From contig NZ_JAKCFI010000001.1 in the NCBI RefSeq assembly GCF_021412625.1, forward strand, positions 682,001-746,000: DNA of 64,000 nucleotides, written 5' to 3'. The notes below the pieces were generated by a model. It was not told the origin of the DNA. It made no database searches and saw only the letters and a program-made list of their open reading frames with translations. The stretch comes from Myxococcus stipitatus. Its GTDB lineage: Bacteria; Myxococcota; Myxococcia; Myxococcales; Myxococcaceae. Below are positions 1-64,000 of this stretch, piece by piece. Numbering within the stretch: position 1 is the first letter of the stretch; each line of letters opens with the position of its first letter. The position numbers and the translations under genes are program-made.

Positions 1-1
1 C

Positions 2-700
2 ACGCCCCCCCCGGCGGAGGAGGCCACGCCCGCCGTGGCCTCCAAGACGGTGGAGGAGGAGGCTCCCCCGCCCGAGGCGCTCCCACCCCTGACGGACATC
101 ACGCAAGAGGACCGGGTCAAGAGCTTCCAGAAGAAGGTGTACCGGAAGAAGGGGCGCTTCGAGCTGACCCCGGCCGTCACCGTCTCCGTGAATGATCCGT
201 TCTACTCCAAGGTGGGCGCGTCCCTGCGCGGCGCCTACTACCTGGCGGACACGCTGGCCATCTCCGCCCGCGGCTCCTGGATGCAGGTGGTGCCGTCCGA
301 CGACGTGCGCACCGCCAAGCGCACCTTCAACAGCAAGATCTACAACTCGGTGCCCCAGTGGTCCGCCATGGGCGACGTGGAGTGGAGCCCGCTGTACGGC
401 AAGGTGGCCTTCCTCAACTCCATCCTGCACTTCGACGGCTACCTGCTGGCGGGCGCGGGCGTGGTGCAGACGGAGACCTCGTCCCTGCCGGGGCGCGGGC
501 TCAACCCCGCCGCGGACCTGGGCCTGGGCATGCGCTTCGTCGCCAAGGACTTCGTGGCGGTGAACGTGGCGCTCATCAACACCTCCTATGTGGATCAGCC
601 CCTGGGTAGCGCGAAGGGGGCCGTCCAGAACGTCATGACGCTCAACGCCGGCATCTCGCTGTTCCTGCCCTTCCGGTCGACGGGGAGGGACGCGGAATGA
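2..700 (+). CDS. gltB: Outer-membrane beta-barrel protein, GltB-like, 5'-truncated by the window edge
   Basis: The frame is open from base 2, so the signal peptide and first residues lie outside the window; the GTG at 35 is probably not the start. After a Pro/Glu-rich stretch comes YRKKGRFELTPAVTVSVND and alternating hydrophobic strands typical of a small outer-membrane barrel, ending SLFLPFRS. The next gene is a paralogue with the same KKGRFE..P..TVS block, and a TPR protein follows. This order matches, from memory, the Myxococcus xanthus gltB-gltA-gltC cluster, whose products form the outer-membrane part of the Agl-Glt gliding machinery. Which barrel is GltB and which GltA rests only on recalled gene order. 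Its stop overlaps the next ATG by 4 nt. Confidence 0.72.
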   Translation, partial: TPPPAEEATPAVASKTVEEEAPPPEALPPLTDITQEDRVKSFQKKVYRKKGRFELTPAVTVSVNDPFYSKVGASLRGAYYLADTLAISARGSWMQVVPSDDVRTAKRTFNSKIYNSVPQWSAMGDVEWSPLYGKVAFLNSILHFDGYLLAGAGVVQTETSSLPGRGLNPAADLGLGMRFVAKDFVAVNVALINTSYVDQPLGSAKGAVQNVMTLNAGISLFLPFRSTGRDAE

Positions 701-1497
701 AGACGCTCCTCCGTCTGCTGCTGACGCTGTCCCTCGTCGCGCCGGTGCTGGCGCGCGCCCAGGCCGCCAACTCCGAGGAGGAGGAGGCCGGCGACGTCTC
801 GGAGGTCGACAAGGACCGGCTCGGCCCCCTGCGCGAGCGCGTCCCCCCGGTCTCCGGGCACCTGTTCCTCAAGAAGGGCCGCTTCGAGTTCAGTCCCTCC
901 GCCACCGTGTCGCTGCGCGACGCGTTCTTCACCAAGTACCTCTTCGGCGGCACGCTGACCTACCACCCCATGGAGACGTTGGGCGTGAGCCTGCGGGTGG
1001 GCTACGCGGTCAACTCCGTCGCCGGCGCGGCGCAGATCTGCACCTTCTCCGACGGGACGGATGGTGGCACGCGCGGCTGCTCCTCGCCCTCCATGAAGGA
1101 GCTGGACGGCAAGGCGCCCGGGCAGCTCAAGCTCCTGGGTGGCGTGGACGTCCAGTGGGCGCCCATCTACGGCAAGCTGTCGCTGCTGGCCGAGAAGTTC
1201 GTCCACTTCGACCTGTACGGCGTCGTCGGCGCGTCCGTGGTCCAGTACCGCGGCCCGGAGCTCGACCCCACGCTCGCGCTCACCGCCCCCGCCAAGAACT
1301 ACATGACCCCGGGCGGCAACGTGGGTGTCGGCCTGCGCTTCTTCTTCAACCGGTGGGTGACGCTGCGCACGGAGGTGCGTGACCTCATCTACGTGGAGAA
1401 GAGCGGCAACCCGGACAAAGAAAACTACCTGCGCAACCAGCTGCTGTTCGAACTGGGTGTGTCCTTCTTCTTCCCCTCGTCCAATCCCGAGTCATGA
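697..1497 (+). CDS. gltA: Outer-membrane beta-barrel protein, GltA-like
   Basis: This 266-residue protein starts at an ATG inside the previous stop (ATGA, 697-700). Residues 1-22 form a clear signal peptide (Leu-rich core, cut near ARAQA), followed by an acidic linker and a barrel of about 200 residues. The block KKGRFEFSPSATVSLRD is shared with the upstream gene, so the two are tandem paralogues. A Cys pair near residues 112-128 sits in an extracellular-type loop. It probably forms an outer-membrane complex with the neighbouring barrel and the periplasmic TPR protein during gliding motility. The family is inferred from length, paralogy and gene order; a generic OmpA/OmpW-like barrel cannot be excluded. 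Its stop overlaps the next start (ATGA at 1494). Confidence 0.78.
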   Translation: MKTLLRLLLTLSLVAPVLARAQAANSEEEEAGDVSEVDKDRLGPLRERVPPVSGHLFLKKGRFEFSPSATVSLRDAFFTKYLFGGTLTYHPMETLGVSLRVGYAVNSVAGAAQICTFSDGTDGGTRGCSSPSMKELDGKAPGQLKLLGGVDVQWAPIYGKLSLLAEKFVHFDLYGVVGASVVQYRGPELDPTLALTAPAKNYMTPGGNVGVGLRFFFNRWVTLRTEVRDLIYVEKSGNPDKENYLRNQLLFELGVSFFFPSSNPES

Positions 1498-3575
1498 TGC
1501 GCTCCTTCCGGCTCATCCGTCTCGCCGTCCTGGGCCTCGTGCTCGCGTGGACGGCTCCCAGCTTCGCCCAGAGCTTCGAGGGCCTGGACCTCGGCGGCCA
1601 GACCAAGAAGAAGCGTGGCGCGAAGAAGACGTCGTCGAAGTCGTCGACCAAGTCCGCGACGTCCAAGTCCAGCAAGAAGAAGAAGGGCAAGTCCACGCGC
1701 GGCAAGGCGGCGCCCGTGGAGGCCGAGGAGTCGCCCTCCGAGACCGAGGTGGCCGACCCGACGCCGAGCGCGCCGGTGGAGGCCGCGCCCGCGGCCATCG
1801 CCGCGCCGGTGGAGGCGGCCCCCGTCACGCCCGCGACGCCGCCTCCCGCTCCGGTGCCCACGCCGGCGACGCCTCCGGCCAGCAATGGCCTGGGGCTGGA
1901 CCTGACGCAGGAGACGCCCAAGCCCGCCGCGCCCACCATGTCCTTCGAGGCGGTGGACGTGTCCGGCAAGACGGCGGACCGCCAGCGGCTGGACGTGGCC
2001 ATCAGCCTGTTCAAGAACGACGAGTACGAGAAGGCCGCCATGGCGGCGCACGAGCTGCTGGCGGACCCGAAGCTGGCGGGCCTGCACACCGAGGCGCGCT
2101 ACGTGCTGGCCAAGTCGCTCTACCGCATGGGCATGTACCACTCGTCCCTGGGTGAGTTCTCCAAGCTGCTCGCCCTGGGCCCGTCCACCAAGTTCTTCAA
2201 GACGAGCCTCGAGTGGCTGTTCTTCATCAGCCGCAAGACGAAGAACGAGACGGTCATCCTCGACGAGATCGCCCGGCACGCGAACCAGGAGTTCCCGGAG
2301 AAGTACCGCAACGAGTTCCGCTACCTGCTGGCGCGCTACCACTTCGTGCGTGGCCGCGCGCTGGACCAGGTGGGGCAGCCGGCGGACGCGGACAAGAGCT
2401 TCTCCGAGGTCAAGCGCCTGACGCTGCTGATTCCGAAGGAGGACCCGTTCTATCCGCGCGCCCGCTACCTGGACGGCCTCGCCTCGTTCCGCAACGGCAG
2501 CCGCCAGAAGGACGCGGCGTCCAAGCGCGGCAACGGGGAGATGCTGGCCTCGGTGGAGGCGATGAAGGAAGTGGTGCGGCTGACGCGCGCGGTGCCCGGC
2601 AAGTCCGCCGAGCAGGCGAAGCTGGACAAGTCGCTGCGCGAGCTGGCCTTCATGCAGCTGGCGCGCACGCACTACGGCATGCAGCAGAACCGCTACGCGC
2701 TGTTCTACCTGGGCAAGGTGGAGCGCGGGAACACGCAGTGGCTGGAGTCGCTCTTCGAGGCGAGCTGGGCCAACTACCGCGTGGGCCAGTACGAGCAGGC
2801 GCTGGGCAACCTCATCACCCTGTCGTCGCCCTTCTTCCGCGAGGAGTACTTCCCGGAGGCGCTCATCCTCAAGGCGGTCATCTATTACGAGAACTGCCGC
2901 TACCGCGAGTCCAACATCATCCTCCAGGACTTCGAGCGCACCTACCTGCCGGTGCACGACCAGCTGGAGGCGCTCGTGAAGAAGAACATGGAGGCCAGCG
3001 AGTACTACTCGGTGCTCTCCGACGTGCAGAAGAAGAACAAGGAGGGCCTGGAGAAGAACCAGACGGACTTCATCCTGGAGCGCATCCTCCGGCTGGCCCT
3101 CACGGACCAGGACCTGCGCAAGACGAACGACTCCATCCTCGAGCTGGAGGGGGAGATGGACGCCTTCGCCAGCCGCGGCGACACGTTCAAGTACTCCGAG
3201 CTGAGCAAGCAGCTGTTGGAGGAGCTGAAGGTGCAGCGCGTGGCGCTCATCTCCAAGGCCGGCATCATGGCCAAGGGCAAGCTGGAGACGGAGCTCGTCG
3301 CGCTCAAGCAGCTGCTGGCCAACGGCCTGCGCATCAAGTTCGAGACGACGACGAAGGAGAAGGAGTTCCTCGAGGAGCAGCTCAAGGCGGGTGGCCGCAC
3401 GGCCATCGTCAAGAAGTACAAGTACTCCGTCGCCGTGGCGGACGACCAGCTCTACTGGCCGTACGAGGGCGAGTACTGGCGTGACGAGCTGGGCACCTAC
3501 CAGTACACGCTGACCAAGGGCTGCATCGAGCGCGACACCGCCAACCGCAGCGTGCAGTCCGCGGAGGCGATGTAG
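1494..3575 (+). CDS. gltC: Periplasmic TPR protein, GltC-like gliding motility component
   Basis: The 693-residue product has a signal peptide (1-26, ending PSFAQ), a Lys/Ser-rich segment (about 38-72), a Pro/Ala-rich low-complexity linker (about 75-150) and a long helical body. The body contains TPR-like pairs, for example around DVAISLFKNDEYEKAAMAA and LARTHYGMQQNRYALFYLGK. In M. xanthus GltC is a periplasmic TPR protein of similar length encoded after gltB and gltA, linking inner-membrane motor and outer-membrane barrels; length, domain order and neighbourhood agree. A second in-frame ATG lies at 1497. The last third (about 520-640) has heptad-rich segments consistent with coiled coil. The terminator at 3618-3660 closes the transcript. 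Confidence 0.82.
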   Translation: MMRSFRLIRLAVLGLVLAWTAPSFAQSFEGLDLGGQTKKKRGAKKTSSKSSTKSATSKSSKKKKGKSTRGKAAPVEAEESPSETEVADPTPSAPVEAAPAAIAAPVEAAPVTPATPPPAPVPTPATPPASNGLGLDLTQETPKPAAPTMSFEAVDVSGKTADRQRLDVAISLFKNDEYEKAAMAAHELLADPKLAGLHTEARYVLAKSLYRMGMYHSSLGEFSKLLALGPSTKFFKTSLEWLFFISRKTKNETVILDEIARHANQEFPEKYRNEFRYLLARYHFVRGRALDQVGQPADADKSFSEVKRLTLLIPKEDPFYPRARYLDGLASFRNGSRQKDAASKRGNGEMLASVEAMKEVVRLTRAVPGKSAEQAKLDKSLRELAFMQLARTHYGMQQNRYALFYLGKVERGNTQWLESLFEASWANYRVGQYEQALGNLITLSSPFFREEYFPEALILKAVIYYENCRYRESNIILQDFERTYLPVHDQLEALVKKNMEASEYYSVLSDVQKKNKEGLEKNQTDFILERILRLALTDQDLRKTNDSILELEGEMDAFASRGDTFKYSELSKQLLEELKVQRVALISKAGIMAKGKLETELVALKQLLANGLRIKFETTTKEKEFLEEQLKAGGRTAIVKKYKYSVAVADDQLYWPYEGEYWRDELGTYQYTLTKGCIERDTANRSVQSAEAM

Positions 3576-3617
3576 CGTCGAATCGTCGCGGGGGCGCCTG
3601 TCCTTCGCGCATTCCCA

Positions 3618-3660
3618 CCGCCGGGGCGCTATCGTGAGCGCTCCGGCGGTTTTTCTTTCT
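3618..3660 (+). terminator. Rho-independent terminator after the gltBAC-like operon
   Basis: A 12-bp stem (CCGCCGGGGCGC at 3618-3629 with GCGCTCCGGCGG at 3638-3649, one G-U pair) encloses an 8-nt loop and is followed at once by TTTTTCTTTCT (3650-3660). This is the best intrinsic terminator in the window. It separates the gltBAC-like genes from the MFS gene that starts at 3680. Confidence 0.85.
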
Positions 3661-3679
3661 GGAGCGCAAGGAGCAGCGG

Positions 3680-4954
3680 GTGAGCCGGAGGGCGTCACTG
3701 CGCGTCGTGTTCGGAATCGTGTCGCTGGACCTCATCGGGTTCGGCATCCTGATTCCGCAGCTGGGCGTGTACGGAGTGAAGTTCGGGGCCTCGCCGTTCA
3801 CGGTGGGGCTGCTCATCTCCGTGTATTCGCTGATGCAGCTGGTCGCCGCCCCCGTGCTGGGTCGGCTGAGCGACAGGTATGGCCGCCGGCCGGTGCTGCT
3901 GGTGAGCCAGCTGGGCTCGCTGGTGGGCTACCTGCTCTTCGCCCTGGCGCACTCGCTGCCGCTGTTGTTCCTGGCGCGCGTCATCGACGGGGTGTCCGGG
4001 GGCAACATCGCCACGGCGCAGGCGGTGGTGGCGGACATCACCCGGCCGGAGGAGCGGGCGAAGGGGATGGGCGTCATCGGCGCGGCCTTCGGCATCGGCT
4101 TCGTGCTGGGGCCGGCGCTGGGCGGCTTCCTGGGGGCCTGGGGCGGCAACCTCGCCATCGGCCTGTTCGCCGCGGGGCTGGTGGCCGTCAACCTGGCGTG
4201 CACCTGGTTCTTCCTCCCGGAGTCCCGGGTGGCGGGGGCGCCGTCGGGGCACGCGCGCACGCTCGCGGGCGTGGGGCTGGCGCTGCGGCTGCCGGTGGTG
4301 GCGCGCTGCCTGGCGCTGGTGCTGGCGTACACCACCGCCTTCTCCCAGATGGAGGGCACCTTCTCCGTGTACCTCCTGACGCGCTTCCTCTCGAGCGGGC
4401 CGGTGGCGCTGGAGGGCGGGCTGTTCCTCCAACCGGTGGTGACGGACCCCGCGGTGCTGCGCGAGGCCTCCCTGCGCGCCGGGTGGCTGTTCGCGGCGGT
4501 GGGTGTGCTGAGCGCGCTGGTGCAGGGGGGGCTCGTGCGGCGGCTGGTGGGCGGGGCGGGCGGCGGCGCGCGCGAGGCCCGGGTGGCCACGGCGGGCTTC
4601 GTGTCGACCGCGCTGGGGCTGGCGCTGTTGCCGCTCGCGCCGGACTATGCGTGGCTGTTCCCCGTCATGGGGCTGCTCGCGGTGGGCTCGGCGCTGGTCA
4701 ACCCGTGTGTGTCCGCGCTGGTGTCGCTGCACGCGCCGCCGGAGCGGCTGGGCGCGGTGTTGGGGGCCTATCAGGCCTTCGGTTCGCTGGGGCGCATCCT
4801 GGGGCCGGCGCTGGGCGGGTGGCTGTTCACCCGCATGGGCCCCCAGGCGCCCTACGGGACGGCGGCGGCGATGGTGGGAGTGGGGGCGCTGCTGGCATCC
4901 TCCCTGGTGCTCCAGGCGAGAATGTCAGGCGCCAGGGCCGCACAAAGGTCGTAA
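3680..4954 (+). CDS. MFS transporter (TetA/multidrug-efflux type)
   Basis: A 424-residue protein with about twelve hydrophobic segments. Motif A of the major facilitator superfamily is present after TM2 (GRLSDRYGRRPVLL, about residues 63-76), and a G-rich motif C-like stretch (GAAFGIGFVLGPALGG) lies in TM5, which is typical of drug/proton antiporters. The GTG at 3680 follows AAGGAG with good spacing and the N-terminus goes directly into TM1. The substrate cannot be read from sequence. Its stop (4952-4954) lies one base before the plsX start, so the two are probably co-transcribed although functionally unrelated. Confidence 0.92.
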   Translation: MSRRASLRVVFGIVSLDLIGFGILIPQLGVYGVKFGASPFTVGLLISVYSLMQLVAAPVLGRLSDRYGRRPVLLVSQLGSLVGYLLFALAHSLPLLFLARVIDGVSGGNIATAQAVVADITRPEERAKGMGVIGAAFGIGFVLGPALGGFLGAWGGNLAIGLFAAGLVAVNLACTWFFLPESRVAGAPSGHARTLAGVGLALRLPVVARCLALVLAYTTAFSQMEGTFSVYLLTRFLSSGPVALEGGLFLQPVVTDPAVLREASLRAGWLFAAVGVLSALVQGGLVRRLVGGAGGGAREARVATAGFVSTALGLALLPLAPDYAWLFPVMGLLAVGSALVNPCVSALVSLHAPPERLGAVLGAYQAFGSLGRILGPALGGWLFTRMGPQAPYGTAAAMVGVGALLASSLVLQARMSGARAAQRS

Positions 4955-4955
4955 G

Positions 4956-6002
4956 ATGGAGGCCATGGTGGGGAAGCAGCCGCAGCCGGTGACGATTGCC
5001 TTCGACGTGATGGGGACGGACCACGGCCCGGCGGAGGTGGTGCGCGGTGCCGCGCAACTCTCCCTGGAGTCGCCTCACATCCACGCGTTGCTGGTGGGGG
5101 ACCGCACCCTCATCGACAACGCGTTGGCGGAGACGAAGCACAACGGCGAGCGAATCTCCGTGCAGCACGCGGCGGACTTCGTGGGCATGGACGAGAAGCC
5201 GGGCGAGGCCCTGGCGCGCAAGCCCAACGCGTCCGTGTCCGTGGCCGCGCGGCTGGTGGCGGAGGGCGAGGCGCAGGCGCTGGTGTCCGCGGGCAACACG
5301 GGCGCGGGCGTGCTGGCGTGCGCGCGCCACTTCCAGCTCATCCCCGGCGTGCGCCGCGCGGCGCTGGCCACGGTGTACCCCACGCGCTCGGTGCGCGGCG
5401 CCAAGGAGGACCCCTTCTCCCTCATCCTCGACGTGGGGGCCACGGTGGAGGCCAACGCGGAGGACCTGGTGACGTTCGCCGTCATGGGGTCCGCGTACGC
5501 GCGCATCATCTCCCGCAACGAGCGGCCCAAGGTGGCGCTGCTGTCCAACGGCGTGGAGCCGCAGAAGGGCCCGCCGCGCGTGGTGGAGGCGCACACGCGC
5601 CTGTCGGAGATGGGCGCCATCAACTTCATCGGCAACGTGGAGGGCATCGACATCCCCAAGGGCACCGCGGACGTCATCGTCACGGACGGCTTCGTGGGCA
5701 ACGTGTGCCTGAAGATGCTGGAGGGCGTGCACGAGACGGTGGTGGAGCTGGCCCAGTACGCCTACAAGGAGAGCCTGCGCTGGCGCGCGGGCCTGGCCAT
5801 GCTGTCCAGCGGCATCCAGCGCATCAAGGACATCACCGACTGGAACCAGTACGGGGGTGCGCCCATCCTCGGGTTCGACCGCATCTTCATCAAGGCGCAC
5901 GGCCGCTCGAAGGCGCGCGCCATCGCCAACGCGGGCAAGGTGGCGGCGAAGGTGGTCGCCAACAACCTGGGCCAGGCCATCCGGGAAGGCCTCCAGAAGT
6001 GA
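4956..6002 (+). CDS. plsX: Phosphate acyltransferase PlsX
   Basis: PlsX converts acyl-ACP and phosphate into acyl-phosphate, the donor for PlsY in phospholipid synthesis; it is a peripheral membrane enzyme. The 348-residue product begins with the family signature IAFDVMGTDHGPAEVVRGA and contains SAGNTGAGVLA, LDVGATVEANAEDLVTFAVMG and VTDGFVGNVCLKMLEG, all highly conserved in PlsX. The ATG at 4956 is preferred, with 4965 as an in-frame alternative; longer versions would run into the MFS gene. Unlike the common rpmF-plsX-fabH order, fabH is not adjacent here. The next gene is an App1-like phosphatase coupled through a GTGA overlap, suggesting a phospholipid theme. Confidence 0.95.
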   Translation: MEAMVGKQPQPVTIAFDVMGTDHGPAEVVRGAAQLSLESPHIHALLVGDRTLIDNALAETKHNGERISVQHAADFVGMDEKPGEALARKPNASVSVAARLVAEGEAQALVSAGNTGAGVLACARHFQLIPGVRRAALATVYPTRSVRGAKEDPFSLILDVGATVEANAEDLVTFAVMGSAYARIISRNERPKVALLSNGVEPQKGPPRVVEAHTRLSEMGAINFIGNVEGIDIPKGTADVIVTDGFVGNVCLKMLEGVHETVVELAQYAYKESLRWRAGLAMLSSGIQRIKDITDWNQYGGAPILGFDRIFIKAHGRSKARAIANAGKVAAKVVANNLGQAIREGLQK

Positions 6003-7042
6003 GTCTGCCGGACCGTATCGACCCGCGTCCGCCCCGGCGCATCTACCGCTGGGACCTGGACAAGACGTACCTGCAGACGGACTTCGATTCGCTCAAGGAC
6101 CTGCTGCGCACCGCCTTCCAGAAGGCGCACGAGAAGGTCGCGGTGCCGGGGGCCAGCGCCCTCATCCGCGAGCTGTCGGAGAACGGCGACTCGCGGCTGT
6201 GCATCGTCTCCGGCAGCCCCAAGCAGATGCGGGCCGTGCTGGAGGAGAAGCTCAAGCTGGACGGCGTGCGCTGGGACGAGTTCGTCCTCAAGGACAACGT
6301 GGGCAACCTCCTGCGCGGGCGCTTCCGGGCGCTGCGCGGGCAGGTGGGCTACAAGCTGCCCGCCATCCTCGAGAGCCGGGTGCACGCGCCCGTCGAGGCC
6401 GAGGAGGTGCTCTTCGGCGACGACGCGGAGGCGGACGCGTTCATCTATTCGCTCTACGCGGACCTCATCGCGGGGCGCGTGGACGAGCGCGTGCTGTCCC
6501 AGGTGCTGGAGGCGGGCGGGGTGTATCCGGACGACGCGGAGCGCGTGCGCGCGGCGTGGAAGCAGATCGCCGTGGCGGACCCGGTGCGGCGCATCTTCAT
6601 CCACCTGGACAAGCTGACGCCGCCCGCGCACTTCACGCCCTACGGGCCGCGCGTGGTGCCCATCTTCAACTACTTCCAGGCCGCGCTGGTGCTGCTGGCG
6701 GATGGCCACCTGTCCGCGCCCCAGGTGCTCAAGATCGCCGTGGAGATGGTGCAGACGGCGGGGCACAACATCATCACCCTCTCCAACTCCTTCCAGGACC
6801 TGCTGCGCCGGGGCCTGCCCCTGCAGCAGGCCGCCATCGCCCTGTCCCAGGCGCTCGAGGGCCCCAACAAGCTGCTGGCGGCGATGCGGCCCATGCCGGA
6901 CATCCTCTCCGCGTTCAGCAAGCGCCTGGCCGCGCTGGGCACGCCGCCGCCGCCGCCTCCGGTGCAGGCGGTGGACTACGTGTCCCTCATCCACCACGCG
7001 CTGCCGCGCAACCACAAGGGTCGCAACAAGCCCTCCTCGTGA
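5999..7042 (+). CDS. HAD-fold protein resembling App1/DUF2183 phosphatidate phosphatases
   Basis: A 347-residue protein starting at GTG 5999 inside the plsX stop codon region. Early in the chain YRWDLDKTYLQTDF gives the DxD motif I of HAD phosphatases. IVSGSPKQM matches motif II (Ser) in the SxSP form seen in App1 proteins, and LFGDDAEADAFIYSLY matches the acidic motif IV. These suggest a phosphotransferase on a lipid or small phosphate ester, agreeing with translational coupling to plsX. The C-terminal half (about 200-347) is helical, unrecognised, and ends in a Pro run (PPPPPP) and a basic tail. No signal peptide is seen, so it should be cytosolic. Phosphatidate as substrate is inference only. 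Confidence 0.8.
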   Translation: MSLPDRIDPRPPRRIYRWDLDKTYLQTDFDSLKDLLRTAFQKAHEKVAVPGASALIRELSENGDSRLCIVSGSPKQMRAVLEEKLKLDGVRWDEFVLKDNVGNLLRGRFRALRGQVGYKLPAILESRVHAPVEAEEVLFGDDAEADAFIYSLYADLIAGRVDERVLSQVLEAGGVYPDDAERVRAAWKQIAVADPVRRIFIHLDKLTPPAHFTPYGPRVVPIFNYFQAALVLLADGHLSAPQVLKIAVEMVQTAGHNIITLSNSFQDLLRRGLPLQQAAIALSQALEGPNKLLAAMRPMPDILSAFSKRLAALGTPPPPPPVQAVDYVSLIHHALPRNHKGRNKPSS

Positions 7043-7640
7043 GGTCACCCGTCCCCGGTGGGAGGCGATGGGTGGTTCGCCGGAGCGGGAGGGCTGCCCG
7101 CCCGCCCCACGGGGCTCCGGACGGGCGTCCGCCGGGGGGCCCACCCATCGAGGGGTCGCCAGGCGGGCGGGTGCCCGAAAACGGAGGGTTCCCAGAACGT
7201 TTCGACCCCTGGGAGTGTTGATGGGGAACAGAGTCATCCGGGAGGGCGGGTCCCCCGCGGGCTTCCGGGCACGAGGTGCGTCACTCGTGCATGTGTGTCA
7301 CCCTCCCTTGCCCCTGGAGCGCCACGAGCCGGATGCCCCTCGACGCCTCTGCGACCGCCTGGCCGAGCCCCCCATCCCCCGGGACGCGCCGGGTGGGGTG
7401 TCCCGACTCCACCCTCCAGGAGGGCCCGCACAAAGGGCGCTACACCCCCCATGGGTGGATGCGCTATAGACGGCTGCCCCTGAAGCACCCCGGGTCGGGG
7501 TGTCCAAGGTGATGAAGCGAGCTTTGACTGAAACGCCGCCTGCCGGCGGTCCCCCGCCACCTGCGCCCGAATTCGACGCGCGCGAGGTGACCTCATCCGA
7601 GGCGGCGGTGGGCTCCGAGCGCGGCGAACAAGAGGTTTTC
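7043..7640. other. Long structured intergenic region before pcnB
   Basis: No convincing gene is seen up to about 7499; 7500-7640 could be an N-terminal extension of pcnB. Several inverted repeats stand out: GCACGAG/CTCGTGC (7269-7275 and 7284-7290, perfect), GGGTGGGGT/ACTCCACCC (7391-7399 and 7406-7414, one G-U pair) and TCCCAG/CTGGGA (7190-7195 and 7209-7214). A possible -10 element TATAGA sits at 7465-7470, without a clear -35. The stretch could be a long 5' leader or hold a small RNA; nothing proves either. Confidence 0.4.
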
Positions 7641-9365
7641 ATGTCTTCCAATCTGGAGCTGACGGCTCCGCCCTCGGAGCAGGCCAACGCCTCCGAGTCC
7701 GTGTCCGCTGAACCCACACCTTCCTCCACGACTCCCGCCTCCCTCGCCGAAGCCGAGCGCCCGTTGGACGCGCCGGTGGCCCGCCCGCTCGCCGCGGACG
7801 CGGACGACGAGGCCGACGACGAGGAGGAGGACGACGACGAGGCCGACGGGCTGGAGAACGGCTTCGACGAGGTGGGGCTGGGCGCCGCCGCCGAGGTGCT
7901 CGCCGCCGCGGAGGCGCAGGATGCCGCGGACGCCGCCGCGCTCGAGGAGGTGGAGCCGGTCCCCACGGTCCTCGAGCCGGAGCCCGAGCCGACGCCGGCC
8001 GAGCGCGAGCTGCACGCGCCCCACGTCCGCTCCACCGGCGAGCCGGCGGAGATCGACCCGGACGAGCTGGACCCGGATGCGCTCAAGGTGGTGCTGCGGC
8101 TGCACCAGCACGGGCACCAGGCGTACCTCGTGGGTGGCTGCGTGCGCGACCTGCTCCTGGGCCGCAAGCCCAAGGACTTCGACGTCGCCACCAGCGCGCA
8201 CCCCAACGAGGTGCGCGCCATCTTCCGAAACTGCCGCCTCATCGGTCGGCGCTTCCGGCTGGCGCACGTCTACTTCAAGGGCGGGAAGATCATCGAGGTC
8301 TCCACCTTCCGCGCCAACCCCACGGAGCTGGAGAGCGCCGCGCCGGAGACGGACGAGGGCGAGTCGGGGGAGGATGATCTGCTCATCACCCACGACAACG
8401 TCTTCGGCACCGCGCAGCAGGACGCACGTCGCCGCGACTTCACCATCAACGGCCTGTTCTACGACGTGAGCGAGGGGCGGGTCATCGACTACGTCCGCGG
8501 CCGCCGGGACCTGGACGAGCGCTTCATCCGCACCATCGGCGACCCGGAGGTCCGCATGCGCGAGGACCCGGTGCGCATCCTGCGCGCCGTGCGCTTCGCC
8601 GCGAAGCTGGATCTGGACATCGAGTCGCGCACGTACGCGGCGATGGAGGGCGCGGTGGAGGACCTGCCGCGTTGCGCGCCCGCGCGCCTGCTGGAGGAGA
8701 CCTTTCGTCTCATCCGCGGCGGCGTGTCCGCGCCGGCGCTCAAGCTGCTGGACGCGCTGGACGCGCTGAAGCTGCTGCTGCCGCCGGTCAACGCGTACCT
8801 CAAACAGCACGGCAAGGAGGGCGAGCGCACCTTCTACGCCTTCGCCGAGTCGCTGGACCGGCGCGTGCGCGCGGGGGAGTCGCTCGACGACGCCATCCTG
8901 CTGGCCGCGCTGCTGGTGCCCATCAGCCGCTCCGCGCCGCCGGCGGAGCCGCAGGAGGGGGGCCGCCCCTCCGTGTCGCAGGTGGTGGAGGAGCTGCTCG
9001 CGGGCTTCGTGCAGTCGGCGCGCCTGCCGCGCCGCATCGCCGAGCGCTGCCGCATGCTGCTGCTCGCCCAGCGCACGTTGTCCGGCGAGCGCCGCCGCAA
9101 GAGCGCCGCGTTCCGTCGCCACCCGCTGTTCGGCGAGGCGCTCACCGTCTACGAGATGACGGTGGAGGCCACCGGCGAGGGCCGTGAGCAGCTGGAGGCG
9201 TGGAAGGCCGGCGAGGTGCCCTCGCCTCGCGCGGACGCCTCGGACGGCGAGGGTTCGGAGGCGGGTGGACAGCGCAAGCGCCGCCGTCGCCGTCGTCGTC
9301 GTCGCTCCTCCGGCGAGGGCTCCGCGTCCGCGGGTTCCTCCGGCTCCGGCGCCGGCGAGGCGTGA
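7641..9365 (+). CDS. pcnB: Poly(A) polymerase / tRNA nucleotidyltransferase family protein PcnB
   Basis: Class II nucleotidyltransferase that adds A residues to RNA 3' ends. From the ATG at 7641 (AGAGG 5 nt upstream) the protein has 574 residues; an in-frame ATG at 7512 or GTG at 7500 would add 43-47 residues. Residues 1-130 are acidic low complexity with a run of Asp/Glu near 55-65. The catalytic head follows at about 150-310: YLVGGCVRDLLLG, the metal-binding KDFDVAT, RRDFTINGLFYD and EDPVRILRAVRFAAKL. The C-terminus ends in an Arg-rich tail (two Arg blocks, then Ser/Gly). The RRDFTINGL and VRILRAVRFA motifs fit bacterial PcnB better than CCA-adding enzymes, but the two cannot be fully separated by eye. 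Confidence 0.9.
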   Translation: MSSNLELTAPPSEQANASESVSAEPTPSSTTPASLAEAERPLDAPVARPLAADADDEADDEEEDDDEADGLENGFDEVGLGAAAEVLAAAEAQDAADAAALEEVEPVPTVLEPEPEPTPAERELHAPHVRSTGEPAEIDPDELDPDALKVVLRLHQHGHQAYLVGGCVRDLLLGRKPKDFDVATSAHPNEVRAIFRNCRLIGRRFRLAHVYFKGGKIIEVSTFRANPTELESAAPETDEGESGEDDLLITHDNVFGTAQQDARRRDFTINGLFYDVSEGRVIDYVRGRRDLDERFIRTIGDPEVRMREDPVRILRAVRFAAKLDLDIESRTYAAMEGAVEDLPRCAPARLLEETFRLIRGGVSAPALKLLDALDALKLLLPPVNAYLKQHGKEGERTFYAFAESLDRRVRAGESLDDAILLAALLVPISRSAPPAEPQEGGRPSVSQVVEELLAGFVQSARLPRRIAERCRMLLLAQRTLSGERRRKSAAFRRHPLFGEALTVYEMTVEATGEGREQLEAWKAGEVPSPRADASDGEGSEAGGQRKRRRRRRRRRSSGEGSASAGSSGSGAGEA

Positions 9366-10279
9366 GCCCCGCCGTCCCACGGGCCCGCGTCTACGGTGGG
9401 CTCGTGTTGGGCGTGGTGGCCGTGTCCTGGGCGGCGCCCCTCATCCGCTTCGCCCAGGCGCCGTCGTTGGCCATCTCCGCGTGGCGCCTCGTCTTCGCCG
9501 CCGTGCCGCTGCTGGCGCTCGCCGTCCTGCGCGGGCGCGCGGAGCTGTCCGCGTTGTCCGCTCGGACGTGGGGCTGGCTCGGACTGTCCGGGCTGGCGCT
9601 CGCGCTGCACTTCGCGACGTGGATCGCCTCCCTCCAGTACACCACCGTGGCCAGCTCCGTGGCGCTCGTCACGACGCAGCCCGTGTGGGTGACGCTGTTC
9701 GCGTGGCTTGCGTTGTCGGAGCGCGTGGGGCGGCGGGGCGCGGCCGCGTTGGTGTTGTGCCTGGCGGGCAGCGTCCTCATCGGCGCGCGGGATTTCGCCG
9801 CGGGCGGGGCGGCGCTCTGGGGCGACGCGCTCGCGGTGGCGGGGGCGCTCCTGGCGGCGGTGTACTTCGTCGTGGGGCGTCGCGTGCGCGAGGCGCTGTC
9901 CCTGGGCACCTACGTGGGCGTCGTCTATGCCGTGGCCGCCGTGGCGCTCTTGGCCGCCCATGGCGTCGTCGACTCCCCGCTGACGGGCTTCCCGCCGCTC
10001 ACCTGGGGCGTGCTGGTGGCCCTGGCGCTGGTGCCGCAGCTCATCGGCCACTCGCTGCTCAACGCGTCGGTGCGGCACCTGTCCGCGCCCTTCGTCGCGG
10101 TGGCCTCGCTGGGGGAGCCGGTGCTCTCCACGCTGTGGGCCGTGCCGCTGCTGGGCGAGAAGCCCGACTGGGTGCAGCTCACGGGGGGCGGGCTGGCCCT
10201 GCTGGGCGTGGTCCTCATGTCGCGCGAGGAGTCCGCGCGCTCGCCGCCGCCCCCGGACCTGGTGCCCGCGGCGGACTGA
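9362..10279 (+). CDS. EamA/DMT-family transporter
   Basis: A 305-residue integral membrane protein with ten predicted hydrophobic helices in two repeated halves, the pattern of the drug/metabolite transporter (EamA) superfamily. Recognisable stretches are VSWAAPLIRFAQAP.LAISAWRL in TM1-2 and the conserved end of each repeat (LGEPVLSTLWAVPLLGEKPDWVQ). The start is the GTG at 9362, overlapping the pcnB stop as GTGA; upstream in-frame starts would lie inside pcnB. Substrates in this family include amino acids and metabolites and cannot be predicted here. It converges on dinB, with a 77-nt gap. Confidence 0.9.
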   Translation: MSPAVPRARVYGGLVLGVVAVSWAAPLIRFAQAPSLAISAWRLVFAAVPLLALAVLRGRAELSALSARTWGWLGLSGLALALHFATWIASLQYTTVASSVALVTTQPVWVTLFAWLALSERVGRRGAAALVLCLAGSVLIGARDFAAGGAALWGDALAVAGALLAAVYFVVGRRVREALSLGTYVGVVYAVAAVALLAAHGVVDSPLTGFPPLTWGVLVALALVPQLIGHSLLNASVRHLSAPFVAVASLGEPVLSTLWAVPLLGEKPDWVQLTGGGLALLGVVLMSREESARSPPPPDLVPAAD

Positions 10280-10356
10280 CGCGGCCATGGTCCGAGCCCC
10301 GGTCCGTCCCGCGCATCGCGTCGCGGGTGAGGACGCCGCCCCGACGCGGGGCGAGC

Positions 10357-11568
10357 TCAGCGCCGGGGCTTGGCCTTCTCCACGGGGCGTTCGGAGCGGT
10401 GGGCCTCCGCGTCCGCGGTGCCGCTGGTTCCGGCGATGTCCGCCGTGGTGATGGCCTTGCTGCCGAAGCGGTCGGCGATGCGGTCCAGCGCGGCGTTCAG
10501 CTTGGCCGTGCGGGGTGGGGCGGCGGGGAAGAGTCCGAGCTGGGGGGGCGCCTCGTCGAGCTGCACGCTCACCCCGGTCAGCCGCATGGCCTTGTTTTCG
10601 TGAGCGCGCTCGAGCAGCTCCAGCGCCGCGCGGTAGAGCGTCTGCCCGTCGTCCGTCGCCTCGCGCAGCGTGGTTCGCCGGGTGAGGAGGGTGAAGTCGG
10701 CGAGCTTCAGCTTGAGCTGCACCACGCGGCCCTTGAGGTTCGCGCGCCGCAGGCGCCGCGCCACCCGCAGGGCCTGCGCGTGGATGTGGGGCTTGAGTGC
10801 CTCCACGCCGGTGAGGTCCTCCTCGAAGGTGTCCTCCGCGCCCACGCTCTTGGCGGCGCGGTCCGGCACCACCTCCCGCGCGTCGATGCCCTGCGACAGC
10901 TCCCACAGGTGCCGGCCGATGGTGCCCAGCCGGGCCTCCAGCCACTCCGCGTCCCGCTTCGCCACGTCGCCAATCGTCTTCAACCCGGCGCGCTGGAGGG
11001 CCTCCTCCGTCTTCGGCCCCACGCCCCACAGTCGAGACACGGGCAGGCCCGCGAGGAAGCCCACCGTCTCCTCCGGGCGCACCTCGCGCTGGCCATTGGG
11101 CTTGGCCAGGTCCGAGGCGATCTTCGCCACGAACTTCGCGGAGGCGATGCCCGCGGAGCAGGGCAGGGACAGCTCCTCCGCGATGTCCTTGCGGATGCGC
11201 CGCGCGATGTCCGCGGGCGCGCCGAACAGGCCCACCGACGCGGTGACGTCCAGGAACGCCTCGTCGAGCGACAGGGGCTCGATGAGCGGGGTGTACTGCT
11301 CGAAGATGGCGAACACCTGCTCGCTGGCCTCCGCGTAGGCGGGGAAGCGCGGCTTGACGACGATGGCGTGGGGCGCGGCCTTCAGCGCGCGCGACATGGG
11401 CATGGCGCTGCGCACGCCGAAGGGGCGCACCTCGTACGAGGCGGCCACCACCACGCCGCGCTGCGCGTGCCCGCCGACGATGAGCGGCTTGCCCTTGAGG
11501 GCCGGGTTGTCCCGCTGTTCGACGGACGCATAGAAGGCGTCCATGTCCACGTGGATGATGGCTCGCAT
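10357..11568 (-). CDS. dinB: DNA polymerase IV (Y-family translesion polymerase)
   Basis: The 403-residue protein starts IIHVDMDAFYASVEQRDNP, the catalytic palm signature of DinB with the first metal-binding Asp and the steric-gate region. SLDEAFLDVT carries the second acidic pair. A helix-hairpin-helix follows (VSRLWGVGPKTEEALQRAG), then the little-finger domain. The ATG at 11568 puts the motif at the usual residue 4; 22 extra upstream codons in the open frame look non-coding. The C-terminal tail (about 345-403) is longer than the core family and basic at the end. No Shine-Dalgarno is seen before the ATG. I found no convincing LexA box upstream. Confidence 0.95.
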   Translation of the reverse strand: MRAIIHVDMDAFYASVEQRDNPALKGKPLIVGGHAQRGVVVAASYEVRPFGVRSAMPMSRALKAAPHAIVVKPRFPAYAEASEQVFAIFEQYTPLIEPLSLDEAFLDVTASVGLFGAPADIARRIRKDIAEELSLPCSAGIASAKFVAKIASDLAKPNGQREVRPEETVGFLAGLPVSRLWGVGPKTEEALQRAGLKTIGDVAKRDAEWLEARLGTIGRHLWELSQGIDAREVVPDRAAKSVGAEDTFEEDLTGVEALKPHIHAQALRVARRLRRANLKGRVVQLKLKLADFTLLTRRTTLREATDDGQTLYRAALELLERAHENKAMRLTGVSVQLDEAPPQLGLFPAAPPRTAKLNAALDRIADRFGSKAITTADIAGTSGTADAEAHRSERPVEKAKPRR

Positions 11569-12032
11569 CGCAAGAGTCACTCTAGCGAGTCCCTCTGACG
11601 CTTGAAGTGCGTGCACGTGAAGTCGGGAGCGCACCCGGATTGCGCTCGCGTCGCGTGGCCGGATGACGCAGGGGCCCGGGGCCGCCCCGGCGCGGTGGGC
11701 CGGCCTCGCGGGCCACTCGGGCGACCCGCCGGGTGAAGCCAGACGTGGTGCGTCTGTCTGGCCTTGTCGGACCTGGCTCGCGCGAGAGTCATTGGGGGCA
11801 GGGCGTCGGAGGGGGGGCGCTCGCTCGGGTTCGACGGCGGTGCGCGGTCGGCGTTCGGGGACGGTCCGCCATGCGCGGTGCGGGCGAGGAGCGCCGCGCC
11901 CCTGGGGGCCGGATGCGGCGTGCTCGCCCGCCTGTCACGGGCGAGCGGGAGTGCTTCGGGCGGTGGGCCCGCGCGTCGATGGGTGGTCATGCCCCCGTGG
12001 AGGTGGCCGCCGTGGTAGTTCCCGGGGCCGAC
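11569..12032. other. Divergent intergenic region between dinB and a HAD phosphatase
   Basis: A 464-nt GC-rich stretch with no reading frame I would support. On the minus strand TAGAGT ends about 13 nt before the dinB ATG, and TTCAAG lies 16 nt further upstream, a weak promoter that would give an almost leaderless dinB mRNA. A small dyad GAGCGC/GCGCTC occupies 11627-11632 and 11642-11647. The frame of the downstream HAD gene stays open through much of this region, so a longer N-terminus (for example from ATG 11979) remains possible. Confidence 0.35.
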
Positions 12033-12689
12033 ATGCCCGCCTATCGCCTGGTCATCTTCGACTTCGACGGCACCCTGGCCGACACGCTCCCGTGGTTCCG
12101 CTCCGTGTTCGACGGCGTGGCGGAGCGGTTCGGTCTCGTCCGCCTGACGCCCGACGAGTTCGAGGCCCTGCGCAACCTGTCCGGGCGCGAAATCATCGCG
12201 AAGATGAAGGTCCCCGCCTGGAAGCTGCCCTTCATCGTCAGGCACATGCGCCGGGAGAAGCTCGCGGCGGCGGCGACGACGCGGTTGTTCGCCGGGGTGC
12301 CGGAGCTGCTCGCGGACCTGAAGGCGGCGGGCCTGCGGGTGGCCATCGTCAGCTCGGACAGCGAGGCCTCCGTGCGCGCGGTGCTCGGGCCGCTGGTGGC
12401 CCACGTGGACCACTTCGACTGTGGCGCGGGACTCTTCGGCAAGGCCGCGAAGTTCCGCGGGATGGTGAAGCGCACGGGGCTGCGGCGCGAGGAGGTGCTC
12501 TCCGTGGGGGACGAACTGCGCGACCTCGAGGCCGCGCTCGAGGCGGACATCGCCGCGGCGGCCGTGAGCTGGGGCTACACGGCGCCGGAGGCCCTGGAGC
12601 GGCGCCGGCCCACCCATCTCTTTCATTCCATCGACGCACTGCGGGCCATGCTCCTGCCCGCGCCTCCACCCTCCGGGTCGGAGCGATGA
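12033..12689 (+). CDS. HAD hydrolase, phosphoglycolate-phosphatase-like
   Basis: A 218-residue HAD subfamily IA protein. YRLVIFDFDGTLADTLPWF gives motif I with both catalytic Asp residues at about 9 and 11. VAIVSSDSEASVRAVL gives motif II with Ser. LFGKAAKFRGMVKRTGL carries the motif III Lys, and VLSVGDELRDLEAALEADI the motif IV acidic pair. The helical cap of about 70 residues between motifs I and II is typical of Gph/PGP-like enzymes. The ATG at 12033 places motif I at the usual distance from the N-terminus; a longer start is possible but compositionally poor. The substrate is unknown. Confidence 0.88.
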   Translation: MPAYRLVIFDFDGTLADTLPWFRSVFDGVAERFGLVRLTPDEFEALRNLSGREIIAKMKVPAWKLPFIVRHMRREKLAAAATTRLFAGVPELLADLKAAGLRVAIVSSDSEASVRAVLGPLVAHVDHFDCGAGLFGKAAKFRGMVKRTGLRREEVLSVGDELRDLEAALEADIAAAAVSWGYTAPEALERRRPTHLFHSIDALRAMLLPAPPPSGSER

Positions 12690-12751
12690 CCAATCCCTGT
12701 CATCGCGTCACGCGATGGCGGATGGGCGACTCATCCCGGAGTGCCAGTCGA

Positions 12752-12779
12752 TTGAAGTCGCGCGGAGCCCTCGTAGGGT
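12752..12779 (+). promoter_or_regulatory. Candidate sigma-70-type promoter for the small exported protein at 12832
   Basis: TTGAAG (12752-12757) and TAGGGT (12774-12779) are separated by 16 nt and would start RNA about 45 nt before the ATG at 12832, where CTGGAGG serves as ribosome binding site. TAGGGT-like hexamers recur upstream of several genes in this window. Confidence 0.4.
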
Positions 12780-12831
12780 GTCTCTCGACGTGGACGGCTG
12801 CCTGGTCCATGTCGCAACCCCTGGAGGCATC

Positions 12832-13182
12832 ATGCTCCGCAATCGTCTCTCGTTCCTCGCCACTCTCGTCCTGATGTCATGTCTGTATTCCAGCGAAGGC
12901 CATGCGCAGAACGCGCAGAGTGGCGTCGTCAATCATGGGGACTACATCACCGTCCCCTCCGGCACGGTCGGTGACTGGGCCATCCATGTCTCTCCGAATC
13001 GGCTGGGGATGGAGGAGCCCGGCTCGGAGGGAGACAATGCCTTGCTGAGAATCGATTGCTACGTGGTGCCGATCAATCAGTACACGTGGCAGGTCATCTC
13101 CCAGTACAAGTATCGGTATTCCAACGGGCCGCATGGGGGCTGGTACGGCGGTTCGGCGAACTATCTCCTCGTGCACAAGTAG
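12832..13182 (+). CDS. Small exported protein of unknown function
   Basis: The 116-residue product begins with a signal peptide (MLRNRLSFLATLVLMSCLYS, cut after GHAQ at about residue 26). A Cys within the hydrophobic core could alternatively act as a lipobox. The mature part of about 90 residues is rich in Tyr, Gly, Asn and Trp and ends QYKYRYSNGPHGGWYGGSANY before a short basic tail, resembling small secreted beta proteins. The start at 12832 is chosen for the GGAGG and the signal peptide; the open frame upstream is not coding-like. Third codon positions are visibly less GC-rich than in neighbouring genes, as also in the next gene. I recognise no family. Confidence 0.75.
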   Translation: MLRNRLSFLATLVLMSCLYSSEGHAQNAQSGVVNHGDYITVPSGTVGDWAIHVSPNRLGMEEPGSEGDNALLRIDCYVVPINQYTWQVISQYKYRYSNGPHGGWYGGSANYLLVHK

Positions 13183-13351
13183 GCGGCCCGCCGGGCCCGT
13201 CGATGACTCCGCTGCCGGGCCTGCTCGCCGTCAACGGAGGTCGAGGGAATGCCGTGGCTGGCGGTGGGCGCAGCCGGGAGTGGGGCTCGTGATGGCTTTG
13301 CCGGTTCTGGGATAGGCTGTCCATTCCTCCCTCAATGGAGCCCACGTCCCC

Positions 13352-13954
13352 ATGCAAGTCTTCACGCGCATCGCCTGTTTTGGTGTCGCCGTGTCCCTGG
13401 CCGCCTGCGGTCTTCCGGAGTCGTCGCCCGAGCAGGATTCCCTCGCGGAGCAGCGCGAGGGATTGACCACGGCGACGTTCCAGGGCTGCACGTACAGCAT
13501 CAGCTATACCCAGATTCCCATGCCCTATCCGCCGGTCGATGCCATCAGCCTGACGCGCCAGGCCTCCGCGTCCTGTCCCTATCCGGCCGCGAGCGTGGAA
13601 TTGGGGCGCTCCTACAACACTCCGTTCATCGGCATCATCGCCACACAGGTCGGGCTGGCGGCGGCGTTCTCCTTCAAGGGGTCGCCGAGCGGCAGCGCGA
13701 ACACCCAATGCCGTGTCATCCACATCGACCCCGCGACGCTCGGGGACGTGCGGCGGGACGCCATCGTGGTGAACTTCGGCGCGGGGAATGTCACGAGTTG
13801 CAACCTCGACCAGACGGACGCGGGCACCACGCTGGTGGCCTACGGGAAGAAGACCGGGCCGCTTCCGGGCGAGACGGGGAGCGGCAGCAACTATGTGGCC
13901 ACGTATTTCAACTTCTTCACCAGCACGACGCCCGCCGTCTACTACGCGTACTGA
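13352..13954 (+). CDS. Putative lipoprotein of unknown function
   Basis: A 200-residue protein with a lipoprotein signal: a hydrophobic core then SLAAC at residues 15-19, with Cys19 as the lipidated residue. The mature region has four further Cys residues, suggesting disulfides, and recurrent Ser/Thr/Tyr-rich beta segments (ASCPYPAASVELGRSYNTPF). I do not recognise a domain. It follows another small exported protein in the same direction (170-nt gap) and converges on the LysR gene 7 nt downstream. Codon usage is less GC3-biased than in the housekeeping genes nearby, which could mean recent acquisition or fast evolution. Confidence 0.8.
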   Translation: MQVFTRIACFGVAVSLAACGLPESSPEQDSLAEQREGLTTATFQGCTYSISYTQIPMPYPPVDAISLTRQASASCPYPAASVELGRSYNTPFIGIIATQVGLAAAFSFKGSPSGSANTQCRVIHIDPATLGDVRRDAIVVNFGAGNVTSCNLDQTDAGTTLVAYGKKTGPLPGETGSGSNYVATYFNFFTSTTPAVYYAY

Positions 13955-13961
13955 CGGACTC

Positions 13962-14843
13962 TCAGGTGGCGAAGAGGTGCTTCGCCATGAAGTCCACGAA
14001 CACGCGCAGCTTGGGCGAGAGATAGCGGCTCGACGGCCACAGCATCCGGAACGTGCCCCGGTGGTGCGTGTGTCCGTCGAGCACTTCCACGAGCGTGCCC
14101 TGGGCCAGCTGCCGGCGGATGGCGAAGTCCGGCAGGCAGGTGATGCCCAGGCCCTGCTCCGCCATGTAGATGAGCGGCTCGATGGTGTTCGCCACCGCCG
14201 CTGACGGCAGGGCGAGCTCCCCGCGCCCCTTGCGCAGCGGCCAGGGCTCCAGCTTGCCGTTGGTGGCGAAGCGGTGGTGGAGGCAGGCGTGGGCCAGGAG
14301 GTCCTCGGGCTTCCTGGGCGTCCCCTTCCTCCGGAGGTAGTCGGGGGACGCGACGAGCATGAGCCGGAACGTGCCCAGCACCCGGCTCATCAACCGGGAG
14401 TCGCTCACCTCGCCCGCGCGCACCACGCCATCGAAGCCCTCCTCGATGACGTCCACGACGCGGTCGGTGAAGTCGAGGTCCAGCTCGATGTCCGGGTACG
14501 CCCGCATGAAGGCGCTCAGCGTCGGCATCATCAGCATCCCGACGATGGGCATGCTGACGCGCAGCCGTCCCCGGGGCGCTCCCTGGGTCTGCGCGAGCTC
14601 CAGCTCCGCGGCCTCCACCTCGCAGAAGATGCGCCGGCAGCGCTCGAGGAAGAGCGTCCCCTCGGGCGTCAGGGTGATGGTGCGCGTGGAGCGGTGGAAC
14701 AGGCGCACGCCCAGCCGCGCCTCCAGCCGCGCGATGGCCTTGCCCACCGCGGACGACGACACGCCGAGCTGCCGCCCCGCCAGCGTGAAGCTGCGTGTCT
14801 CCGCCGCCTGGACGAATGCGTTGAGCGCGCCGAGGCTGTCCAT
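13962..14843 (-). CDS. LysR-family transcriptional regulator
   Basis: The 293-residue product has the LysR winged helix-turn-helix at residues 1-60 (LNAFVQAAETRSFTLAGRQLG, then SSSAVGKAIARLEARLGVRL and RSTRTITLT) and a periplasmic-binding-protein-like effector domain (about 90-293). It is of the CrgA/DmlR-like subgroup by the N-terminal pattern. It is transcribed divergently from an MFS exporter (93-nt gap), the usual arrangement for a LysR regulator controlling its neighbour. A dyad at 14864-14882 between them is a plausible binding site. The inducer cannot be predicted. Confidence 0.93.
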   Translation of the reverse strand: MDSLGALNAFVQAAETRSFTLAGRQLGVSSSAVGKAIARLEARLGVRLFHRSTRTITLTPEGTLFLERCRRIFCEVEAAELELAQTQGAPRGRLRVSMPIVGMLMMPTLSAFMRAYPDIELDLDFTDRVVDVIEEGFDGVVRAGEVSDSRLMSRVLGTFRLMLVASPDYLRRKGTPRKPEDLLAHACLHHRFATNGKLEPWPLRKGRGELALPSAAVANTIEPLIYMAEQGLGITCLPDFAIRRQLAQGTLVEVLDGHTHHRGTFRMLWPSSRYLSPKLRVFVDFMAKHLFAT

Positions 14844-14863
14844 CCACCCTCTCCTCGATTCAG

Positions 14864-14882
14864 GACATCCGTGTCCGATGTC
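14864..14882. promoter_or_regulatory. Dyad, candidate LysR-regulator binding site
   Basis: GACAT (14864-14868) and ATGTC (14878-14882) form an inverted repeat with 9 nt between arms, and the inner part also reads as ATC-N7-GAT. It lies 21 nt upstream of the LysR start and about 55 nt upstream of the MFS start. LysR proteins usually bind such interrupted dyads (T-N11-A type). A possible MFS -10 element (TAGCCT, 14893-14898) follows closely. Confidence 0.4.
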
Positions 14883-14936
14883 TTCGGAACTCTAGCCTCG
14901 TGGTTGGCGACACGGGACGTCTTTACCGTGGGCGCC

Positions 14937-16154
14937 ATGACTTCCTCGCTCCCTTCCGACCTGTCCCCGTCCGCCAGTGCGCCCGCACGGGGCGCCCGCC
15001 TGCCGCTCGCGGAGTTGCTCTCCCTGTCCATGGCCGCCTTCATCACCGTGCTCACTGAGGCCCTGCCCGCGGGGCTGCTGCCCCGGATGAGCGCGGACCT
15101 CGGCGTGTCCGAGGCGATGGCGGGACAGGTCGTCACGCTCTACGCGCTGGGCACGCTGTTGACGGCGATTCCCCTCACCGCCGCGACCCAGGGCTGGCGG
15201 CGCAAGCCGCTGCTGCTCGGCGCCATCGCGGGCTTCGCCGTGGTCAACACGCTGACCGCGGTGTCCACCCACTTCGTGCTCACGCTGGGCGCCCGCTTCC
15301 TCGCGGGCGTGTTCGCGGGCGTGCTGTGGGCGCTCGTCGCGGGGTACGCGGCCCGGCTGGTACCCGAGCACCTCCAGGGCCGCTCGATGGCCATCGCCAT
15401 GGTGGGCATCCCCCTGGCGCTCTCGCTCGGCGTCCCGGCGGGGACCTTCCTGGGGGCGGCCGTCGGCTGGCGCTCCACCTTCGGCCTCATGAGCCTGCTC
15501 ACGCTCGCGCTGGTCGGGTGGGTCGTCGCCAGGCTCCCGGACTTCCCCGGGCAGGCCGAGGACAGCCGTCTGTCGCTCGCGGGCGTCTTCACCCTGCCGG
15601 GCATCCGCTCCGTGCTGTTCGCCACGCTCGCGTTCGTGCTCGCGCACAATGTCCTGTACACCTATGTCGCGCCCTTCGTCGTCCCGTCGGGGCTCGCCGC
15701 GCGCATCGACGTCGTGCTGCTCGTCTTCGGCGTCTCGGCGCTCGTCTCCATCTGGCTCGTCGGCGTGATGATCGACCGCTGGCTGCGAGAGCTGATGCTC
15801 GGCAGCACCGCGATGTTCGTCGGCGTGGGCCTCCTGTTCGGCCTCTGGGGGGACGTCCCCGCCGTGGTCTACGGGGGGATGGCGCTGTGGGGGCTCGCCT
15901 TCGGTGGCGTGGCCACGCTGCTCCAGACGGCGTCGGCGAAGACGGCGGGGGAGGCCGCGGATGTCGCCCAGTCGATGCTCGTCACCGTCTGGAACATCGC
16001 CATCGCTGGCGGGGGCGTGCTGGGCGGCGTCCTGCTGGAGACGGCCGGCGTCTCTGCCTTCCCGTGGACGCTCGTGTTGCTGCTGGTGCCCACGCTGTGG
16101 GTCGTGTGGCGGGCGAAGCGGCATGGCTTCCCGCCCGTGACGCGGCGGGGGTGA
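14937..16154 (+). CDS. MFS exporter (AraJ/NepI-like)
   Basis: A 405-residue membrane protein with twelve hydrophobic segments after a Ser/Pro/Ala-rich cytoplasmic N-terminus of about 25 residues. ALPAGLLPRMSADLGVSEAMAGQVVTLYALG is a typical TM1-TM2 region of the arabinose/purine/chloramphenicol exporter group, and RWLRELMLG lies in the central loop. The start at 14937 is the first ATG after the promoter region; earlier in-frame starts would overlap the divergent LysR gene completely. Likely controlled by that regulator. The substrate is unknown. Confidence 0.92.
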   Translation: MTSSLPSDLSPSASAPARGARLPLAELLSLSMAAFITVLTEALPAGLLPRMSADLGVSEAMAGQVVTLYALGTLLTAIPLTAATQGWRRKPLLLGAIAGFAVVNTLTAVSTHFVLTLGARFLAGVFAGVLWALVAGYAARLVPEHLQGRSMAIAMVGIPLALSLGVPAGTFLGAAVGWRSTFGLMSLLTLALVGWVVARLPDFPGQAEDSRLSLAGVFTLPGIRSVLFATLAFVLAHNVLYTYVAPFVVPSGLAARIDVVLLVFGVSALVSIWLVGVMIDRWLRELMLGSTAMFVGVGLLFGLWGDVPAVVYGGMALWGLAFGGVATLLQTASAKTAGEAADVAQSMLVTVWNIAIAGGGVLGGVLLETAGVSAFPWTLVLLLVPTLWVVWRAKRHGFPPVTRRG

Positions 16155-16310
16155 GCCCCCACACCCACGCGGGCAGACCTCTCGCGCATCGATGCTCCGG
16201 CCCCCGCGCGAGGCCATGCCCGACGTGAGGTCATCCCGACAGTCGAGTCGCCTTCCACTCCAACGGCTGGCGAGCGGTGCGAGACTGCGGCGTGGAGGAA
16301 GCCCGCACCG

Positions 16311-16724
16311 ATGAAGACCCTGACCGAGTACCTGTGGTTCGAGACGAAGCAGCGCCGGGAGCTGGTGCGGCTCACCGACACGGTGGCCTCGCTGGTCCGC
16401 GAGAGCGGCATCCAGGAAGGCATGGTGCTCGTCTCCGCCATGCACATCACCGCGGGCGTCTTCGTCAACGATGACGAGTCCGGCCTCCATGAGGACATCT
16501 GGGCGTGGCTCCAGACACTCGCGCCCGCGGGGCCGGACTACCGCCACCACCGCACCGGCGAGGACAACGGCGACGCGCACCTCAAGTCGATGCTCGTCCA
16601 CCACCAGGTCATCATCCCCGTCACCCGCGGGAAGCTGGACCTGGGGCCGTGGCAGCAGGTGTTCTACGCGGAGTTCGATGGCCAGCGCCGCAAGCGCGTC
16701 ATCGTGAAGGTGATGGGCGAGTAG
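16311..16724 (+). CDS. YjbQ family protein (UPF0047)
   Basis: A 137-residue protein matching the compact YjbQ/UPF0047 fold over its full length. Conserved features are [16 protein letters not shown] (residues about 42-57), the His-rich [20 protein letters not shown] (about 78-98) and the terminal [21 protein letters not shown]. Members show weak thiamine-phosphate synthase activity in some bacteria, but the true role is unsettled. No partner gene is apparent: upstream is the MFS exporter (156-nt gap) and the downstream gene converges. Confidence 0.92.
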
Positions 16725-16736
16725 CCGCCGTGGCCG

Positions 16737-17699
16737 TCAGCCCGCGCTCGCGGGCTCCGGACGCTGGCCCGGCGCGCGCAGGCCCAGCCGCTCCAACTCC
16801 GCGCGCAGCTCCGGGGGCAGGGGGCTGGTCACGTGCATGGGCCGCTTCGTCTCCGGGTGCGACAGGCCGAGCGCCCGCGCATGCAGGAAGAAGCGCCCCA
16901 GCCGCGGCGCCTCGCGACCGCCATAGAGCGTGTCGCCGACGATGGGCGCCCCGATGCCCGCGAGGTGCGCGCGCACCTGGTGCAGCACGCCGGTGAAGAT
17001 GCGCACCTCCACCAGGCTGTACTCGCCCGTGCGCTCCAGCACCCGGAAGCGCGACACCGCCTCACGCGCGTCCTCCGCGCCCTGGGGCGCGGGCTCCACG
17101 CGGTCCGGATGGCGGGGATGGTGGCGCAGGGGCACGTCGATGTCGCCCTCGTCCGCCAGGGGCCCCGTCACCAGCGCCAGGTAGCGCTTGTCCACCGCGC
17201 GCTCGCCGAAGGCCTCGCGCACCGCCGTCCACGCCGCCCGCGTGCGCGCCGCCACCAGCACGCCCGACGTCTCCACGTCCAGCCGGTGGCACAAGCCCCC
17301 CTCGCGAGGATCCACCGACGCCTGGGCGCACTCCGGGAAGCGCGCCACCAGGGCGTTGGCCACCGTCCCCGTCTCGCCGGACTGGAGCGGATGCGAAGGG
17401 CGGCCCGCGGGCTTGTCCACGAAGAGCAGCGCGGCGTCCTCGTGCAGCACGACGAGCGGGAAGTCCTCGTCCGGCACGGCCTCGCGCGTCTCCTCCTCCA
17501 ACTCCACGGCGACCTGCTGGCCCGTGGCCACCAGCAGGCCCTTCTTCGCGGCGCGGCCATTCACCTTCACCGCGCCAGATTCGAACAGCCGCTTGAGCCG
17601 GGCGCGCGACAGCTTCAGCGCGTCACCGACGAACAGGTCCACCCGCTGGCCCGCCTTGTCGGCGGCCACGGTGAAGGTGTGCAGCGTGGGAGGGCTCAC
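16737..17699 (-). CDS. RluA-family RNA pseudouridine synthase
   Basis: A 320-residue protein with an N-terminal S4 RNA-binding domain (about 12-75: [20 protein letters not shown], then GAVKVNGR) and a catalytic domain whose HRLD motif ([16 protein letters not shown]) contains the nucleophilic Asp. The downstream [20 protein letters not shown] matches the RluA/RluD motif III. It isomerises specific uridines in rRNA or tRNA; the target site cannot be assigned. The start is the GTG at 17699, which overlaps the kinase stop as GTGA, so translation is probably coupled to the upstream kinase gene. A longer open frame upstream lies wholly inside the kinase gene and is not used. Confidence 0.92.
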
Positions 17700-18892
17700 T
17701 CGGACAGTGCCTCGTAGACTTCCTCGGCCGTCTGGAACCGGTCGTCCGGCTCCTTGCGGATGAGGCGGTGGGCGACGCGCGCGAACTGCGGGTCCCCATG
17801 AAGGTTGAGTGCCAGCACCGGCGCCGGCTCCGTCTCCAGCACCTGCCGCCACAGCTCGTGCGGCGTCTTCGCTTCGAAGGGGGGCCGCCCGCTGAGCAAC
17901 TCATAGAGGATGACCCCCAGGCTGTACAGGTCCGAGCGGCCATCCAGCGGCTCGCCGAGGATCTGCTCCGGGGCCATGTAGCGGTAGGTGCCCACCAGCT
18001 TGCCGGCCTCGGTGATGGCCACGTCGTCCGCCAGGAACTTCGCCAGGCCGAAGTCCATCAGCCGCACCTGCCGGTCCTCGTCCACCATCACGTTGGAGGG
18101 CTTGAGGTCGCGGTGCACCAGCCCGTGGCCATGGATGTACGCCAGCGCCTCGCACAGCTGGAGCATGGTGTCCTTGAGGCGCCCCATGCGCTCGGGCCGG
18201 TTCAGGTCCTCGGCGCGCAGCACGCGCGAGTCGTCCGCGGACTTTCGCGGCGGAGGCGGCAACGGCAGGTCGAAGCCCTCCAGCGAGTCGTCCGAGTCCG
18301 GGCCCTCGCCCAGGCCACCGAAGCCACCCAGGTCCTCGCTCGGCGCCTCCTCGTTGAAGGCGTCCATGCTGAACAGCCCGCCGCCGGCGCCCAGGCCCCC
18401 CATCGAGTCCGACATGCTGTCGCTGCCAGGACCGAAGTCCTCGTCCGCCGTGCGGCGCACCGACAGCGGACCGCGCGGCGTGGTGCCGCTGCTGGGCGAC
18501 AGCAGGTCATCTCCCCGGATGTCCAGGTAGTGGCGCAGCGTGAGCCCCTCGATGAGCTCCATCGTCAGGTACGGCCAGCCCTGGTGTACGCCCGCCTCGA
18601 AAACCTTCACCACGTTTGGATGGGCCAGGTCGGCGAGCGTCTCGAATTCGCGCGCGAGTCTCTTCGCGGCGCGCTCGTCCAGGGCCGGACCGGCCGACAG
18701 GAGCTTGAGCGCGACCTCGTCGTTGGTGCGGCGGTCCAGGGCCCGATAGACGGTTCCCGCCCCGCCGCTGCCGAGCGTCTCGAGGACGCGGTAGGGACCG
18801 ATGACCTTCGGGGGCATGCGTGGCGCGGATCCTACGGACCCCGTCGCGCCAGGGTCAAACTCCATGACGCCTGGTTGCATGGTCGTCGGCAT
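17696..18892 (-). CDS. Ser/Thr protein kinase with a long insertion between the lobes
   Basis: A 398-residue Hanks-type kinase. Gly-rich loop [10 protein letters not shown] at about 40-49, catalytic Lys in VALKLL (Lys63), HRDLKPSN at 260-267, DFGLAK at 280-285, APEQ near 308 and a conserved Arg in the last helix. Between the hinge ([16 protein letters not shown], about 110-125) and the helix before the catalytic loop lies an insert of about 105 residues rich in Ser, Gly, Asp and Pro, presumably disordered. There is no transmembrane segment. Start choice is uncertain: ATGs at residues 5, 10 and 26 are all in frame. It is divergent from another kinase gene across a 56-nt gap with a palindrome, and coupled to the downstream RluA gene. 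Confidence 0.92.
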
Positions 18893-18914
18893 AACATTCG
18901 CTGGGTCATTTCAC

Positions 18915-18926
18915 TTTTCCGGAAAA
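18915..18926. promoter_or_regulatory. Perfect palindrome TTTTCCGGAAAA between divergent kinase genes
   Basis: A 12-bp perfect palindrome, strikingly AT-rich for this genome, lies in the 56-nt gap between two divergent kinase genes. Its centre (18920.5) is equidistant (28.5 nt) from the first base of both proposed start codons (18892 minus, 18949 plus). It could be an operator or part of overlapping promoters. The symmetry depends on the chosen start of the minus-strand gene. Confidence 0.5.
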
Positions 18927-18948
18927 ACCTGGGAGAACGCTGGGGCAC

Positions 18949-21012
18949 ATGCAAGTCGGGAAGTATTCACTCGTCCGGAAGCTGGCCTCGGGGGGCATGG
19001 CGGAGGTCTTCCTCGCGAAGGCCGCCGGCCCGATGGGGTTCGAGAAGACGCTCGTCCTGAAGCGGATCCTCCCGCATCTGGCCGAGGACCCGGCGTTCGT
19101 GGAGATGTTCCTGGGCGAGGCGCGGCTGGCCGCGCAGCTCGAGCACCCGAACATCGTGCAGATCTTCGACTTCGGCGAGGCGGACGGCAGCTACTTCCTG
19201 GCGATGGAGTTCATCGACGGGCCCACGCTGCGCAAGCTGGTGAAGCGCGCGGCGGAGGCGCCGCTGCCGGCGGTGGTGTGCGCGAAGCTGGTGTCGCTGG
19301 CGGCGGAGGGGTTGGCGTTCGCGCACGACTTCTGCGACCCGGCGACGGGCGCGCCGCTGGGGATCATCCACCGCGACGTCAGCCCGGACAACATCCTGGT
19401 GTCCCGGCAGGGCGCGGTGAAGGTGGTGGACTTCGGCGTGGCGAAGGTGGCGGGGCAGGGGCACCGCACCCAGACGGGCGTGGTGAAGGGCAAGGTGGCG
19501 TACATGCCGCCGGAGCAGCTGCGCACCCAGCCGTTGGATCGCCGCGTGGACGTGTACGCGCTGGGCGTGGTGCTCTACGAGCTGCTGTCGGGACGGCGTC
19601 CCTTCGACGCGACGACCGAGGCCAGCACGATGCAGGCCATCCTGTTCGAGCCCTTCATCCCGGTGGCGTCGCGGCGCGCGGACGTGCCGCCGATGCTGCA
19701 GGAGATTCTCGACAACGCGCTCGCGAAGGACCGGGACGCGCGCTATCCGGACTGCCGCGCGTTCCAGGCGGACCTCGAGCACTTCGTGCTGACGTCGGGC
19801 GAGGCGGTGGGGGCGTACCAGCTGGCGCAGTTCGTGACGCGGGCGATGGGAGATGGCGCGACGGGGCCGTTGATGGGCTCTCCGCCGCATGGCTTGCCCG
19901 GCAGCGGCGCGCCCCGGCTGGGAGGCAGCGGGCCCAAGCCGCTGAGCGCCTCCCGGTCCATGGCCGCTCCCTCCGCGCCCCCGGAGGACGCGCTCCTGGC
20001 GGCGGTGGACGTGACGGCGCCCACCACGCCCGCGCCGCTGGCGGTGGAGGCCGTGCTGGGGCGCGGCGCGGAGGCTCCCGCCGAAGGCGGGAACAGGGCT
20101 CCTCCCGCGCGCCGCAAGGGCACGCTGCTACCCGCCCAGGCGGGGCTCGCCGTGGAGGCGGGCAGCGGTGATGGCTGGAGCAACTCGCGCATGGCGTCGG
20201 TGACGGTGCCACACGCGGCGCGCGCGCAGGGCCCGTCGAGCGGCATGACGGACGTGGACCCGGGGCCCGACGAGGACCACATCTCGACGGGCGCGCGGGT
20301 CTCCGCTCCGCGCAGGAGTCCGGCCCTGCTCGTGGGGGCGTTGGTGCTGGGCGTGGGGTTGGCGGTGGGCGCTGTCGCGCTGCTGGCGCCTGAACGGGCC
20401 ACGAGCGTCGACGTGCGGCCGCTGCCGCCCGGCACCCGGGTGCCCGACGCCGAGTCGGTGCGTCAGGACACGCCAATCCCCCCACCGTCACGCCAGGGCG
20501 GCGCGGCGGAGGCGGCGATGGGGCAGGGCGGAAAGCCGCCGGACCCCTCCACGCTGGAGGTCGTCGCGAAGGTCGAGCCGGCACCGAAGGTCGAGCCGGC
20601 ACCGAATGCCGAGCCGGCACCGAATGCCGAGTCCACGCCGAAGGTCGAAGCGGCACCGAAGGTCGAGTCGACGCCGAAGGTCGAGCCCGCGCCCGACGAT
20701 GCCCCGGCTCCCGCCGAGACACCCCGCGTGGTGAAGGGGGCGACCACGGATGTGCCCGCCACGAAGCCCGTGAGGCCTCGTGCCACGCGCACGGTGGCGA
20801 AGGGCTTCCTGGACATCCGCGTCCGCCCCTATGCCGAGGTGACCATCGACGGCGCCTCCCACGGGCAGACGCCGCTCGGGCCCGTCGAGCTGTCGGAGGG
20901 GCGGCACACGTTGCGGCTCGTCAACCACGACCTCGGCAAGACCGTCACGAAGTCCGTCGACATCAAGGCGGGGAAGACCACTCCCATCCGCCACAACTTC
21001 ATGGAGGAGTAG
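18949..21012 (+). CDS. Membrane-anchored Ser/Thr protein kinase with PEGA-like C-terminus
   Basis: A 687-residue protein. The kinase domain covers about 1-280: Gly-rich loop LASGGMAEVFLA, catalytic Lys38 in LVLKRILP, HRDVSPDN near 141-148, DFGVAK and PPEQL. The catalytic-loop Lys of HRDLKPEN is replaced by Ser. A Pro/Ala-rich linker follows, then one transmembrane segment (about 458-480, PALLVGALVLGVGLAVGAVALL), a seven-copy six-residue repeat (about 541-582) and a C-terminal PEGA-like domain (about 618-687, LDIRVRPYAEVTIDGASHG). Topology: kinase in the cytoplasm, repeat and PEGA-like domain outside the inner membrane. The N-terminal domain is clearly paralogous to the kinase at 56735. The last 14 nt overlap the convergent WYL gene. 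Confidence 0.94.
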   Translation: MQVGKYSLVRKLASGGMAEVFLAKAAGPMGFEKTLVLKRILPHLAEDPAFVEMFLGEARLAAQLEHPNIVQIFDFGEADGSYFLAMEFIDGPTLRKLVKRAAEAPLPAVVCAKLVSLAAEGLAFAHDFCDPATGAPLGIIHRDVSPDNILVSRQGAVKVVDFGVAKVAGQGHRTQTGVVKGKVAYMPPEQLRTQPLDRRVDVYALGVVLYELLSGRRPFDATTEASTMQAILFEPFIPVASRRADVPPMLQEILDNALAKDRDARYPDCRAFQADLEHFVLTSGEAVGAYQLAQFVTRAMGDGATGPLMGSPPHGLPGSGAPRLGGSGPKPLSASRSMAAPSAPPEDALLAAVDVTAPTTPAPLAVEAVLGRGAEAPAEGGNRAPPARRKGTLLPAQAGLAVEAGSGDGWSNSRMASVTVPHAARAQGPSSGMTDVDPGPDEDHISTGARVSAPRRSPALLVGALVLGVGLAVGAVALLAPERATSVDVRPLPPGTRVPDAESVRQDTPIPPPSRQGGAAEAAMGQGGKPPDPSTLEVVAKVEPAPKVEPAPNAEPAPNAESTPKVEAAPKVESTPKVEPAPDDAPAPAETPRVVKGATTDVPATKPVRPRATRTVAKGFLDIRVRPYAEVTIDGASHGQTPLGPVELSEGRHTLRLVNHDLGKTVTKSVDIKAGKTTPIRHNFMEE
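20569..20694 (+). repeat. Seven tandem 18-bp units inside the kinase gene
   Basis: Seven in-frame 18-nt units encode the hexapeptide pattern (K/N)(V/A)E(P/S/A)(A/T)P, from KVEPAP to KVEPAP. The near-identical bases (AAGGTCGAGCCGGCACCG in the first two units) imply recent unit duplication, so copy number may vary between strains. It lies outside the membrane, between the transmembrane helix and the PEGA-like domain, as a spacer. Confidence 0.9.
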
Positions 21013-22006
21013 CGCGCGCCCGGCGGCGGGCCGGCGCGTCTTCTCCGTGGGCGGCGAGCACCTCGCGCGCCAGCTCGACGAGCCGGGACCGTAGCGCCAG
21101 GGGCGCCACCACCTCGACGCCGCGCCCCGCCTCCAGGACCTGGGCGAGCGCGATGGACTGTCGCTCGAAGTCCACGGTGACGGTGCGCTGTCCATCCCTC
21201 GCCTTCGTGCCCGCGTCGAACCTCGGCGCGTCGGCGCCCGGGCGCATGCGGCGCAGCGTCGCCTCCGCCTCCTCCGTCAGGCGCAGCGTCACCTCGTAGC
21301 TCGCGCGCTGCTCGGCGAAGCGCGCGCACCAGTCCTTCCAGAAGGCCAGCAGGTCGAACCGGGCGGGGCGCTCGAAGGTCTCCGGACGCAACCGCGCCGC
21401 CTCGATGCGCGCTCCCCGGTACACGCGTGGCCCCGCGTCCGTGCCCGCCACCAGGTACCAGCGCTCGGCCTTCAACACGAGCGCGTAGGGGTCCACGACG
21501 CGCCGGCCCCGCTTGCCGTCGAAGTCGCGGTACGTCAGCGAGACGCGCTGGTTCTGCCACGTCGCGTCCCGCAGCGCGCCCAGGTGGGGCACGTCCTCCT
21601 TCTCCGCGAAGAACGATGACGCGTCCACGTGCAGCCGCTGGCGCGCGTACTCCAGCGCGGGTTGTTGCAGCGCGGGCAGCGCGGCGGCGAGCTTCACCAG
21701 GCCGCTGCGCAGGGGGCCGGACAACCCCAGCGCGCCCAGGCCCCCGGGCGCTCCGCCCATGGCCGCCAGCGCGTGCAGCTCCGCGCGCGTCAGCCCCGTG
21801 AGCTGCGTGCGCCAGCCGTCGACGAGCGCCACGCCTCCCGTCGAGCCGCGCGTCGCATAGACGGGCACGCCCGAGCGCGACAGCGCGTCGAGGTCCCGGT
21901 GGATGGTCCGCTCGGAGACCTGGAGCTCGCGCGCCAGCTCGCCCGCGGTCCTCCTGGGACGGGTCTGCAGCATCATCATCAGGCTGACGAGTCGGTCCGC
22001 GCGCAT
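20999..22006 (-). CDS. YafY-type HTH and WYL-domain transcriptional regulator
   Basis: A 335-residue regulator with an N-terminal winged helix-turn-helix (about 1-60: RLVSLMMMLQTRPRRTAGELA, then SERTIHRDLDALSRSGVPVYA) and a central WYL domain (about 140-225; here LVLKAERWYLVAGTD carries the WYL signature) plus a WCX-like C-terminal extension. Such proteins sense small ligands or nucleotides. The ATG at 22006 is chosen; a GTG at 22018 adds four residues. It is divergent from an SDR gene, and a perfect 10+10 bp dyad at 22030-22054 lies just upstream, so it probably controls both genes. Its 3' end overlaps the convergent kinase gene by 14 nt. Confidence 0.92.
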   Translation of the reverse strand: MRADRLVSLMMMLQTRPRRTAGELARELQVSERTIHRDLDALSRSGVPVYATRGSTGGVALVDGWRTQLTGLTRAELHALAAMGGAPGGLGALGLSGPLRSGLVKLAAALPALQQPALEYARQRLHVDASSFFAEKEDVPHLGALRDATWQNQRVSLTYRDFDGKRGRRVVDPYALVLKAERWYLVAGTDAGPRVYRGARIEAARLRPETFERPARFDLLAFWKDWCARFAEQRASYEVTLRLTEEAEATLRRMRPGADAPRFDAGTKARDGQRTVTVDFERQSIALAQVLEAGRGVEVVAPLALRSRLVELAREVLAAHGEDAPARRRARATPP

Positions 22007-22029
22007 CGGGCCTCGCACTGTAGCCGGCG

Positions 22030-22054
22030 AATCATGACAGAGGATGTCATGATT
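22030..22054. promoter_or_regulatory. Perfect inverted repeat, likely operator of the WYL regulator
   Basis: Arms AATCATGACA (22030-22039) and TGTCATGATT (22045-22054) are exact reverse complements with the 5-nt spacer GAGGA. The dyad sits between the divergent regulator (start 22006) and SDR gene (start 22098). TAGGGT at 22062-22067 is a possible SDR -10 element and TACAGT on the minus strand (22021-22016) a possible regulator -10, so binding here would cover both promoters. Confidence 0.75.
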
Positions 22055-22097
22055 GCCCGCCTAGGGTGCCCGCCTCACCAACGCGGAGGAGGTCCCC

Positions 22098-23060
22098 ATG
22101 AATTCGAAGCCACTCGAAGGACGCATCGCCCTGGTCGCCGGCGCCACCCGGGGCGCGGGACGCGGAATCGCCACCATGCTCGGCGCGGCGGGCGCCACCG
22201 TCTACTGCACGGGCCGCAGCGTTCGAGGACGCCCCGCGTCCGGCGCCCACCGGCCGGAGGTCCTCGAGGAGACCGCCGAGCAGGTCACCGCGCTCGGCGG
22301 GCGGGGCATCGCCCTGCGCGTGGACCACACGGTGGAGGAGGAGGTCGCGGCCCTGTGCGAGCGCATCCAGAAGGAGGAGGGGCGCATCGACGTGCTCGTC
22401 AACGACATCTGGGGCTGCGACGCCATCTCCGAGTTCGGCGTGCCGTTCTGGAAGCAGTCGCCCGCCCTGGCCCGCACCATGTTCGAGCGCGCCGTCCTCA
22501 CCCACCTCATCACCAGCCGCCACGCGGTGCCCGTCATGCTCCCGCAGGAGCGCGGCCTCATCGTCGAAATCACGGACGGAGACTCGTTCGGCTACCGCGG
22601 CAGCCTCGCGTACGACCTGGTGAAGATGGCCGTCATCCGGATGGCCTTCTCCATGTCGCGCGAGCTGCGTCGCACCCACCTCACCGCGCTCGCGGTGACG
22701 CCGGGCTTCCTGCGCTCCGAGGAGATGCTCGACAACTTCGGCGTGACCGAGGCCACCTGGCGCGACGCCGTGGCGAAGGAGCCGGACTTCATCGCCTCGG
22801 AGACACCCGCGTACGTGGGTCGCGCCGTGGCCGCGCTCGCCGCCGACCCCCACGTCGCCACCAAGGCCGGCCGCGTCCACAGCTCCTGGGGACTGGCGCG
22901 CGAGTACGGCTTCACCGACCTGGACGGCACCCAGCCGAACTGGGCCGAACACTTCGAGCGTGTCTACCAGAAGCCCTACCGCGTGGCCGATGCCGCGGCC
23001 TACGCGTCCTGGCTCGAGGGCCCCATCGAGATCGTCCGCCCTCAGTGGCCCATCTACTGA
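22098..23060 (+). CDS. Short-chain dehydrogenase/reductase (SDR)
   Basis: A 320-residue Rossmann-fold oxidoreductase. The nucleotide motif is AGATRGAGRGIATML near residues 15-29, an Asn in VLVNDIWG corresponds to the NNAG position, and the catalytic YDLVK (YxxxK) follows the SFGYRGSLA strand at about residue 173. An extra C-terminal part (about 250-320) exceeds the usual 250-residue SDR length; similar long forms are annotated simply as SDR family oxidoreductases. GGAGGAGG lies 6-13 nt before the ATG. Divergent from a WYL regulator that likely controls it. The substrate is unknown. Confidence 0.93.
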   Translation: MNSKPLEGRIALVAGATRGAGRGIATMLGAAGATVYCTGRSVRGRPASGAHRPEVLEETAEQVTALGGRGIALRVDHTVEEEVAALCERIQKEEGRIDVLVNDIWGCDAISEFGVPFWKQSPALARTMFERAVLTHLITSRHAVPVMLPQERGLIVEITDGDSFGYRGSLAYDLVKMAVIRMAFSMSRELRRTHLTALAVTPGFLRSEEMLDNFGVTEATWRDAVAKEPDFIASETPAYVGRAVAALAADPHVATKAGRVHSSWGLAREYGFTDLDGTQPNWAEHFERVYQKPYRVADAAAYASWLEGPIEIVRPQWPIY

Positions 23061-23226
23061 GCCGCGTCCGGCCCCGGGGATTCGGGGTCTGCATACCTTG
23101 ACCTACATGGTGCTGGGACCCGGGACCACTCATGCGTTCCGGGCGACCAGCCAGGGTGGTGGAGTGACGGTTGAGCCACGCTGGCGTGGACGCGACGCGG
23201 CGTCGCCGGTAGGGTGCGCGGCTCGA

Positions 23227-24018
23227 ATGGAACGCCCCCTAGTGGTTTCCGCCCTCGAAAATCAGGTCAAGGCCCGGCCGTTGCCGCGCCACGTGGGCAT
23301 CATCATGGATGGCAACGGCCGGTGGGCGGAGTCGCGGGGGTTGGACCGGCTCGAGGGCCACCGCGAGGGGAGCTCCAGCGTGCGGGAGGTGACCCGCACC
23401 GCCCGTCGCCTGGGCATCCAGGCCCTCACGTTGTACGCCTTCTCCTCCCAGAACTGGGCCCGCCCGGCCGAGGAGGTCGCCGGGCTGATGGACCTGCTGC
23501 GGGAGTACCTGGAGGGGGAGCGCGCGGAGATTCTCGACAACGGCATTCGCCTCAACGCGGTGGGGGACGTCGACCGGCTGCCCCGCTACGTGCGCGACCC
23601 GTTGGACAGGCTGATCGCCGACTCCGCCCACAACACGGGCATGGTGCTGTCGCTGGCGCTCTCCTACGGGGGGCGGGAGGAGATCCTCCAGGCCGCCCGG
23701 CGCATGGCGGAGGCCATCTCCCGGGGTGACCTGGCGCCGGGGCGGCTGGAGGAGTCCGACTTCGAGTCCTTCCTCTGGACGCACGGGCTGCCGCCGCTGG
23801 ACCTGGTGGTCCGCACCAGCGGCGAGCTGCGCATCTCCAACTTCCTGCTCTGGCAGCTGGCGTACGCGGAGCTGTGCTTCACGGACGCGCTCTGGCCGGA
23901 CTTCCGCACCGAGGAGTTCCTCCGCTGCGTGGCGCAGTACCAGCAGCGCGAGCGGCGCTTCGGTCTCACTTCCGCCCAGGTCAAGCGGGAGGACCCCCCT
24001 CAACAGGCCAAGGCGTGA
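23227..24018 (+). CDS. uppS: Isoprenyl transferase / undecaprenyl diphosphate synthase
   Basis: A cis-prenyltransferase that makes the C55 lipid carrier for peptidoglycan and glycans. The 263-residue product carries HVGIIMDGNGRWA (catalytic Asp in MDGNGRWA) and GHREG, then TLYAFSSQNWARPAEEV, LSLALSYGGREEI and the terminal RTSGELRISNFLLWQLAYAE and WPDF motifs. The start at 23227 is the nearest ATG to the conserved core; TAGGGT (23210-23215) just upstream may be a -10 element. First gene of an envelope operon, overlapping cdsA by GTGA. Confidence 0.96.
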   Translation: MERPLVVSALENQVKARPLPRHVGIIMDGNGRWAESRGLDRLEGHREGSSSVREVTRTARRLGIQALTLYAFSSQNWARPAEEVAGLMDLLREYLEGERAEILDNGIRLNAVGDVDRLPRYVRDPLDRLIADSAHNTGMVLSLALSYGGREEILQAARRMAEAISRGDLAPGRLEESDFESFLWTHGLPPLDLVVRTSGELRISNFLLWQLAYAELCFTDALWPDFRTEEFLRCVAQYQQRERRFGLTSAQVKREDPPQQAKA

Positions 24019-24845
24019 ACGACAAGAACCGAAACCTCGTCGTGCGCATCGTGACGGCGGTGACGCTCCTGCCGCTCGTGTTGCTGCTGCTGTTCCTGGG
24101 TGGCGTGTGGAGCGCGGGCCTCTTGGGGTTCGCCGCCGCGGCGTGCGTGGGGGAGTACTACCTCATCGTCCAGAAGCGGCTGACGGCGGCCTCCTGGGTG
24201 GGCATGGCCTTCGCGGCGGTGATGCCGTTCCTGCCGCTCAAGAACGCCGCGGGCACGGGCGAGACGGCCTTCTGGCTCACCGTCGTCTTCGCGTTCTTCG
24301 CGTGGATCTACCACCTGTTCAAGGGGCCGCTGGCGGAGGCCCCCACGCGCACGGCGCACCTGGTCAACGGCTTCCTCTATGGCGCGGTGGGGCTGACGGC
24401 CCTGTCCGCGCTGCGTCTGTTCCCCGGAACCGGGCTGGCGTGGGTCATCTGCGCGCTGACCATCACCTGGGCCAACGACACCGCGGCCTACTTCTTCGGC
24501 CGCTTCCTGGGCAGGCACAAGCTCTACCCGGAGGTGAGCCCGAACAAGACGTGGGAGGGCTTCTTCGGAGGCATGCTGGGGTCGGTGGGCGGCATGTTCA
24601 TCGCCCGGGGCTTCTTCTTCCCCGTCTTCACGGTGTGGGACTGTGTGCTGCTGGGCCTGGCTGGCGGGGTGCTCGGCCCCATCGGGGACCTGTGCGAGTC
24701 CATGCTCAAGCGCGCGTACGGCGTGAAGGACTCCGGGTTCCTCATCCCCGGCCACGGCGGGGTGCTGGACCGCATCGACGCGCTCCTGTTCAACGCGCCG
24801 CTGGTGTTCGTCTACGTGCAGTTCGTGCGAGGGCTGTTGCCGTAG
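24015..24845 (+). CDS. cdsA: Phosphatidate cytidylyltransferase CdsA
   Basis: Makes CDP-diacylglycerol from phosphatidate and CTP at the inner membrane. The 276-residue protein has about seven transmembrane segments. The catalytic DTAAYFFGRFLGRHK, SPNKTWEG and the family signature KRAYGVKDSGFLIPGHGG then LDRIDAL are all intact. The GTG start at 24015 overlaps the uppS stop, so the genes are translationally coupled. In many bacteria dxr follows cdsA; here rseP follows directly. Confidence 0.96.
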   Translation: MNDKNRNLVVRIVTAVTLLPLVLLLLFLGGVWSAGLLGFAAAACVGEYYLIVQKRLTAASWVGMAFAAVMPFLPLKNAAGTGETAFWLTVVFAFFAWIYHLFKGPLAEAPTRTAHLVNGFLYGAVGLTALSALRLFPGTGLAWVICALTITWANDTAAYFFGRFLGRHKLYPEVSPNKTWEGFFGGMLGSVGGMFIARGFFFPVFTVWDCVLLGLAGGVLGPIGDLCESMLKRAYGVKDSGFLIPGHGGVLDRIDALLFNAPLVFVYVQFVRGLLP

Positions 24846-24929
24846 AACCGTGCGATTTCGCTCGCCCGGACGCCCGCCAGGCCCAGATGTGCGTTGTCCG
24901 CCCCCTGGGCCACGATTACTCTTGCCCCC

Positions 24930-26570
24930 ATGTTTTCACTCCAGGGCATCGGGGCGTTCTTGCTGTTGTTGGGGGTGCTCGTCACCGTCCATGAGCTGGG
25001 CCACTTCCTCGTGGCCAAGGCCTGTGGAGTGAAGGTCCTGAAGTTCTCCATCGGCTTCGGACCGAAGCTGGTGGGGTTCACCAAGGGCGAAACCGAGTAC
25101 CAGATTGCCCTGCTCCCGCTGGGCGGCTACGTGAAGATGGCGGGGGACCTCCCGCACGAGGAGCTGGACCCGAAGGAGGCCAGCCGGGGGTTCCTCGCCC
25201 AGCCGCCGTGGAAGCGGGGTCTCATCGTCCTGGCGGGGCCGGCCTTCAACTTCATCTTCCCCGTCCTCGTCTACTTCTTCGTCTTCATCAGCCCCCACCA
25301 GACGACGTCGACGCTGGTCAGTTCGTTGGATCCGGGCATGCCCGCGGCGCTCGGGGGCGTGCAGCCGGGTGACCGGGTGAAGTCGGTGGACGGCGTGCCG
25401 GTGCGCTCGTTCGAGGACATGCGGGACGCGTTCGAGGGGCGCTTCGAGCGGCCCATCCCGCTGGTCGTGGAGCGCGACGGCAAGACGCTGACGCTGACGG
25501 TGACGCCGCGCAAGACGGTGGAGACGTCCATCATCGACACCGTGGAGCGGGGGATGATCGGCGTGTATCCGGCCCCCTTCCCGCCGACGGTGGGCGTGCC
25601 CCCGGGCTCCCCCGCCCAGGCGGCCGGGCTGCGCACGTTCGACCGCGTCCTGTCCATCAACGGCGTGAACGTCGCGGACGAGGTCGCGCTCTACCGCGAG
25701 CTGAACCACCTGCCGGAGGGCGCGCCGTTGAAGCTGGTGGTGCGCCGCATGGTGCCGGTGGACGCCGGCGCGGTGACGGGCGCGATGCCGGAGCTGGTGG
25801 AGGTGTCCATGGCGCGGCAGCCGGGCACGGGCCTGGCGGCGCTGGGCGCGGAGTCCTCCAACCTGTACATCGGCACCGTCTACCCGGGCAGCGCGGCGGC
25901 CAAGGCCGGTCTCCAGCCGGGTGACCGCATCCTCTCCCTCAACGGCGAGAAGCTGGAGTCGTTCTCCTCCCTCCAGGCGAAGCTGAGCACCCTGCGCGAG
26001 GAGCCCTTCACGCTGTCGTGGCGGGGCGCGGACGGCGTGGAGAAGACGGAGCAGCTCACCCAGGCGCGCGTCGAATTCGAGGACGTGATGGGCAACAAGT
26101 CCTCGCCGCTCATCCTGGGCGCGGCGCGCTACCTGCCGCCCTCGGCCGACCGCGGCTTCGAGGACAAGGTCTCCATCCAGTACTCGCCCGGCGAGGCGCT
26201 GCGCCGCGCGGCCCTGCGCGTGCCCCAGCTCATCGGCCAGACGGTGAAGTCGCTGGGCGGCCTGTTCGTGGGCACCGTGCCGTTGGACCAGCTCGGCGGG
26301 CCGGTGATGATGGCCCAGCTGGCGGCGCGCACCGCGGCCATGGGCTCGGACGCGTTCCTCGACCTGATGGGGGCCATCTCCATCAACCTGGGCGTGGTCA
26401 ACCTCTTGCCCATCCCCATCCTGGACGGCTTCGCGCTCCTGGCCGCCGTCTGGGAGGGCATCCGCCGGCGCCCCATCCCCATGCGGGTGCGAGAGGTGGC
26501 GAACATGGTGGGCCTGGCGCTGCTGTTCCTCTTGATGCTGCTCGTCTTCAAGAACGACCTGACCCGCTGA
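24930..26570 (+). CDS. rseP: Site-2 zinc metalloprotease RseP with two PDZ domains
   Basis: An intramembrane protease that in other bacteria cleaves anti-sigma factors during envelope stress. In this 546-residue protein TM1 contains HELGHFLVAK (zinc ligands and catalytic Glu), and NLLPIPILDGF near 500 supplies the LDG zinc ligand in the third core helix. Two periplasmic PDZ domains lie between them (about 125-205, GGVQPGDRVKSVDG; and about 305-385, AGLQPGDRILSLNGE), with a third PDZ-like turn in AGLRTFDRVLSINGV around 245. The ATG at 24930 puts HELGH at residue 23. It is 84 nt after cdsA in the same operon. A second, single-PDZ paralogue is at 34177-35754. Confidence 0.95.
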   Translation: MFSLQGIGAFLLLLGVLVTVHELGHFLVAKACGVKVLKFSIGFGPKLVGFTKGETEYQIALLPLGGYVKMAGDLPHEELDPKEASRGFLAQPPWKRGLIVLAGPAFNFIFPVLVYFFVFISPHQTTSTLVSSLDPGMPAALGGVQPGDRVKSVDGVPVRSFEDMRDAFEGRFERPIPLVVERDGKTLTLTVTPRKTVETSIIDTVERGMIGVYPAPFPPTVGVPPGSPAQAAGLRTFDRVLSINGVNVADEVALYRELNHLPEGAPLKLVVRRMVPVDAGAVTGAMPELVEVSMARQPGTGLAALGAESSNLYIGTVYPGSAAAKAGLQPGDRILSLNGEKLESFSSLQAKLSTLREEPFTLSWRGADGVEKTEQLTQARVEFEDVMGNKSSPLILGAARYLPPSADRGFEDKVSIQYSPGEALRRAALRVPQLIGQTVKSLGGLFVGTVPLDQLGGPVMMAQLAARTAAMGSDAFLDLMGAISINLGVVNLLPIPILDGFALLAAVWEGIRRRPIPMRVREVANMVGLALLFLLMLLVFKNDLTR

Positions 26571-26579
26571 AGGGGCCCC

Positions 26580-27062
26580 ATGCGCGCGAGCACCGCCGTC
26601 CTCCTCCTCGGCCTGGGACTGACGACCGCCTGCGCCTCGCGCGCCGTGAAGCCGGACCCGGTGGAGGCGCCGCCCCCGCCGTCCGACTCGCCCAAGGTGA
26701 CGCGGCGCGGGCAGATGCCGCGCACCTACGTGGGGGAGGGGCTGGCCTCGTTCTATGGCCCGGGGCTGCATGGCCGGCCCACGGCCAGCGGCGAGCGCTT
26801 CGACCAGAACGCCCTCACCGCGGCGCACCGCAAGGAGCGCTTCGGTGCGTGCCTCCGCGTGGTGAACATGGAGAACGGCCGCTCGGTGGAGGTCCGGGTG
26901 AACGACCGGGGGCCCTTCGTGGAGGGGCGCATCATCGACGTGTCGCGCGCGGCGGCCACGAAGCTGGGGATGGTGGACAAGGGCGTGGTGCGCGTGCGGC
27001 TGTACCGCTGCCGCGCCACCGTGTCGGAGATTCCCCAAGCAATGTGGGCCGCGCCGGTGTAG
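26580..27062 (+). CDS. rlpA: RlpA-like double-psi beta-barrel lipoprotein
   Basis: A 160-residue lipoprotein (TTACAS lipobox, Cys at about 18) with an RlpA double-psi beta-barrel: GLASFYGPGLHGRPTASGER, then NALTAAHR and the catalytic-type VRVNDRGPFVEGRIIDVSRAAA. RlpA proteins are septal lytic transglycosylases or their inactive relatives. The C-terminal SPOR domain of Pseudomonas RlpA is absent. The Asp in VNDRGPF and the His in AAHR match the residues considered catalytic. It lies 9 nt after rseP in the envelope operon. Confidence 0.9.
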   Translation: MRASTAVLLLGLGLTTACASRAVKPDPVEAPPPPSDSPKVTRRGQMPRTYVGEGLASFYGPGLHGRPTASGERFDQNALTAAHRKERFGACLRVVNMENGRSVEVRVNDRGPFVEGRIIDVSRAAATKLGMVDKGVVRVRLYRCRATVSEIPQAMWAAPV

Positions 27063-27072
27063 TGAGCCGCCC

Positions 27073-27810
27073 ATGTTCCTCGCGCTGGACACCTCCACCC
27101 TGACGTTGTCGCTCGCCCTGGTGGAGCGCGGGCCGGACGGCGCCGTGCGCGTGGTGGAGCACGTCGTGGTGGGGCCCCCCGCGAAGCAGAGCGAGGTGCT
27201 GCCCGGCGTCGTGGGCGAGCTGCTCTCGCGCCACGGTGTGACGCTGTCCCGGTTGGAGGGGCTCGCGGTGGGGCTGGGGCCGGGCTCGTTCACGGGGCTG
27301 CGCATCGGCCTGGCCACGGTGAAGTCGCTGGCGTACGCGGCGAACCTGAAGGTGGCTGGCGCCTCGTCGCTGGCCGCGGTGGCGCTGGAGGGCCCGGAGG
27401 ACGTGCCGCTGTATTGCCTGGCCGTCGCGCGCAAGGACGACCTGTACCTGGGCGCGTATACGCGCCACGGCGGCGAGGCGCGGGCGCTGGAGCCGGAGAC
27501 GGCCATGTCGCCCCAGGAGGTCGCCGCGCGCATGGCGGCGGAGCCCCGGGCCGTGGCGCTGGGGCCCGCGCTGGTGGACTACCGCGCGGCGCTGGAGTCG
27601 CACGGGGTGGCGCCGCACCGGCTGCTGCCGGGCCCGGCGTTCCCGTCCGCGGTGGAGCTGGCGCGGCTGGTGCGCTTCCCGGACGACTTCTCGCTCCAGG
27701 CGCTCTTCGCCATGGAGCCGCACTACGTGCGCGCCTCGGAGCCGGAGCGCAACCCCAAGTTCCCGCCCCTGCCGGGCCCGGCGCCCACGGCGCGGTTGAA
27801 GGAAGACTGA
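27073..27810 (+). CDS. tsaB: tRNA threonylcarbamoyladenosine biosynthesis protein TsaB
   Basis: Partner of TsaD and TsaE in forming t6A37 on ANN-decoding tRNAs. The 245-residue protein shows the ASKHA-fold N-terminus FLALDTSTLTLSLALVE, and the family block GLAVGLGPGSFTGLRIGLAT followed by KSLAYAANLKVAGASSLAA. The second half (about 110-245) is divergent, as usual for TsaB. It follows rlpA by 10 nt; tsaD and tsaE are not in the window. Confidence 0.94.
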   Translation: MFLALDTSTLTLSLALVERGPDGAVRVVEHVVVGPPAKQSEVLPGVVGELLSRHGVTLSRLEGLAVGLGPGSFTGLRIGLATVKSLAYAANLKVAGASSLAAVALEGPEDVPLYCLAVARKDDLYLGAYTRHGGEARALEPETAMSPQEVAARMAAEPRAVALGPALVDYRAALESHGVAPHRLLPGPAFPSAVELARLVRFPDDFSLQALFAMEPHYVRASEPERNPKFPPLPGPAPTARLKED

Positions 27811-27864
27811 AGACCCCGTCCGGGGCGCGCGCCCGCGCGTCCGGGGGCACGAAAGGACACGCCA

Positions 27865-28893
27865 ATGAAGGACGACTTGCAGGTTGCCGTGGTGGGCGCC
27901 ACCGGCGTGGTGGGCCGCGAGGTGCTGGCCGCGCTGTACGCCCGCGACATCCCCGCCGAACAGGTGAGGGCCTTCGGTTCGGAGCGCTCGAAGGGGCTGG
28001 AGGTGGAGTACGGCGAGGACTCGCTGGAGGTGGAGCGCGCCACGCCCGATGCCTTCCGGGGCATGGGGCTGGTGCTGCTGGCCACGCCCGCCGAGGTCTC
28101 CCGCACGCTGGCCCCGGCCGCGCAGTCCGCGGGCGCGTGGGTGGTGGACGTCAGCTCCGCCTTCCGGGGGGACGGCAACGTGCCGCTCGTCCTGCCGGGC
28201 TTCAACACGGAGGCGCTGTCCGCCAGCTTCAAGGGGCGGGTGGTGTGCCTGCCGGGCGCCGTCACCACCGCGGCGGTGCACGTGGTGGAGCCGCTGCGTC
28301 GGGCCTTCGGCGTGGCGCGCGCGCAGGTGACGGCGATGATGGGCGTGTCCAGCGCGGGCGTGCGAGGCGTGGCGGAGCTGGAGAAGCAGACGGCGGACCT
28401 GATGTCCGGCCGCGAGCCGGAGCCGCACGCCTTCCCCCACCGGGTGGGCTTCAACCTCGTGCCCCAGGTGGGCGGCTTCATGGTGAACTCGCCCTGGACG
28501 GAGGAGGAGGGCGGCTGGACGCTGGAGTCCGCGCGCCTGTTCGCCGGCCGCGGCGAGGTGCCCGTCATCGCCGGCACCGCGGTGCAGGTGCCCAGCTTCT
28601 ACGGCCACGGCCTCACCGTCAGCGTGCAGCTCAAGAAGGCCGGCCCGGTGGAGCAGGTGCGCGCGGCCCTGAAGACGTCGCCCGCCCTCAAGGTGCTCGA
28701 CGCGCCCGGCGAGCGCGTCTACCCCATGCCCATGCTCGTCACGTCCGACCCCACCGTGCATGTGGGCCGCGTGCGCGCCTTCCCCCAGGCCCCGGACTGG
28801 GTGACGCTGTTCGCCGCTGTGGACAACGCCACCCGGGGCGCCGCGCTCAACCTGGTGGAGACCGGCCTCAAGCTGGCCGAACGCGCCGTCTGA
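27865..28893 (+). CDS. Aspartate-semialdehyde dehydrogenase homologue lacking catalytic Cys (USG-1 type)
   Basis: A 342-residue protein with the Asd fold: N-terminal VAVVGATGVVGREVL, VVDVSSAFR, VPLVLPGFN and the C-terminal VQVPSFYGHGLTV and VWSVADN-like end (FAAVDNATRGAALN). Aligned by eye, the catalytic NPNCST becomes LPGAVT at 129-134, so Ala132 replaces the nucleophilic Cys (a Cys occurs four residues earlier). The substrate-positioning Gln is replaced by Met159. The C-terminal His is kept. This matches the E. coli USG-1 pattern (VPDSLT at that site), a homologue not known to be an active dehydrogenase. It should not be taken as the lysine/threonine pathway enzyme without evidence. AAGGA lies 8 nt before the ATG. 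Confidence 0.88.
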   Translation: MKDDLQVAVVGATGVVGREVLAALYARDIPAEQVRAFGSERSKGLEVEYGEDSLEVERATPDAFRGMGLVLLATPAEVSRTLAPAAQSAGAWVVDVSSAFRGDGNVPLVLPGFNTEALSASFKGRVVCLPGAVTTAAVHVVEPLRRAFGVARAQVTAMMGVSSAGVRGVAELEKQTADLMSGREPEPHAFPHRVGFNLVPQVGGFMVNSPWTEEEGGWTLESARLFAGRGEVPVIAGTAVQVPSFYGHGLTVSVQLKKAGPVEQVRAALKTSPALKVLDAPGERVYPMPMLVTSDPTVHVGRVRAFPQAPDWVTLFAAVDNATRGAALNLVETGLKLAERAV

Positions 28894-28904
28894 CAATTTG
28901 GCAC

Positions 28905-28932
28905 ACGCCCGGAGGGCGTCCTGCCTGTTTGG
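28905..28932 (+). terminator. Possible weak terminator after the envelope operon
   Basis: A perfect 6-bp hairpin ACGCCC-GGA-GGGCGT (28905-28919) lies 12 nt after the Asd-like stop and is followed by a pyrimidine-rich tail with a short T run (CCTGCCTGTTT). The short stem and weak U-tract make it uncertain. Confidence 0.35.
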
Positions 28933-28980
28933 CGCGCGGAGGCGGCGGGAGGCGGCCGAAACCGGCCCGGCGGGAAGGAG

Positions 28981-29008
28981 TTGTGAGTGGCCTCCCGCTT
29001 GCTAGCCT
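28981..29008 (+). promoter_or_regulatory. Candidate promoter before the exported protein at 29019 (sigma-54 or sigma-70 reading)
   Basis: TGGCCT-N5-TTGCT (28988-29003) fits the sigma-54 -24/-12 pattern with exact GG-N10-GC spacing. The same bases can be read as sigma-70 TTGTGA (28981-28986), 16 nt, TAGCCT (29003-29008). Either would start RNA within a few bases of the ATG at 29019, and no Shine-Dalgarno is visible, so the mRNA could be leaderless. Confidence 0.35.
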
Positions 29009-29018
29009 CCGTTCACCC

Positions 29019-29915
29019 ATGCGCCTCACACTCGCTGTCTCCCTGCTCTTCGCGTCGACCGCCCTGGGGCAGTCCGTGACCTTCTCGGGCACGGCCATCC
29101 AGAGCAACGAGATCGTCGTCTCCAAGGACGACTGCACCAGCATCCGTCAGGTGACCTGGACCCGGACAGGGGCCATCTCCTGCGACACGCTCTTCATCTG
29201 GCTGTCGAACGAGTCCTGCACCGGGGTCCCGGGCTCGAACGACGTGACGCTGGAGGAGATCCCCCAGGGCGACACGTCGAAGACGACGGCCACGGAGAGC
29301 CTGCGGATGAGCGAGGCGCTCGCGGCGATCGGCGCGACCTGCGACAGCCAGACGACCAACGTGACCTTCCGGCTGTGCGCGACGGCGAAGACGGTGGACA
29401 CGCTGGGCACGTGCAAGGACACGGAGTCGAGCGTCGGGACGCCCTCGGTGTCGTTCATCTTCGACCCGGTGCCGCCCGGGGCTCCCGGGGCTCCAGGGGT
29501 GACGGGGCTGGACAGCGCGCTGAGCGTGGCGGTGACGGCGCCGAGCGACGCGACGCGGCTGCTGGTGGAGGTGGTGGCGCTGTCGGCTGGCGAGGACGGT
29601 GGCACGCCGACGGCCGGAGACGTCATCAGTTCGAAGGAGCAGACGTCGGACAACTCGACGTTCCGGATGGACAACCTGGAGAACGGCGTGGAGTACGGCG
29701 TGCGCGCCTTCGCGTTCGACAAGGCCGGCAACAAGAGCGGCGCGTCGGAGCTGGCCACGGGCACGCCCATCCCGAGCAACGGTTTCTGGGACGCGTATAT
29801 CGGCGCGGGTGGCAAGGAGACGGGCGGGTGTGGGGCGGGTGGTGGTGGCATCGCGCTGGGGTCGGTGGTGGCGGCCCTTGGATTCTGGGTGACGTCGAGG
29901 AGGAAGCAGTCATGA
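29019..29915 (+). CDS. Exported fibronectin-III-like protein with MYXO-CTERM-type tail
   Basis: A 298-residue protein. Signal peptide 1-18 (cut at ALGQ), a Cys-containing N-terminal region (about 20-145), a Pro/Gly linker (VPPGAPGAPGV), a fibronectin type III-like domain (about 160-255, ending GVEYGVRAFAFDKAGNKSG) and the tail GGCGAGGGGIALG, a hydrophobic helix and SRRKQ. Cys-Gly, helix and basic end fit the MYXO-CTERM sorting signal of myxobacterial surface proteins. The ATG at 29019 gives the signal peptide; the longer open frame upstream lies inside tsaB and the Asd-like gene. Its stop overlaps the next start as ATGA, so it is coupled to an outer-membrane protein. Confidence 0.85.
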   Translation: MRLTLAVSLLFASTALGQSVTFSGTAIQSNEIVVSKDDCTSIRQVTWTRTGAISCDTLFIWLSNESCTGVPGSNDVTLEEIPQGDTSKTTATESLRMSEALAAIGATCDSQTTNVTFRLCATAKTVDTLGTCKDTESSVGTPSVSFIFDPVPPGAPGAPGVTGLDSALSVAVTAPSDATRLLVEVVALSAGEDGGTPTAGDVISSKEQTSDNSTFRMDNLENGVEYGVRAFAFDKAGNKSGASELATGTPIPSNGFWDAYIGAGGKETGGCGAGGGGIALGSVVAALGFWVTSRRKQS

Positions 29916-30652
29916 GGCGGGCAACAGCCCTGGGTATGGCCCTGGTGTGCGCCAGCATGGCGCTCCCGGCCTGGGCGCAGCAGGAAGAGGCGGTGGTGGT
30001 GCCCGAGGGGCCGATCGAATCGCCTCGCAGCGGCGCCATCGTGGTGCGCGCGGGCGGGTACAAGCCGGAGATCGACAAAGAGAAGGCGCTGAACGGCGCG
30101 ACGCCCTACAAGAACACCTTCGGTGACTCGTCCCTGCTCGTCATCGAACTGGAGATGCAGCGCTTCTTCTACCAGGGCATCGGCACGGCGGGCGTGGGCC
30201 TGTCGGCGGGCTATGGAGAGAAGTACGCGGCGGCGAAGCTGACGGGCGGCGGCAATGCGGCGGAGAAGACGGCGCTGAAGCTGGTCCCCCTGCAACTCAA
30301 CGCCTTCTACAAGTTCGACTACGCCGCGTTCGAGTGGGGCATCCCCCTGGTTCCCTACGGGAAGCTGGGCCTCGTCTACACGCCGTGGTGGGTCACGAAG
30401 GGTGACAGCACGAACACGGCCCAGGGCATCAAGGGGTCGGGCGGCAAGTGGGGTTGGGCCGCCACGGCCGGCGTGTCCTTCCTCCTGGACGTGCTCCAGC
30501 CGCGCTTCGCGCGCGACTTCGACTCCGACCTCGGCATCAACCACAGCTACCTGTTCGCGGAGTACTCCTACGCGGATGTGGACGATTTCGGTGGCGCCGG
30601 GCTGAACCTGTCCAGCCGGCGCTGGATGTTCGGACTCACGCTGGACTATTAG
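29912..30652 (+). CDS. Outer-membrane beta-barrel protein
   Basis: A 246-residue protein with a signal peptide (1-22, cut at AWAQ) and alternating amphipathic strands with aromatic girdles, ending MFGLTLDY with a C-terminal aromatic residue, the usual mark of BAM-inserted barrels. Repeated GY/GK/YG strand ends (VGLSAGYGEKY, VPYGKLGLVYTPWW) support a small barrel. The mature N-terminus (SPRSGAIVVRAGGYKPEID) resembles a group of myxobacterial barrels. It is coupled to the upstream surface protein and followed 6 nt later by a lipoprotein, suggesting an outer-membrane assembly. Function unknown. Confidence 0.82.
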   Translation: MRRATALGMALVCASMALPAWAQQEEAVVVPEGPIESPRSGAIVVRAGGYKPEIDKEKALNGATPYKNTFGDSSLLVIELEMQRFFYQGIGTAGVGLSAGYGEKYAAAKLTGGGNAAEKTALKLVPLQLNAFYKFDYAAFEWGIPLVPYGKLGLVYTPWWVTKGDSTNTAQGIKGSGGKWGWAATAGVSFLLDVLQPRFARDFDSDLGINHSYLFAEYSYADVDDFGGAGLNLSSRRWMFGLTLDY

Positions 30653-30658
30653 CGGCTC

Positions 30659-32491
30659 ATGCCGCTCACTCCGCGTCGTCTCCGCGCTTTCGTCACGTTT
30701 GGGTTGATGGCCGCCGTAGGCCCCTGGGGCGCCGGCTGCCATCGCGCCGTACGGGTGGACCTGGGGGAGGACCGGACGGTGGAGGCGGGCGTGCCCGTGG
30801 AGCTGGGCTCGAACGAGCCCGGGGCCCCCGCCGTCACCTGGGAGGCCGGCGATGGCACGCCCGCGTTCGAGGGCGCGCGCGTGTCCCATGCCTACGCGAG
30901 CGCGGGGACGTACACCGCGCGGGCGCTCGTCTCCGGCGAGGAGGTGGGGCGCGTGAAGTTCACCGTCGTGCCCCGGCCGGTGCTGCGCGCCGTGCCCGCG
31001 GGGGCGCGGACGGTGCTCTGGCTGCCCCAACTGCGCGGCAACCTGGAGCCGCTCATCGACTTCTACGAGCGGCTCATCGGCGCGGAGAACGCGCGGCAGT
31101 CGCTCGACGAGACGCCGCTGATGGCGCTGCTGCTGCGCGGCATCGACGGGGGGCCGAGCGTCGTGGACCCGGACGAGGGCGCGGGCTTCTTCTTCCTGCC
31201 GGAGTTCGACGGCACCGTGGCCCTGGTGGGCGTGACGGAGCCGGAGGCGGCGATGGAGGCCGTGCTGCGGGCCGCGCAGGACGTGGGGCACGACGTGTCG
31301 CCGGTGGAGGACGGCGTCGCGCGCCTGCGTCCCGCGGAGGGCGGCGAGGAGATGCTGCTCTTCGTCGACCGTGGCTATCTGTACCTCGTGGTACCGGAGA
31401 CGCCGGAGGCGCCGCCCGAGGGCGCGCCCGTGCAGGCGATGGCGGTGGTGCCGCCCACGCCGACGCGCGACGCCGACTACGCGCGGCGGGCGGTGCTGGG
31501 GCTGACGGGGCCCGGCCTGTCCGAGGACCCGGTGCTGCACGAGCTCCGCCCGAAGGTGGCCGAGGGCAGCGTGTATCTGTACTCGGGGCCGGCGGCGGAG
31601 GAGGGCGACGAGGCGCCGCTGCTGCGCGGGGTGTTCGCCTCGGTGTCGGTGAAGCCGGACCGCCTGGACCTGGACGGCTTCCTGTCCTCCTCGGAGCCCC
31701 TGCTCCAGGGGGCGAGCGCGCCGGCGTCGGCGCTGCTGTCGCAGACGGCGCAAGGGCCGGTGGCCGCCGCGCAGCTCTCCATCCCGCCCGAGGAGCTGGC
31801 GAAGCTGGCCTTCGGTTCGCCGGGGTCGGAGCGGCGGGCGCGCACGCTGGAGCGCTGGCGCGACCGAGGCCTGGACGCGGAGGCGTTGCTGAAGACGCTG
31901 AGGGGCGACGTGGCGATGCTCGTCTACTTCGACGCCCCGGCCTTCCTGAAGCACCTCATCCAGAACAAGCGCCCGGAGGCGCGGGGCTCGGTGCTGGTGG
32001 ACGCGGGGCTGACGTCGGCGGCGCCGGTGCTGCGGCTCATCGACGAGCACCTGGAGGACGCGCCGCTGCGCTACACGGAGGAGAAGGTGCAGGGCGGGAA
32101 GGTGTACCGGACGCAGCTGCGCGGCCAGCCGGTGGAGCTGCGGGTGGGCCCGGAGCGCGCGACGCTGGTGGCGGGTGAGTCGTTGGACGGGCGGCCCCGG
32201 GGCGACGTGGGCGCCGCGCTGCGCGAGCGCTTCGGCGGCGAGGCCTTCGGCGCGGGGCATGTCTCGCTCATGGTGGACCTGGGGCAGCTGCGCGCGGACC
32301 TGCGGGGGACGAAGGCCATCCCCGGCATCTCCACGGCGGAGCTCGTCACCGCCAAGTCCTTCCTGAGCGCGATGCTGGAGCAGCTCACGCCGCTGGAGCT
32401 GGGCTTCCTGGACTTCTCGCTCGCGGAGGGCGGGGCGCGGGTGAAGGGGCGGCTCACGCTGCGCGACGACGGTTGGGAGTCCCTGCGGTGA
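30659..32491 (+). CDS. Large lipoprotein with N-terminal PKD-like domain
   Basis: A 610-residue protein. The lipobox is GAGC with Cys at about 27, after a hydrophobic core. Residues 35-105 form a PKD/Ig-like domain (WEAGDGTP...VSHAYASAGTYTARALV). The rest (about 110-610) is mixed alpha/beta with a repeated theme (VLWLPQLRGNLEPLIDFYERL; MLLFVDRGYLYLVVPE) and resembles large uncharacterised myxobacterial lipoproteins. I recognise no enzymatic motif. It follows the barrel gene by 6 nt and overlaps the MoaD-MoaE gene by GTGA, so it is probably the third member of an envelope operon. Confidence 0.85.
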   Translation: MPLTPRRLRAFVTFGLMAAVGPWGAGCHRAVRVDLGEDRTVEAGVPVELGSNEPGAPAVTWEAGDGTPAFEGARVSHAYASAGTYTARALVSGEEVGRVKFTVVPRPVLRAVPAGARTVLWLPQLRGNLEPLIDFYERLIGAENARQSLDETPLMALLLRGIDGGPSVVDPDEGAGFFFLPEFDGTVALVGVTEPEAAMEAVLRAAQDVGHDVSPVEDGVARLRPAEGGEEMLLFVDRGYLYLVVPETPEAPPEGAPVQAMAVVPPTPTRDADYARRAVLGLTGPGLSEDPVLHELRPKVAEGSVYLYSGPAAEEGDEAPLLRGVFASVSVKPDRLDLDGFLSSSEPLLQGASAPASALLSQTAQGPVAAAQLSIPPEELAKLAFGSPGSERRARTLERWRDRGLDAEALLKTLRGDVAMLVYFDAPAFLKHLIQNKRPEARGSVLVDAGLTSAAPVLRLIDEHLEDAPLRYTEEKVQGGKVYRTQLRGQPVELRVGPERATLVAGESLDGRPRGDVGAALRERFGGEAFGAGHVSLMVDLGQLRADLRGTKAIPGISTAELVTAKSFLSAMLEQLTPLELGFLDFSLAEGGARVKGRLTLRDDGWESLR

Positions 32492-33162
32492 GTCCGGGCA
32501 CGTCCATCACCGTGCTGTACTTCGCCGCCGCGCGCGAGCGGACGGGGTGCACCCGCGAGGAGTACGAGGTGCCCCCGGGCGCGAGCGTGGCGGACGTGCT
32601 CCGACGGGTGGTGGGCCGTCACCCGGGCCTGGAGCGGCTCGTGCCGCACCTGCGGGTGGCGGTGGACCAGGAGTTCGTGGGCGTCGATGCGCCGGTGCGC
32701 CCGGGCGCGGAGGTGGCGTTGATTCCGCCGGTGGCGGGGGGCGGGCCGGGCCTGTTCTCCGTGGTGGAGCGCCCCTTGCGGCTGGAGGAGGTCGTCGAGG
32801 CGGTGGGGGGCGAGGCGTATGGGGGCCTGGTGACGTTCGGCGGCTCCGTGCGCAACGAGACGAAGGGCCGGCGCGTGCTGCGGCTGGAGTACGAGGCCTA
32901 TGCGCCCATGGCCGAGAAGAAGCTGGCGGAGATTGGCGCGGAGGCGGCGGCGAAGTGGCCCGGTGTCCGGCTGGCCATCGTCCACCGCGTGGGCGTGCTG
33001 GTGCCCGGGGAGCTGGCGGTGGTCATCGCGGCGGCGGCGCCGCACCGCAAGGAGGCCTTCCGCGGCTGCGAGTACGCCATCGAGCGCCTCAAGCAGGACG
33101 TGCCCATCTGGAAGAAGGAGTTCTTCGAGGACGGCGAGGTGTGGGTCGGCCTGGGGCCGTGA
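32488..33162 (+). CDS. Molybdopterin synthase, MoaD-MoaE fusion
   Basis: A 224-residue fusion of both subunits of molybdopterin synthase, which inserts sulfur into precursor Z to form molybdopterin. Residues 1-86 are a ubiquitin-like MoaD (VLYFAAARERTG, ending VALIPPVAGGG). Residues 88-224 are MoaE (LVTFGGSVRNETKGRRVLRLEYEAY; HRKEAFRGCEYAIERLK; PIWKKEFFEDG with the catalytic Lys residues). The Gly-Gly that MoaD uses as a C-terminal thiocarboxylate is internal (84-86), so activity as in free MoaD would need cleavage there. Mycobacterial MoaX is a comparable fusion. The start is the GTG at 32488, coupled to the lipoprotein gene. A rhodanese-MoeB fusion elsewhere in the window (59444-60604) could supply sulfur. 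Confidence 0.93.
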   Translation: MSPGTSITVLYFAAARERTGCTREEYEVPPGASVADVLRRVVGRHPGLERLVPHLRVAVDQEFVGVDAPVRPGAEVALIPPVAGGGPGLFSVVERPLRLEEVVEAVGGEAYGGLVTFGGSVRNETKGRRVLRLEYEAYAPMAEKKLAEIGAEAAAKWPGVRLAIVHRVGVLVPGELAVVIAAAAPHRKEAFRGCEYAIERLKQDVPIWKKEFFEDGEVWVGLGP

Positions 33163-33171
33163 CGCCGGGCC

Positions 33172-33828
33172 TCAGTGCACGCGGAACATGGCGGGGACGT
33201 GGACGTCGGAGCCGGCGTCGGGCTGGGCGGCGCGCTCGCTGTCGGTGAGGGGGCGCAGCGGCGTGTCGAGCCCCAGGGCCTTGCGCCGCGCCGCCTCCTT
33301 CTCCGCGGCCTGCTGGAGGGCGCGCGCGTTGGACTCCGCCGAGCGCTCCGGCGTGGGGCCCGCCAGGAGGAAGCCCACGGGCAGGCTCAGGAACAGCAGG
33401 CCGACGATGGCGAGCCAGCCCATGTCCTTCCACTCGAGGGGGCCGACGCGCTCCTTCACCACCGAGCCCTGGACCTGGAGGAACAGCTGTCCCTCCGACA
33501 GCCGCAGGGTGGAGCCCTCCGTCAGCTCCACCGAGGTCCGCCCGGCTTGTCGATGGACCTGCCCGTCGGGGACGGGGCCGTAGGCCGTGCCCTTCGACTT
33601 GTGCTCCACCTGGGCGTTGGGCGGCAGGTGGATGAGCCAACCTCGCGGTGTGCGCTCGGCGATGAGGAACGGCTCTTCGGGCAGCGTGAAACCGTAGAGC
33701 GGCAGGGTGGCCTTCTCGTCGGGCGCGGCGTGGATGCTCGTCTGCTCGACGCCGTAGCTCCACGCCTCGGCGAGGTTCTCGCCCCAGTACAGTTCGAAGT
33801 ACAGCCCACCAGCCACCTTGTTGCTCAT
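33172..33828 (-). CDS. Single-pass membrane protein of unknown function
   Basis: A 218-residue protein with a soluble N-terminal domain (about 1-125), one transmembrane helix (WLAIVGLLFLSLPVGFLLAG, about 130-150) and a charged C-terminal segment with a helix rich in Ala, Glu and Arg. The N-terminal part (FELYWGENL, LIAERTPRGWLIHLP, SVELTEGSTLRLSEGQLFLQV) is beta-rich with alternating strands and distantly resembles the FHA-like or AgmX-type front domains of myxobacterial motility and secretion proteins, without the FHA GR/SxxH signature. The ATG at 33828 is preferred over 33843; a TATGCT -10-like hexamer overlaps the latter. No function assigned. Confidence 0.7.
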   Translation of the reverse strand: MSNKVAGGLYFELYWGENLAEAWSYGVEQTSIHAAPDEKATLPLYGFTLPEEPFLIAERTPRGWLIHLPPNAQVEHKSKGTAYGPVPDGQVHRQAGRTSVELTEGSTLRLSEGQLFLQVQGSVVKERVGPLEWKDMGWLAIVGLLFLSLPVGFLLAGPTPERSAESNARALQQAAEKEAARRKALGLDTPLRPLTDSERAAQPDAGSDVHVPAMFRVH

Positions 33829-34176
33829 CGCGCGCGCAAGCATAAGCGTCCCGGGGGCTTTCGGCCCCTGCTTCGAACTCCCGGCGGTACAGGGTCGGCA
33901 CGAAACGTCCGCCCGGCGACCCGACACCCCGTGAGGCGGATGGGTTCCCGAGCAGGGCAGCGGGCTCGGGCCGCACAGGCACGCGTGGTTGCCTGCTCGG
34001 CGACGGAGCGAGTCATACGCGGATGTCTCGTCGGACCTGGGAGCCGGCCTGGTCCGAGGCTCGACGCGGTCGCGTCATCAGCGCGGCCCTGCCACGAGGC
34101 CAGGGGACACGCATGGGGCCGTGGGTCGAGGACGTACGCGAGACCGATGGCGCCGCCGCGTCTCAGCGGGATGTGG
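33829..34176. other. Intergenic region between two minus-strand genes
   Basis: A 348-nt GC-rich stretch without a supportable gene. On the minus strand TATGCT (33844-33839) is a possible -10 element for the membrane protein starting at 33828 and would give a nearly leaderless transcript. A small hairpin with GGGG/CCCC arms lies near 33852-33870. I see nothing else. Confidence 0.35.
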
Positions 34177-35754
34177 TCACGTCTGGACGGGACGCGAGGG
34201 TGGGCCGCCAGCCTGGGGCGCGGGGATGCCCGCATCGGAGGCTTGGGGCGACGTGGCTCCCGGGACGGGCGTCGTCGCTCCCGGAGGAGCGCCGGCGTCC
34301 GGGGACGCGCTCGTCGGAGGGGCGGGAGGCGTCGCGGGGGCTCGTGTCACGGGCCCCGCGTCCGGCGTCGTCTGGGGCAGCGTGCTCCCCGCATCCGGGC
34401 GAGGGCCTTCCGCGGCGCCCGCGTCCGCCGTGCCGACCACCGCCGTGCTCGTGGCGAGCGCGGGCTGCCTCGGGCCCGCATCCAGCGAGGCCGTCAACGC
34501 TGCCCCCGCGTCGGCGGCGGACGTGACGGGGAGGACTCCCGTGGCGGGGACCGCGATGGCTCCAGGCTGCGGAGGGCCACCGGAGACGGTCACCACCGAC
34601 GTGCCCGCGTCTGATGCCACCAGGGTGACTCCTGCGTCCGGGCGCGCCGCCGCCTCCAGCGCCGTCGTCGTCACGGCGGGGGAGGGCGTGGCGGTCGCGA
34701 CGGCGGGCGAGGCTCCCCACAGGAACCGCTCGGGGAGCGCCCCGCGGATCTCCCGCGCAGCGATGAAGACGACACCCGCGGAGATGGCGAGGAACCCCAG
34801 CGTCTGGGCCACCGTCTCCACGCGCGGAGGGAGTCGCCGCCCGCTCGCGGCCTCCACCAGCAACAGCAGGACCCGCCCACCATCGAGTCCGGGGACCGGC
34901 AGCAGCGTCAACAGCGCCAGCGCCAGGGACGCGGCCACCAGCGCGCGGAGGACCGAGTCGGCCCCTGACGAAATCGCGTCCGAGGACTCCTGCCGCACGA
35001 GCGCGCCGGGGCCCGCGGCGGCGCCAGGGCGCGACTCCCCGTTCACGACGCGCACGAAGAAGGCCACGCCCTCCGACGCGAGCTTCGTCGTGTGCGTGAA
35101 GGCGTGTCCCAGCGCCTCGCCCGGCGCGTGCGCGCGGTAGACGTATTGCTGACTCACGCCGATGCGCCCCTCGCCGCGTTCGTCCGGTCGGGGGCGCACC
35201 GTCACCGTGCGCGTCTCGCCGTGCCGGTCCACCTTCAGCTCGAGCGACTTGCCCACGCCCACCGCCACCCGCTCCACGAACTCGGACCAGTTGCGCGGCG
35301 CCTGGCCGTCCACCGTTTGGATGCGGTCTCCCGGCAGCAGCTGGGCCCGCGCCGCCTCCGAACCGGGCGTCACGGTGCCCACCGTCATCGGCACCACCAC
35401 GTGCGTGCCCGACGTGTACAGCGCGAAGAGGATGCCCAGCGCGACCAGGTAGTTGGTCAGCGGCCCCGCCAGGATGATGACGATGCGCCGCAGCGGGCCC
35501 AGCGCGCGGAAGCTCGCGGACTCCGCCGCGTCCGCGCGGTGCGGATTCATGCCCTGCAGGTGCGCGGTGCCTCCGAGCGGCACCGCCCCCACGACGAACT
35601 GTGTCCCCCACAGCCGGAAGGACATCAACGGAGGCCCGAACCCGAAGACGAAGCGAGGCACGCGCACGCCCAGCAGTCGGGCGGCGACGAGGTGCCCCAG
35701 CTCGTGCAGGGCCAGCAGGACTCCCAGGGCGAGCAGGACGAGCGCGTATTGCAT
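34177..35754 (-). CDS. Site-2 protease (RseP/M50 family) with one PDZ domain and a low-complexity tail
   Basis: A 525-residue M50 intramembrane protease. HELGHLVAARLLG lies in TM1 (zinc ligands and catalytic Glu near residue 18-22), one PDZ domain occupies about 120-200 (AQLLPGDRIQTVDGQAPRN), and TLLPVPGLDGGRV near 290 carries the third-helix Asp ligand. The protease core ends at about 355. It continues with about 170 residues of Pro/Ala/Thr/Ser low complexity containing nine copies of the tripeptide DAG. This paralogue of rseP (24930) has fewer PDZ domains. It lies 12 nt after the NUDIX gene and is probably co-transcribed with it. Substrate unknown. Confidence 0.92.
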   Translation of the reverse strand: MQYALVLLALGVLLALHELGHLVAARLLGVRVPRFVFGFGPPLMSFRLWGTQFVVGAVPLGGTAHLQGMNPHRADAAESASFRALGPLRRIVIILAGPLTNYLVALGILFALYTSGTHVVVPMTVGTVTPGSEAARAQLLPGDRIQTVDGQAPRNWSEFVERVAVGVGKSLELKVDRHGETRTVTVRPRPDERGEGRIGVSQQYVYRAHAPGEALGHAFTHTTKLASEGVAFFVRVVNGESRPGAAAGPGALVRQESSDAISSGADSVLRALVAASLALALLTLLPVPGLDGGRVLLLLVEAASGRRLPPRVETVAQTLGFLAISAGVVFIAAREIRGALPERFLWGASPAVATATPSPAVTTTALEAAARPDAGVTLVASDAGTSVVTVSGGPPQPGAIAVPATGVLPVTSAADAGAALTASLDAGPRQPALATSTAVVGTADAGAAEGPRPDAGSTLPQTTPDAGPVTRAPATPPAPPTSASPDAGAPPGATTPVPGATSPQASDAGIPAPQAGGPPSRPVQT

Positions 35755-35766
35755 CCGGCCCCGCGC

Positions 35767-36189
35767 CTACAGCTTCCGCCGCTGACCCGTCCGCTTGTAG
35801 GTCAGGTAGTCGGAGAGGATGGTGCCGTGGTCGAAGCACAGGTCCCCGGGCAGCGCGTCCAGCGCGAACATGCGCGCCTCCGCCGCGTCATCCGAACCCT
35901 GGGGCTCTCCCGCCGCCGTGCCGATGTACACCGTCGACAGCGTGTGCTGGCGCGGATCCCGCTTCGGGTCCGAGTACGTGAAGAACTGCTCCACCAGCTT
36001 CACGTCCAGCCCCGTCTCCTCCTTGACCTCGCGGATGGCGGCGGCGTCCAGCGGCTCGCCCTCGTCCACGAAGCCGCCCGGCAGCGCCCACCCGACGGGC
36101 GGGTTCGCGCGGCGGATGAGGACGATGCGTTCACCCGGCAGCTCGATGATGCAGTCGACGGTGGGCTTGGGGTTGCGGTATTCGGGCAT
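35767..36189 (-). CDS. NUDIX hydrolase
   Basis: A 140-residue protein with a complete Nudix box ([24 protein letters not shown], described by its key residues G..E......REVKEETG) at about 38-60, so the metal-binding Glu residues are intact. The short N-terminus ([11 protein letters not shown]) and the [11 protein letters not shown] strand resemble ADP-ribose pyrophosphatase or 8-oxo-dGTPase-like housecleaning enzymes. The ATG at 36189 is the first start near the core; the open frame upstream overlaps the divergent lipoprotein. It is divergent from the lipoprotein at 36248, with a 58-nt gap. Confidence 0.93.
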
Positions 36190-36247
36190 GCCCCCCAGTC
36201 TACCCTCCACCGCGACGAGCGCACTGCACTCGATTCGTCCGTGGGGT

Positions 36248-36739
36248 ATGGTGCGCGCCGTGTCCACTCCGAGACGCTTCCATCTCCTCGTGCCCGCGCT
36301 GCTCGTGAGCGCCATGGCGGGCTGCCTGCCCTTCGACCAGGACGGAGGGGACTACGTCTTCACCCCGGTCGAGGTGTTTCGCGACGAGTGTGGCCTCTAC
36401 GAGGCCAACAAGGACGCCTTCACCGGCACCCTCCAGGTCACCGGGCGCGTCGTCCGCCTGGACTTCGGCCTGCTGGACCTGCAGCTCATCGGCTACTTCC
36501 TCGCGGAGGGGGACGACTTCTCGCTCGACGGCACCATCATCAACGCCGCCGCGGACGTCCGCGGCGAATCGTGCCTGCTCGACGAGGTGAGCATCCACAT
36601 GGACGCCACGACGCAGTGTCAGACGCACTTCGACGGCGTGCTGCGGGTGCGCTACGCCACGGAGCTGCGGCCGGCCGAGTGCGGCTGCGAGCTGTGGATG
36701 CGTTACGAAGCGGTCAAGGGCGGGCAGCGCTGCGACTGA
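36248..36739 (+). CDS. Putative lipoprotein of unknown function
   Basis: A 163-residue product with a lipoprotein signal: basic start (STPRRFH), hydrophobic core and AMAGC lipobox with Cys at about 26. The mature domain has six more Cys residues, including a CGC pair near the end, suggesting disulfides, and amphipathic strands such as [24 protein letters not shown] recognise no family. GTG codons at 36251 and 36260 are alternative starts. It is divergent from the NUDIX gene and lies 78 nt upstream of acs. Confidence 0.78.
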
Positions 36740-36755
36740 GTCCGGCGGAGTTCGC

Positions 36756-36784
36756 TTGAGCCCCGCCGCGCGGGTTCCTAGAAC
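36756..36784 (+). promoter_or_regulatory. Candidate sigma-70-type promoter of acs
   Basis: TTGAGC (36756-36761) and TAGAAC (36779-36784) are separated by 17 nt; each matches the consensus at four of six positions. RNA would start about 27 nt before the ATG at 36818, which is preceded by GGAGGAG. Confidence 0.5.
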
Positions 36785-36817
36785 AGAGGGGTCGTCACCC
36801 ACTCTGCGGAGGAGCCC

Positions 36818-38773
<1,956 letters not shown>

Positions 38774-38790
38774 CCCGCCCCCCCTCGGCA

Positions 38791-38822
38791 GGAGCGGAGC
38801 GCCCCGCCTGGGCCTCCGCTCC
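38791..38822 (+). terminator. Perfect hairpin after acs
   Basis: Arms GGAGCGGAG (38791-38799) and CTCCGCTCC (38814-38822) are exact reverse complements with a 14-nt loop, 18 nt after the acs stop. No U-tract follows, so termination efficiency is uncertain; it may act as a 3'-end stabiliser. Confidence 0.5.
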
Positions 38823-38954
38823 CACGCGCGGTCGACGCCGTGGATAGGACACCCTCATCGAATCAATCAGGTTGTATTCGCCATGGTGTTTCACTCGAGG
38901 TGAGGCACCCTGTCAGGTCGCAATAATCGGAAACATCTGAACAATTCGGGGCGA

Positions 38955-38984
38955 TTGACACTGGAAAGATGCAAGAGCATTAAA
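38955..38984 (+). promoter_or_regulatory. Promoter of the alpha-oxoamine synthase gene
   Basis: A perfect -35 hexamer TTGACA (38955-38960) is followed 17-18 nt later by CATTAA/ATTAAA. The surrounding 38860-39000 stretch is unusually AT-rich for this genome. The start codon at 39055 would follow a leader of about 60 nt. Confidence 0.5.
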
Positions 38985-39054
38985 GGCGCGCTCTCCCCCC
39001 AGAGCGCGATGCTCCTGTAATTCCAGCGTCGCTCCTCCCCCCTCGGATGAGTCC

Positions 39055-40416
39055 ATGAATCTCCGCGACCAGCTCGATTCGCCTCTGTTCACGCATTTCA
39101 TCGCCAACTACACACACCCCACGGGACCAGACCTGTTGGGTCGTACGGAGCCGTTCTTCCAATGGCAGGAGGCGCGGCGGCAGACGGGGTTGTGGCCGTA
39201 TTCACGCAGCCTGGAGAGCCCGCCCACCGCGGAGTGCGCGGTGGTGAGCGAGACGGGCGTCGCGCGGCAGGGCATCAACTTCGGCTCGCAGGACTATCTG
39301 GCGTTGTCCACGCACCCGGCGGTGGTGGAGGCGGCGCACCGGGCCATCCGCGACTTCGGCCTGCACAGCGCGGGGTCGGGCATGTTCGGCGGCAACACGC
39401 CGCCGTCCCTCCAACTGGAGGAGGCGCTGGCCGAGCACCTGGAGATGCCGTACGTGGCGCTGTTCGCCACCGGGTGGGGCGCGGGCTTCGGCGCCATCGC
39501 CGGGCTGGTGCGTCCGGAGGACCACGTGGTGCTGGACGCGTTGGCGCACGCCAGCCTCCAGCAGGGCGCGATGGCGGCCACGCAGAAGGTGAGCCGCGTG
39601 CCCCACCTCAGCAACCGGGCCATGCGCCGCAAGCTCCAGGAGCTGCGCGCCCATGACACGTCCAACGGCATCCTCGTGGTCACCGAGGGCTTGTTCTCCA
39701 TGGACTCGGACGTCCCCCGCATCGAGGAGCTCCAGCGGCTGTGCCACGAGTTCGGCGCGACGCTGCTGGTGGACGTGGCGCATGACCTGGGCGCGCTGGG
39801 CCCCCGGGGGACGGGCAGCCTGGGCGCGCAGGGCATGCTGGGCAAGGTGGACCTGGTGGTGGGCTCCTTCTCCAAGACGTTCTCGTCCAACGGCGGCTTC
39901 GTGGCGACGCGCTCGGCGGCGGTGCGCCAGTTCGTGCGCGTCATGGGCGGGCCGCACATCTTCTCCAACGCCATCCTCCCGGTGCAGGCGGCGGCGGCGC
40001 TGGAGTCGCTGCGCGTCGTCCGTTCGGAGGAGGGCGACGTGCTGCGCGCCCGGGCCCTGGAGAACATCGTGGCGTTGCGGGACGCGTTCGCCGGGCGCGG
40101 CGTGAAGTGTCTGGGCGAGCCCTCCAACGTGGTACCCGTACCCCTGGGCGACCCGAAGCTGGCGCGCATCGCGTCCAAGCTCGTGTTCGAGCGCGGCGTG
40201 TTCCCCAACCTCGTCGAATACCCCGCGGTGCGCCTGCGCGAGTCGCGCTTCCGCATGCAGGTGATGTCGTCGCACACCGTCGCGCAGATGAAGCACGGCG
40301 CCCAGGTGGTGCTCGACGCCATGGACGAGGCCCGGCGCATGCTGGAGGCGTGCGAGCCGGGGCAGGTGTCGGCGCTGTCGGGCCCGGCGGGCGCGCGCGA
40401 GCAGGCGGACGTCTGA
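39055..40416 (+). CDS. PLP-dependent alpha-oxoamine synthase (BioF/SPT-like)
   Basis: A 453-residue fold-type I PLP enzyme of the group that condenses an amino acid with an acyl-CoA (8-amino-7-oxononanoate, aminobutyrate-CoA ligase, serine palmitoyl- and CqsA-type synthases). Signatures: GINFGSQDYLALSTHP, HSAGSGMFGGN, DALAHASLQQGA, VTEGLFSMDSD, LLVDVAHDLGALG and the PLP-Lys motif GSFSKTFSSNGGF near residue 280. An N-terminal extension of about 75 residues (LDSPLFTHFIAN...PFFQWQEARRQ) exceeds classical BioF. No biotin, heme or sphingolipid genes flank it, so the product cannot be assigned. It has a strong own promoter. The last about 20 residues are Gly/Ala-rich. Confidence 0.9.
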   Translation: MNLRDQLDSPLFTHFIANYTHPTGPDLLGRTEPFFQWQEARRQTGLWPYSRSLESPPTAECAVVSETGVARQGINFGSQDYLALSTHPAVVEAAHRAIRDFGLHSAGSGMFGGNTPPSLQLEEALAEHLEMPYVALFATGWGAGFGAIAGLVRPEDHVVLDALAHASLQQGAMAATQKVSRVPHLSNRAMRRKLQELRAHDTSNGILVVTEGLFSMDSDVPRIEELQRLCHEFGATLLVDVAHDLGALGPRGTGSLGAQGMLGKVDLVVGSFSKTFSSNGGFVATRSAAVRQFVRVMGGPHIFSNAILPVQAAAALESLRVVRSEEGDVLRARALENIVALRDAFAGRGVKCLGEPSNVVPVPLGDPKLARIASKLVFERGVFPNLVEYPAVRLRESRFRMQVMSSHTVAQMKHGAQVVLDAMDEARRMLEACEPGQVSALSGPAGAREQADV

Positions 40417-40480
40417 GGCTCGCGGCGTCAGGGCCGGCTCGGGCGCTCGCGCGCGGGCCGGCCCGGCCTCGGCGGGCGGG

Positions 40481-41110
40481 TCAGGTGTCGTCGCGGCTCG
40501 GGTCGCGCAGGTGGGTGATGTCGCCCCACGTCACCAGCCGGAAGCCGCCGTCGTGGTAGTCGAACTGGTTCCAGCACGCGTTGAGCACGGAGAAGGCGCG
40601 CGGCGTGCCAGGGGGAATCCCCAGGCTGTGCCGGAAGAAGCTGCTGAGCACGCCGCCGTGGGTGACGACGACCACCCGCTCCCCGGCGTGACGCGCGCCC
40701 AGCTCCGCCAGGCACTCCACCGCGTGCCCCAACCGCTGGAGCGCGCTCTCGCCACCGGGGACGACGAAGTCGGGCGCGTTGGTCGCGTACGCGGCGAAGA
40801 CCTCCGGGTGCCGTTCCTGGGCCTGCTCGCGGGTGAGGCCCTCGAGGATGCCCAGGCCGCGCTCCCGCAGGCGCGTGTCCGCGCGCACCGCGTGGCCCGT
40901 GCGCCCCGCGATGCGCCGGGCCGTCTCCAGGGCGCGGCCCAGGTCGCTGCTGTACAGCGCGTCGAAGGGCAGCTCGCGCAGCCGCGCGGCGAGCGCGTCC
41001 GCCTGCCGCAGGCCCTCGGTGCTCAGCGGGCTGTCCAGATGGCCCTGGAGCCGGCCCAGGGCGTTCCATTCGGTCTCTCCATGCCGGAGCAGGATGAGCT
41101 CGGTCTTCAT
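40481..41110 (-). CDS. Histidine phosphatase (phosphoglycerate-mutase-like)
   Basis: A 209-residue protein with the catalytic RHG motif LILLRHGETEWNALGRLQGH at residues 5-24, the YSSDLGRALETARRIA region, a Glu in RERGLGILEGL and the second catalytic His in VVVVTHGGVLSSFF. This matches the GpmB/CobC-like branch of the family. The substrate is not predictable; no cobalamin genes are nearby. It is last in a three-gene minus-strand group after rnhB and a DUF2325-like gene (gap 54 nt). Confidence 0.93.
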   Translation of the reverse strand: MKTELILLRHGETEWNALGRLQGHLDSPLSTEGLRQADALAARLRELPFDALYSSDLGRALETARRIAGRTGHAVRADTRLRERGLGILEGLTREQAQERHPEVFAAYATNAPDFVVPGGESALQRLGHAVECLAELGARHAGERVVVVTHGGVLSSFFRHSLGIPPGTPRAFSVLNACWNQFDYHDGGFRLVTWGDITHLRDPSRDDT

Positions 41111-41164
41111 GGGCGGCAGCGTGACCGGCCCGCCCCCGTGGGGGCAAGGCCGGCGTGCCTGGCC

Positions 41165-41800
41165 TCAGTGCGCCCGTTCGATGTGCGTCATGCCCTCTTC
41201 GAGGAGGGCGGCGACGCCGCGGCGCACGACGTGGACGACCTTGTGGCTGTAGGCCGGCCCGCCGTGCGTGTAGTGGCCGCTCACCTTGTGGTGCAGCTCC
41301 GTGGCGCCCCACACCAGGACGAGGTCCGCCCACTCCAGGTCGCTGCGAGCGCGGTCGGACGTGCGCCGCTCGGTGCCGTCCACCATGCGCAGGTCGATGT
41401 GGTGCCCCAGCTTGGCCTCCAGCTCCTCGCGCACCGCGGGCGAGCCTCCCACCACCACCACCCGGCGCACGCCGTGGCGCTGGCAGCTCTCCACGAAGGC
41501 CACCTCCGCGCGGTGGTTCGCGGAGCCGCCGCAGGCCGCGCAGTGGCTGCGCGGCTCCACCCGCAGCGGCTCGCGGCCCGTGGCCCGCGCCGTCTTGAGG
41601 CACGCGCCGTCCGCGCACACGGGGAAGAAGCGCTGGGCGAGCAGCTGCGCCGCCTTCTCCAGCTTCGGGTCGCTCATCCGCGCCTTGCCGGGACGGGTGA
41701 GCCCCGCCTCCTCCAGCACGGCGCGGGCGCGCTGCCGCGAGTCGTCCAGGGTGATGCCTCGCTCGGCCAGCCAGCCGTCGATGTCTCGGTCCGTGCTCAC
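41165..41800 (-). CDS. Cys-containing protein with DUF2325-like C-terminal domain
   Basis: A 211-residue protein. The N-terminal half includes [15 protein letters not shown] and [10 protein letters not shown], a possible metal-binding pair of Cys groups. The C-terminal half (about 110-195) fits the DUF2325 pattern: [15 protein letters not shown], then [24 protein letters not shown]2325 proteins are small, sometimes linked to redox or nucleic-acid genes, with unknown function. The GTG start at 41800 overlaps the rnhB stop (GTGA), so it is probably translated together with RNase HII. Confidence 0.82.
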
Positions 41801-42678
41801 AGGATGTCCTTCTTCGCGGATGGTTCGGCGGGGAACAGCTCCGCCTGCACGGGAGGGGAGGACTCCGGGGCCACCAGCCCGAGCGCCTCGCGCACCGGGC
41901 CGAAGCTGCGCCGGTGGATGGGCAGCACGCCCTTCTCACGCAGCGCCTGGACGTGCCGGGCCGTGGGATAGCCCTTGTGCTCCGCCAGCCCGTAGCCGGG
42001 ATAGGTCGCGTCCAGTTCGGCCATCAGCGCGTCGCGCGTCGTCTTGGCCAGGATGGACGCCGCGGCGATGCTCATGGAGAGCGAGTCGCCCTTGATGATT
42101 CCCCGCTGGGGCGCCGGACACTCCGGAATCCTCCGCGCGTCCACCAGCACGTAGTCCGGCGTCAGCCCCAGCCCCTCCACCGCCCGGCGCATGGCCAGAA
42201 GGCCCGCGTGGTAGATGTTGAGCCGGTCGATCTCCTCCACCTCCGCGCGCCCCACCGCCCACGCCACCGCGCCCTGTTTGATCGCGACGGCCAGCTCCTC
42301 GCGCTTGCGCGCGTCGAGCACCTTCTTCGAATCATCCAGGCCCTTGAGCCGGAAGCCCTGGGGCAGCACCGCCGCGGCGGCCACCACCGGCCCGGCCAGC
42401 GGCGCCATGCCCGCCTCGTCCACCCCCGCCACGTGCGTCATCCCCTGCGCCCACAGCTCCGACTCGAAGCGCAGGAGGTGGCGCAGCCGCTGGCCCTCGG
42501 AGCGGTTGCGCTCCTGGCGCGCGCGGATGCGCCGGGCGAGCTGCTGGGCGCCACGCCGCGGGTCGGCCTCGAGCGCTTCCAACAGCCCGGCCGGGACGGG
42601 GTGCGCCTGGGTGACGAAGCGCTCGGTCAGCTCCCCGAGCGCGCACTGGAGCCAATGTTCCCAGCTATCGGTGGACAT
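41797..42678 (-). CDS. rnhB: Ribonuclease HII with altered GRG motif
   Basis: Removes RNA from RNA-DNA hybrids and misincorporated ribonucleotides. The 293-residue protein has an extra helical N-terminus of about 80 residues before the catalytic core: [18 protein letters not shown] (Asp87, Glu88), [41 protein letters not shown] and the [11 protein letters not shown] end. The GRG that normally follows DEV/A and reads the RNA-DNA junction is GMA here (90-92), so substrate choice may differ. Length exceeds the usual 200-260 residues. It is first in a group with a DUF2325-like and a phosphatase gene. Confidence 0.92.
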
Positions 42679-42958
42679 GCTGGCGGACCCGAGGACCTAC
42701 CGGAACGGTAGAGCGAGGGGCACTCCCCGAAGGGGGAACGCCACGCCAACCCCGACACGTCCCCATCGCCGTACACATGGGAGCGCTCGACAGGTGGCCG
42801 GCTCCGGTGACGGAAAGGGACGGGAACGGGACGGGCGGGCAGGTCGCGCGCATGCCTCAAGCCGTATCGCAGGCGATGCCCCGAGCACAACCTCCCTGGT
42901 GCCCCTTCCGACCTGAATTCCACGTCAAGTCAGGAAAAATCGAGCAGTTCCGAGCGGC

Positions 42959-43345
42959 TCAGGGGCTCAGCTCGAGCCGGAGCTCGGCCGGTTCGGGTGT
43001 GCAGTTACAGCTGTCACACACCCACTCGACGCGGACGGCGGGGGAGACCTTGGTGCCGGCGGTGGCGACGACGCGCACCGGGCTGGGGGCGAGCGTCTCG
43101 TTGATGGCGGTGGTGACGCCCTGGTCGTCTGTGACGCCGGAGATGCTGACGTCCGTCTTCAGGTTGGTGGCGGTGACGGTGGCGCCGCGCACGCGCGCGC
43201 CGTCTGCGGACACCACCTCCACGTGCACCGCCATCAGCTCCGCTTCGCAGTCGTCGAGGCCGCGCTCCCCGCGAGGAGCGTCGTCACAGCCGGCCACCAG
43301 CCCGATTCCGATGAGAGCCGCCCACCACCACCGCGCCCGAATCAT
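42959..43345 (-). CDS. Putative lipoprotein with Ig/carboxypeptidase-like domain
   Basis: A 128-residue protein with a lipoprotein signal (WWWAALIGIGLVAGC, Cys at about 20). The mature part resembles a small beta-sandwich of the carboxypeptidase regulatory-like type (VHVEVVSADGARVRGATVTA, VSISGVTDDQGVTTAI) and ends with a Cys cluster (VCDSCNC). It is 42 nt after the TPR membrane-protein gene and may be the last gene of a minus-strand operon that begins with the RsmB-like gene. Function unknown. Confidence 0.8.
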   Translation of the reverse strand: MIRARWWWAALIGIGLVAGCDDAPRGERGLDDCEAELMAVHVEVVSADGARVRGATVTATNLKTDVSISGVTDDQGVTTAINETLAPSPVRVVATAGTKVSPAVRVEWVCDSCNCTPEPAELRLELSP

Positions 43346-43387
43346 GCGGAGAAAATGAGGACGAGACGTCCGCGCGGCAATGCCTGC

Positions 43388-44869
43388 TCACCCAGACGTG
43401 CCGGTCGTGGGGCGCACGCGTTCGCTCGCGAAGCGCGCCGCGTTCGTGTCCGGGTAGCGGTGGAGCACGTAGCGGTAGACTTCTTCCGCGCGCGCGGCGT
43501 CGTTCATCCGTTCTCCCAGCACGCGCGCCAACATGACCAGGGCGCGGGGCGCGGTGGGGTCGTCGGGGGCCACGTCCGCCGCGCGCTCCAACGCCTGGAC
43601 CGCGAGTGGGAAGTTTCCTTCCGTCGCCGCGGCCTGTCCGACGAACAGGTGGTGCGCCGGAGGGATTCGGAGGGCAGGAAGGTTCCCCAGCAGGGCATAC
43701 AATTCCATCACCCGGGGCACGTCCCGGGCCTCCACCGCCGCGGACAGGTCGGCCAGCTGGGAGGAGGTCTCCTGGGCCCGCGTCGCCGCCGTCGACACCT
43801 CGGGCGCGTGGGCCGTGGGCAGCGTCCCGCCCAGGGGCGCCACGCCCTGTCGAGGCCTCGTGGTCCCCAGCACGGGCTCGAGGTAGTCGCGCGCCACGCC
43901 ATAGCCCACGGCGTCTCCTCGGACGTAGAGCAGCAGGCCCAGCACGTGCGCCGCGAGCAGGGGCGCCACCAGCGTGACGGCCTCGGCCAGCACCTGGGAG
44001 ATGATGGTCAGGTCCAGCGCGCGCAGCCCGAGCGCCACGACGTGGGCTCCCGCGTGCAGCACCGCCAGCACCGCGAGGGCGCCGGTGGCGACCCAGTAGT
44101 CGCGGCCCAGGCCCTGGAGCATCCGCCAGCCCAGGCGCGGGTCGAGGGGCGCCCACGGGGGTTGGCCCGCCGCCGTCATCAGCAGCGCCATGGGCAGCCA
44201 CAGCGCGCCCGCCAGCGCCAGGAGCCAGAACACCGGGTCCTCGAGCAGGGCGGGGGGGATGTTCCACAGGAGGAACCAGCCGAACATGTCCATCCTCGCG
44301 CCGGTGTCCTGGTGCGCGAGGAGGACGTAGCCGAGCGCCGGCGACGCGACGATGGCGAAGGCGGCCAGCCCCCGCAGACCGGGGAGGAGCGCGTCCTGGA
44401 AGATGTCGTTGAAGTCCGGCGCCTCCAGCGACGTGTCGCCGCGCGCGCTGCCGCGCACCAGGCCGAAGAAGGTCGCCCAGAACACGCCGCCGTAGAGCAT
44501 CACCAGGGGCGGCCTCGCCAACAGGAAGGCCGTCCGCGTCATCCAGGACACCGCCGCCAGGAACAGGCTGAGCGCGGTGAGCAGCTGGAGTCCGGAGGCG
44601 GTGAACGGATGGCGCCAGGCGCCGCGCAGCCGGCGCGCCAGGGACACCACGCCCCGGTGGATGAGCAGCGGCTGGGCGGTGCCGCCGCAGTGGCCGCACG
44701 CCACCAGCTCCACCGTCTGGACCCGCCGCTCCTCGGCGCAGCGGGGACACAGGGCCGCGCCGCAGCCCTGGCAGCGCCAGCCCGCGAGGTCTCCGGGGTG
44801 TCGCTGACAGCGGACGGGCGAGGACTGGGGGCCGAGGACGGAGTCGGGGAGGGGAGCGGCGGCGGGCAT
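43388..44869 (-). CDS. Zinc-ribbon multi-pass membrane protein with C-terminal TPR-like region
   Basis: A 493-residue protein. Residues 20-65 contain a B-box/zinc-ribbon-like Cys/His set (CQRHP...CQGCGAALCPRC, then CGHCGG). About six transmembrane helices span about 75-320, and a soluble TPR-like region (about 365-490) has helices such as GNFPLAVQALERAADVAPDDP and AARAEEVYRYVLHRYPDTNAA. Zinc ribbon plus YIP1/DUF4013-like membrane core and TPR occurs in myxobacterial proteins of unknown role. It lies 15 nt after the M61 peptidase gene, same strand. Confidence 0.85.
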   Translation of the reverse strand: MPAAAPLPDSVLGPQSSPVRCQRHPGDLAGWRCQGCGAALCPRCAEERRVQTVELVACGHCGGTAQPLLIHRGVVSLARRLRGAWRHPFTASGLQLLTALSLFLAAVSWMTRTAFLLARPPLVMLYGGVFWATFFGLVRGSARGDTSLEAPDFNDIFQDALLPGLRGLAAFAIVASPALGYVLLAHQDTGARMDMFGWFLLWNIPPALLEDPVFWLLALAGALWLPMALLMTAAGQPPWAPLDPRLGWRMLQGLGRDYWVATGALAVLAVLHAGAHVVALGLRALDLTIISQVLAEAVTLVAPLLAAHVLGLLLYVRGDAVGYGVARDYLEPVLGTTRPRQGVAPLGGTLPTAHAPEVSTAATRAQETSSQLADLSAAVEARDVPRVMELYALLGNLPALRIPPAHHLFVGQAAATEGNFPLAVQALERAADVAPDDPTAPRALVMLARVLGERMNDAARAEEVYRYVLHRYPDTNAARFASERVRPTTGTSG

Positions 44870-44884
44870 GGGCTTGCGCCCAGC

Positions 44885-46663
44885 CTATGTCGTGCCCGGG
44901 CTCTCGTCCCAGGGGGCACCGAGCCAGGCCTGGTACGCGGCCTTCTGCGCGTCGGTGGGGTTGTCCACGCGGGCCAGCCACACGGCCTCCGCGGGCTTGG
45001 CGCCCAGCGTCACCGGCACCTCCAGCAGCCGGTCCCGGCGGAAGAGCGTCACGCGGGCCACCTCGCCGGGCCACTTCTCCTCGCACCGGGCCAAGAGCGA
45101 CGAGCCGTCCACCTTCCAGCCGTCCAGCGCCACCACCTCGTCCTCGGCGTACAGGCCCGCCTCCTGCGCGGGCGAGCCGTCCAGCACCGTGGCCACGGTG
45201 GCGTTCCCCTTGAGGGTGAGCCCCATCCACCCGCGCGGCTTGGCGTCCGCCGCCTTGCCCCTGGGCGGCGGGGTGCCGCCCTTGTCGCCCGGGGACTCCC
45301 GGGGACGGAAGCACGCCTCCAGCCCCACGTGCGCGAACACGGAGTAGTCCAGCTCCTGCGTGGTGCGCAGCGCGCGGTCGAAGAACGGCGCCAGGTCCTT
45401 GCCGGCGACCTCGCTCGCGGCGGCCTCCACGCCGTCCTCCGGCACGCCCGAGCCGTCCCCGTGGCGCTCCCACAACAGGCGCAGCACGTCGTCCAGGCCG
45501 CGCGCGTCGCCGGTGGCGCGGCGGATCTCCAGGTCCAGCAGCGCCGACGTCACCTCGCCCTTGATGTAGTAGGAGATGGCGCTGTTGGGCGAGTGCTCGT
45601 CGGGGCGGTAGTGCTTCACCCAGCTCAGCAGCGACGACTCGAGCAGCGTCTGCACGCGGCGCCCGGGCGTGGAGTGCAGCGCGGTGAGCGTCTCGCCCAG
45701 GCGGGTGAGGTAGCGCTGCGCGGACATCAGCCCCGCGCGGCGCACGAAGAGGTTGTCGTAGTAGCCCGTGGTGCCCTCGAAGGCCCACAGCAGCGTGGTG
45801 TAGTTCTCCTGCGAGTAGTCGAAGGGCACCAGCGCCCGCGGCTTCACCCGCTTCACCATCCACAGGTGGAAGTACTCGTGGGCCGCCAGCGTCAGCAGGT
45901 CCTCCCAGCCGCGCCCGGAGGCCACCGCCGTGCGGGGGAAGAGCAGGGCGGTGCTGGCCTGGTGCTCCAGGCCGCCGCGGCCCTTGTCCGTCAGGTACAG
46001 CAGGAAGAGGTAGCGCGGCATGGGAAGCCCGCCGAACACCCGGGCCTGGGCCTCGCAGATGCGCTGGAGCGCGCCGCACAGCCGCTCCGGGTCCGCCAGC
46101 GTGTCGCCCCACACCACGACCTCGTGCGGCACGCCCGCGGCGATGAAGGTGAGCGGGCGGTGGGGGCCCACCTCGAAGGGGCTGTCCACCAGCGTGTCGT
46201 AGTCCGCGGCGACGAAGGCGCCGTCGCGCCGCTCCAGCGCGCACGACGTCCGCCAGCCGGGGGGCTCCTCCACCGTGACGTGATGCTCCAGCCCGCGCGT
46301 CTCCTCCGTGTAGAGGAAGACGCTGGCGCCGTTGAGGTACGCGTGCGTGCCGTCGAGGTGGCTGGTGCGCACCGTCAGCTCGTTGGCGTAGACGCGGTAG
46401 GCGAGCGTGACGGCCGCGCCCCCGGCGTCCACCCGCCACGTCCGCTTGTCCACCCGGCGCGCCGGCAGCGGCGTGCCGTCCTCCGCGCGCGCCGTCACGT
46501 CCTGCACGTGCCGGGCGAACTCCCGCACCAGGTAGCTGCCCGGCGTCCACACCGGCATCCGTACGTCGAGGGTCGCGGGCCCCCCGGGGAAGGTGGCCTC
46601 CACCTCCACCAGGTGCGTGTGGGGCCGGGGCATCGAGACGCGGTAACGGACGGTGTGGGACAT
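44885..46663 (-). CDS. M61 family metallopeptidase with C-terminal PDZ domain
   Basis: A 592-residue glycyl-aminopeptidase-like enzyme. The N-terminal beta domain (about 1-170) begins VRYRVSMPRPHTHLVEVEA and is typical of M61. The gluzincin motif LAAHEYFHLWMVKRVKP (HExxH, about 255-271) and downstream FEGTTGYYDNL give the catalytic site and third ligand region. A PDZ domain ends the chain (about 490-570, GSPAQEAGLYAEDEVVALDGWKV). No signal peptide is seen from the chosen ATG at 46663, so a cytosolic location is likely. It sits between the RsmB-like gene (31-nt gap) and a zinc-ribbon membrane protein (15-nt gap). Confidence 0.92.
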   Translation of the reverse strand: MSHTVRYRVSMPRPHTHLVEVEATFPGGPATLDVRMPVWTPGSYLVREFARHVQDVTARAEDGTPLPARRVDKRTWRVDAGGAAVTLAYRVYANELTVRTSHLDGTHAYLNGASVFLYTEETRGLEHHVTVEEPPGWRTSCALERRDGAFVAADYDTLVDSPFEVGPHRPLTFIAAGVPHEVVVWGDTLADPERLCGALQRICEAQARVFGGLPMPRYLFLLYLTDKGRGGLEHQASTALLFPRTAVASGRGWEDLLTLAAHEYFHLWMVKRVKPRALVPFDYSQENYTTLLWAFEGTTGYYDNLFVRRAGLMSAQRYLTRLGETLTALHSTPGRRVQTLLESSLLSWVKHYRPDEHSPNSAISYYIKGEVTSALLDLEIRRATGDARGLDDVLRLLWERHGDGSGVPEDGVEAAASEVAGKDLAPFFDRALRTTQELDYSVFAHVGLEACFRPRESPGDKGGTPPPRGKAADAKPRGWMGLTLKGNATVATVLDGSPAQEAGLYAEDEVVALDGWKVDGSSLLARCEEKWPGEVARVTLFRRDRLLEVPVTLGAKPAEAVWLARVDNPTDAQKAAYQAWLGAPWDESPGTT

Positions 46664-46694
46664 GGCCGGGCCTTTCGCCTTTCTGGGCGCGAGG

Positions 46695-48122
46695 CTACTT
46701 CGCCCGGACGAGGACGGCTCCGAAGAAGCCATCCGTGCCGTGCGTGTGTGGCGCCAGCCGCAGGAAGGGACCGGGGCCCAGCCGCCCGCCCAGCTCCGCC
46801 CCCAGCAGCTCCGCCACGGGCCTCACGGCGAAGTCGGGGTGCCTCGCGAGGAAGTCCTCGATGACGCCCTCGTTCTCCTCCCGCAGCACGCTGCACGTGC
46901 CGTAGATGAGCCGGCCTCCGGGCTTCACCAGCGCGGAGAAGCGCTCCAGCAGCGTCTTCTGCCGGGCCACGTGCATGGCCAGGTCCTCGGGCGTGAGGCG
47001 GTAGCGCGCGTCGGGCTTGCGGCGGAAGGTGCCGGTGCCGCTGCACGGCGCGTCCACGAGGACGCGGTCCGCCTTGCCGCGCAGCGCGTCGAGGGCCGTC
47101 TCGGACTCGGGGCCCTCGGCGGGGATCCTCGACGCCCGCACGTTGTGCACGCCCGCGCGGCGCGCGCGCTTCTTGAGGTCCTCCAGCCGCCGCTCGTCCA
47201 CGTCGAGCGCGTGCAGGTCGCCGCGGTTCTTCATCTGCGCGGCCAGCTGGAGCGTCTTGCCCCCCGCGCCCGCGCACGCGTCGACCACGCGCGTGGGGGG
47301 CGCGTCCACCAACATGCCGAGCAGCTGGCTGCCCTCGTCCTGGATTTCGACGTAGCCCTCCCGGAAGCTCTCCAGGCCGAAGACGTTGAGCCGCGTCTCC
47401 AGGTGGAGGCCGAGCGGCGACAGGGGCGTGGGCGTCGCCTGCACCTCCTCGGCCGCCAGGCGCCTGGCCAGCGCGTCACGGTCCTCCTTGAGGAGGTTGG
47501 CGCGCACGGTGAGGGGGGCGCGCTCGTTCATCGCCTCGGCGGCGGCGGCGGCGTTGGCGCCGTACAGCCGGAGGAAGTGCTCGGCGAGGAAGTCCGGCAG
47601 CGAGGCGGCGATGGGGAAGCGCTCGCGCTCGGGCAGCGCCTCCAGCGCGGCGGCGGCCTCTGGCAGCGCGTTCAGGGCCTGGGCGTCCGGCGGCGGAAGG
47701 GAGGAGGTGCGCGCCACGTCCGACAGGGGCTCTCCATGCAGCACGCGCGAGGCGGCCAGCCGCAGCACGTCCTGGCGCGTCGTGTCGAGCGAGGCGAAGC
47801 GCGGGTGCGCCCGCGCCAGCAGGAAGTCCACCGTGCGCTGGCGGCGCAGCAGCGCGTAGACGCGCTCGGCGACGGCGCGGCGCTCGGAGGAGTAGAGGTT
47901 GGCCTTGCGCCGCAAGGTGAAGTCGAGCGCCCGGTCCGACAGGCGGCCCTCGTGCCGCACCAGCCCGTACGCCTCAAGGCTGGCCTGGAGCACCAGGTCC
48001 TCGCGCAGCGGGCGCTGGGCACGCTCGCGCTCGGAGGGCGCGGGCTTCTGGCCGGACGCACGGGGGGAGGACTTCTTCGAGGACGGCCGCGAGGCGGGGC
48101 GGGGCTTGTGTTTCACGGACAT
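46695..48122 (-). CDS. rsmB: 16S rRNA cytosine-C5 methyltransferase, RsmB-like
   Basis: A 475-residue protein with a basic Ser/Pro/Arg-rich N-terminal tail (1-40), an NusB-like helical domain (about 45-170) and a SAM-dependent methyltransferase domain. The latter has VVDACAGAGGKTLQLA (SAM motif I), the catalytic PCSGTG (VLVDAPCSGTGTFRRKPD) and the second Cys in IYGTCSVLREENE, all as in RsmB/RsmF enzymes. The start at 48122 lies in the only in-frame ATG near the basic tail. fmt, the usual partner of rsmB, is not adjacent. It is the first gene of a probable four-gene minus-strand operon. Confidence 0.9.
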   Translation of the reverse strand: MSVKHKPRPASRPSSKKSSPRASGQKPAPSERERAQRPLREDLVLQASLEAYGLVRHEGRLSDRALDFTLRRKANLYSSERRAVAERVYALLRRQRTVDFLLARAHPRFASLDTTRQDVLRLAASRVLHGEPLSDVARTSSLPPPDAQALNALPEAAAALEALPERERFPIAASLPDFLAEHFLRLYGANAAAAAEAMNERAPLTVRANLLKEDRDALARRLAAEEVQATPTPLSPLGLHLETRLNVFGLESFREGYVEIQDEGSQLLGMLVDAPPTRVVDACAGAGGKTLQLAAQMKNRGDLHALDVDERRLEDLKKRARRAGVHNVRASRIPAEGPESETALDALRGKADRVLVDAPCSGTGTFRRKPDARYRLTPEDLAMHVARQKTLLERFSALVKPGGRLIYGTCSVLREENEGVIEDFLARHPDFAVRPVAELLGAELGGRLGPGPFLRLAPHTHGTDGFFGAVLVRAK

Positions 48123-48165
48123 GGCGGGATGGGCCTTTGCATTCCCCGGGGTGCGTTGACAAGCG

Positions 48166-48216
48166 GGGAAAACAAACCCGGGTGCCCCGGGGACGAGGGT
48201 CCCCCGGACACCCGGG
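48166..48216 (-). terminator. Strong terminator after the phosphate-themed cluster
   Basis: Two 18-nt arms (48177-48194 and 48199-48216) pair with only two mismatches around a 4-nt loop. Read on the minus strand the hairpin is followed by TTTGTTTTCCCC (48176-48165). It lies 32 nt after the stop of the phosphatase gene, insulating the cluster from the RsmB-like gene. Confidence 0.8.
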
Positions 48217-48247
48217 CGGGTTTCGACGGGATGGGATTGCGGGGCGC

Positions 48248-49915
48248 TCAGGCCCGAGGGGCCTGGCGACGGCGGCGCCACAGCCCCGCCAGCAGGAAGC
48301 CCGCGGAGGGGAGCATCGCCGTGGCGGGGGCGGCCGCGCAGCCCCCACCGCCACCGCCGTCGTCATTCGAGCCGACGGCGCCGGGCGGGGTGGGCCCCGG
48401 CTGCTCTTCGGGCTCGCCCGGGGTGGGCGGGGTGGTGGTGGGCGGGGTGGTGGTGGGGGGCGTGACGGTCCCCGCGTCGTCGCCGGAGGACGGGGCCTGG
48501 CTGACCGTCACGACCGCGGTGGCCGTCCGGGTGACGGAGCCGAAGACGGCGGTCGCCGTGACCGTGTACTGGCCGGCCTTCGTGTAGACGTGCTCCGTGG
48601 TGGCGCCCTCGGCCGAACCGCCGTCACCGAAGTCCCACTTCACCGGCACCTCCTGGGAGGTGGTGGCGCGGAAGAGGGCCGTGTGGGGCGCCACGCCGCG
48701 CTCGCCCTCCACCGTGATGGACAGCGCGTCCGCCGGAGGAGGCTGCTCCACGGGGGGCAGGTCCTTGCGCAGCGTGAAGCTGTCCAGGACGGTGTTGGCC
48801 GTCGTCAGCAGCTTCGCGGTGAGCACGCCCTCCACGACCTCCACGTCCAGGAAGCCGTGGGCGGTGTTGTCGCGGATGACGCTCCAGTTCGGCCGGCTCG
48901 TGGAGAAGGCGCGCAGCGCGGCGCCGCCGCCGCCCACCACGAGGTAGGGGATGCCGCCCGAGGTCGCGATGGCGTCGCCCTTCATCGGCTTGCTGCGCTC
49001 GTAGTTGTGGTCGTGCCCGGTCAGCACCAGGTCCACGCCGTACTTCTCGAAGAGGGGGCCGAACTGCTTGCGCATCGTCAACTGCGAGCCGTGTTCGCCG
49101 GACGAGAAGGGCGGGTGGTGGAAGAAGACGATCTTCCACGGCTGCTGGGTGCCGGCCAGGTCCGTCTCCAGCCACGCCTTCTGCGCGGCCAGCGAGCAGC
49201 GGTCCGACGACGCCATGCCGATGGCGCAGTTCGAGTCGAGCGACACGAAGTGCACGTGGCCCCAGTCGAAGGAGTAGTAGCGCTCCGAGCCCGCCGGGTT
49301 GTTGGTGGGCATGAAGAGGTTGTCCAGGTACGGCTGCCCCTGGTTCGTCACGTATTCGTGGTTGCCGGGCGAGGCGAACAGCGGGACCTGCGACAACAGG
49401 TCCGCCATGGGCGCGAACAGGTGGTCCTGGAAGTCCGCCTCGGTGCCGTCCGGGTAGGCGTTGTCGCCCAGCGCGACGAACAGCTCCGGCTTGCGGGCGA
49501 CCATGGCCGCGGCCACCCGCTTCTGGTCGGAGCCTCCCGTGCCGAAGTCACCCACCGCCGCGAAGTGCACGTTGCGGGTGCCCGGGACGGGCGCCGTCCG
49601 GAACGTCTTGGCCGACGTCTTCACTCCGCACGCGCTGACGACGTAGGTGTATTCGGTTCCGGGCTTCAGCCCGGTGATGACCACCGCGTGGTTGCGCCCC
49701 GTGTTCTCGGAGCGAGCGACCTGGCTGGTGGACCCTTGTCCGTAGAGCACCTCGGGCGTGCAACTGGACGCCAACCGGAATGCCACCAGGGCCGTGTCGG
49801 GGCCTACTTTCTGGAGGTAGGGGTCCCGGGCGAGAACGCCCGCGGACGCCACGCCCGCCAGCAACGTCACCCCCAGGGCCAGGGGCAGTGGGTTGAAGCG
49901 TGTCTTTCGGTGCAT
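48248..49915 (-). CDS. Secreted purple-acid-phosphatase-like metallophosphoesterase with PKD and MYXO-CTERM-type tail
   Basis: A 555-residue exported enzyme. Signal peptide 1-25, a purple-acid-phosphatase N-terminal FN3-like domain (about 30-110, LKPGTEYTYVV), then the metallophosphatase with all five metal motifs: AVGDFGTG, ALGDNAYPDG, SPGNHEY, FFHHPPFSSGEH and LTGHDHNYER. A PKD domain follows (about 410-480, WDFGDGGSAEGATTEHVYTKAG), a Thr/Pro linker and a Gly-rich Cys-TM-RRRR tail of the MYXO-CTERM type. It should hydrolyse extracellular phosphate esters. AGGAGG lies close before the ATG. It follows the porin-VTC-kinase operon by 128 nt in the same direction, so it is co-transcribed or has its own promoter. 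Confidence 0.94.
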   Translation of the reverse strand: MHRKTRFNPLPLALGVTLLAGVASAGVLARDPYLQKVGPDTALVAFRLASSCTPEVLYGQGSTSQVARSENTGRNHAVVITGLKPGTEYTYVVSACGVKTSAKTFRTAPVPGTRNVHFAAVGDFGTGGSDQKRVAAAMVARKPELFVALGDNAYPDGTEADFQDHLFAPMADLLSQVPLFASPGNHEYVTNQGQPYLDNLFMPTNNPAGSERYYSFDWGHVHFVSLDSNCAIGMASSDRCSLAAQKAWLETDLAGTQQPWKIVFFHHPPFSSGEHGSQLTMRKQFGPLFEKYGVDLVLTGHDHNYERSKPMKGDAIATSGGIPYLVVGGGGAALRAFSTSRPNWSVIRDNTAHGFLDVEVVEGVLTAKLLTTANTVLDSFTLRKDLPPVEQPPPADALSITVEGERGVAPHTALFRATTSQEVPVKWDFGDGGSAEGATTEHVYTKAGQYTVTATAVFGSVTRTATAVVTVSQAPSSGDDAGTVTPPTTTPPTTTPPTPGEPEEQPGPTPPGAVGSNDDGGGGGGCAAAPATAMLPSAGFLLAGLWRRRRQAPRA

Positions 49916-50043
49916 GCAGCCTCCTCCCGAGTCATTTCGGGATGGAGGCCCAACGGTTCACTCCTCAACCTTCATCCATGCGGGCTGCGCCGAGCGGGCG
50001 GGGGGGCGGTTGGTCGAGCTCACCCCGTCCCGCCGCGCGGGCG

Positions 50044-50817
50044 TCACTTCTTGATGTCGTAGCGCACGAGCTCCTCGGTGCGCTCGCCCTCCTCGCGCAC
50101 CTTGCCCACGCCGGGCACCAGCCAGTACGTGCGCTCCTTGCCGTCCTTCACCTCGCCCGCGTCGTTGAGCTTGTCGCGGCGGATCTTGACGGCGTTGGTG
50201 AAGGTGCCGGCCTTGGTGTTCACGGTGACGTTCATCTCCAGGACGTGCCACGTGTACGTCGGGTCCGAGTCCTCCTGGGAGCCGTCGCCCAGCACGGTCA
50301 TCTCCTGCACCGCGCTCTGGTAGTTCCACGGCAGGGCCGTGGGCGCGCGCGCCAGCGACTTCACGGTGGCCGGCGACCAGGTCGTCGTGCGCACCAGCAT
50401 GCCGTCGCGGTGGTCCTCCTCCCGCAGGCGCACCACGAGGCCGTTGGGCAGCTCCGTCTGGTAGGAGTACTCCTCGTAGAGCACGCCGGTGGCCACGCGG
50501 TCCTGGCGGCTGTGCACCAGCCGGGCCCGGGTGCCCGGCATGCCCGGCACCTCGCGCTCGTCCACCACCGTCACCTCCTTCTGGAACGTCCCGTGGACGG
50601 GGTCCTGGATGTCGTAGACCCAGACGGAGCCGACCGTCAGGGGCCACAGCGAGTCCGTCGAGGCGTTCGGGTCGTCCGGCCCCGTGTCCGGCAGCCCCAC
50701 GTTCCCGTCCGGAGGGGTGCCCGTCCCCGGCCGGTCCGCGTCCGGGAGACTGCCGCCGCCGCCACACCCCACCAGCATCCACCCGGCCGCGAGCGCGGCC
50801 ACCCATCTGCGCGTCAT
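50044..50817 (-). CDS. Putative lipoprotein in the phosphate-themed cluster
   Basis: A 257-residue protein with a lipobox (MLVGC, Cys at about 18), a Gly/Pro/Asp-rich linker and a beta-rich mature domain. It begins with the pattern LWPLTVGSVWVYDIQDP and ends TYWLVPGVGKVREEGERTEEL. The start (WPL..G..W.Y) and end (YW..PGVGKV.E) recur in uncharacterised bacterial lipoproteins. The ATG at 50817 overlaps the stop of the DUF4956 gene (ATGA), so it is translationally coupled to that membrane protein and may work with it at the envelope. Function unknown. Confidence 0.85.
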   Translation of the reverse strand: MTRRWVAALAAGWMLVGCGGGGSLPDADRPGTGTPPDGNVGLPDTGPDDPNASTDSLWPLTVGSVWVYDIQDPVHGTFQKEVTVVDEREVPGMPGTRARLVHSRQDRVATGVLYEEYSYQTELPNGLVVRLREEDHRDGMLVRTTTWSPATVKSLARAPTALPWNYQSAVQEMTVLGDGSQEDSDPTYTWHVLEMNVTVNTKAGTFTNAVKIRRDKLNDAGEVKDGKERTYWLVPGVGKVREEGERTEELVRYDIKK

Positions 50818-51518
50818 GTCAGCTCCTCCCGAGTCCCCTTGGGGCTCACCGCCGTCCACCGCAGCCCCCGCAGGGGCGTGCCCTCCGCCCGACCCAGCGC
50901 CGCCGTGAGCGAGCCGGGCACCGGTTCCTCCACTTCCAGCTCCAGCCGCCGCCCGTCGAAGTCGAGCGCGCAGCTCTTCACCAGCACGTTGCGCTCCCCC
51001 AGGGCGGTGCGCAGCGTCTGCTCCGCGCCCACCAGGTCATCCGCCTGCGCGGAGATCAATAGCCGCTGCCGGGGCGCGGGCGCCGCCTCCGGGTTGAACA
51101 GGTCGAGCACGAACAGCAGCGCGGCCACGAACAGCGTGCCCACCGCCGCGAGCCCCAGGCTGCCGTGGCCGCACGCCATGCCCAGGCCAATCATCAGGAA
51201 GAGGATGGCCGCGTCGCGTGGGTCCTTCAGGCCGGAGCGGAAGCGCACGAAGCCGCCCAGCCCCACCAGCCCGAACGCCTTGGCCACGCTGTCTCCGATG
51301 ACGGCCGTGATGACCGCCGCCGCGGCGCACAGCAGCACCTGGGCCTGGATCATGTCCGACTTGGGCAGCGCCCGGCGCATGACGAACCGCCATGGGCGCA
51401 GCGACAACACGGCGCCGATGAGCGCCGCCGCGAGCATCCGCGGCAGCATCACGGTGATGGACAGCGTGCCCAGCTCCGCCCGGGCGCTCTCCAGCAGTCC
51501 TGGAAACGAGGTGTCCAT
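50814..51518 (-). CDS. DUF4956 membrane protein
   Basis: A 234-residue protein with about four transmembrane helices (about 25-150) and a soluble C-terminal domain (about 155-234) resembling a small ACT-like or ferredoxin-like fold. The conserved loop GLGGFVRFRSGLKDPRDAA followed by FLMIGLGMACGHG is the hallmark of DUF4956. As I recall, these proteins are often encoded next to VTC-domain polyphosphate polymerases, as here. The function is unknown; a role in membrane localisation or transport linked to polyphosphate has been suggested by context only. It lies 12 nt after the kinase-repeat gene. Confidence 0.92.
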   Translation of the reverse strand: MDTSFPGLLESARAELGTLSITVMLPRMLAAALIGAVLSLRPWRFVMRRALPKSDMIQAQVLLCAAAAVITAVIGDSVAKAFGLVGLGGFVRFRSGLKDPRDAAILFLMIGLGMACGHGSLGLAAVGTLFVAALLFVLDLFNPEAAPAPRQRLLISAQADDLVGAEQTLRTALGERNVLVKSCALDFDGRRLELEVEEPVPGSLTAALGRAEGTPLRGLRWTAVSPKGTREELT

Positions 51519-51530
51519 GGCGGGTGGCTC

Positions 51531-53243
51531 CTAGCGCTCCACCTGCGGCACCGTGGTCTCTCCCGTGGCGCGGGAGGCGCGGGCGGAAGGGGGATTCGAC
51601 GCGAGCGCCCGCGCCGTGGCGATGACGCCATAGGCGTTGCGCAGGACGGGCAGCCGCGTCGGGTGGGCCTCCAGCACGCGCGTGAGGAGCGCGCGCGCCT
51701 CGGGAATGAGGCTCAGCCCTCGCAGGGAGGAGAGCGCCGTGGCGGGCCACCGGCTGGCGTACGCCACGCGCAGCCGCCAGGCGCGCGGGTGGTCCAGCCC
51801 GTCCACCGAATCGAGTGCCTCCTTGGTGAGGGGCGCGCCCCGCTCGCGCAGCGCCCAGGCGTCCTCGGTGACGAGGCCGGTCAGCGAGCGCAGCACGAGC
51901 TTGCGCGCCTTGTCCTCCAGCGCCTCGCGCAGTCCGCGCGCCACGGGCGTGTCGAGCCCCGTCGTGCTGCGCAGCACCGCGAGCCGGTCATGGGGCAGGA
52001 GCACCTCGCGCAGGGCGTCCGCGCGCGGGGAGGCGAGCCCTCCCAGGCTGCGCGCCACCGCCGCGTGCAGGCCGCGCTGCATGCCCGCCTCGCGCAGGAG
52101 CCAGGCCTCGTCGCTGTCGACGCCGCCCAGGCCCGCGAGCGTTTCGGCCAGCTTCCCGTCCTTCACGCCGCGCTCGCGCAGGGTCCAGGCCTGGGGCGTG
52201 TCGTCTCCGCGCAGGCCCACGAGCACCTCCGCGGACGCCTGCGCGTACAGCCGCTCGCGCATCATCGCCGCCCGCGGGCCGCCGATGTTCCCCAGCCCCA
52301 GGATGACCTGGGCGGGCACCACCGGCGCGAGCACGTCGCGCAGCGTCCACGCCGCCTCGTCCTCCAGGCCCGCGAGGCCCCGCGCCACGAGGGCGGGGTA
52401 GAGCTCGACCAGGCCGAGCCTGCGCTGGTGCGCGGCGAGCCCGGGCAGCCCGCTCAGCATCCACGCCGCCAGGGCCGGCTCCCGGGCCTCCACGGCGCCG
52501 AGCGCGTCGAGGAAGCGTCGCTCCACGTCCTCCACGCAGATGGGGCCGGGAGGCATCCCCGTCCCCATGGGGGTGATGCGCTGCACGGGCGTGTCGCGCC
52601 CCTCCAGTCGCGCCACCACGGCGTCCACCAGCCGCTGCTCGAGCACCCGCAGGGGCACGTCGTTGTTCTCCAGGATGATCCACCGACGCGGGTCCTCTTG
52701 CGCCAGCTTCAAGAAGGCCTGTCGCACGCGGACCGCCAGCCCCGCGCCCGCCAGCCCCTTGCGGCTGTCGCCGTCCGTCGCGCGCGCGCCCTGGGACTTG
52801 CCCAGGCGCTTGCGCCAGCGCGCCAGGTCCGGGTCCACGTCGACCAGGATGACCAGGTCCGGCCACAGCCCCTGCGAGGCGAGCTCGACGGCGGGCCGCA
52901 GCTCGTCCATGGGCAGGCCGCGCCCGCCTCCACTCAGCGCGAGCTGCGAGTACAGGTAGCGGTCGGTGATGCACACCTCCCCGCGCCCGAGCGCGGGGGC
53001 CACCACCTCTTCCAATTGCTGGGCGTCTCGCGCCAGGTTGAGGAAGAACTCGGCGCGCGGCGACATCTCCAGCAGCCTCGCGTCGCGCGTCAGCTCCCGC
53101 ACGCGTCGGGCCGTGGGCGACTGCAGCTCGCCTCCCTCCCGCGCGTGCGCCACGCGATAGCCGAGCTTCTTCAACCTCCCCGCCAGCAGGTTTGAGAGCG
53201 TCGTCTTGCCGCTGCCGTCAATCCCCTCGAAGTCGATGAACAC
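51531..53243 (-). CDS. Thymidylate-kinase-like domain fused to a 27-residue helical repeat domain
   Basis: A 570-residue fusion. Residues 1-215 are a TMPK-like P-loop kinase: FIDFEGIDGSGKTTLSNLL (Walker A), REGGE, DRYLYSQLALSGGGRGL (DR motif) and LVILVDVDPDLARWRKRLG before a LID-type segment. Residues about 250-545 form a repeat with period 27 +/- 1: an Arg in the motif AWxLR recurs at 302, 329, 356, 384, 412, 439, 466 and 492, and each unit ends near SLxGLD. This predicts an alpha-solenoid. The GTG at 53243 gives the P-loop at the usual distance; it is 5 nt after the VTC stop. A canonical Tmk has about 210 residues. Dedicated dTMP kinase activity is possible, but operon context (VTC, DUF4956, porin) suggests another nucleotide or polyphosphate-linked role. 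Confidence 0.93.
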   Translation of the reverse strand: MFIDFEGIDGSGKTTLSNLLAGRLKKLGYRVAHAREGGELQSPTARRVRELTRDARLLEMSPRAEFFLNLARDAQQLEEVVAPALGRGEVCITDRYLYSQLALSGGGRGLPMDELRPAVELASQGLWPDLVILVDVDPDLARWRKRLGKSQGARATDGDSRKGLAGAGLAVRVRQAFLKLAQEDPRRWIILENNDVPLRVLEQRLVDAVVARLEGRDTPVQRITPMGTGMPPGPICVEDVERRFLDALGAVEAREPALAAWMLSGLPGLAAHQRRLGLVELYPALVARGLAGLEDEAAWTLRDVLAPVVPAQVILGLGNIGGPRAAMMRERLYAQASAEVLVGLRGDDTPQAWTLRERGVKDGKLAETLAGLGGVDSDEAWLLREAGMQRGLHAAVARSLGGLASPRADALREVLLPHDRLAVLRSTTGLDTPVARGLREALEDKARKLVLRSLTGLVTEDAWALRERGAPLTKEALDSVDGLDHPRAWRLRVAYASRWPATALSSLRGLSLIPEARALLTRVLEAHPTRLPVLRNAYGVIATARALASNPPSARASRATGETTVPQVER

Positions 53244-53248
53244 GGTGC

Positions 53249-53962
53249 CTATCCCCTCGCGACCCCATCCACGACGAAGGCGTGGACCTTCGCCATCCCC
53301 TCTGCGAACTTGCTGTACGACGTCGCGCCGCCCGGATTGAGCGACGCGAGCCAGTCGGGCAGCTCGAGTCCCAGATGCTTCACCTCCACCACCACGCGCC
53401 GCTCCACGGCCAACGGAGGGCCCAGCCGCTCCGCCGTCAGGGCAAGCTGTGACAGGGCCAGCTCGGGCGCAATCCGGTGGTAGCCGATGTCCCGATCCAC
53501 CGTCACCCGCCAGTCCTGTGACGCCTGGAAGATGTGGCGCTGGTACGTCACCGCCAGGACGGGCAACAGGCTCCCGCCCGTGATGAGCGGCAGGAGCCGC
53601 GCGCCGCCCCGCAGCACGCGCCCCAGGTCCGACCGGGGCACCCACACGCGGCGCTTCTGGGTCAGGCCATGGCGCTCGCGCTTCACCTCCAGCACCACGC
53701 GCTCCACGCCGCCGGACCCCAGGTCCGGCAGGTATTCCTTGGTGCGGACCTTGAGGCAGTCCTCCGGCGAGCGCAGCGCGCGCACCGCCAGCGGACAGCC
53801 CGGCCGGTCGAAGTACACGGACACGATACGCGTGGGCGAGGGCGCGTGCCCGCCCAGCTCCCGCGACAGCCGCGCGCACAGCGCCAGCGCGGCATGCTCC
53901 TCCATCACCAGCTTGAACTCACGCCGCAGCCTGGTGACTTCCCCCTCGGCGAACGACAGCAT
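53249..53962 (-). CDS. VTC-domain protein (polyphosphate polymerase type)
   Basis: A 237-residue triphosphate-tunnel protein of the VTC family; the yeast Vtc4 domain makes polyphosphate from ATP. Residues expected in the tunnel are all present: Lys17 in REFKLV, Lys71 and Arg73 in CLKVRTKEY, Glu92 and Lys94 in VLEVKRE, Arg142 in VTYQRHIF, Arg152 and Asp156 in RVTVDRD, Glu193 and Lys195 in VVVEVKH, and SYSKFAEGM at the end. No SPX domain and no membrane helix are seen, so it would be cytosolic. The ATG at 53962 is 17 nt after the porin stop. Operon partner of a DUF4956 protein, supporting a polyphosphate role. Confidence 0.92.
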   Translation of the reverse strand: MLSFAEGEVTRLRREFKLVMEEHAALALCARLSRELGGHAPSPTRIVSVYFDRPGCPLAVRALRSPEDCLKVRTKEYLPDLGSGGVERVVLEVKRERHGLTQKRRVWVPRSDLGRVLRGGARLLPLITGGSLLPVLAVTYQRHIFQASQDWRVTVDRDIGYHRIAPELALSQLALTAERLGPPLAVERRVVVEVKHLGLELPDWLASLNPGGATSYSKFAEGMAKVHAFVVDGVARG

Positions 53963-53979
53963 TCCCCGTGTCTCCACTC

Positions 53980-55311
53980 TTAGAAGCGGGTGGCGAGTTG
54001 CAGTGAGTATTCGATGCCCGGCGCCGCGTCCCCTGGCCGCAGGGCGCGCTCCACCTGGAACTGTCCCCGGAAGCGGTTGCCCAGCAGCAGGTTGAGGCCA
54101 CCCACGACGGAGTGGCCGCGCCCCTCCACGTCTCCCCGGAGCTGGAGTCCCTCCGCGCCCAACACGGGCTGGAGCGCCCACTCCGGGCCCATGGGAACCG
54201 TCCAACTCGCCAGCATCAGCTGCGCGGTGAACGGTCCCACCGGGAGCCGGCCCGTGACGAACTCGCCCGACACCGCGAGGGGGCCCAGCTTCAGCTCCGC
54301 GTCGGCCGCCACCGCGTGACGACGCGCGCGGTCCAACGCCTCCGCCACGTAGGTGCTCACGCCCAGCGTCAGCCGCTTCTTGATGGGGGACACGCTCACG
54401 CGTCCGGCGAGGTCCTCCTTCGTCCTCACGCCCAGCTCGTCCTTGGCGCCCTGGAAGACGCCCGCGGAGACGCGCACGTCCCAGAGGCTCTTGAGGCGCA
54501 CCTCGCCCATGAGGCCGAGCCGCCGGCCTCCCAGCTCGTAGGTGTCCGTCAGGTAGTCATCCACGAGTCCACGGCCCTGGATGGGCAGGCTCCACGAGCC
54601 CTCCAGCCGACGCTGGAGGAAGGGGGCCTTGAACTGTCCTCCGTAGAGGCGGAAGCGCTTCTTGTCGTCCGCCAACCGTACGAACGCGTCCTTGAGCAGT
54701 GACGTATCCGCCAGGTCCGCGCTCACCTCGGCCTCGAGGTTGGGCAGCGACGTGCCCACGCCCACGCGCGCCGAGGGGATGCTGAGCGTGCGCTGGTACT
54801 TGACGCGCTCGTCCGCGCTGGCTCGCGCGTAGACGCGCCCGAAGACGCGCACCGTCTGCACCTCCTCCGGGGGCGTGTCGTCGAGCGCGGTGGTGTCCTC
54901 GCCCAGCGAGTCCTCCTGCTGAGGGCCCGGCTTCGACTTCTTCTTCTTGCCCGGCGGTGTCGCCTCGGAGGGAGGCGGCGTGGCCGCGGGGTCGGTGATG
55001 GTGGCGCCCCTGGGCGGGGCGTCGCCAGGCCCGATTCGCGGCGGCAACGCCTGCGCGAGCGCGTCCTCCGTCAGGGACGTGGCGGCTCCGGGTTCCGCGA
55101 GCGGCTCGGAGCCCTCCGGTGGACCCTGGTTGGGATCCTCGACGCCGTCCACGACGCCTCCGGAGAGGGCGTCTTCTCCGGCCCACGCGATGACCTCCTC
55201 CGATGAAGCGCTCGAGCTGGACGACGTCGCCTGCGCGAACGCCGGTCCGCTCAACAGGACTGCGACGAGGAGGCCCCGCCTCCCCTGATCATCCAACCAC
55301 CACCCGCCCAT
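53980..55311 (-). CDS. OprO/OprP-like outer-membrane porin with long Pro-rich N-terminus
   Basis: A 443-residue exported protein. Signal peptide to about residue 26 (cut at AFAQ), then about 120 residues of Ser/Pro/Glu-rich linker with a short Lys run, then a barrel from about 150. The barrel resembles phosphate-selective porins O/P: VRVFGRVYARASADERV, LLKDAFVRLADDKKRFRLYGGQFKAPF, DTYELGGRRLGLMGEV and VRVSAGVFQGAKDE, ending SLQLATRF with a C-terminal Phe. It is probably a trimeric anion or phosphate channel. GGGGAGG lies before the ATG. First gene of the cluster, with a Pho-box-like repeat 119-148 nt upstream. Confidence 0.85.
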   Translation of the reverse strand: MGGWWLDDQGRRGLLVAVLLSGPAFAQATSSSSSASSEEVIAWAGEDALSGGVVDGVEDPNQGPPEGSEPLAEPGAATSLTEDALAQALPPRIGPGDAPPRGATITDPAATPPPSEATPPGKKKKSKPGPQQEDSLGEDTTALDDTPPEEVQTVRVFGRVYARASADERVKYQRTLSIPSARVGVGTSLPNLEAEVSADLADTSLLKDAFVRLADDKKRFRLYGGQFKAPFLQRRLEGSWSLPIQGRGLVDDYLTDTYELGGRRLGLMGEVRLKSLWDVRVSAGVFQGAKDELGVRTKEDLAGRVSVSPIKKRLTLGVSTYVAEALDRARRHAVAADAELKLGPLAVSGEFVTGRLPVGPFTAQLMLASWTVPMGPEWALQPVLGAEGLQLRGDVEGRGHSVVGGLNLLLGNRFRGQFQVERALRPGDAAPGIEYSLQLATRF

Positions 55312-55821
55312 GTCCCCGCCTCCCCGTCGCTGCCGGCAGAGCCCGCTGCAACTGTGGTGCCCGGACAGCCAACGTCGGATGGCGGACGGCGGTGGACTGG
55401 GATGACGTGAGAAGAGGCGATGGAGCTCCGTGACCAGGGCGTCACAGGTTCGTCACAGGGAACGGAAGTTCCACCTCGCGACCAGCCGGGCCTGTACGAA
55501 TGTCGTCGACGAGGTGGAAGGAGTTACCGGTCGGACGCCGGATCCGTCGGGGGGGTGGTGGGCGCCCGTGAGGCGGGAGGGGATTCGCCCCGCCGGCTCC
55601 GCGCGCCCGCTCCGAAGGAGTCGAGCGGCCACGGGGGGAGATGGCGCGCGCTCGCGCGGAGACCATTGCATCCGAGGTCGCGCTGGAGCGGAGACGTGTG
55701 CCCCGGCTCGGTGCCGCAAAAGAGGCGAGCCGCCGAGGTGCGAGGCGACGAGCTCGCGCGCGGAGGCCGGCGCATCCGAACGCGCGGCCTTGGTCGTGGA
55801 GCGCGGTGCCCCTACCCGGTG
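55312..55821. other. Regulatory intergenic region upstream of the phosphate-themed cluster
   Basis: A 510-nt non-coding stretch between the membrane-anchored protein gene (stop 55822) and the porin start. Besides the tandem repeats at 55430-55459 it holds an inverted repeat GGAAC-N4-GTTCC (55459-55472) abutting them. I find no convincing -10 hexamer between the repeats and the porin ATG. No reading frame here looks coding. Confidence 0.5.
55430..55459 (-). promoter_or_regulatory. Pho-box-like tandem repeat, 11-bp period
   Basis: On the minus strand CCTGTGAC occurs twice (55459-55452 and 55448-55441), exactly 11 bp apart, and a degenerate third copy CTGGTCAC follows in phase (55437-55430). 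PhoB boxes are direct 7-bp half-sites with an 11-bp period (E. coli CTGTCAT); CTGTGAC matches five of seven bases. The repeats lie 119-148 nt upstream of the porin start and point toward it. Sequence and context both suggest phosphate-starvation control. Confidence 0.6.
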
Positions 55822-56703
55822 CTACGAGGGAGTCGAGCCGCCCGAGGTGGAAGTGGCGCGCTCGCCTTCGGACACCGTCGCTTCCGAGGTCGTGGCCGGA
55901 GCGGACGAGGGCGCTCCCTCTCCAGCCGATGTCGGCCCTCCCGTGGCGACCGCGTCCGCCGCCGACGTCGTTCCGCTCGGAGTGGCCGCGTCCACTGGCG
56001 CCGTCCCGCTGGACTCGACCCTGTCCGTCGGAGCCGTCCCGCTCGAGTCCGAGGCGGCGGGAGCCTGGGCGGGGGAGGTCGTCTCCGGCGAGGGAGGCGT
56101 GGTCGTCGCCGGAGCCGTGGAGGCCGCGGGCCGCAGACGCCGCACCGCGCCGCGCACACCGAGCGTGAGCGCTACACCCGCTCCGAGGACCACCAGGCTC
56201 CATCCCAGCCAGGGTGGCAGGGGCTGGGCGGCCACGGTGATGTGGCCGGTGACGACCTTCAAGCGCTGGGCCTGGTAGCGGACCTCCACCTCGTAGAGGC
56301 CGGGCTCGTCGAAGGTCAGCTCGGTGTGCCAGTTGACCCCACTGCGGGTCAGCGTCTTCGTGAGCTGGTCGGGCGCGCCCTGCAGGTGCACGGTGAGCGT
56401 CAGGGGGCCGGTGAACTCCGCTCCCTCGAAGGCGCCGACGTGCAGCGACAGCATCGCCGTCTGGCCGGTCCGGGGCAGGGCGGGATGGAGGGTCCCCTGC
56501 AGCCGTTCCTCCGCGTCCGCCCAGCGCAGCTCGAGGACGTCACCCCGCCGCTCCGTGCGGATTTGATCGACCTTGGGAGGCGGAGCGGCGAGGCCCGGCG
56601 TCGCCACCAGGCAGGCCAGCAGCACCCACGCGATTTTCCATCCGGACTGCCTTTGCCATGGGGACGGCTGTCCCCTAAGATGCCGTGCCCTGTAGCATTC
56701 CAC
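55822..56703 (-). CDS. Exported membrane-anchored protein of unknown function
   Basis: A protein of about 293 residues. An N-terminal signal (WKIAWVLLACLVATPGLAA, cut near residue 40) leads to a beta-rich extracytoplasmic domain (about 45-165) with YEVEVRYQAQRLKVVTGHI at its end. One transmembrane helix follows (PPWLGWSLVVLGAGVALTLG, about 168-188), then a cytoplasmic tail of about 100 residues rich in Ser, Thr, Ala and Pro. The start is uncertain because no ATG is available: GTG 56703 has GGGGGAG 9 nt upstream, while TTG 56712 is too close to it. It is divergent from the kinase gene at 56735 across about 31 nt. Function unknown. Confidence 0.75.
   Translation of the reverse strand: MECYRARHLRGQPSPWQRQSGWKIAWVLLACLVATPGLAAPPPKVDQIRTERRGDVLELRWADAEERLQGTLHPALPRTGQTAMLSLHVGAFEGAEFTGPLTLTVHLQGAPDQLTKTLTRSGVNWHTELTFDEPGLYEVEVRYQAQRLKVVTGHITVAAQPLPPWLGWSLVVLGAGVALTLGVRGAVRRLRPAASTAPATTTPPSPETTSPAQAPAASDSSGTAPTDRVESSGTAPVDAATPSGTTSAADAVATGGPTSAGEGAPSSAPATTSEATVSEGERATSTSGGSTPS
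56653..56681 (+). promoter_or_regulatory. Candidate sigma-70-type promoter of the kinase gene at 56735
   Basis: TTGCCA (56653-56658, five of six consensus bases) and TAAGAT (56676-56681, four of six) are 17 nt apart. RNA would start near 56688, giving a leader of about 47 nt. The promoter lies inside the 5' end of the divergent minus-strand gene, so the two transcripts would overlap head to head. Confidence 0.5.
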
Positions 56704-56734
56704 CTGAGCCAACTCCCCCGGCCAGAGTCCCGGG

Positions 56735-59050
56735 ATGAACCCTCAATCGTTCGGGAAATACCAGCTCCTGAAGAAGCTCGCCACCGGCGGCATGGCCGAG
56801 GTGTGGCTGGCGCGTCAGATGGGCATCGAGGGGTTCCAAAAGAACCTCGTCGTGAAGCGCATCCTTCCGCATCTGGCGGAGGATCGTGAATTCGTGGAGA
56901 TGTTCCGGAACGAGGCGCTCATCGCCGCGCGCTTCAACCATCCGAACATCGCGCAGGTCTACGAGTTCGGCGAGGCGAACGGGACCTATTACATCGCCAT
57001 GGAGTTCATCCACGGCGAGGACCTGGGCCGCGTCATGCGCAAGGCGGCCAGCGCGGGGCAGTGGATCGCCCGGCCGTTGGCCATCCGCATCGTCGCCGCC
57101 GCGTGCGAGGGACTGCACTACGCCCACAGCCGCCTGGACGACGCGGGCCGGCCGCTGCGCGTGGTGCACCGCGACATCTCGCCCCAGAACATCCTCATCA
57201 GCTTCGACGGTTCGGTGAAGCTGGTGGACTTCGGTATCGCCAAGGCGGCGGACCAGGCGTCGCTGACCAAGTCGGGCGCCATCAAGGGCAAGTTCGCGTA
57301 CATGGCCCCGGAGCAGGCCGCCGGCAAGCCGCTGGACGGACGCGCGGACATCTTCGCCATCGGCCTGGTGCTCTACGAGCTGCTCACCGGCGTGCGCCCG
57401 CTCAAGCGCGACTCGGAGCTCGCCACGCTCCAGGCCGCCATGGAGTGCGCCATCCAGCCGCCGTCGCAGGTGGCGGACGTGCCGGAGGAGATGGACCCGG
57501 TGGTGATGCGCGCGGTCGCCAAGAGCGCGGATGACCGCTACCGGGACGCGCGTCAGTTCCAGACGGCGCTGGAGGAGATCCTCGTCGGTCAGCGCTGGGT
57601 GGCTGGCTCCGTGCAGATCTCGGAGCTGATGGAGACGCTCTTCGCGGACCGGCTGGCCGAGGAGAAGGCGCAGGGGCAGGTCGTCCCCGTGGGCGAGGAC
57701 TCCGCCAACTCCGGCGCGCCGATGCCTCCCACGCCTCCGCCCCAGGAGCGCGGGCGGAGCCGTCCGTCCGCCGCGGACATGAACTGGGAGGCGCCCCCGG
57801 GCGAGTCTCCTCACCGGGAGCGCGGTCGCTCCTCGCCGTCGCGGGCCGCGGTGCCGGCCTCTGCGCCGCCGCCGCGCCGCACCGGTGGCGCGCCCGTCGT
57901 CGAGGAGGACCCCGGTGAGTGGGACGCGCCCTCCGGAGTGATGGAGGCGCCCCAGCGTCGTCGCGCCGGCACGTCGGACGCGCTGCGACGCCCCAGCAAC
58001 CCCAACGCCACGCAGGTGGCGCGCACCAGCTCTCGCTCGGACGTGCGCAGCGCGGTCACCCATCCGGGAGAGCCGCCGCCGGCCGCGGCGCCGCGGCGCA
58101 CCCAGACGCGCGCCGCCCTGGCGGTGGACGTCGACCCGGCGCCGCCCCCGCGACGTCCGTCCGCCGTGCACGACCTGGACGAGCGCACGCGGATGGAGGA
58201 CGAGGAGGACGACGAGCGGACGATGCTGCCGCCGCCGGAGCCCGCGCCTCCGCCACGGCGTCGCACGGGGATGCAGTCCCAGGTCTCCGCGCCGGAGCCG
58301 CCCCGGCGCCGCACCTCCAGCCGCGCGGAGATGCCGCCCGCGCCGTCGCGCTCGCGCGCTTCGCTGCCCGCCACCCCGGCCTCCCGGGCCGCGGACGAAG
58401 TCAACCGGGCCATCGACTCCAGCAGCCAGCGCGCGCGTCGCACCATCGCCACGCGCAACATCGCCACCGCGGGCTTCATCGTCGGCCTGCTGGCGGTGGT
58501 CGCCATCTTCCACAAGCCCCTGCTCGCGGTGCTCAGCGCCACGGCGTCGGACGGGCAGGGCGTGCTCGTCACCGTCAACACCAACGAGCGGGTGAAGGTG
58601 TCCGTGCGCCACACCGAGCGCTGTGGCTCCTCCAAGCCCGTCACGGAGCTGGGCTTCACGCCCATGACGCTCGTGTCCGGCGCGCACCTGCAGGACACGC
58701 TCATCCTGGAGAACGAGCAGCAGGGCATCTACAAGGAAGACACCGACACGCTGGCCTTCGGAGAGCCGGGGCAGGCGAAGGTGCTCACCCACGAGTTCCG
58801 CCGCGGCCACCTGCTGCTCCTGCTGAAGCCGGAGAACGTGAAGGGCATCTCCGTGCGCCGCAACGGCCAGGAGGTCGGCATCTACCAGGGCACCAGCGGC
58901 AAGTCGGGGCTGAAGATCGACCTCATGGAGGGGCGCCACAAGCTGGAGCTGACCGGCGGTCCGCTGCGCGAGCCCATCCTCTTCGAGGTGGAGATCAAGC
59001 CCAACCAGCCCACGCGGCAGACCGAGGACCTGTCGGCCTTCATCGGCTGA
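56735..59050 (+). CDS. Membrane-anchored Ser/Thr protein kinase
   Basis: A 771-residue protein. The kinase domain is at about 1-285: LATGGMAEVWLA, catalytic Lys in LVVKRILPHL, HRDISPQN near 144-151 (Ser where HRDLKPxN kinases have Lys), DFGIAK and APEQAAGK. A long Pro/Arg/Glu-rich disordered linker (about 310-560), one transmembrane helix (about 577-597, AGFIVGLLAVVAIF) and an extracytoplasmic beta-rich domain of about 170 residues follow. The kinase half is closely similar to that encoded at 18949 (GGMAEV.LA, KRILPHLAED..FVEMF..EA, HPNI.Q...FGEA); the outer domains differ, so they probably sense different signals. Confidence 0.95.
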   Translation: MNPQSFGKYQLLKKLATGGMAEVWLARQMGIEGFQKNLVVKRILPHLAEDREFVEMFRNEALIAARFNHPNIAQVYEFGEANGTYYIAMEFIHGEDLGRVMRKAASAGQWIARPLAIRIVAAACEGLHYAHSRLDDAGRPLRVVHRDISPQNILISFDGSVKLVDFGIAKAADQASLTKSGAIKGKFAYMAPEQAAGKPLDGRADIFAIGLVLYELLTGVRPLKRDSELATLQAAMECAIQPPSQVADVPEEMDPVVMRAVAKSADDRYRDARQFQTALEEILVGQRWVAGSVQISELMETLFADRLAEEKAQGQVVPVGEDSANSGAPMPPTPPPQERGRSRPSAADMNWEAPPGESPHRERGRSSPSRAAVPASAPPPRRTGGAPVVEEDPGEWDAPSGVMEAPQRRRAGTSDALRRPSNPNATQVARTSSRSDVRSAVTHPGEPPPAAAPRRTQTRAALAVDVDPAPPPRRPSAVHDLDERTRMEDEEDDERTMLPPPEPAPPPRRRTGMQSQVSAPEPPRRRTSSRAEMPPAPSRSRASLPATPASRAADEVNRAIDSSSQRARRTIATRNIATAGFIVGLLAVVAIFHKPLLAVLSATASDGQGVLVTVNTNERVKVSVRHTERCGSSKPVTELGFTPMTLVSGAHLQDTLILENEQQGIYKEDTDTLAFGEPGQAKVLTHEFRRGHLLLLLKPENVKGISVRRNGQEVGIYQGTSGKSGLKIDLMEGRHKLELTGGPLREPILFEVEIKPNQPTRQTEDLSAFIG

Positions 59051-59084
59051 CCCGCGGGCCTGGTCCTCCGGGCCGCGCGCGGCG

Positions 59085-59420
59085 TCAGTAGTAGCGGGGC
59101 AGCGACGGGTCGACCTCGAGCGAGTAGCGGTCGATGCCGCCGTCGAGCGACACGGCGTCCAGCCCCAGCGACAGCAGGTAGGCCGCGCCGTCCAGGCTGC
59201 GCACGCCGTGGTGGCAGTAGACGACGACGCGCCGGCCCCGCAGGGCCTCCAGCTCCTCGGCGTGGTCGAACAGCTCCGGCAGCGGGATGAGGAGCGAGTC
59301 GGGCAGGGCGACGAAGGCGTGCTCCTGGGGGAAGCGCACGTCGAGCAGCGCCGGGCGGGATTCGGGCGGGCCCGCCAGCAGCTCGGCGAGGCGCGCGGGC
59401 GTGATTCCAGGGATGGGCAT
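59085..59420 (-). CDS. Single-domain rhodanese-like protein
   Basis: A 111-residue rhodanese domain with LLDVRFPQEHAFVALP at the start, the active-site loop YCHHGVRS (Cys present, six-residue loop as in thiosulfate:cyanide-type enzymes) and the end GLDAVSLDGGIDRY. It may carry a persulfide. The ATG at 59420 is 23 nt after the stop of the rhodanese-MoeB fusion, so the two are likely one operon for sulfur transfer. It converges on the kinase gene 34 nt away. Confidence 0.9.
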   Translation of the reverse strand: MPIPGITPARLAELLAGPPESRPALLDVRFPQEHAFVALPDSLLIPLPELFDHAEELEALRGRRVVVYCHHGVRSLDGAAYLLSLGLDAVSLDGGIDRYSLEVDPSLPRYY

Positions 59421-59443
59421 GGCGTGGGTCCTCTCTCTCGGCG

Positions 59444-60604
59444 TCAGGCGGCGGTGGAGCAGAAGCGCTCGTAGTCGATGAGCTCCACCTTCGCGCCCGG
59501 GGCGCAGACCGGACAGGCCGTGTCCCGCCGCAGCTTCAGCTCCTGGAAGCGCGTGCCCAGCGCGTCGAACGTGACGAGCCGGCCGACGAGCGGCTCGCCC
59601 TTGCCGAGGATGAGCTTGAGGGCCTCGTTGGCCTGGAGCAGCCCGATGAGCCCCGGCAGCACGCCCAGCACTCCGGCCTCCGCGCACGAGGGCGCCAGCT
59701 CCGGCGGTGGCGGCGCGGGGTAGAGGCAGCGGTAGCACGGGCCCTGGCCGGGCACGAACGTCGTGACCTGCCCCTCGAAGCGGAACACGGAGCCGTGGAT
59801 GTTGGGCAGGCCCCGCATGACGCACGCGTCGTTGAGCAGGTAGCGGGTGGGGAAGTTGTCTCCGCCGTCCAGCACCAGGTCGAAGCCCTCGAGCACCCGC
59901 AGCACGTTGTGCGAGGTGAGCCGCTCCTGGAAGGGCACGACGTTCACGTCCGGGTTCAGCGCCTCGATGGCCGCCCGGGCGCTCACCACCTTGGGCTGCC
60001 CCTGGCGCTCCTGGGTGTGCAGCACCTGGCGCTGGAGGTTGCTCAGGTCCACCACGTCCGAGTCGACGATGCCCAACGTGCCCACGCCCGCGGCGGCCAG
60101 GTACAGCGCGGCGGGCGAGCCCAGGCCCCCGGCGCCCATGAGCAGCACGCGCGCCTTCAAGAGCCTCGCCTGTCCTTCCTCCCCCACCTCCGGGAGGATG
60201 AGGTGGCGGCGGTAGCGCTCCTTCTGCTCCGCGGTGAGGACGAAGGGCTTCTCCACCGGGAGGGCCGCGTCGCTCCACCGGTTGAAGCCCCCCGCCAGCG
60301 ACGCCACCCGCGTGTAGCCCAGCTCCTTCAGCGTCCGGACCGCCAGCGCCGAGCGCGTCCCGCCGGCGCAGTAGACGACCAGCTCCTCGTCCCGCCCCGC
60401 ACGCTCCTCGATGCGCAGCTCCAGGTAGCCCCGGGGGATGTGCACCGCGCCGGGCAGGCGCCCCCCCGCGTACTCGTCCGCCTCCCGCACGTCGATGAGC
60501 TTCACCGCCGCCCGCCCGTCCAGCAGCCGCTTCACCTCGTCCACGGTGATTTCGCGGATCTCCTGCTTCACTCCGGCGAGCAGTTCTCGGAAGGTGGGGG
60601 CCAT
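59444..60604 (-). CDS. Rhodanese-MoeB/ThiF fusion, E1-like adenylyltransferase
   Basis: A 386-residue protein with the rhodanese domain first (about 15-110: KLIDVREADEYAGGRLPGAVH, active loop YCAGGTRS) and an E1-like domain after it. The E1 part has LLMGAGGLGSPAALYLAAAG (ATP binding), NLQRQVLH, LVLDGGDNFPTRYLLND, and zinc Cys pairs in CYRC and CPVC. Such enzymes adenylate the C-terminal Gly of MoaD/ThiS-like proteins and pass sulfur to them. In MOCS3/MoeZ the rhodanese is C-terminal; here the order is reversed. A TTATAC -10-like element ends 8 nt before the ATG at 60604, so the mRNA may be leaderless. A MoaD-MoaE fusion elsewhere in the window is a possible acceptor. Confidence 0.93.
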   Translation of the reverse strand: MAPTFRELLAGVKQEIREITVDEVKRLLDGRAAVKLIDVREADEYAGGRLPGAVHIPRGYLELRIEERAGRDEELVVYCAGGTRSALAVRTLKELGYTRVASLAGGFNRWSDAALPVEKPFVLTAEQKERYRRHLILPEVGEEGQARLLKARVLLMGAGGLGSPAALYLAAAGVGTLGIVDSDVVDLSNLQRQVLHTQERQGQPKVVSARAAIEALNPDVNVVPFQERLTSHNVLRVLEGFDLVLDGGDNFPTRYLLNDACVMRGLPNIHGSVFRFEGQVTTFVPGQGPCYRCLYPAPPPPELAPSCAEAGVLGVLPGLIGLLQANEALKLILGKGEPLVGRLVTFDALGTRFQELKLRRDTACPVCAPGAKVELIDYERFCSTAA

Positions 60605-60736
60605 GGGGCGGGGTATAACCCGGCGGGTGGAGGGCGTCCGGGAGGAATGGGCACTTCCCGGCGACCGGGGGGAGGGGCCCATGGATTTTCAGGGGTGGGC
60701 CGTTATAAACGCGGTTCGAGAGGAGATTTTCCGCAC

Positions 60737-61123
60737 ATGGATACGACGACCACGACGACCCCCGCTCCCGCCCAGGCTCCCCAGGCCGCCCCGCAGGCGC
60801 CCGTGCTCCTGACGGAGGCCGCCGTCCGGCAGGTGAAGGAGGTCATCAAGGCCCAGGGCTTCGAGGGCTACTTCTTCTCCATCCGCGTCGTGCCGGCCGG
60901 CTGCAGCGGCCTGGGCTACGACCTGAACCTGGTCAAGGAGTCGAAGGCCGGCGACACCGTCTGGGAGCAGGACGGCGTGAAGATCGCCACCGACGGCATG
61001 AGCAGCCAGTACCTGGGCGGCACGGAGATCGACTACGTCTCCGCCATCACCGGTTCGGGCTTCAAGTTCAACAACCCGAACGCGAAGTCGTCCTGCGGCT
61101 GCGGCACGTCGTTCACGACCTGA
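60737..61123 (+). CDS. HesB/IscA-type iron-sulfur cluster assembly protein
   Basis: A 128-residue A-type carrier. After a Thr/Pro/Gln/Ala-rich N-terminus of about 22 residues, the core has LLTEAAVRQVKEVIKAQ, VVPAGCSGLGYDLNL (first Cys) and the terminal NPNAKSSCGCGTSF with the CGC cluster-binding pair. All three ligand Cys residues are present, so it should bind a 2Fe-2S or 4Fe-4S cluster. AGGAG lies 11 nt before the ATG, and TATAAA (60704-60709) is a plausible -10 element. It is divergent from the rhodanese-MoeB gene (132-nt gap), which keeps the sulfur theme. Confidence 0.94.
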   Translation: MDTTTTTTPAPAQAPQAAPQAPVLLTEAAVRQVKEVIKAQGFEGYFFSIRVVPAGCSGLGYDLNLVKESKAGDTVWEQDGVKIATDGMSSQYLGGTEIDYVSAITGSGFKFNNPNAKSSCGCGTSFTT

Positions 61124-61176
61124 TTCGGCCGCGCGTGGCGTGAGCCGCGAGGGGCCCCGTCCGGGCGCCCCATTCG

Positions 61177-61210
61177 AGCCGGGGATGGGCCTTGGGGCCC
61201 GCCCCGGCTT
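61177..61210. terminator. Nested hairpin between convergent genes
   Basis: Outer arms AGCCGGGG (61177-61184) and CCCCGGCT (61202-61209) and inner arms GGGCC (61187-61191) and GGCCC (61196-61200) give one long stem between the convergent IscA-type and thioesterase genes. The following TCGTCGTT is only partly U-rich, so intrinsic termination is likely but not certain. Confidence 0.55.
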
Positions 61211-61240
61211 CGTCGTTCCCAGGCCCTGACGTCGTGGCGC

Positions 61241-61759
61241 TCAGGCGCCGGCGATGGGCTTCATCACCTTCAGCCAGGACTGGTTCTCCTTCTGACGGGC
61301 GAGGCGCTGGGCGCGCCGGGCCTCCGCCTCGCGGAAGGCCTCCCGCTCCGCCTCCGTCTCCACGAGCAGCGGCGGCACCGGCACGCGCTTGCCGTCCTTG
61401 TCGATGGCGACGAACGTCAGGAGCGCGCTGGTGGTGAGGGTCCGGTCTCCGGTGAGCGGGTTCTCCGCGTGCACCGTGACGCCCACCTCCATGGAGGTGC
61501 GGAAGGCGGCCAGCACGCGCGAGTGCAGCAGCGCCACCCAGCCCACCTTGGTGGGGGCGTGGAAGTGCAGGTCATCCATGGACGCGGTGACGACGACCTG
61601 CCGGCAGTGGCGCTGGGCGGCCACCGCGCCGCAGATGTCGATCCACTCCATCACCTTTCCGCCGAACGCGGCGTCCAGGTTGTTGGCGTCTGGAGGCAGG
61701 ATGAGCTGTGTCATCACCACCTCCGTGTCCTTGGCGCGCTTGGGGCTCAGGTCGCTCAT
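61241..61759 (-). CDS. Acyl-CoA thioesterase (hotdog fold, YciA/BACH-like)
   Basis: A 172-residue hotdog thioesterase. The N-terminal TQLILPPDANNLDAAFGGKVMEWID carries the conserved Asn and the catalytic-type Asp/Gly-Gly region of the acyl-CoA hydrolase family. VVTASMDDLHFHAPTKVG and GVTVHAENPLTGDRTLTTSALLTFVAID are equally typical. The C-terminal 35 residues are highly charged (EAEREAFREAEARRAQRLAR), probably helical. It hydrolyses acyl-CoA; chain-length preference is unknown. It is 64 nt after the kinase gene at 61824 on the same strand. Confidence 0.93.
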   Translation of the reverse strand: MSDLSPKRAKDTEVVMTQLILPPDANNLDAAFGGKVMEWIDICGAVAAQRHCRQVVVTASMDDLHFHAPTKVGWVALLHSRVLAAFRTSMEVGVTVHAENPLTGDRTLTTSALLTFVAIDKDGKRVPVPPLLVETEAEREAFREAEARRAQRLARQKENQSWLKVMKPIAGA

Positions 61760-61823
61760 CTCTCACCGTCCATCCCGGGGGCCGCCAGGGAAGGGAAGGG
61801 CGACGGCGGACCCGCGCTGGCTC

Positions 61824-62576
61824 TCATGCCAGGAACGACGAGACGCGGTCCAGGAACTCCTCGCGTCCCTTGCCCCGCCGGATGTCCTGCCGGGAGACGT
61901 CCATGACCAGACACTCCACGCCGTACTTCTCCTGGAGGACGAGCGGGAAGGACGCGTAGTACCCGTTGAGGCCCCGGAGGAACTGCGGACGGATGCCCTT
62001 CTCCTCCTCGCGGCCCCGGGTGCGGATGCGGTCCAACAGCACGTCCACGCTGCCCACCTCGAAGCAGATGACCTTGTCGGGCCGGATGATGTGGCGCGAC
62101 AGCCGCTGGAAGTACTCGTAGTACAGGTCCAGCTCCGCGTTCGTCATGTGCCCCAGGCCGTGCAGGTACTTGGCGAAGATCTCCGGGTCCTCGTAGAGCG
62201 TGCGGTCCTGGACACAGCTGCGCCGGTACGAGTGGATGAGCTCGTGGTGCTCCACGCGGCGGATGAGGAACTCGAGCTGGAGCGTGAAGGACCAGCGCGA
62301 CATGTCCGCGTAGTAGTCCTTGAGGAAGCGGTTGTCGATGACGGGCTCGTCGAACAGCTCGTAGCCGAAGCTCTGACTGAGCATCTTCGCCGCCGTCGTC
62401 TTGCCCGCGCCGATGTTGCCCGCCAGCGCCACGAACCGACGCCCCTTGGGGGCCTTCACCTTCAGCTTGTTGCGCCCGCTCGTGGATGCGGTGGCCTTGT
62501 CGGGCGCGGAGGGTGGAGGCGATTCGACGGGGGCCGCGGGCGGTGTGGGACGCTGACGCGAAGACGTACGAGGCAT
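61824..62576 (-). CDS. Deoxynucleoside kinase family protein
   Basis: A 250-residue protein with a Ser/Pro/Lys-rich N-terminal tail (1-45) followed by a dNK-type P-loop kinase: RFVALAGNIGAGKTTAAKML, then FDEPVIDNRFLKDYYAD, QLEFLIRR, VQDRTLYEDPEIFAKYL (DRS-like motif with Asp-Arg) and DRIRTRGREEEKGI. This matches the deoxyadenosine/deoxyguanosine kinase family that salvages deoxynucleosides. Specificity cannot be read by eye. The tail may be flexible and is not a signal peptide. It lies 11 nt after the glycerophosphodiesterase gene in a probable operon. Confidence 0.92.
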   Translation of the reverse strand: MPRTSSRQRPTPPAAPVESPPPSAPDKATASTSGRNKLKVKAPKGRRFVALAGNIGAGKTTAAKMLSQSFGYELFDEPVIDNRFLKDYYADMSRWSFTLQLEFLIRRVEHHELIHSYRRSCVQDRTLYEDPEIFAKYLHGLGHMTNAELDLYYEYFQRLSRHIIRPDKVICFEVGSVDVLLDRIRTRGREEEKGIRPQFLRGLNGYYASFPLVLQEKYGVECLVMDVSRQDIRRGKGREEFLDRVSSFLA

Positions 62577-62587
62577 GGAAGCAGGGC

Positions 62588-63406
62588 TTAACCCGGCTTG
62601 GCGAGGGCGTCCATTCGCTGCCTCAACAGGTCCGGCCGGTCGGTCATCACCCCGCCGACCCGCTCGGCCAGCAGCTGGTCCATCTCCGCCGGGTCGTCCA
62701 CGGTCCACACGTTGACCCATTTGCCGCGCGCCTCGCACGCGCGCAGGAAGTCCGCGTCCACCAGCCGCACGTCGCCGAAGTACAGCGGCATGTCGAGCAC
62801 CTGGAAGCGGTCGTCCTCCGGCGGCGCCTCCCCCGCGCGCAGGGCGATGACGAAGGCGGCCAGCGCGTCGCGCGGGTAGAAGTGGCACGCCTCGGGCAGC
62901 CTCCGCGCGAGCCGCTCGCCCACCCCGTCCTGCTCGCTGCCGATGCAGACCCGGTCCACCGCGTCCTCGGTCTCCAGCAGCCGGGCGAGCACGTCCTCGT
63001 GGCCCTCCACGTCCGGCTTGAGCTCCACGTTGAGCCGCAGCGAGGGGAAGGCGCGCAGCACCTCCCGCAGCGTGGGGATGCGCACCCCCCGACCCCGGAA
63101 GGGAAAGGTGCGGCCCGCGTCCGGCGTGAAGCCGTACCCCGCGTCCAGCTCCCGCAACTCCGCGAGCGTGAACGCGTCGAGCGGGCCGTGGCCGTCCGTG
63201 CAGCGCTCCAGCGTGGCGTCGTGGGCCACGACGACCTGGGCGTCGCGCGTCACGTGGACGTCCAGCTCCAGCATGTCCGTGCGGTAGCGCTCGACGGCCT
63301 GACGGAACGCGTCGAGCGTGTTCTCCGGCGCGAGCAGCGCGCCCCCACGATGCGAAATATGCAGCGTGGGCCGCAGTCCTCGGAGGAAAGTGGGCTGGCC
63401 GCGCAT
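62588..63406 (-). CDS. Glycerophosphodiester phosphodiesterase
   Basis: A 272-residue TIM-barrel enzyme of the GDPD family, releasing glycerol-3-phosphate from lipid head groups. The full catalytic signature is present: ISHRGGALLAPENTLDAF (catalytic His, PENT), LELDVHVTRDAQVVVAHD (Glu-x-Asp metal ligands and second His), LNVELKPD, and VNVWTVDDPAEMDQLL with the Trp-Thr-Val-Asp end. No signal peptide is seen, so it is cytosolic (UgpQ-like) rather than periplasmic. The ATG at 63406 gives the standard N-terminus. First of three closely spaced minus-strand genes. Confidence 0.95.
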   Translation of the reverse strand: MRGQPTFLRGLRPTLHISHRGGALLAPENTLDAFRQAVERYRTDMLELDVHVTRDAQVVVAHDATLERCTDGHGPLDAFTLAELRELDAGYGFTPDAGRTFPFRGRGVRIPTLREVLRAFPSLRLNVELKPDVEGHEDVLARLLETEDAVDRVCIGSEQDGVGERLARRLPEACHFYPRDALAAFVIALRAGEAPPEDDRFQVLDMPLYFGDVRLVDADFLRACEARGKWVNVWTVDDPAEMDQLLAERVGGVMTDRPDLLRQRMDALAKPG

Positions 63407-63453
63407 GGGTTCCCCGAATTCACAGCGGTGTCACCGTCGCCGCGGAGGGTTCC

Positions 63454-63483
63454 TTGCCGCCCCCCGCGGGGCGCCGGTATAAG
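63454..63483 (+). promoter_or_regulatory. Sigma-70-type promoter of the lipoprotein gene at 63557
   Basis: TTGCCG (63454-63459) and TATAAG (63478-63483) are 18 nt apart, giving an RNA start near 63490 and a leader of about 65 nt. GGAGAG lies 10-15 nt before the ATG at 63557. One of the clearest sigma-70-like promoters in the window. Confidence 0.6.
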
Positions 63484-63556
63484 GCCACACATCCTCGGAC
63501 CGACCGGCGTCGACTTCAACCCCCGTGCGCCGCGACAGGAAATGGAGAGACGAGAC

Positions 63557-64000
63557 ATGCAACTGCGCAAGACGCTTGGCGCCGCGGCGTTGGTCGCCAC
63601 CGCCGTGGTGGTTTCGGTGGGAGGCTGCTCCGGTCGTGACGACGATGACGAGAACGGGGGCCCTCGGGACGCGGGCTGTATCGGCGCGTGCAACGACGGA
63701 GGCACGACTGACGGTGGCACGACCGACAGCGGCACGACCGACGCCGGCTCCTGCCCCGCGCCCGTCAACGGCATGGGCCCTATCGGCAACCTGCGCGCCA
63801 ACGAGACGCGCGGCCTGCCGGTGACGCTGGAGGGCGTGGTGGTGACGGCGGTCAGCTCGACCACCCGCGGCAGCAAGGGTGACTTCATCGCCCGCTTCTG
63901 GGTCGTGAACCCCTGCTTCCCGAAGGAGGGCATCTACGTCGACAAGTTCTACACCGACAATACGACCAACTACGAGCCCGTCGTCGGCGACGTCCTCACC
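63557..64000 (+). CDS. Putative lipoprotein, truncated by the right window edge
   Basis: The frame runs from ATG 63557 to the last base without a stop (148 codons visible). A lipoprotein signal (hydrophobic core, VGGC lipobox with Cys at about 24) is followed by an acidic stretch (RDDDDE) and a Gly/Thr/Asp-rich spacer with GGTTD repeated (GGTTDGGTTDSGTTDAG). A beta-rich domain begins at about 75 (GLPVTLEGVVVTAVSST). Spacers of this type are common just after the lipid anchor in myxobacterial surface lipoproteins. The rest of the domain lies outside the window, so no function can be given. Confidence 0.85.
   Translation, partial: MQLRKTLGAAALVATAVVVSVGGCSGRDDDDENGGPRDAGCIGACNDGGTTDGGTTDSGTTDAGSCPAPVNGMGPIGNLRANETRGLPVTLEGVVVTAVSSTTRGSKGDFIARFWVVNPCFPKEGIYVDKFYTDNTTNYEPVVGDVLT

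Follow-up and report, generated by a model that had tools for sequence, protein, structure and literature searches.

Two described systems come close to the locus reported here. In yeast, the VTC complex (Vtc1/3/4) couples polyphosphate synthesis in the cytosol to translocation out of the cytosol via a basic channel (PMC9911596). In streptococci, clostridia and bifidobacteria, CotH, a poly-phosphate polymerase (VTC) and DUF4956 are encoded by accessory genes of Pel loci (PMC7112168). The CotH–VTC–DUF4956 set of Gram-positive bacteria is thus already published; in the open-licence literature we found no description of a version with a kinase-solenoid protein and a porin, nor of the activity or function of any bacterial VTC protein.

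Layout and linkage of the gene cluster

We analyzed a 64,000-nt stretch of Myxococcus stipitatus DNA (the window), in which six genes lie in a row on the minus strand from 55311 down to 48248. The genes and their flanking elements are as follows:

53980..55311, minus strand: porin, outer-membrane beta-barrel (porin O/P-like), with a signal peptide and a long low-complexity N-terminal segment; orthologue in nearly all related loci
53249..53962, minus strand: VTC-domain protein (polyphosphate-polymerase-like triphosphate tunnel enzyme); Pfam VTC, catalytic residues intact
51531..53243, minus strand: kinase with a thymidylate-kinase-fold domain and an alpha-solenoid; GTG start
50814..51518, minus strand: DUF4956 membrane protein with transmembrane helices, an MgtC-C-terminal-like domain and a conserved RFR..K motif
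50044..50817, minus strand: lipoprotein with lipobox LVGC; weakly DUF3108-like
48248..49915, minus strand: phosphatase, a secreted purple-acid-phosphatase-like metallophosphoesterase with a PKD domain and a MYXO-CTERM signal
55347..55362, minus strand: predicted sigma-54-type -24/-12 promoter GGGCACCACAGTTGCA, conserved in relatives
55459..55472, minus strand: inverted repeat GGAACTTCCGTTCC, candidate enhancer-binding-protein site
55428..55458, minus strand: 11-nt-phased repeats CTGTGACGAAC CTGTGACGCCC TGGTCACG, only loosely conserved
48168..48217, minus strand: predicted intrinsic terminator (folding energy and T-run) that follows the phosphatase gene

From porin to phosphatase, the genes are separated by 17, 5 and 12 nt, a 4-nt ATGA overlap (DUF4956/lipoprotein) and 128 nt, in exact agreement with an earlier note on this DNA. 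The strong terminator that the note had placed after the cluster was also borne out, with a folding energy of -44.4 kcal/mol (z -4.4) followed by a T-run.

Like the yeast complex, the cluster encodes a VTC catalytic domain, the active-site residues of which match, and, next to it, a membrane protein (DUF4956) with conserved basic residues. Unlike the yeast complex, it has no SPX domain, its DUF4956 protein is separate and belongs to an unrelated family, and it includes outer-membrane and secreted partners. The likeness to the Pel-locus set lies in the adjacency of VTC and DUF4956 and in CotH, which is carried by the sister operons of Myxococcaceae and by many loci of Planctomycetota. However, the core here includes an outer-membrane porin and the kinase-solenoid, and the window cluster carries a phosphatase and a lipoprotein rather than CotH (four unlinked CotH genes are found elsewhere in the genome), with no Pel genes seen.

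Related loci were collected in a scan with the full-length kinase alignment, and linkage was counted in 59 distinct kinase-solenoid loci flanked on each side by 4 kb or more of sequence, taking neighbors within 4 kb. VTC was present in 56 of the 59, the porin in 54 and DUF4956 in 53 (some loci, for example L197 and L199, showed none in the vicinity of the kinase); the lipoprotein was present in 36, the phosphatase in 30 and CotH in 19. VTC adjoins the kinase-solenoid in 15 of 16 Planctomycetota loci, and the VTC and kinase distance matrices were correlated (Mantel r 0.91, 0/2000 permutations). Cross-phylum linkage and co-inheritance of VTC and kinase rule out chance adjacency, and we conclude, at the level of sequence, that the genes are a real functional unit. 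The earlier note had proposed looking at gene order in relatives, where it turned out clearly to be kept.

A sister Myxococcaceae operon retains VTC, porin, kinase and DUF4956, with CotH in place of the phosphatase. The adjacency of VTC and DUF4956, already said in the earlier note to be known in bacteria, was widespread among the loci examined, and the lipoprotein recurs beside other VTC clusters. Other VTC–DUF4956 loci carry HlyD with a TolC-like OEP, or secreted CotH lipoproteins; the latter adjoin VTC in Planctomycetota, in some cases as tandem copies.

The VTC protein and its envelope partners

The VTC protein scored 57 bits against Pfam VTC (cut-off 23), and a VTC profile retrieved yeast Vtc4 at 7e-25. 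Triphosphate-tunnel proteins include phosphatases and cyclases as well. Vtc4 residues R264, R361, R373, E426 and K458 correspond to R73, R142, R152, E193 and K218 in the window protein, and the catalytic-residue equivalents were invariant in all 33 VTC proteins compared. R361 and R373 also belong to the catalytic tunnel of Vtc4. That all tunnel residues are present, as first proposed, is essentially correct: these five are matched, and the position of R266 is occupied by Lys75, a Lys also in the clade. R264, R266 and E426 are named in PMC9911596 and Lys-458 in PMC4641920. The genome also encodes a separate PPK1 (796 bits), which rules out VTC as its sole polyphosphate synthase.

The DUF4956 protein scored 42 bits against its Pfam family (cut-off 30.6), and its membrane region carries the near-invariant RFR..K motif. 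Its predicted structure was of moderate quality (pLDDT 72), with the C-terminal domain of MgtC as best match (7qa5, E 3e-3). The protein also scores weakly to the MgtC family, but under the cut-off and in a different gene context, and the modeled MgtC C-terminal-domain fold does not imply a channel.

The window porin had no Pfam hit, including none to PF07396 (Phosphate-selective porin O/P), and its profile matched no real porin among the sequences of solved structures. Its description as OprO/OprP-like draws on homologous porins of sister clusters, 4 of 11 of which matched PF07396 (best 1.4e-7). The lipoprotein and the exported phosphatase held up as originally described. The former reached DUF3108_like only beneath the cut-off; the latter scored 64.5 bits against Metallophos (cut-off 21.5) and 17.9 for the MYXO-CTERM sorting signal (cut-off 15.85), with the metal-ligand motifs intact (GD, GDxxY, GNHE, H, GHxH).

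The CotH-containing relatives raise the possibility that VTC and DUF4956 do not produce free polyphosphate but make or transfer a phosphate group destined for a polymer or protein at the surface. A glycan or protein there might be phosphorylated, for instance, the group being added or removed by CotH lipoproteins or by the phosphatase. This would fit the CotH, VTC and DUF4956 accessory genes of the Gram-positive Pel exopolysaccharide loci (PMC7112168) and the secreted CotH lipoproteins beside VTC, tandem in some Planctomycetota. We consider it rather unlikely, as the VTC active site matches that of the polyphosphate polymerase Vtc4 and the cluster itself showed no genes for glycan synthesis.

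The kinase-solenoid protein

The third gene encodes a kinase domain (residues 1–216) followed by an alpha-solenoid of ~27-residue repeats (about 237–549). The kinase resembles bacterial TMK in its fold (VIA Z 23.6 to T. thermophilus TMK), P-loop Lys and DR motif, and it scored 97 bits against the TIGR00041 dTMP kinase model (cut-off 83). However, its thymine positions are altered: the thymine-binding Arg is replaced by Asp/Glu in all 33 kinases, the Phe of the F..ADR motif by Asn/Tyr/Gly, and the Gln of AYQ is lost. Canonical tmks of the family retain these residues (Phe, Arg, Gln), the canonical reference in this comparison being L072, L074 and L076 only, out of eight rows, with L079 left out. 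The protein further differs from TMK in an RKG motif in the LID region, new relative to TMK, and in the C-terminal solenoid. No PPK2 match was found among its Pfam hits, which were Thymidylate_kin and weak P-loop families only. The solenoid had no Pfam match and no PDB sequence match, and structure matches of the full protein were all taken up by the kinase domain, none being informative on the solenoid fold.

The first description as a TMPK-like kinase with a repeat domain therefore stands for fold and repeats, but the loss of the thymine Arg makes an ordinary dTMP kinase unlikely. Its score and fold would suit a dTMP kinase kept as a spare or for salvage and unconnected with the other genes of the operon; we find this scarcely credible, given the missing thymine-site residues, the linkage to VTC maintained across phyla and a canonical tmk elsewhere (165 bits, on another contig), which also rules out the kinase as the genome's only tmk.

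Upstream region and proposed function

Of 25 upstream regions, 21 carry a sigma-54 GG-N10-GC element at a fixed place (16 of them as strict matches), with 0 matches on the opposite strand of the same 25 regions and none in 13 sister CotH operons. Since a single match alone is not significant (1.35 expected per window), the case for this element comes from its conservation in relatives, and the cluster would be transcribed from a conserved predicted sigma-54 promoter. The inverted repeat GGAACTTCCGTTCC lies farther upstream, ~109 nt from the -24 element, and the eight closest of the relatives compared share it.

An 11-nt direct repeat does lie upstream (55458–55428), where a Pho-box-like repeat had been noted, but the name Pho box is unsupported. 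The repeat is unique in the genome at 0 mismatches, and in degenerate form it has 26 genome sites, barely above the 18 of a reversed-pattern control. Around the only strong pstS hit, which lies outside the cluster, nothing similar turned up. The likeness to the Pho regulon (PhoB boxes) lies in the repeat, and the conserved promoter element is of the sigma-54 type instead.

These results bear on the model of the earlier note, a complete route from phosphate ester to stored polyphosphate in which phosphate freed by the phosphatase enters through the porin and is stored by VTC as polyphosphate, with regulation of the PhoB type. An exported phosphatase, a porin related to phosphate-selective porins and the upstream repeat would fit such scavenging. 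We judge it improbable, because the cluster contains no inner-membrane phosphate transporter or uptake system, PPK1 and pstS are separate in the genome, the regulatory evidence points elsewhere, and CotH substitutes for the phosphatase in the sister operon while VTC, porin, kinase and DUF4956 stay. Polyphosphate synthesis with export is likelier than uptake into storage, on these grounds and because yeast VTC exports from the cytosol and sister loci carry CotH or HlyD–TolC.

We tentatively propose one envelope-spanning phosphate-polymer unit, combining VTC synthesis with export and transcribed from a sigma-54 promoter, a reading that we hold with a little less than even confidence. Its sequence-based part is firm: linkage in two phyla, an intact VTC site, a kinase without its thymine site joined to a solenoid, and the predicted promoter and terminator. 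On the cytosolic side of the inner membrane, VTC would make polyphosphate from ATP. DUF4956 would be its membrane partner and pass the growing chain to the periplasm, like the Vtc transmembrane domains in yeast; we infer this channel role from adjacency and charge. The porin would let (poly)phosphate across the outer membrane, where the surface lipoprotein and phosphatase, or secreted CotH-family lipoproteins in sister clusters, may bind, trim or use the polymer. The kinase-solenoid would be a cytosolic VTC partner that phosphorylates a non-dTMP acceptor, most simply a nucleotide, and thereby supplies or regulates VTC; the solenoid would serve as its docking scaffold. A bolder version, which we regard as a long shot, is that VTC–DUF4956 exports polyphosphate as an energy-rich phosphoryl donor with which secreted CotH-family or PPDK_N-type lipoproteins could phosphorylate extracellular targets where ATP is scarce, the kinase-solenoid being a dedicated new phosphotransferase.

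Altogether, a conserved two-phylum operon names the likely partners of VTC: porin, DUF4956, kinase-solenoid and secreted CotH or phosphatase. Myxococcus species that can be cultured carry the operon too, M. xanthus (L179) among them, which makes the role of bacterial VTC-domain proteins directly testable. The kinase would represent a new enzyme of the TMPK fold, probably with a non-dTMP acceptor. If the export model is true, bacteria and yeast would share coupled polyphosphate synthesis and translocation, loading the envelope rather than the vacuole.

Cluster genes and their linkage in two phyla

The six genes described in the earlier note lie in the window at the positions and with the intergenic gaps that it gave, and the strong terminator that it placed downstream is also there:

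48248-55311, minus strand, cluster of porin, VTC, kinase-solenoid, DUF4956, lipoprotein and phosphatase genes

Family searches supported the assignment of VTC, of a thymidylate-kinase-fold domain and of DUF4956 among the encoded proteins, and identified the phosphatase as a metallophosphoesterase of the calcineurin-like type, which also has a PKD domain and a MYXO-CTERM sorting signal; its metal-binding motifs are intact. The lipoprotein carries a lipobox. A Pfam search of the window porin gave no match, and we call this protein a porin indirectly, because its homologues from sister clusters match a phosphate-selective porin model. A profile of Myxococcota VTC proteins retrieved yeast Vtc4 at 7e-25, and the equivalents of Vtc4 R264, R361, R373, E426 and K458 are invariant across 33 loci from two phyla. 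R264, R266 and E426 are residues that were changed in the Vtc4 complex (PMC9911596). Judged from these residues, VTC of the window type would be catalytically active.

Conservation of the gene order in relatives, whose absence the earlier note had named among the findings that would count against its proposal, was found across genera of Myxococcaceae. These largely keep the order porin-VTC-kinase-DUF4956-lipoprotein-phosphatase, with single members missing from some loci, and the genes for a serine/threonine kinase and RsmB that flank the cluster are kept as well. VTC is present in 71 of 96 Myxococcaceae genomes and in 94 of the 195 genomes of the phylum Myxococcota; the repeat domain fused to the kinase was detected in 76 of the 195, of which one, G162, scores too low to be counted (20 bits). 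Many Myxococcaceae have a second, diverged operon that encodes a secreted CotH lipoprotein, VTC, a porin, a kinase-solenoid and DUF4956. One record with a porin-VTC-kinase operon and 74% kinase identity (L167) is titled 'Comamonas sp. KCTC 72670'; its genome looks like one of Myxococcaceae under a wrong name.

When the kinase alignment was scanned against 84,980 species genomes, the kinase-solenoid fusion was also found in uncultured Myxococcota and in Planctomycetota, where 15 of 294 sampled genomes carry it. VTC adjoins the kinase-solenoid in 15 of 16 Planctomycetota loci, often together with a porin, DUF4956 or tandem CotH lipoproteins. Four such lipoproteins stand in tandem beside VTC and the kinase in two Planctomycetota clusters (L203, 6505-11885; L261, 9130-14452). 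Linkage was counted over 59 distinct loci, each with 4 kb or more of sequence on either side; the neighbours were VTC (56 loci), porin (54), DUF4956 (53), lipoprotein (36), phosphatase (30) and CotH (19). The distance matrices of VTC and the kinase correlate at 0.91 (0 of 2000 permutations). Chance adjacency of the cluster genes is rejected by the kept order, the linkage across phyla and this correlation.

Part of this gene set is already known: the accessory genes listed for Pel loci of Gram-positive bacteria include CotH, a poly-phosphate polymerase and DUF4956 (PMC7112168). The open-licence literature that we searched holds no description of the VTC-DUF4956 cluster in its version with a porin and a kinase-solenoid. 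Within that literature these two genes distinguish the present cluster from the Pel-locus set, and this version is new.

The kinase-solenoid and DUF4956 proteins

The AlphaFold model of the kinase-solenoid (pLDDT 88) combines two parts. The first (residues 1-216) aligns structurally with thymidylate kinases (Z 23.6, rmsd 1.9 over 181 residues), and the remainder is an alpha-solenoid with a period of 27 residues, for which a family search gave no match. Neither the P-loop Lys nor the DR motif varies. In thymidylate kinase structures an Arg contacts the thymine and a Phe stacks on it. The position of this Arg is occupied by Asp or Glu in all 33 kinase-solenoids, that of the Phe by Asn, Tyr or Gly; AYQ has lost its Gln, and in place of the usual LID there is a conserved RKG motif. 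Since the thymine-site residues are changed and a separate canonical tmk is present elsewhere in the source genome, the kinase-solenoid, despite its fold, is probably not a dTMP kinase. In the canonical dTMP kinases of Myxococcaceae (L072, L074, L076) the P-loop reads GAGTTTQ and has Thr where Lys is usual.

The DUF4956 model (pLDDT 72) shows helices followed by a ferredoxin-like domain. Among known structures it comes closest to the MgtC C-terminal domain, with a modest E value (3e-3). The membrane part contains a near-invariant RFR..K motif. Basic residues line the translocation channel of yeast VTC (PMC9911596), and by analogy those of DUF4956 may line such a channel as well.

The region upstream of the porin gene

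Two features were noted here:

55528-55485, strongly conserved non-coding stretch (GTAACTCCTTCC ... CATTCGTACAGG)
55822-55525, P0007, the gene upstream of the porin

P0007 ends early compared with its relatives, whose ending is found in the window in another frame, so its C-terminal part has likely undergone a frameshift. The Pho-box-like repeat reported in the earlier note is present, but the count of its pattern barely exceeds that of the control, and the surroundings of the single strong pstS match in the genome showed no similar repeat. A sigma-54 -24/-12 element, GGGCACC-N3-GTTGCA, is located downstream of this repeat, before the porin gene. Among 25 orthologous upstream regions, 21 have the element (16 under strict matching) and none has it on the opposite strand; it is absent upstream of the 13 sister CotH operons. 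About 109 nt upstream of the element, an inverted repeat, GGAAC-N4-GTTCC, is kept in the window and in the seven closest relatives compared. Its position is the expected one for an enhancer-binding protein, for which it is a candidate site. The non-coding stretch at 55528-55485 is just upstream of this repeat.

Direction of phosphate flow

The earlier note had read the cluster as a route for uptake of phosphate into stored polyphosphate. We do not favour this reading: the cluster has no inner-membrane phosphate transporter, and the source genome has PPK1 for storage. In a third cluster type, a PPDK_N lipoprotein and VTC-DUF4956 are followed by an HlyD-family protein and a TolC-like OEP (L052, 4650-10350, to which the family scan applies; L053; L055). 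There the two-membrane export pair stands in for the porin. The main rival to export is surface phosphorylation chemistry, which we consider unlikely. Tentatively, we favour polyphosphate synthesis with export as the function of the cluster, because the topology of yeast VTC, the envelope and secreted partners that are constantly present, and the third cluster type with its HlyD and TolC-like proteins all fit it.
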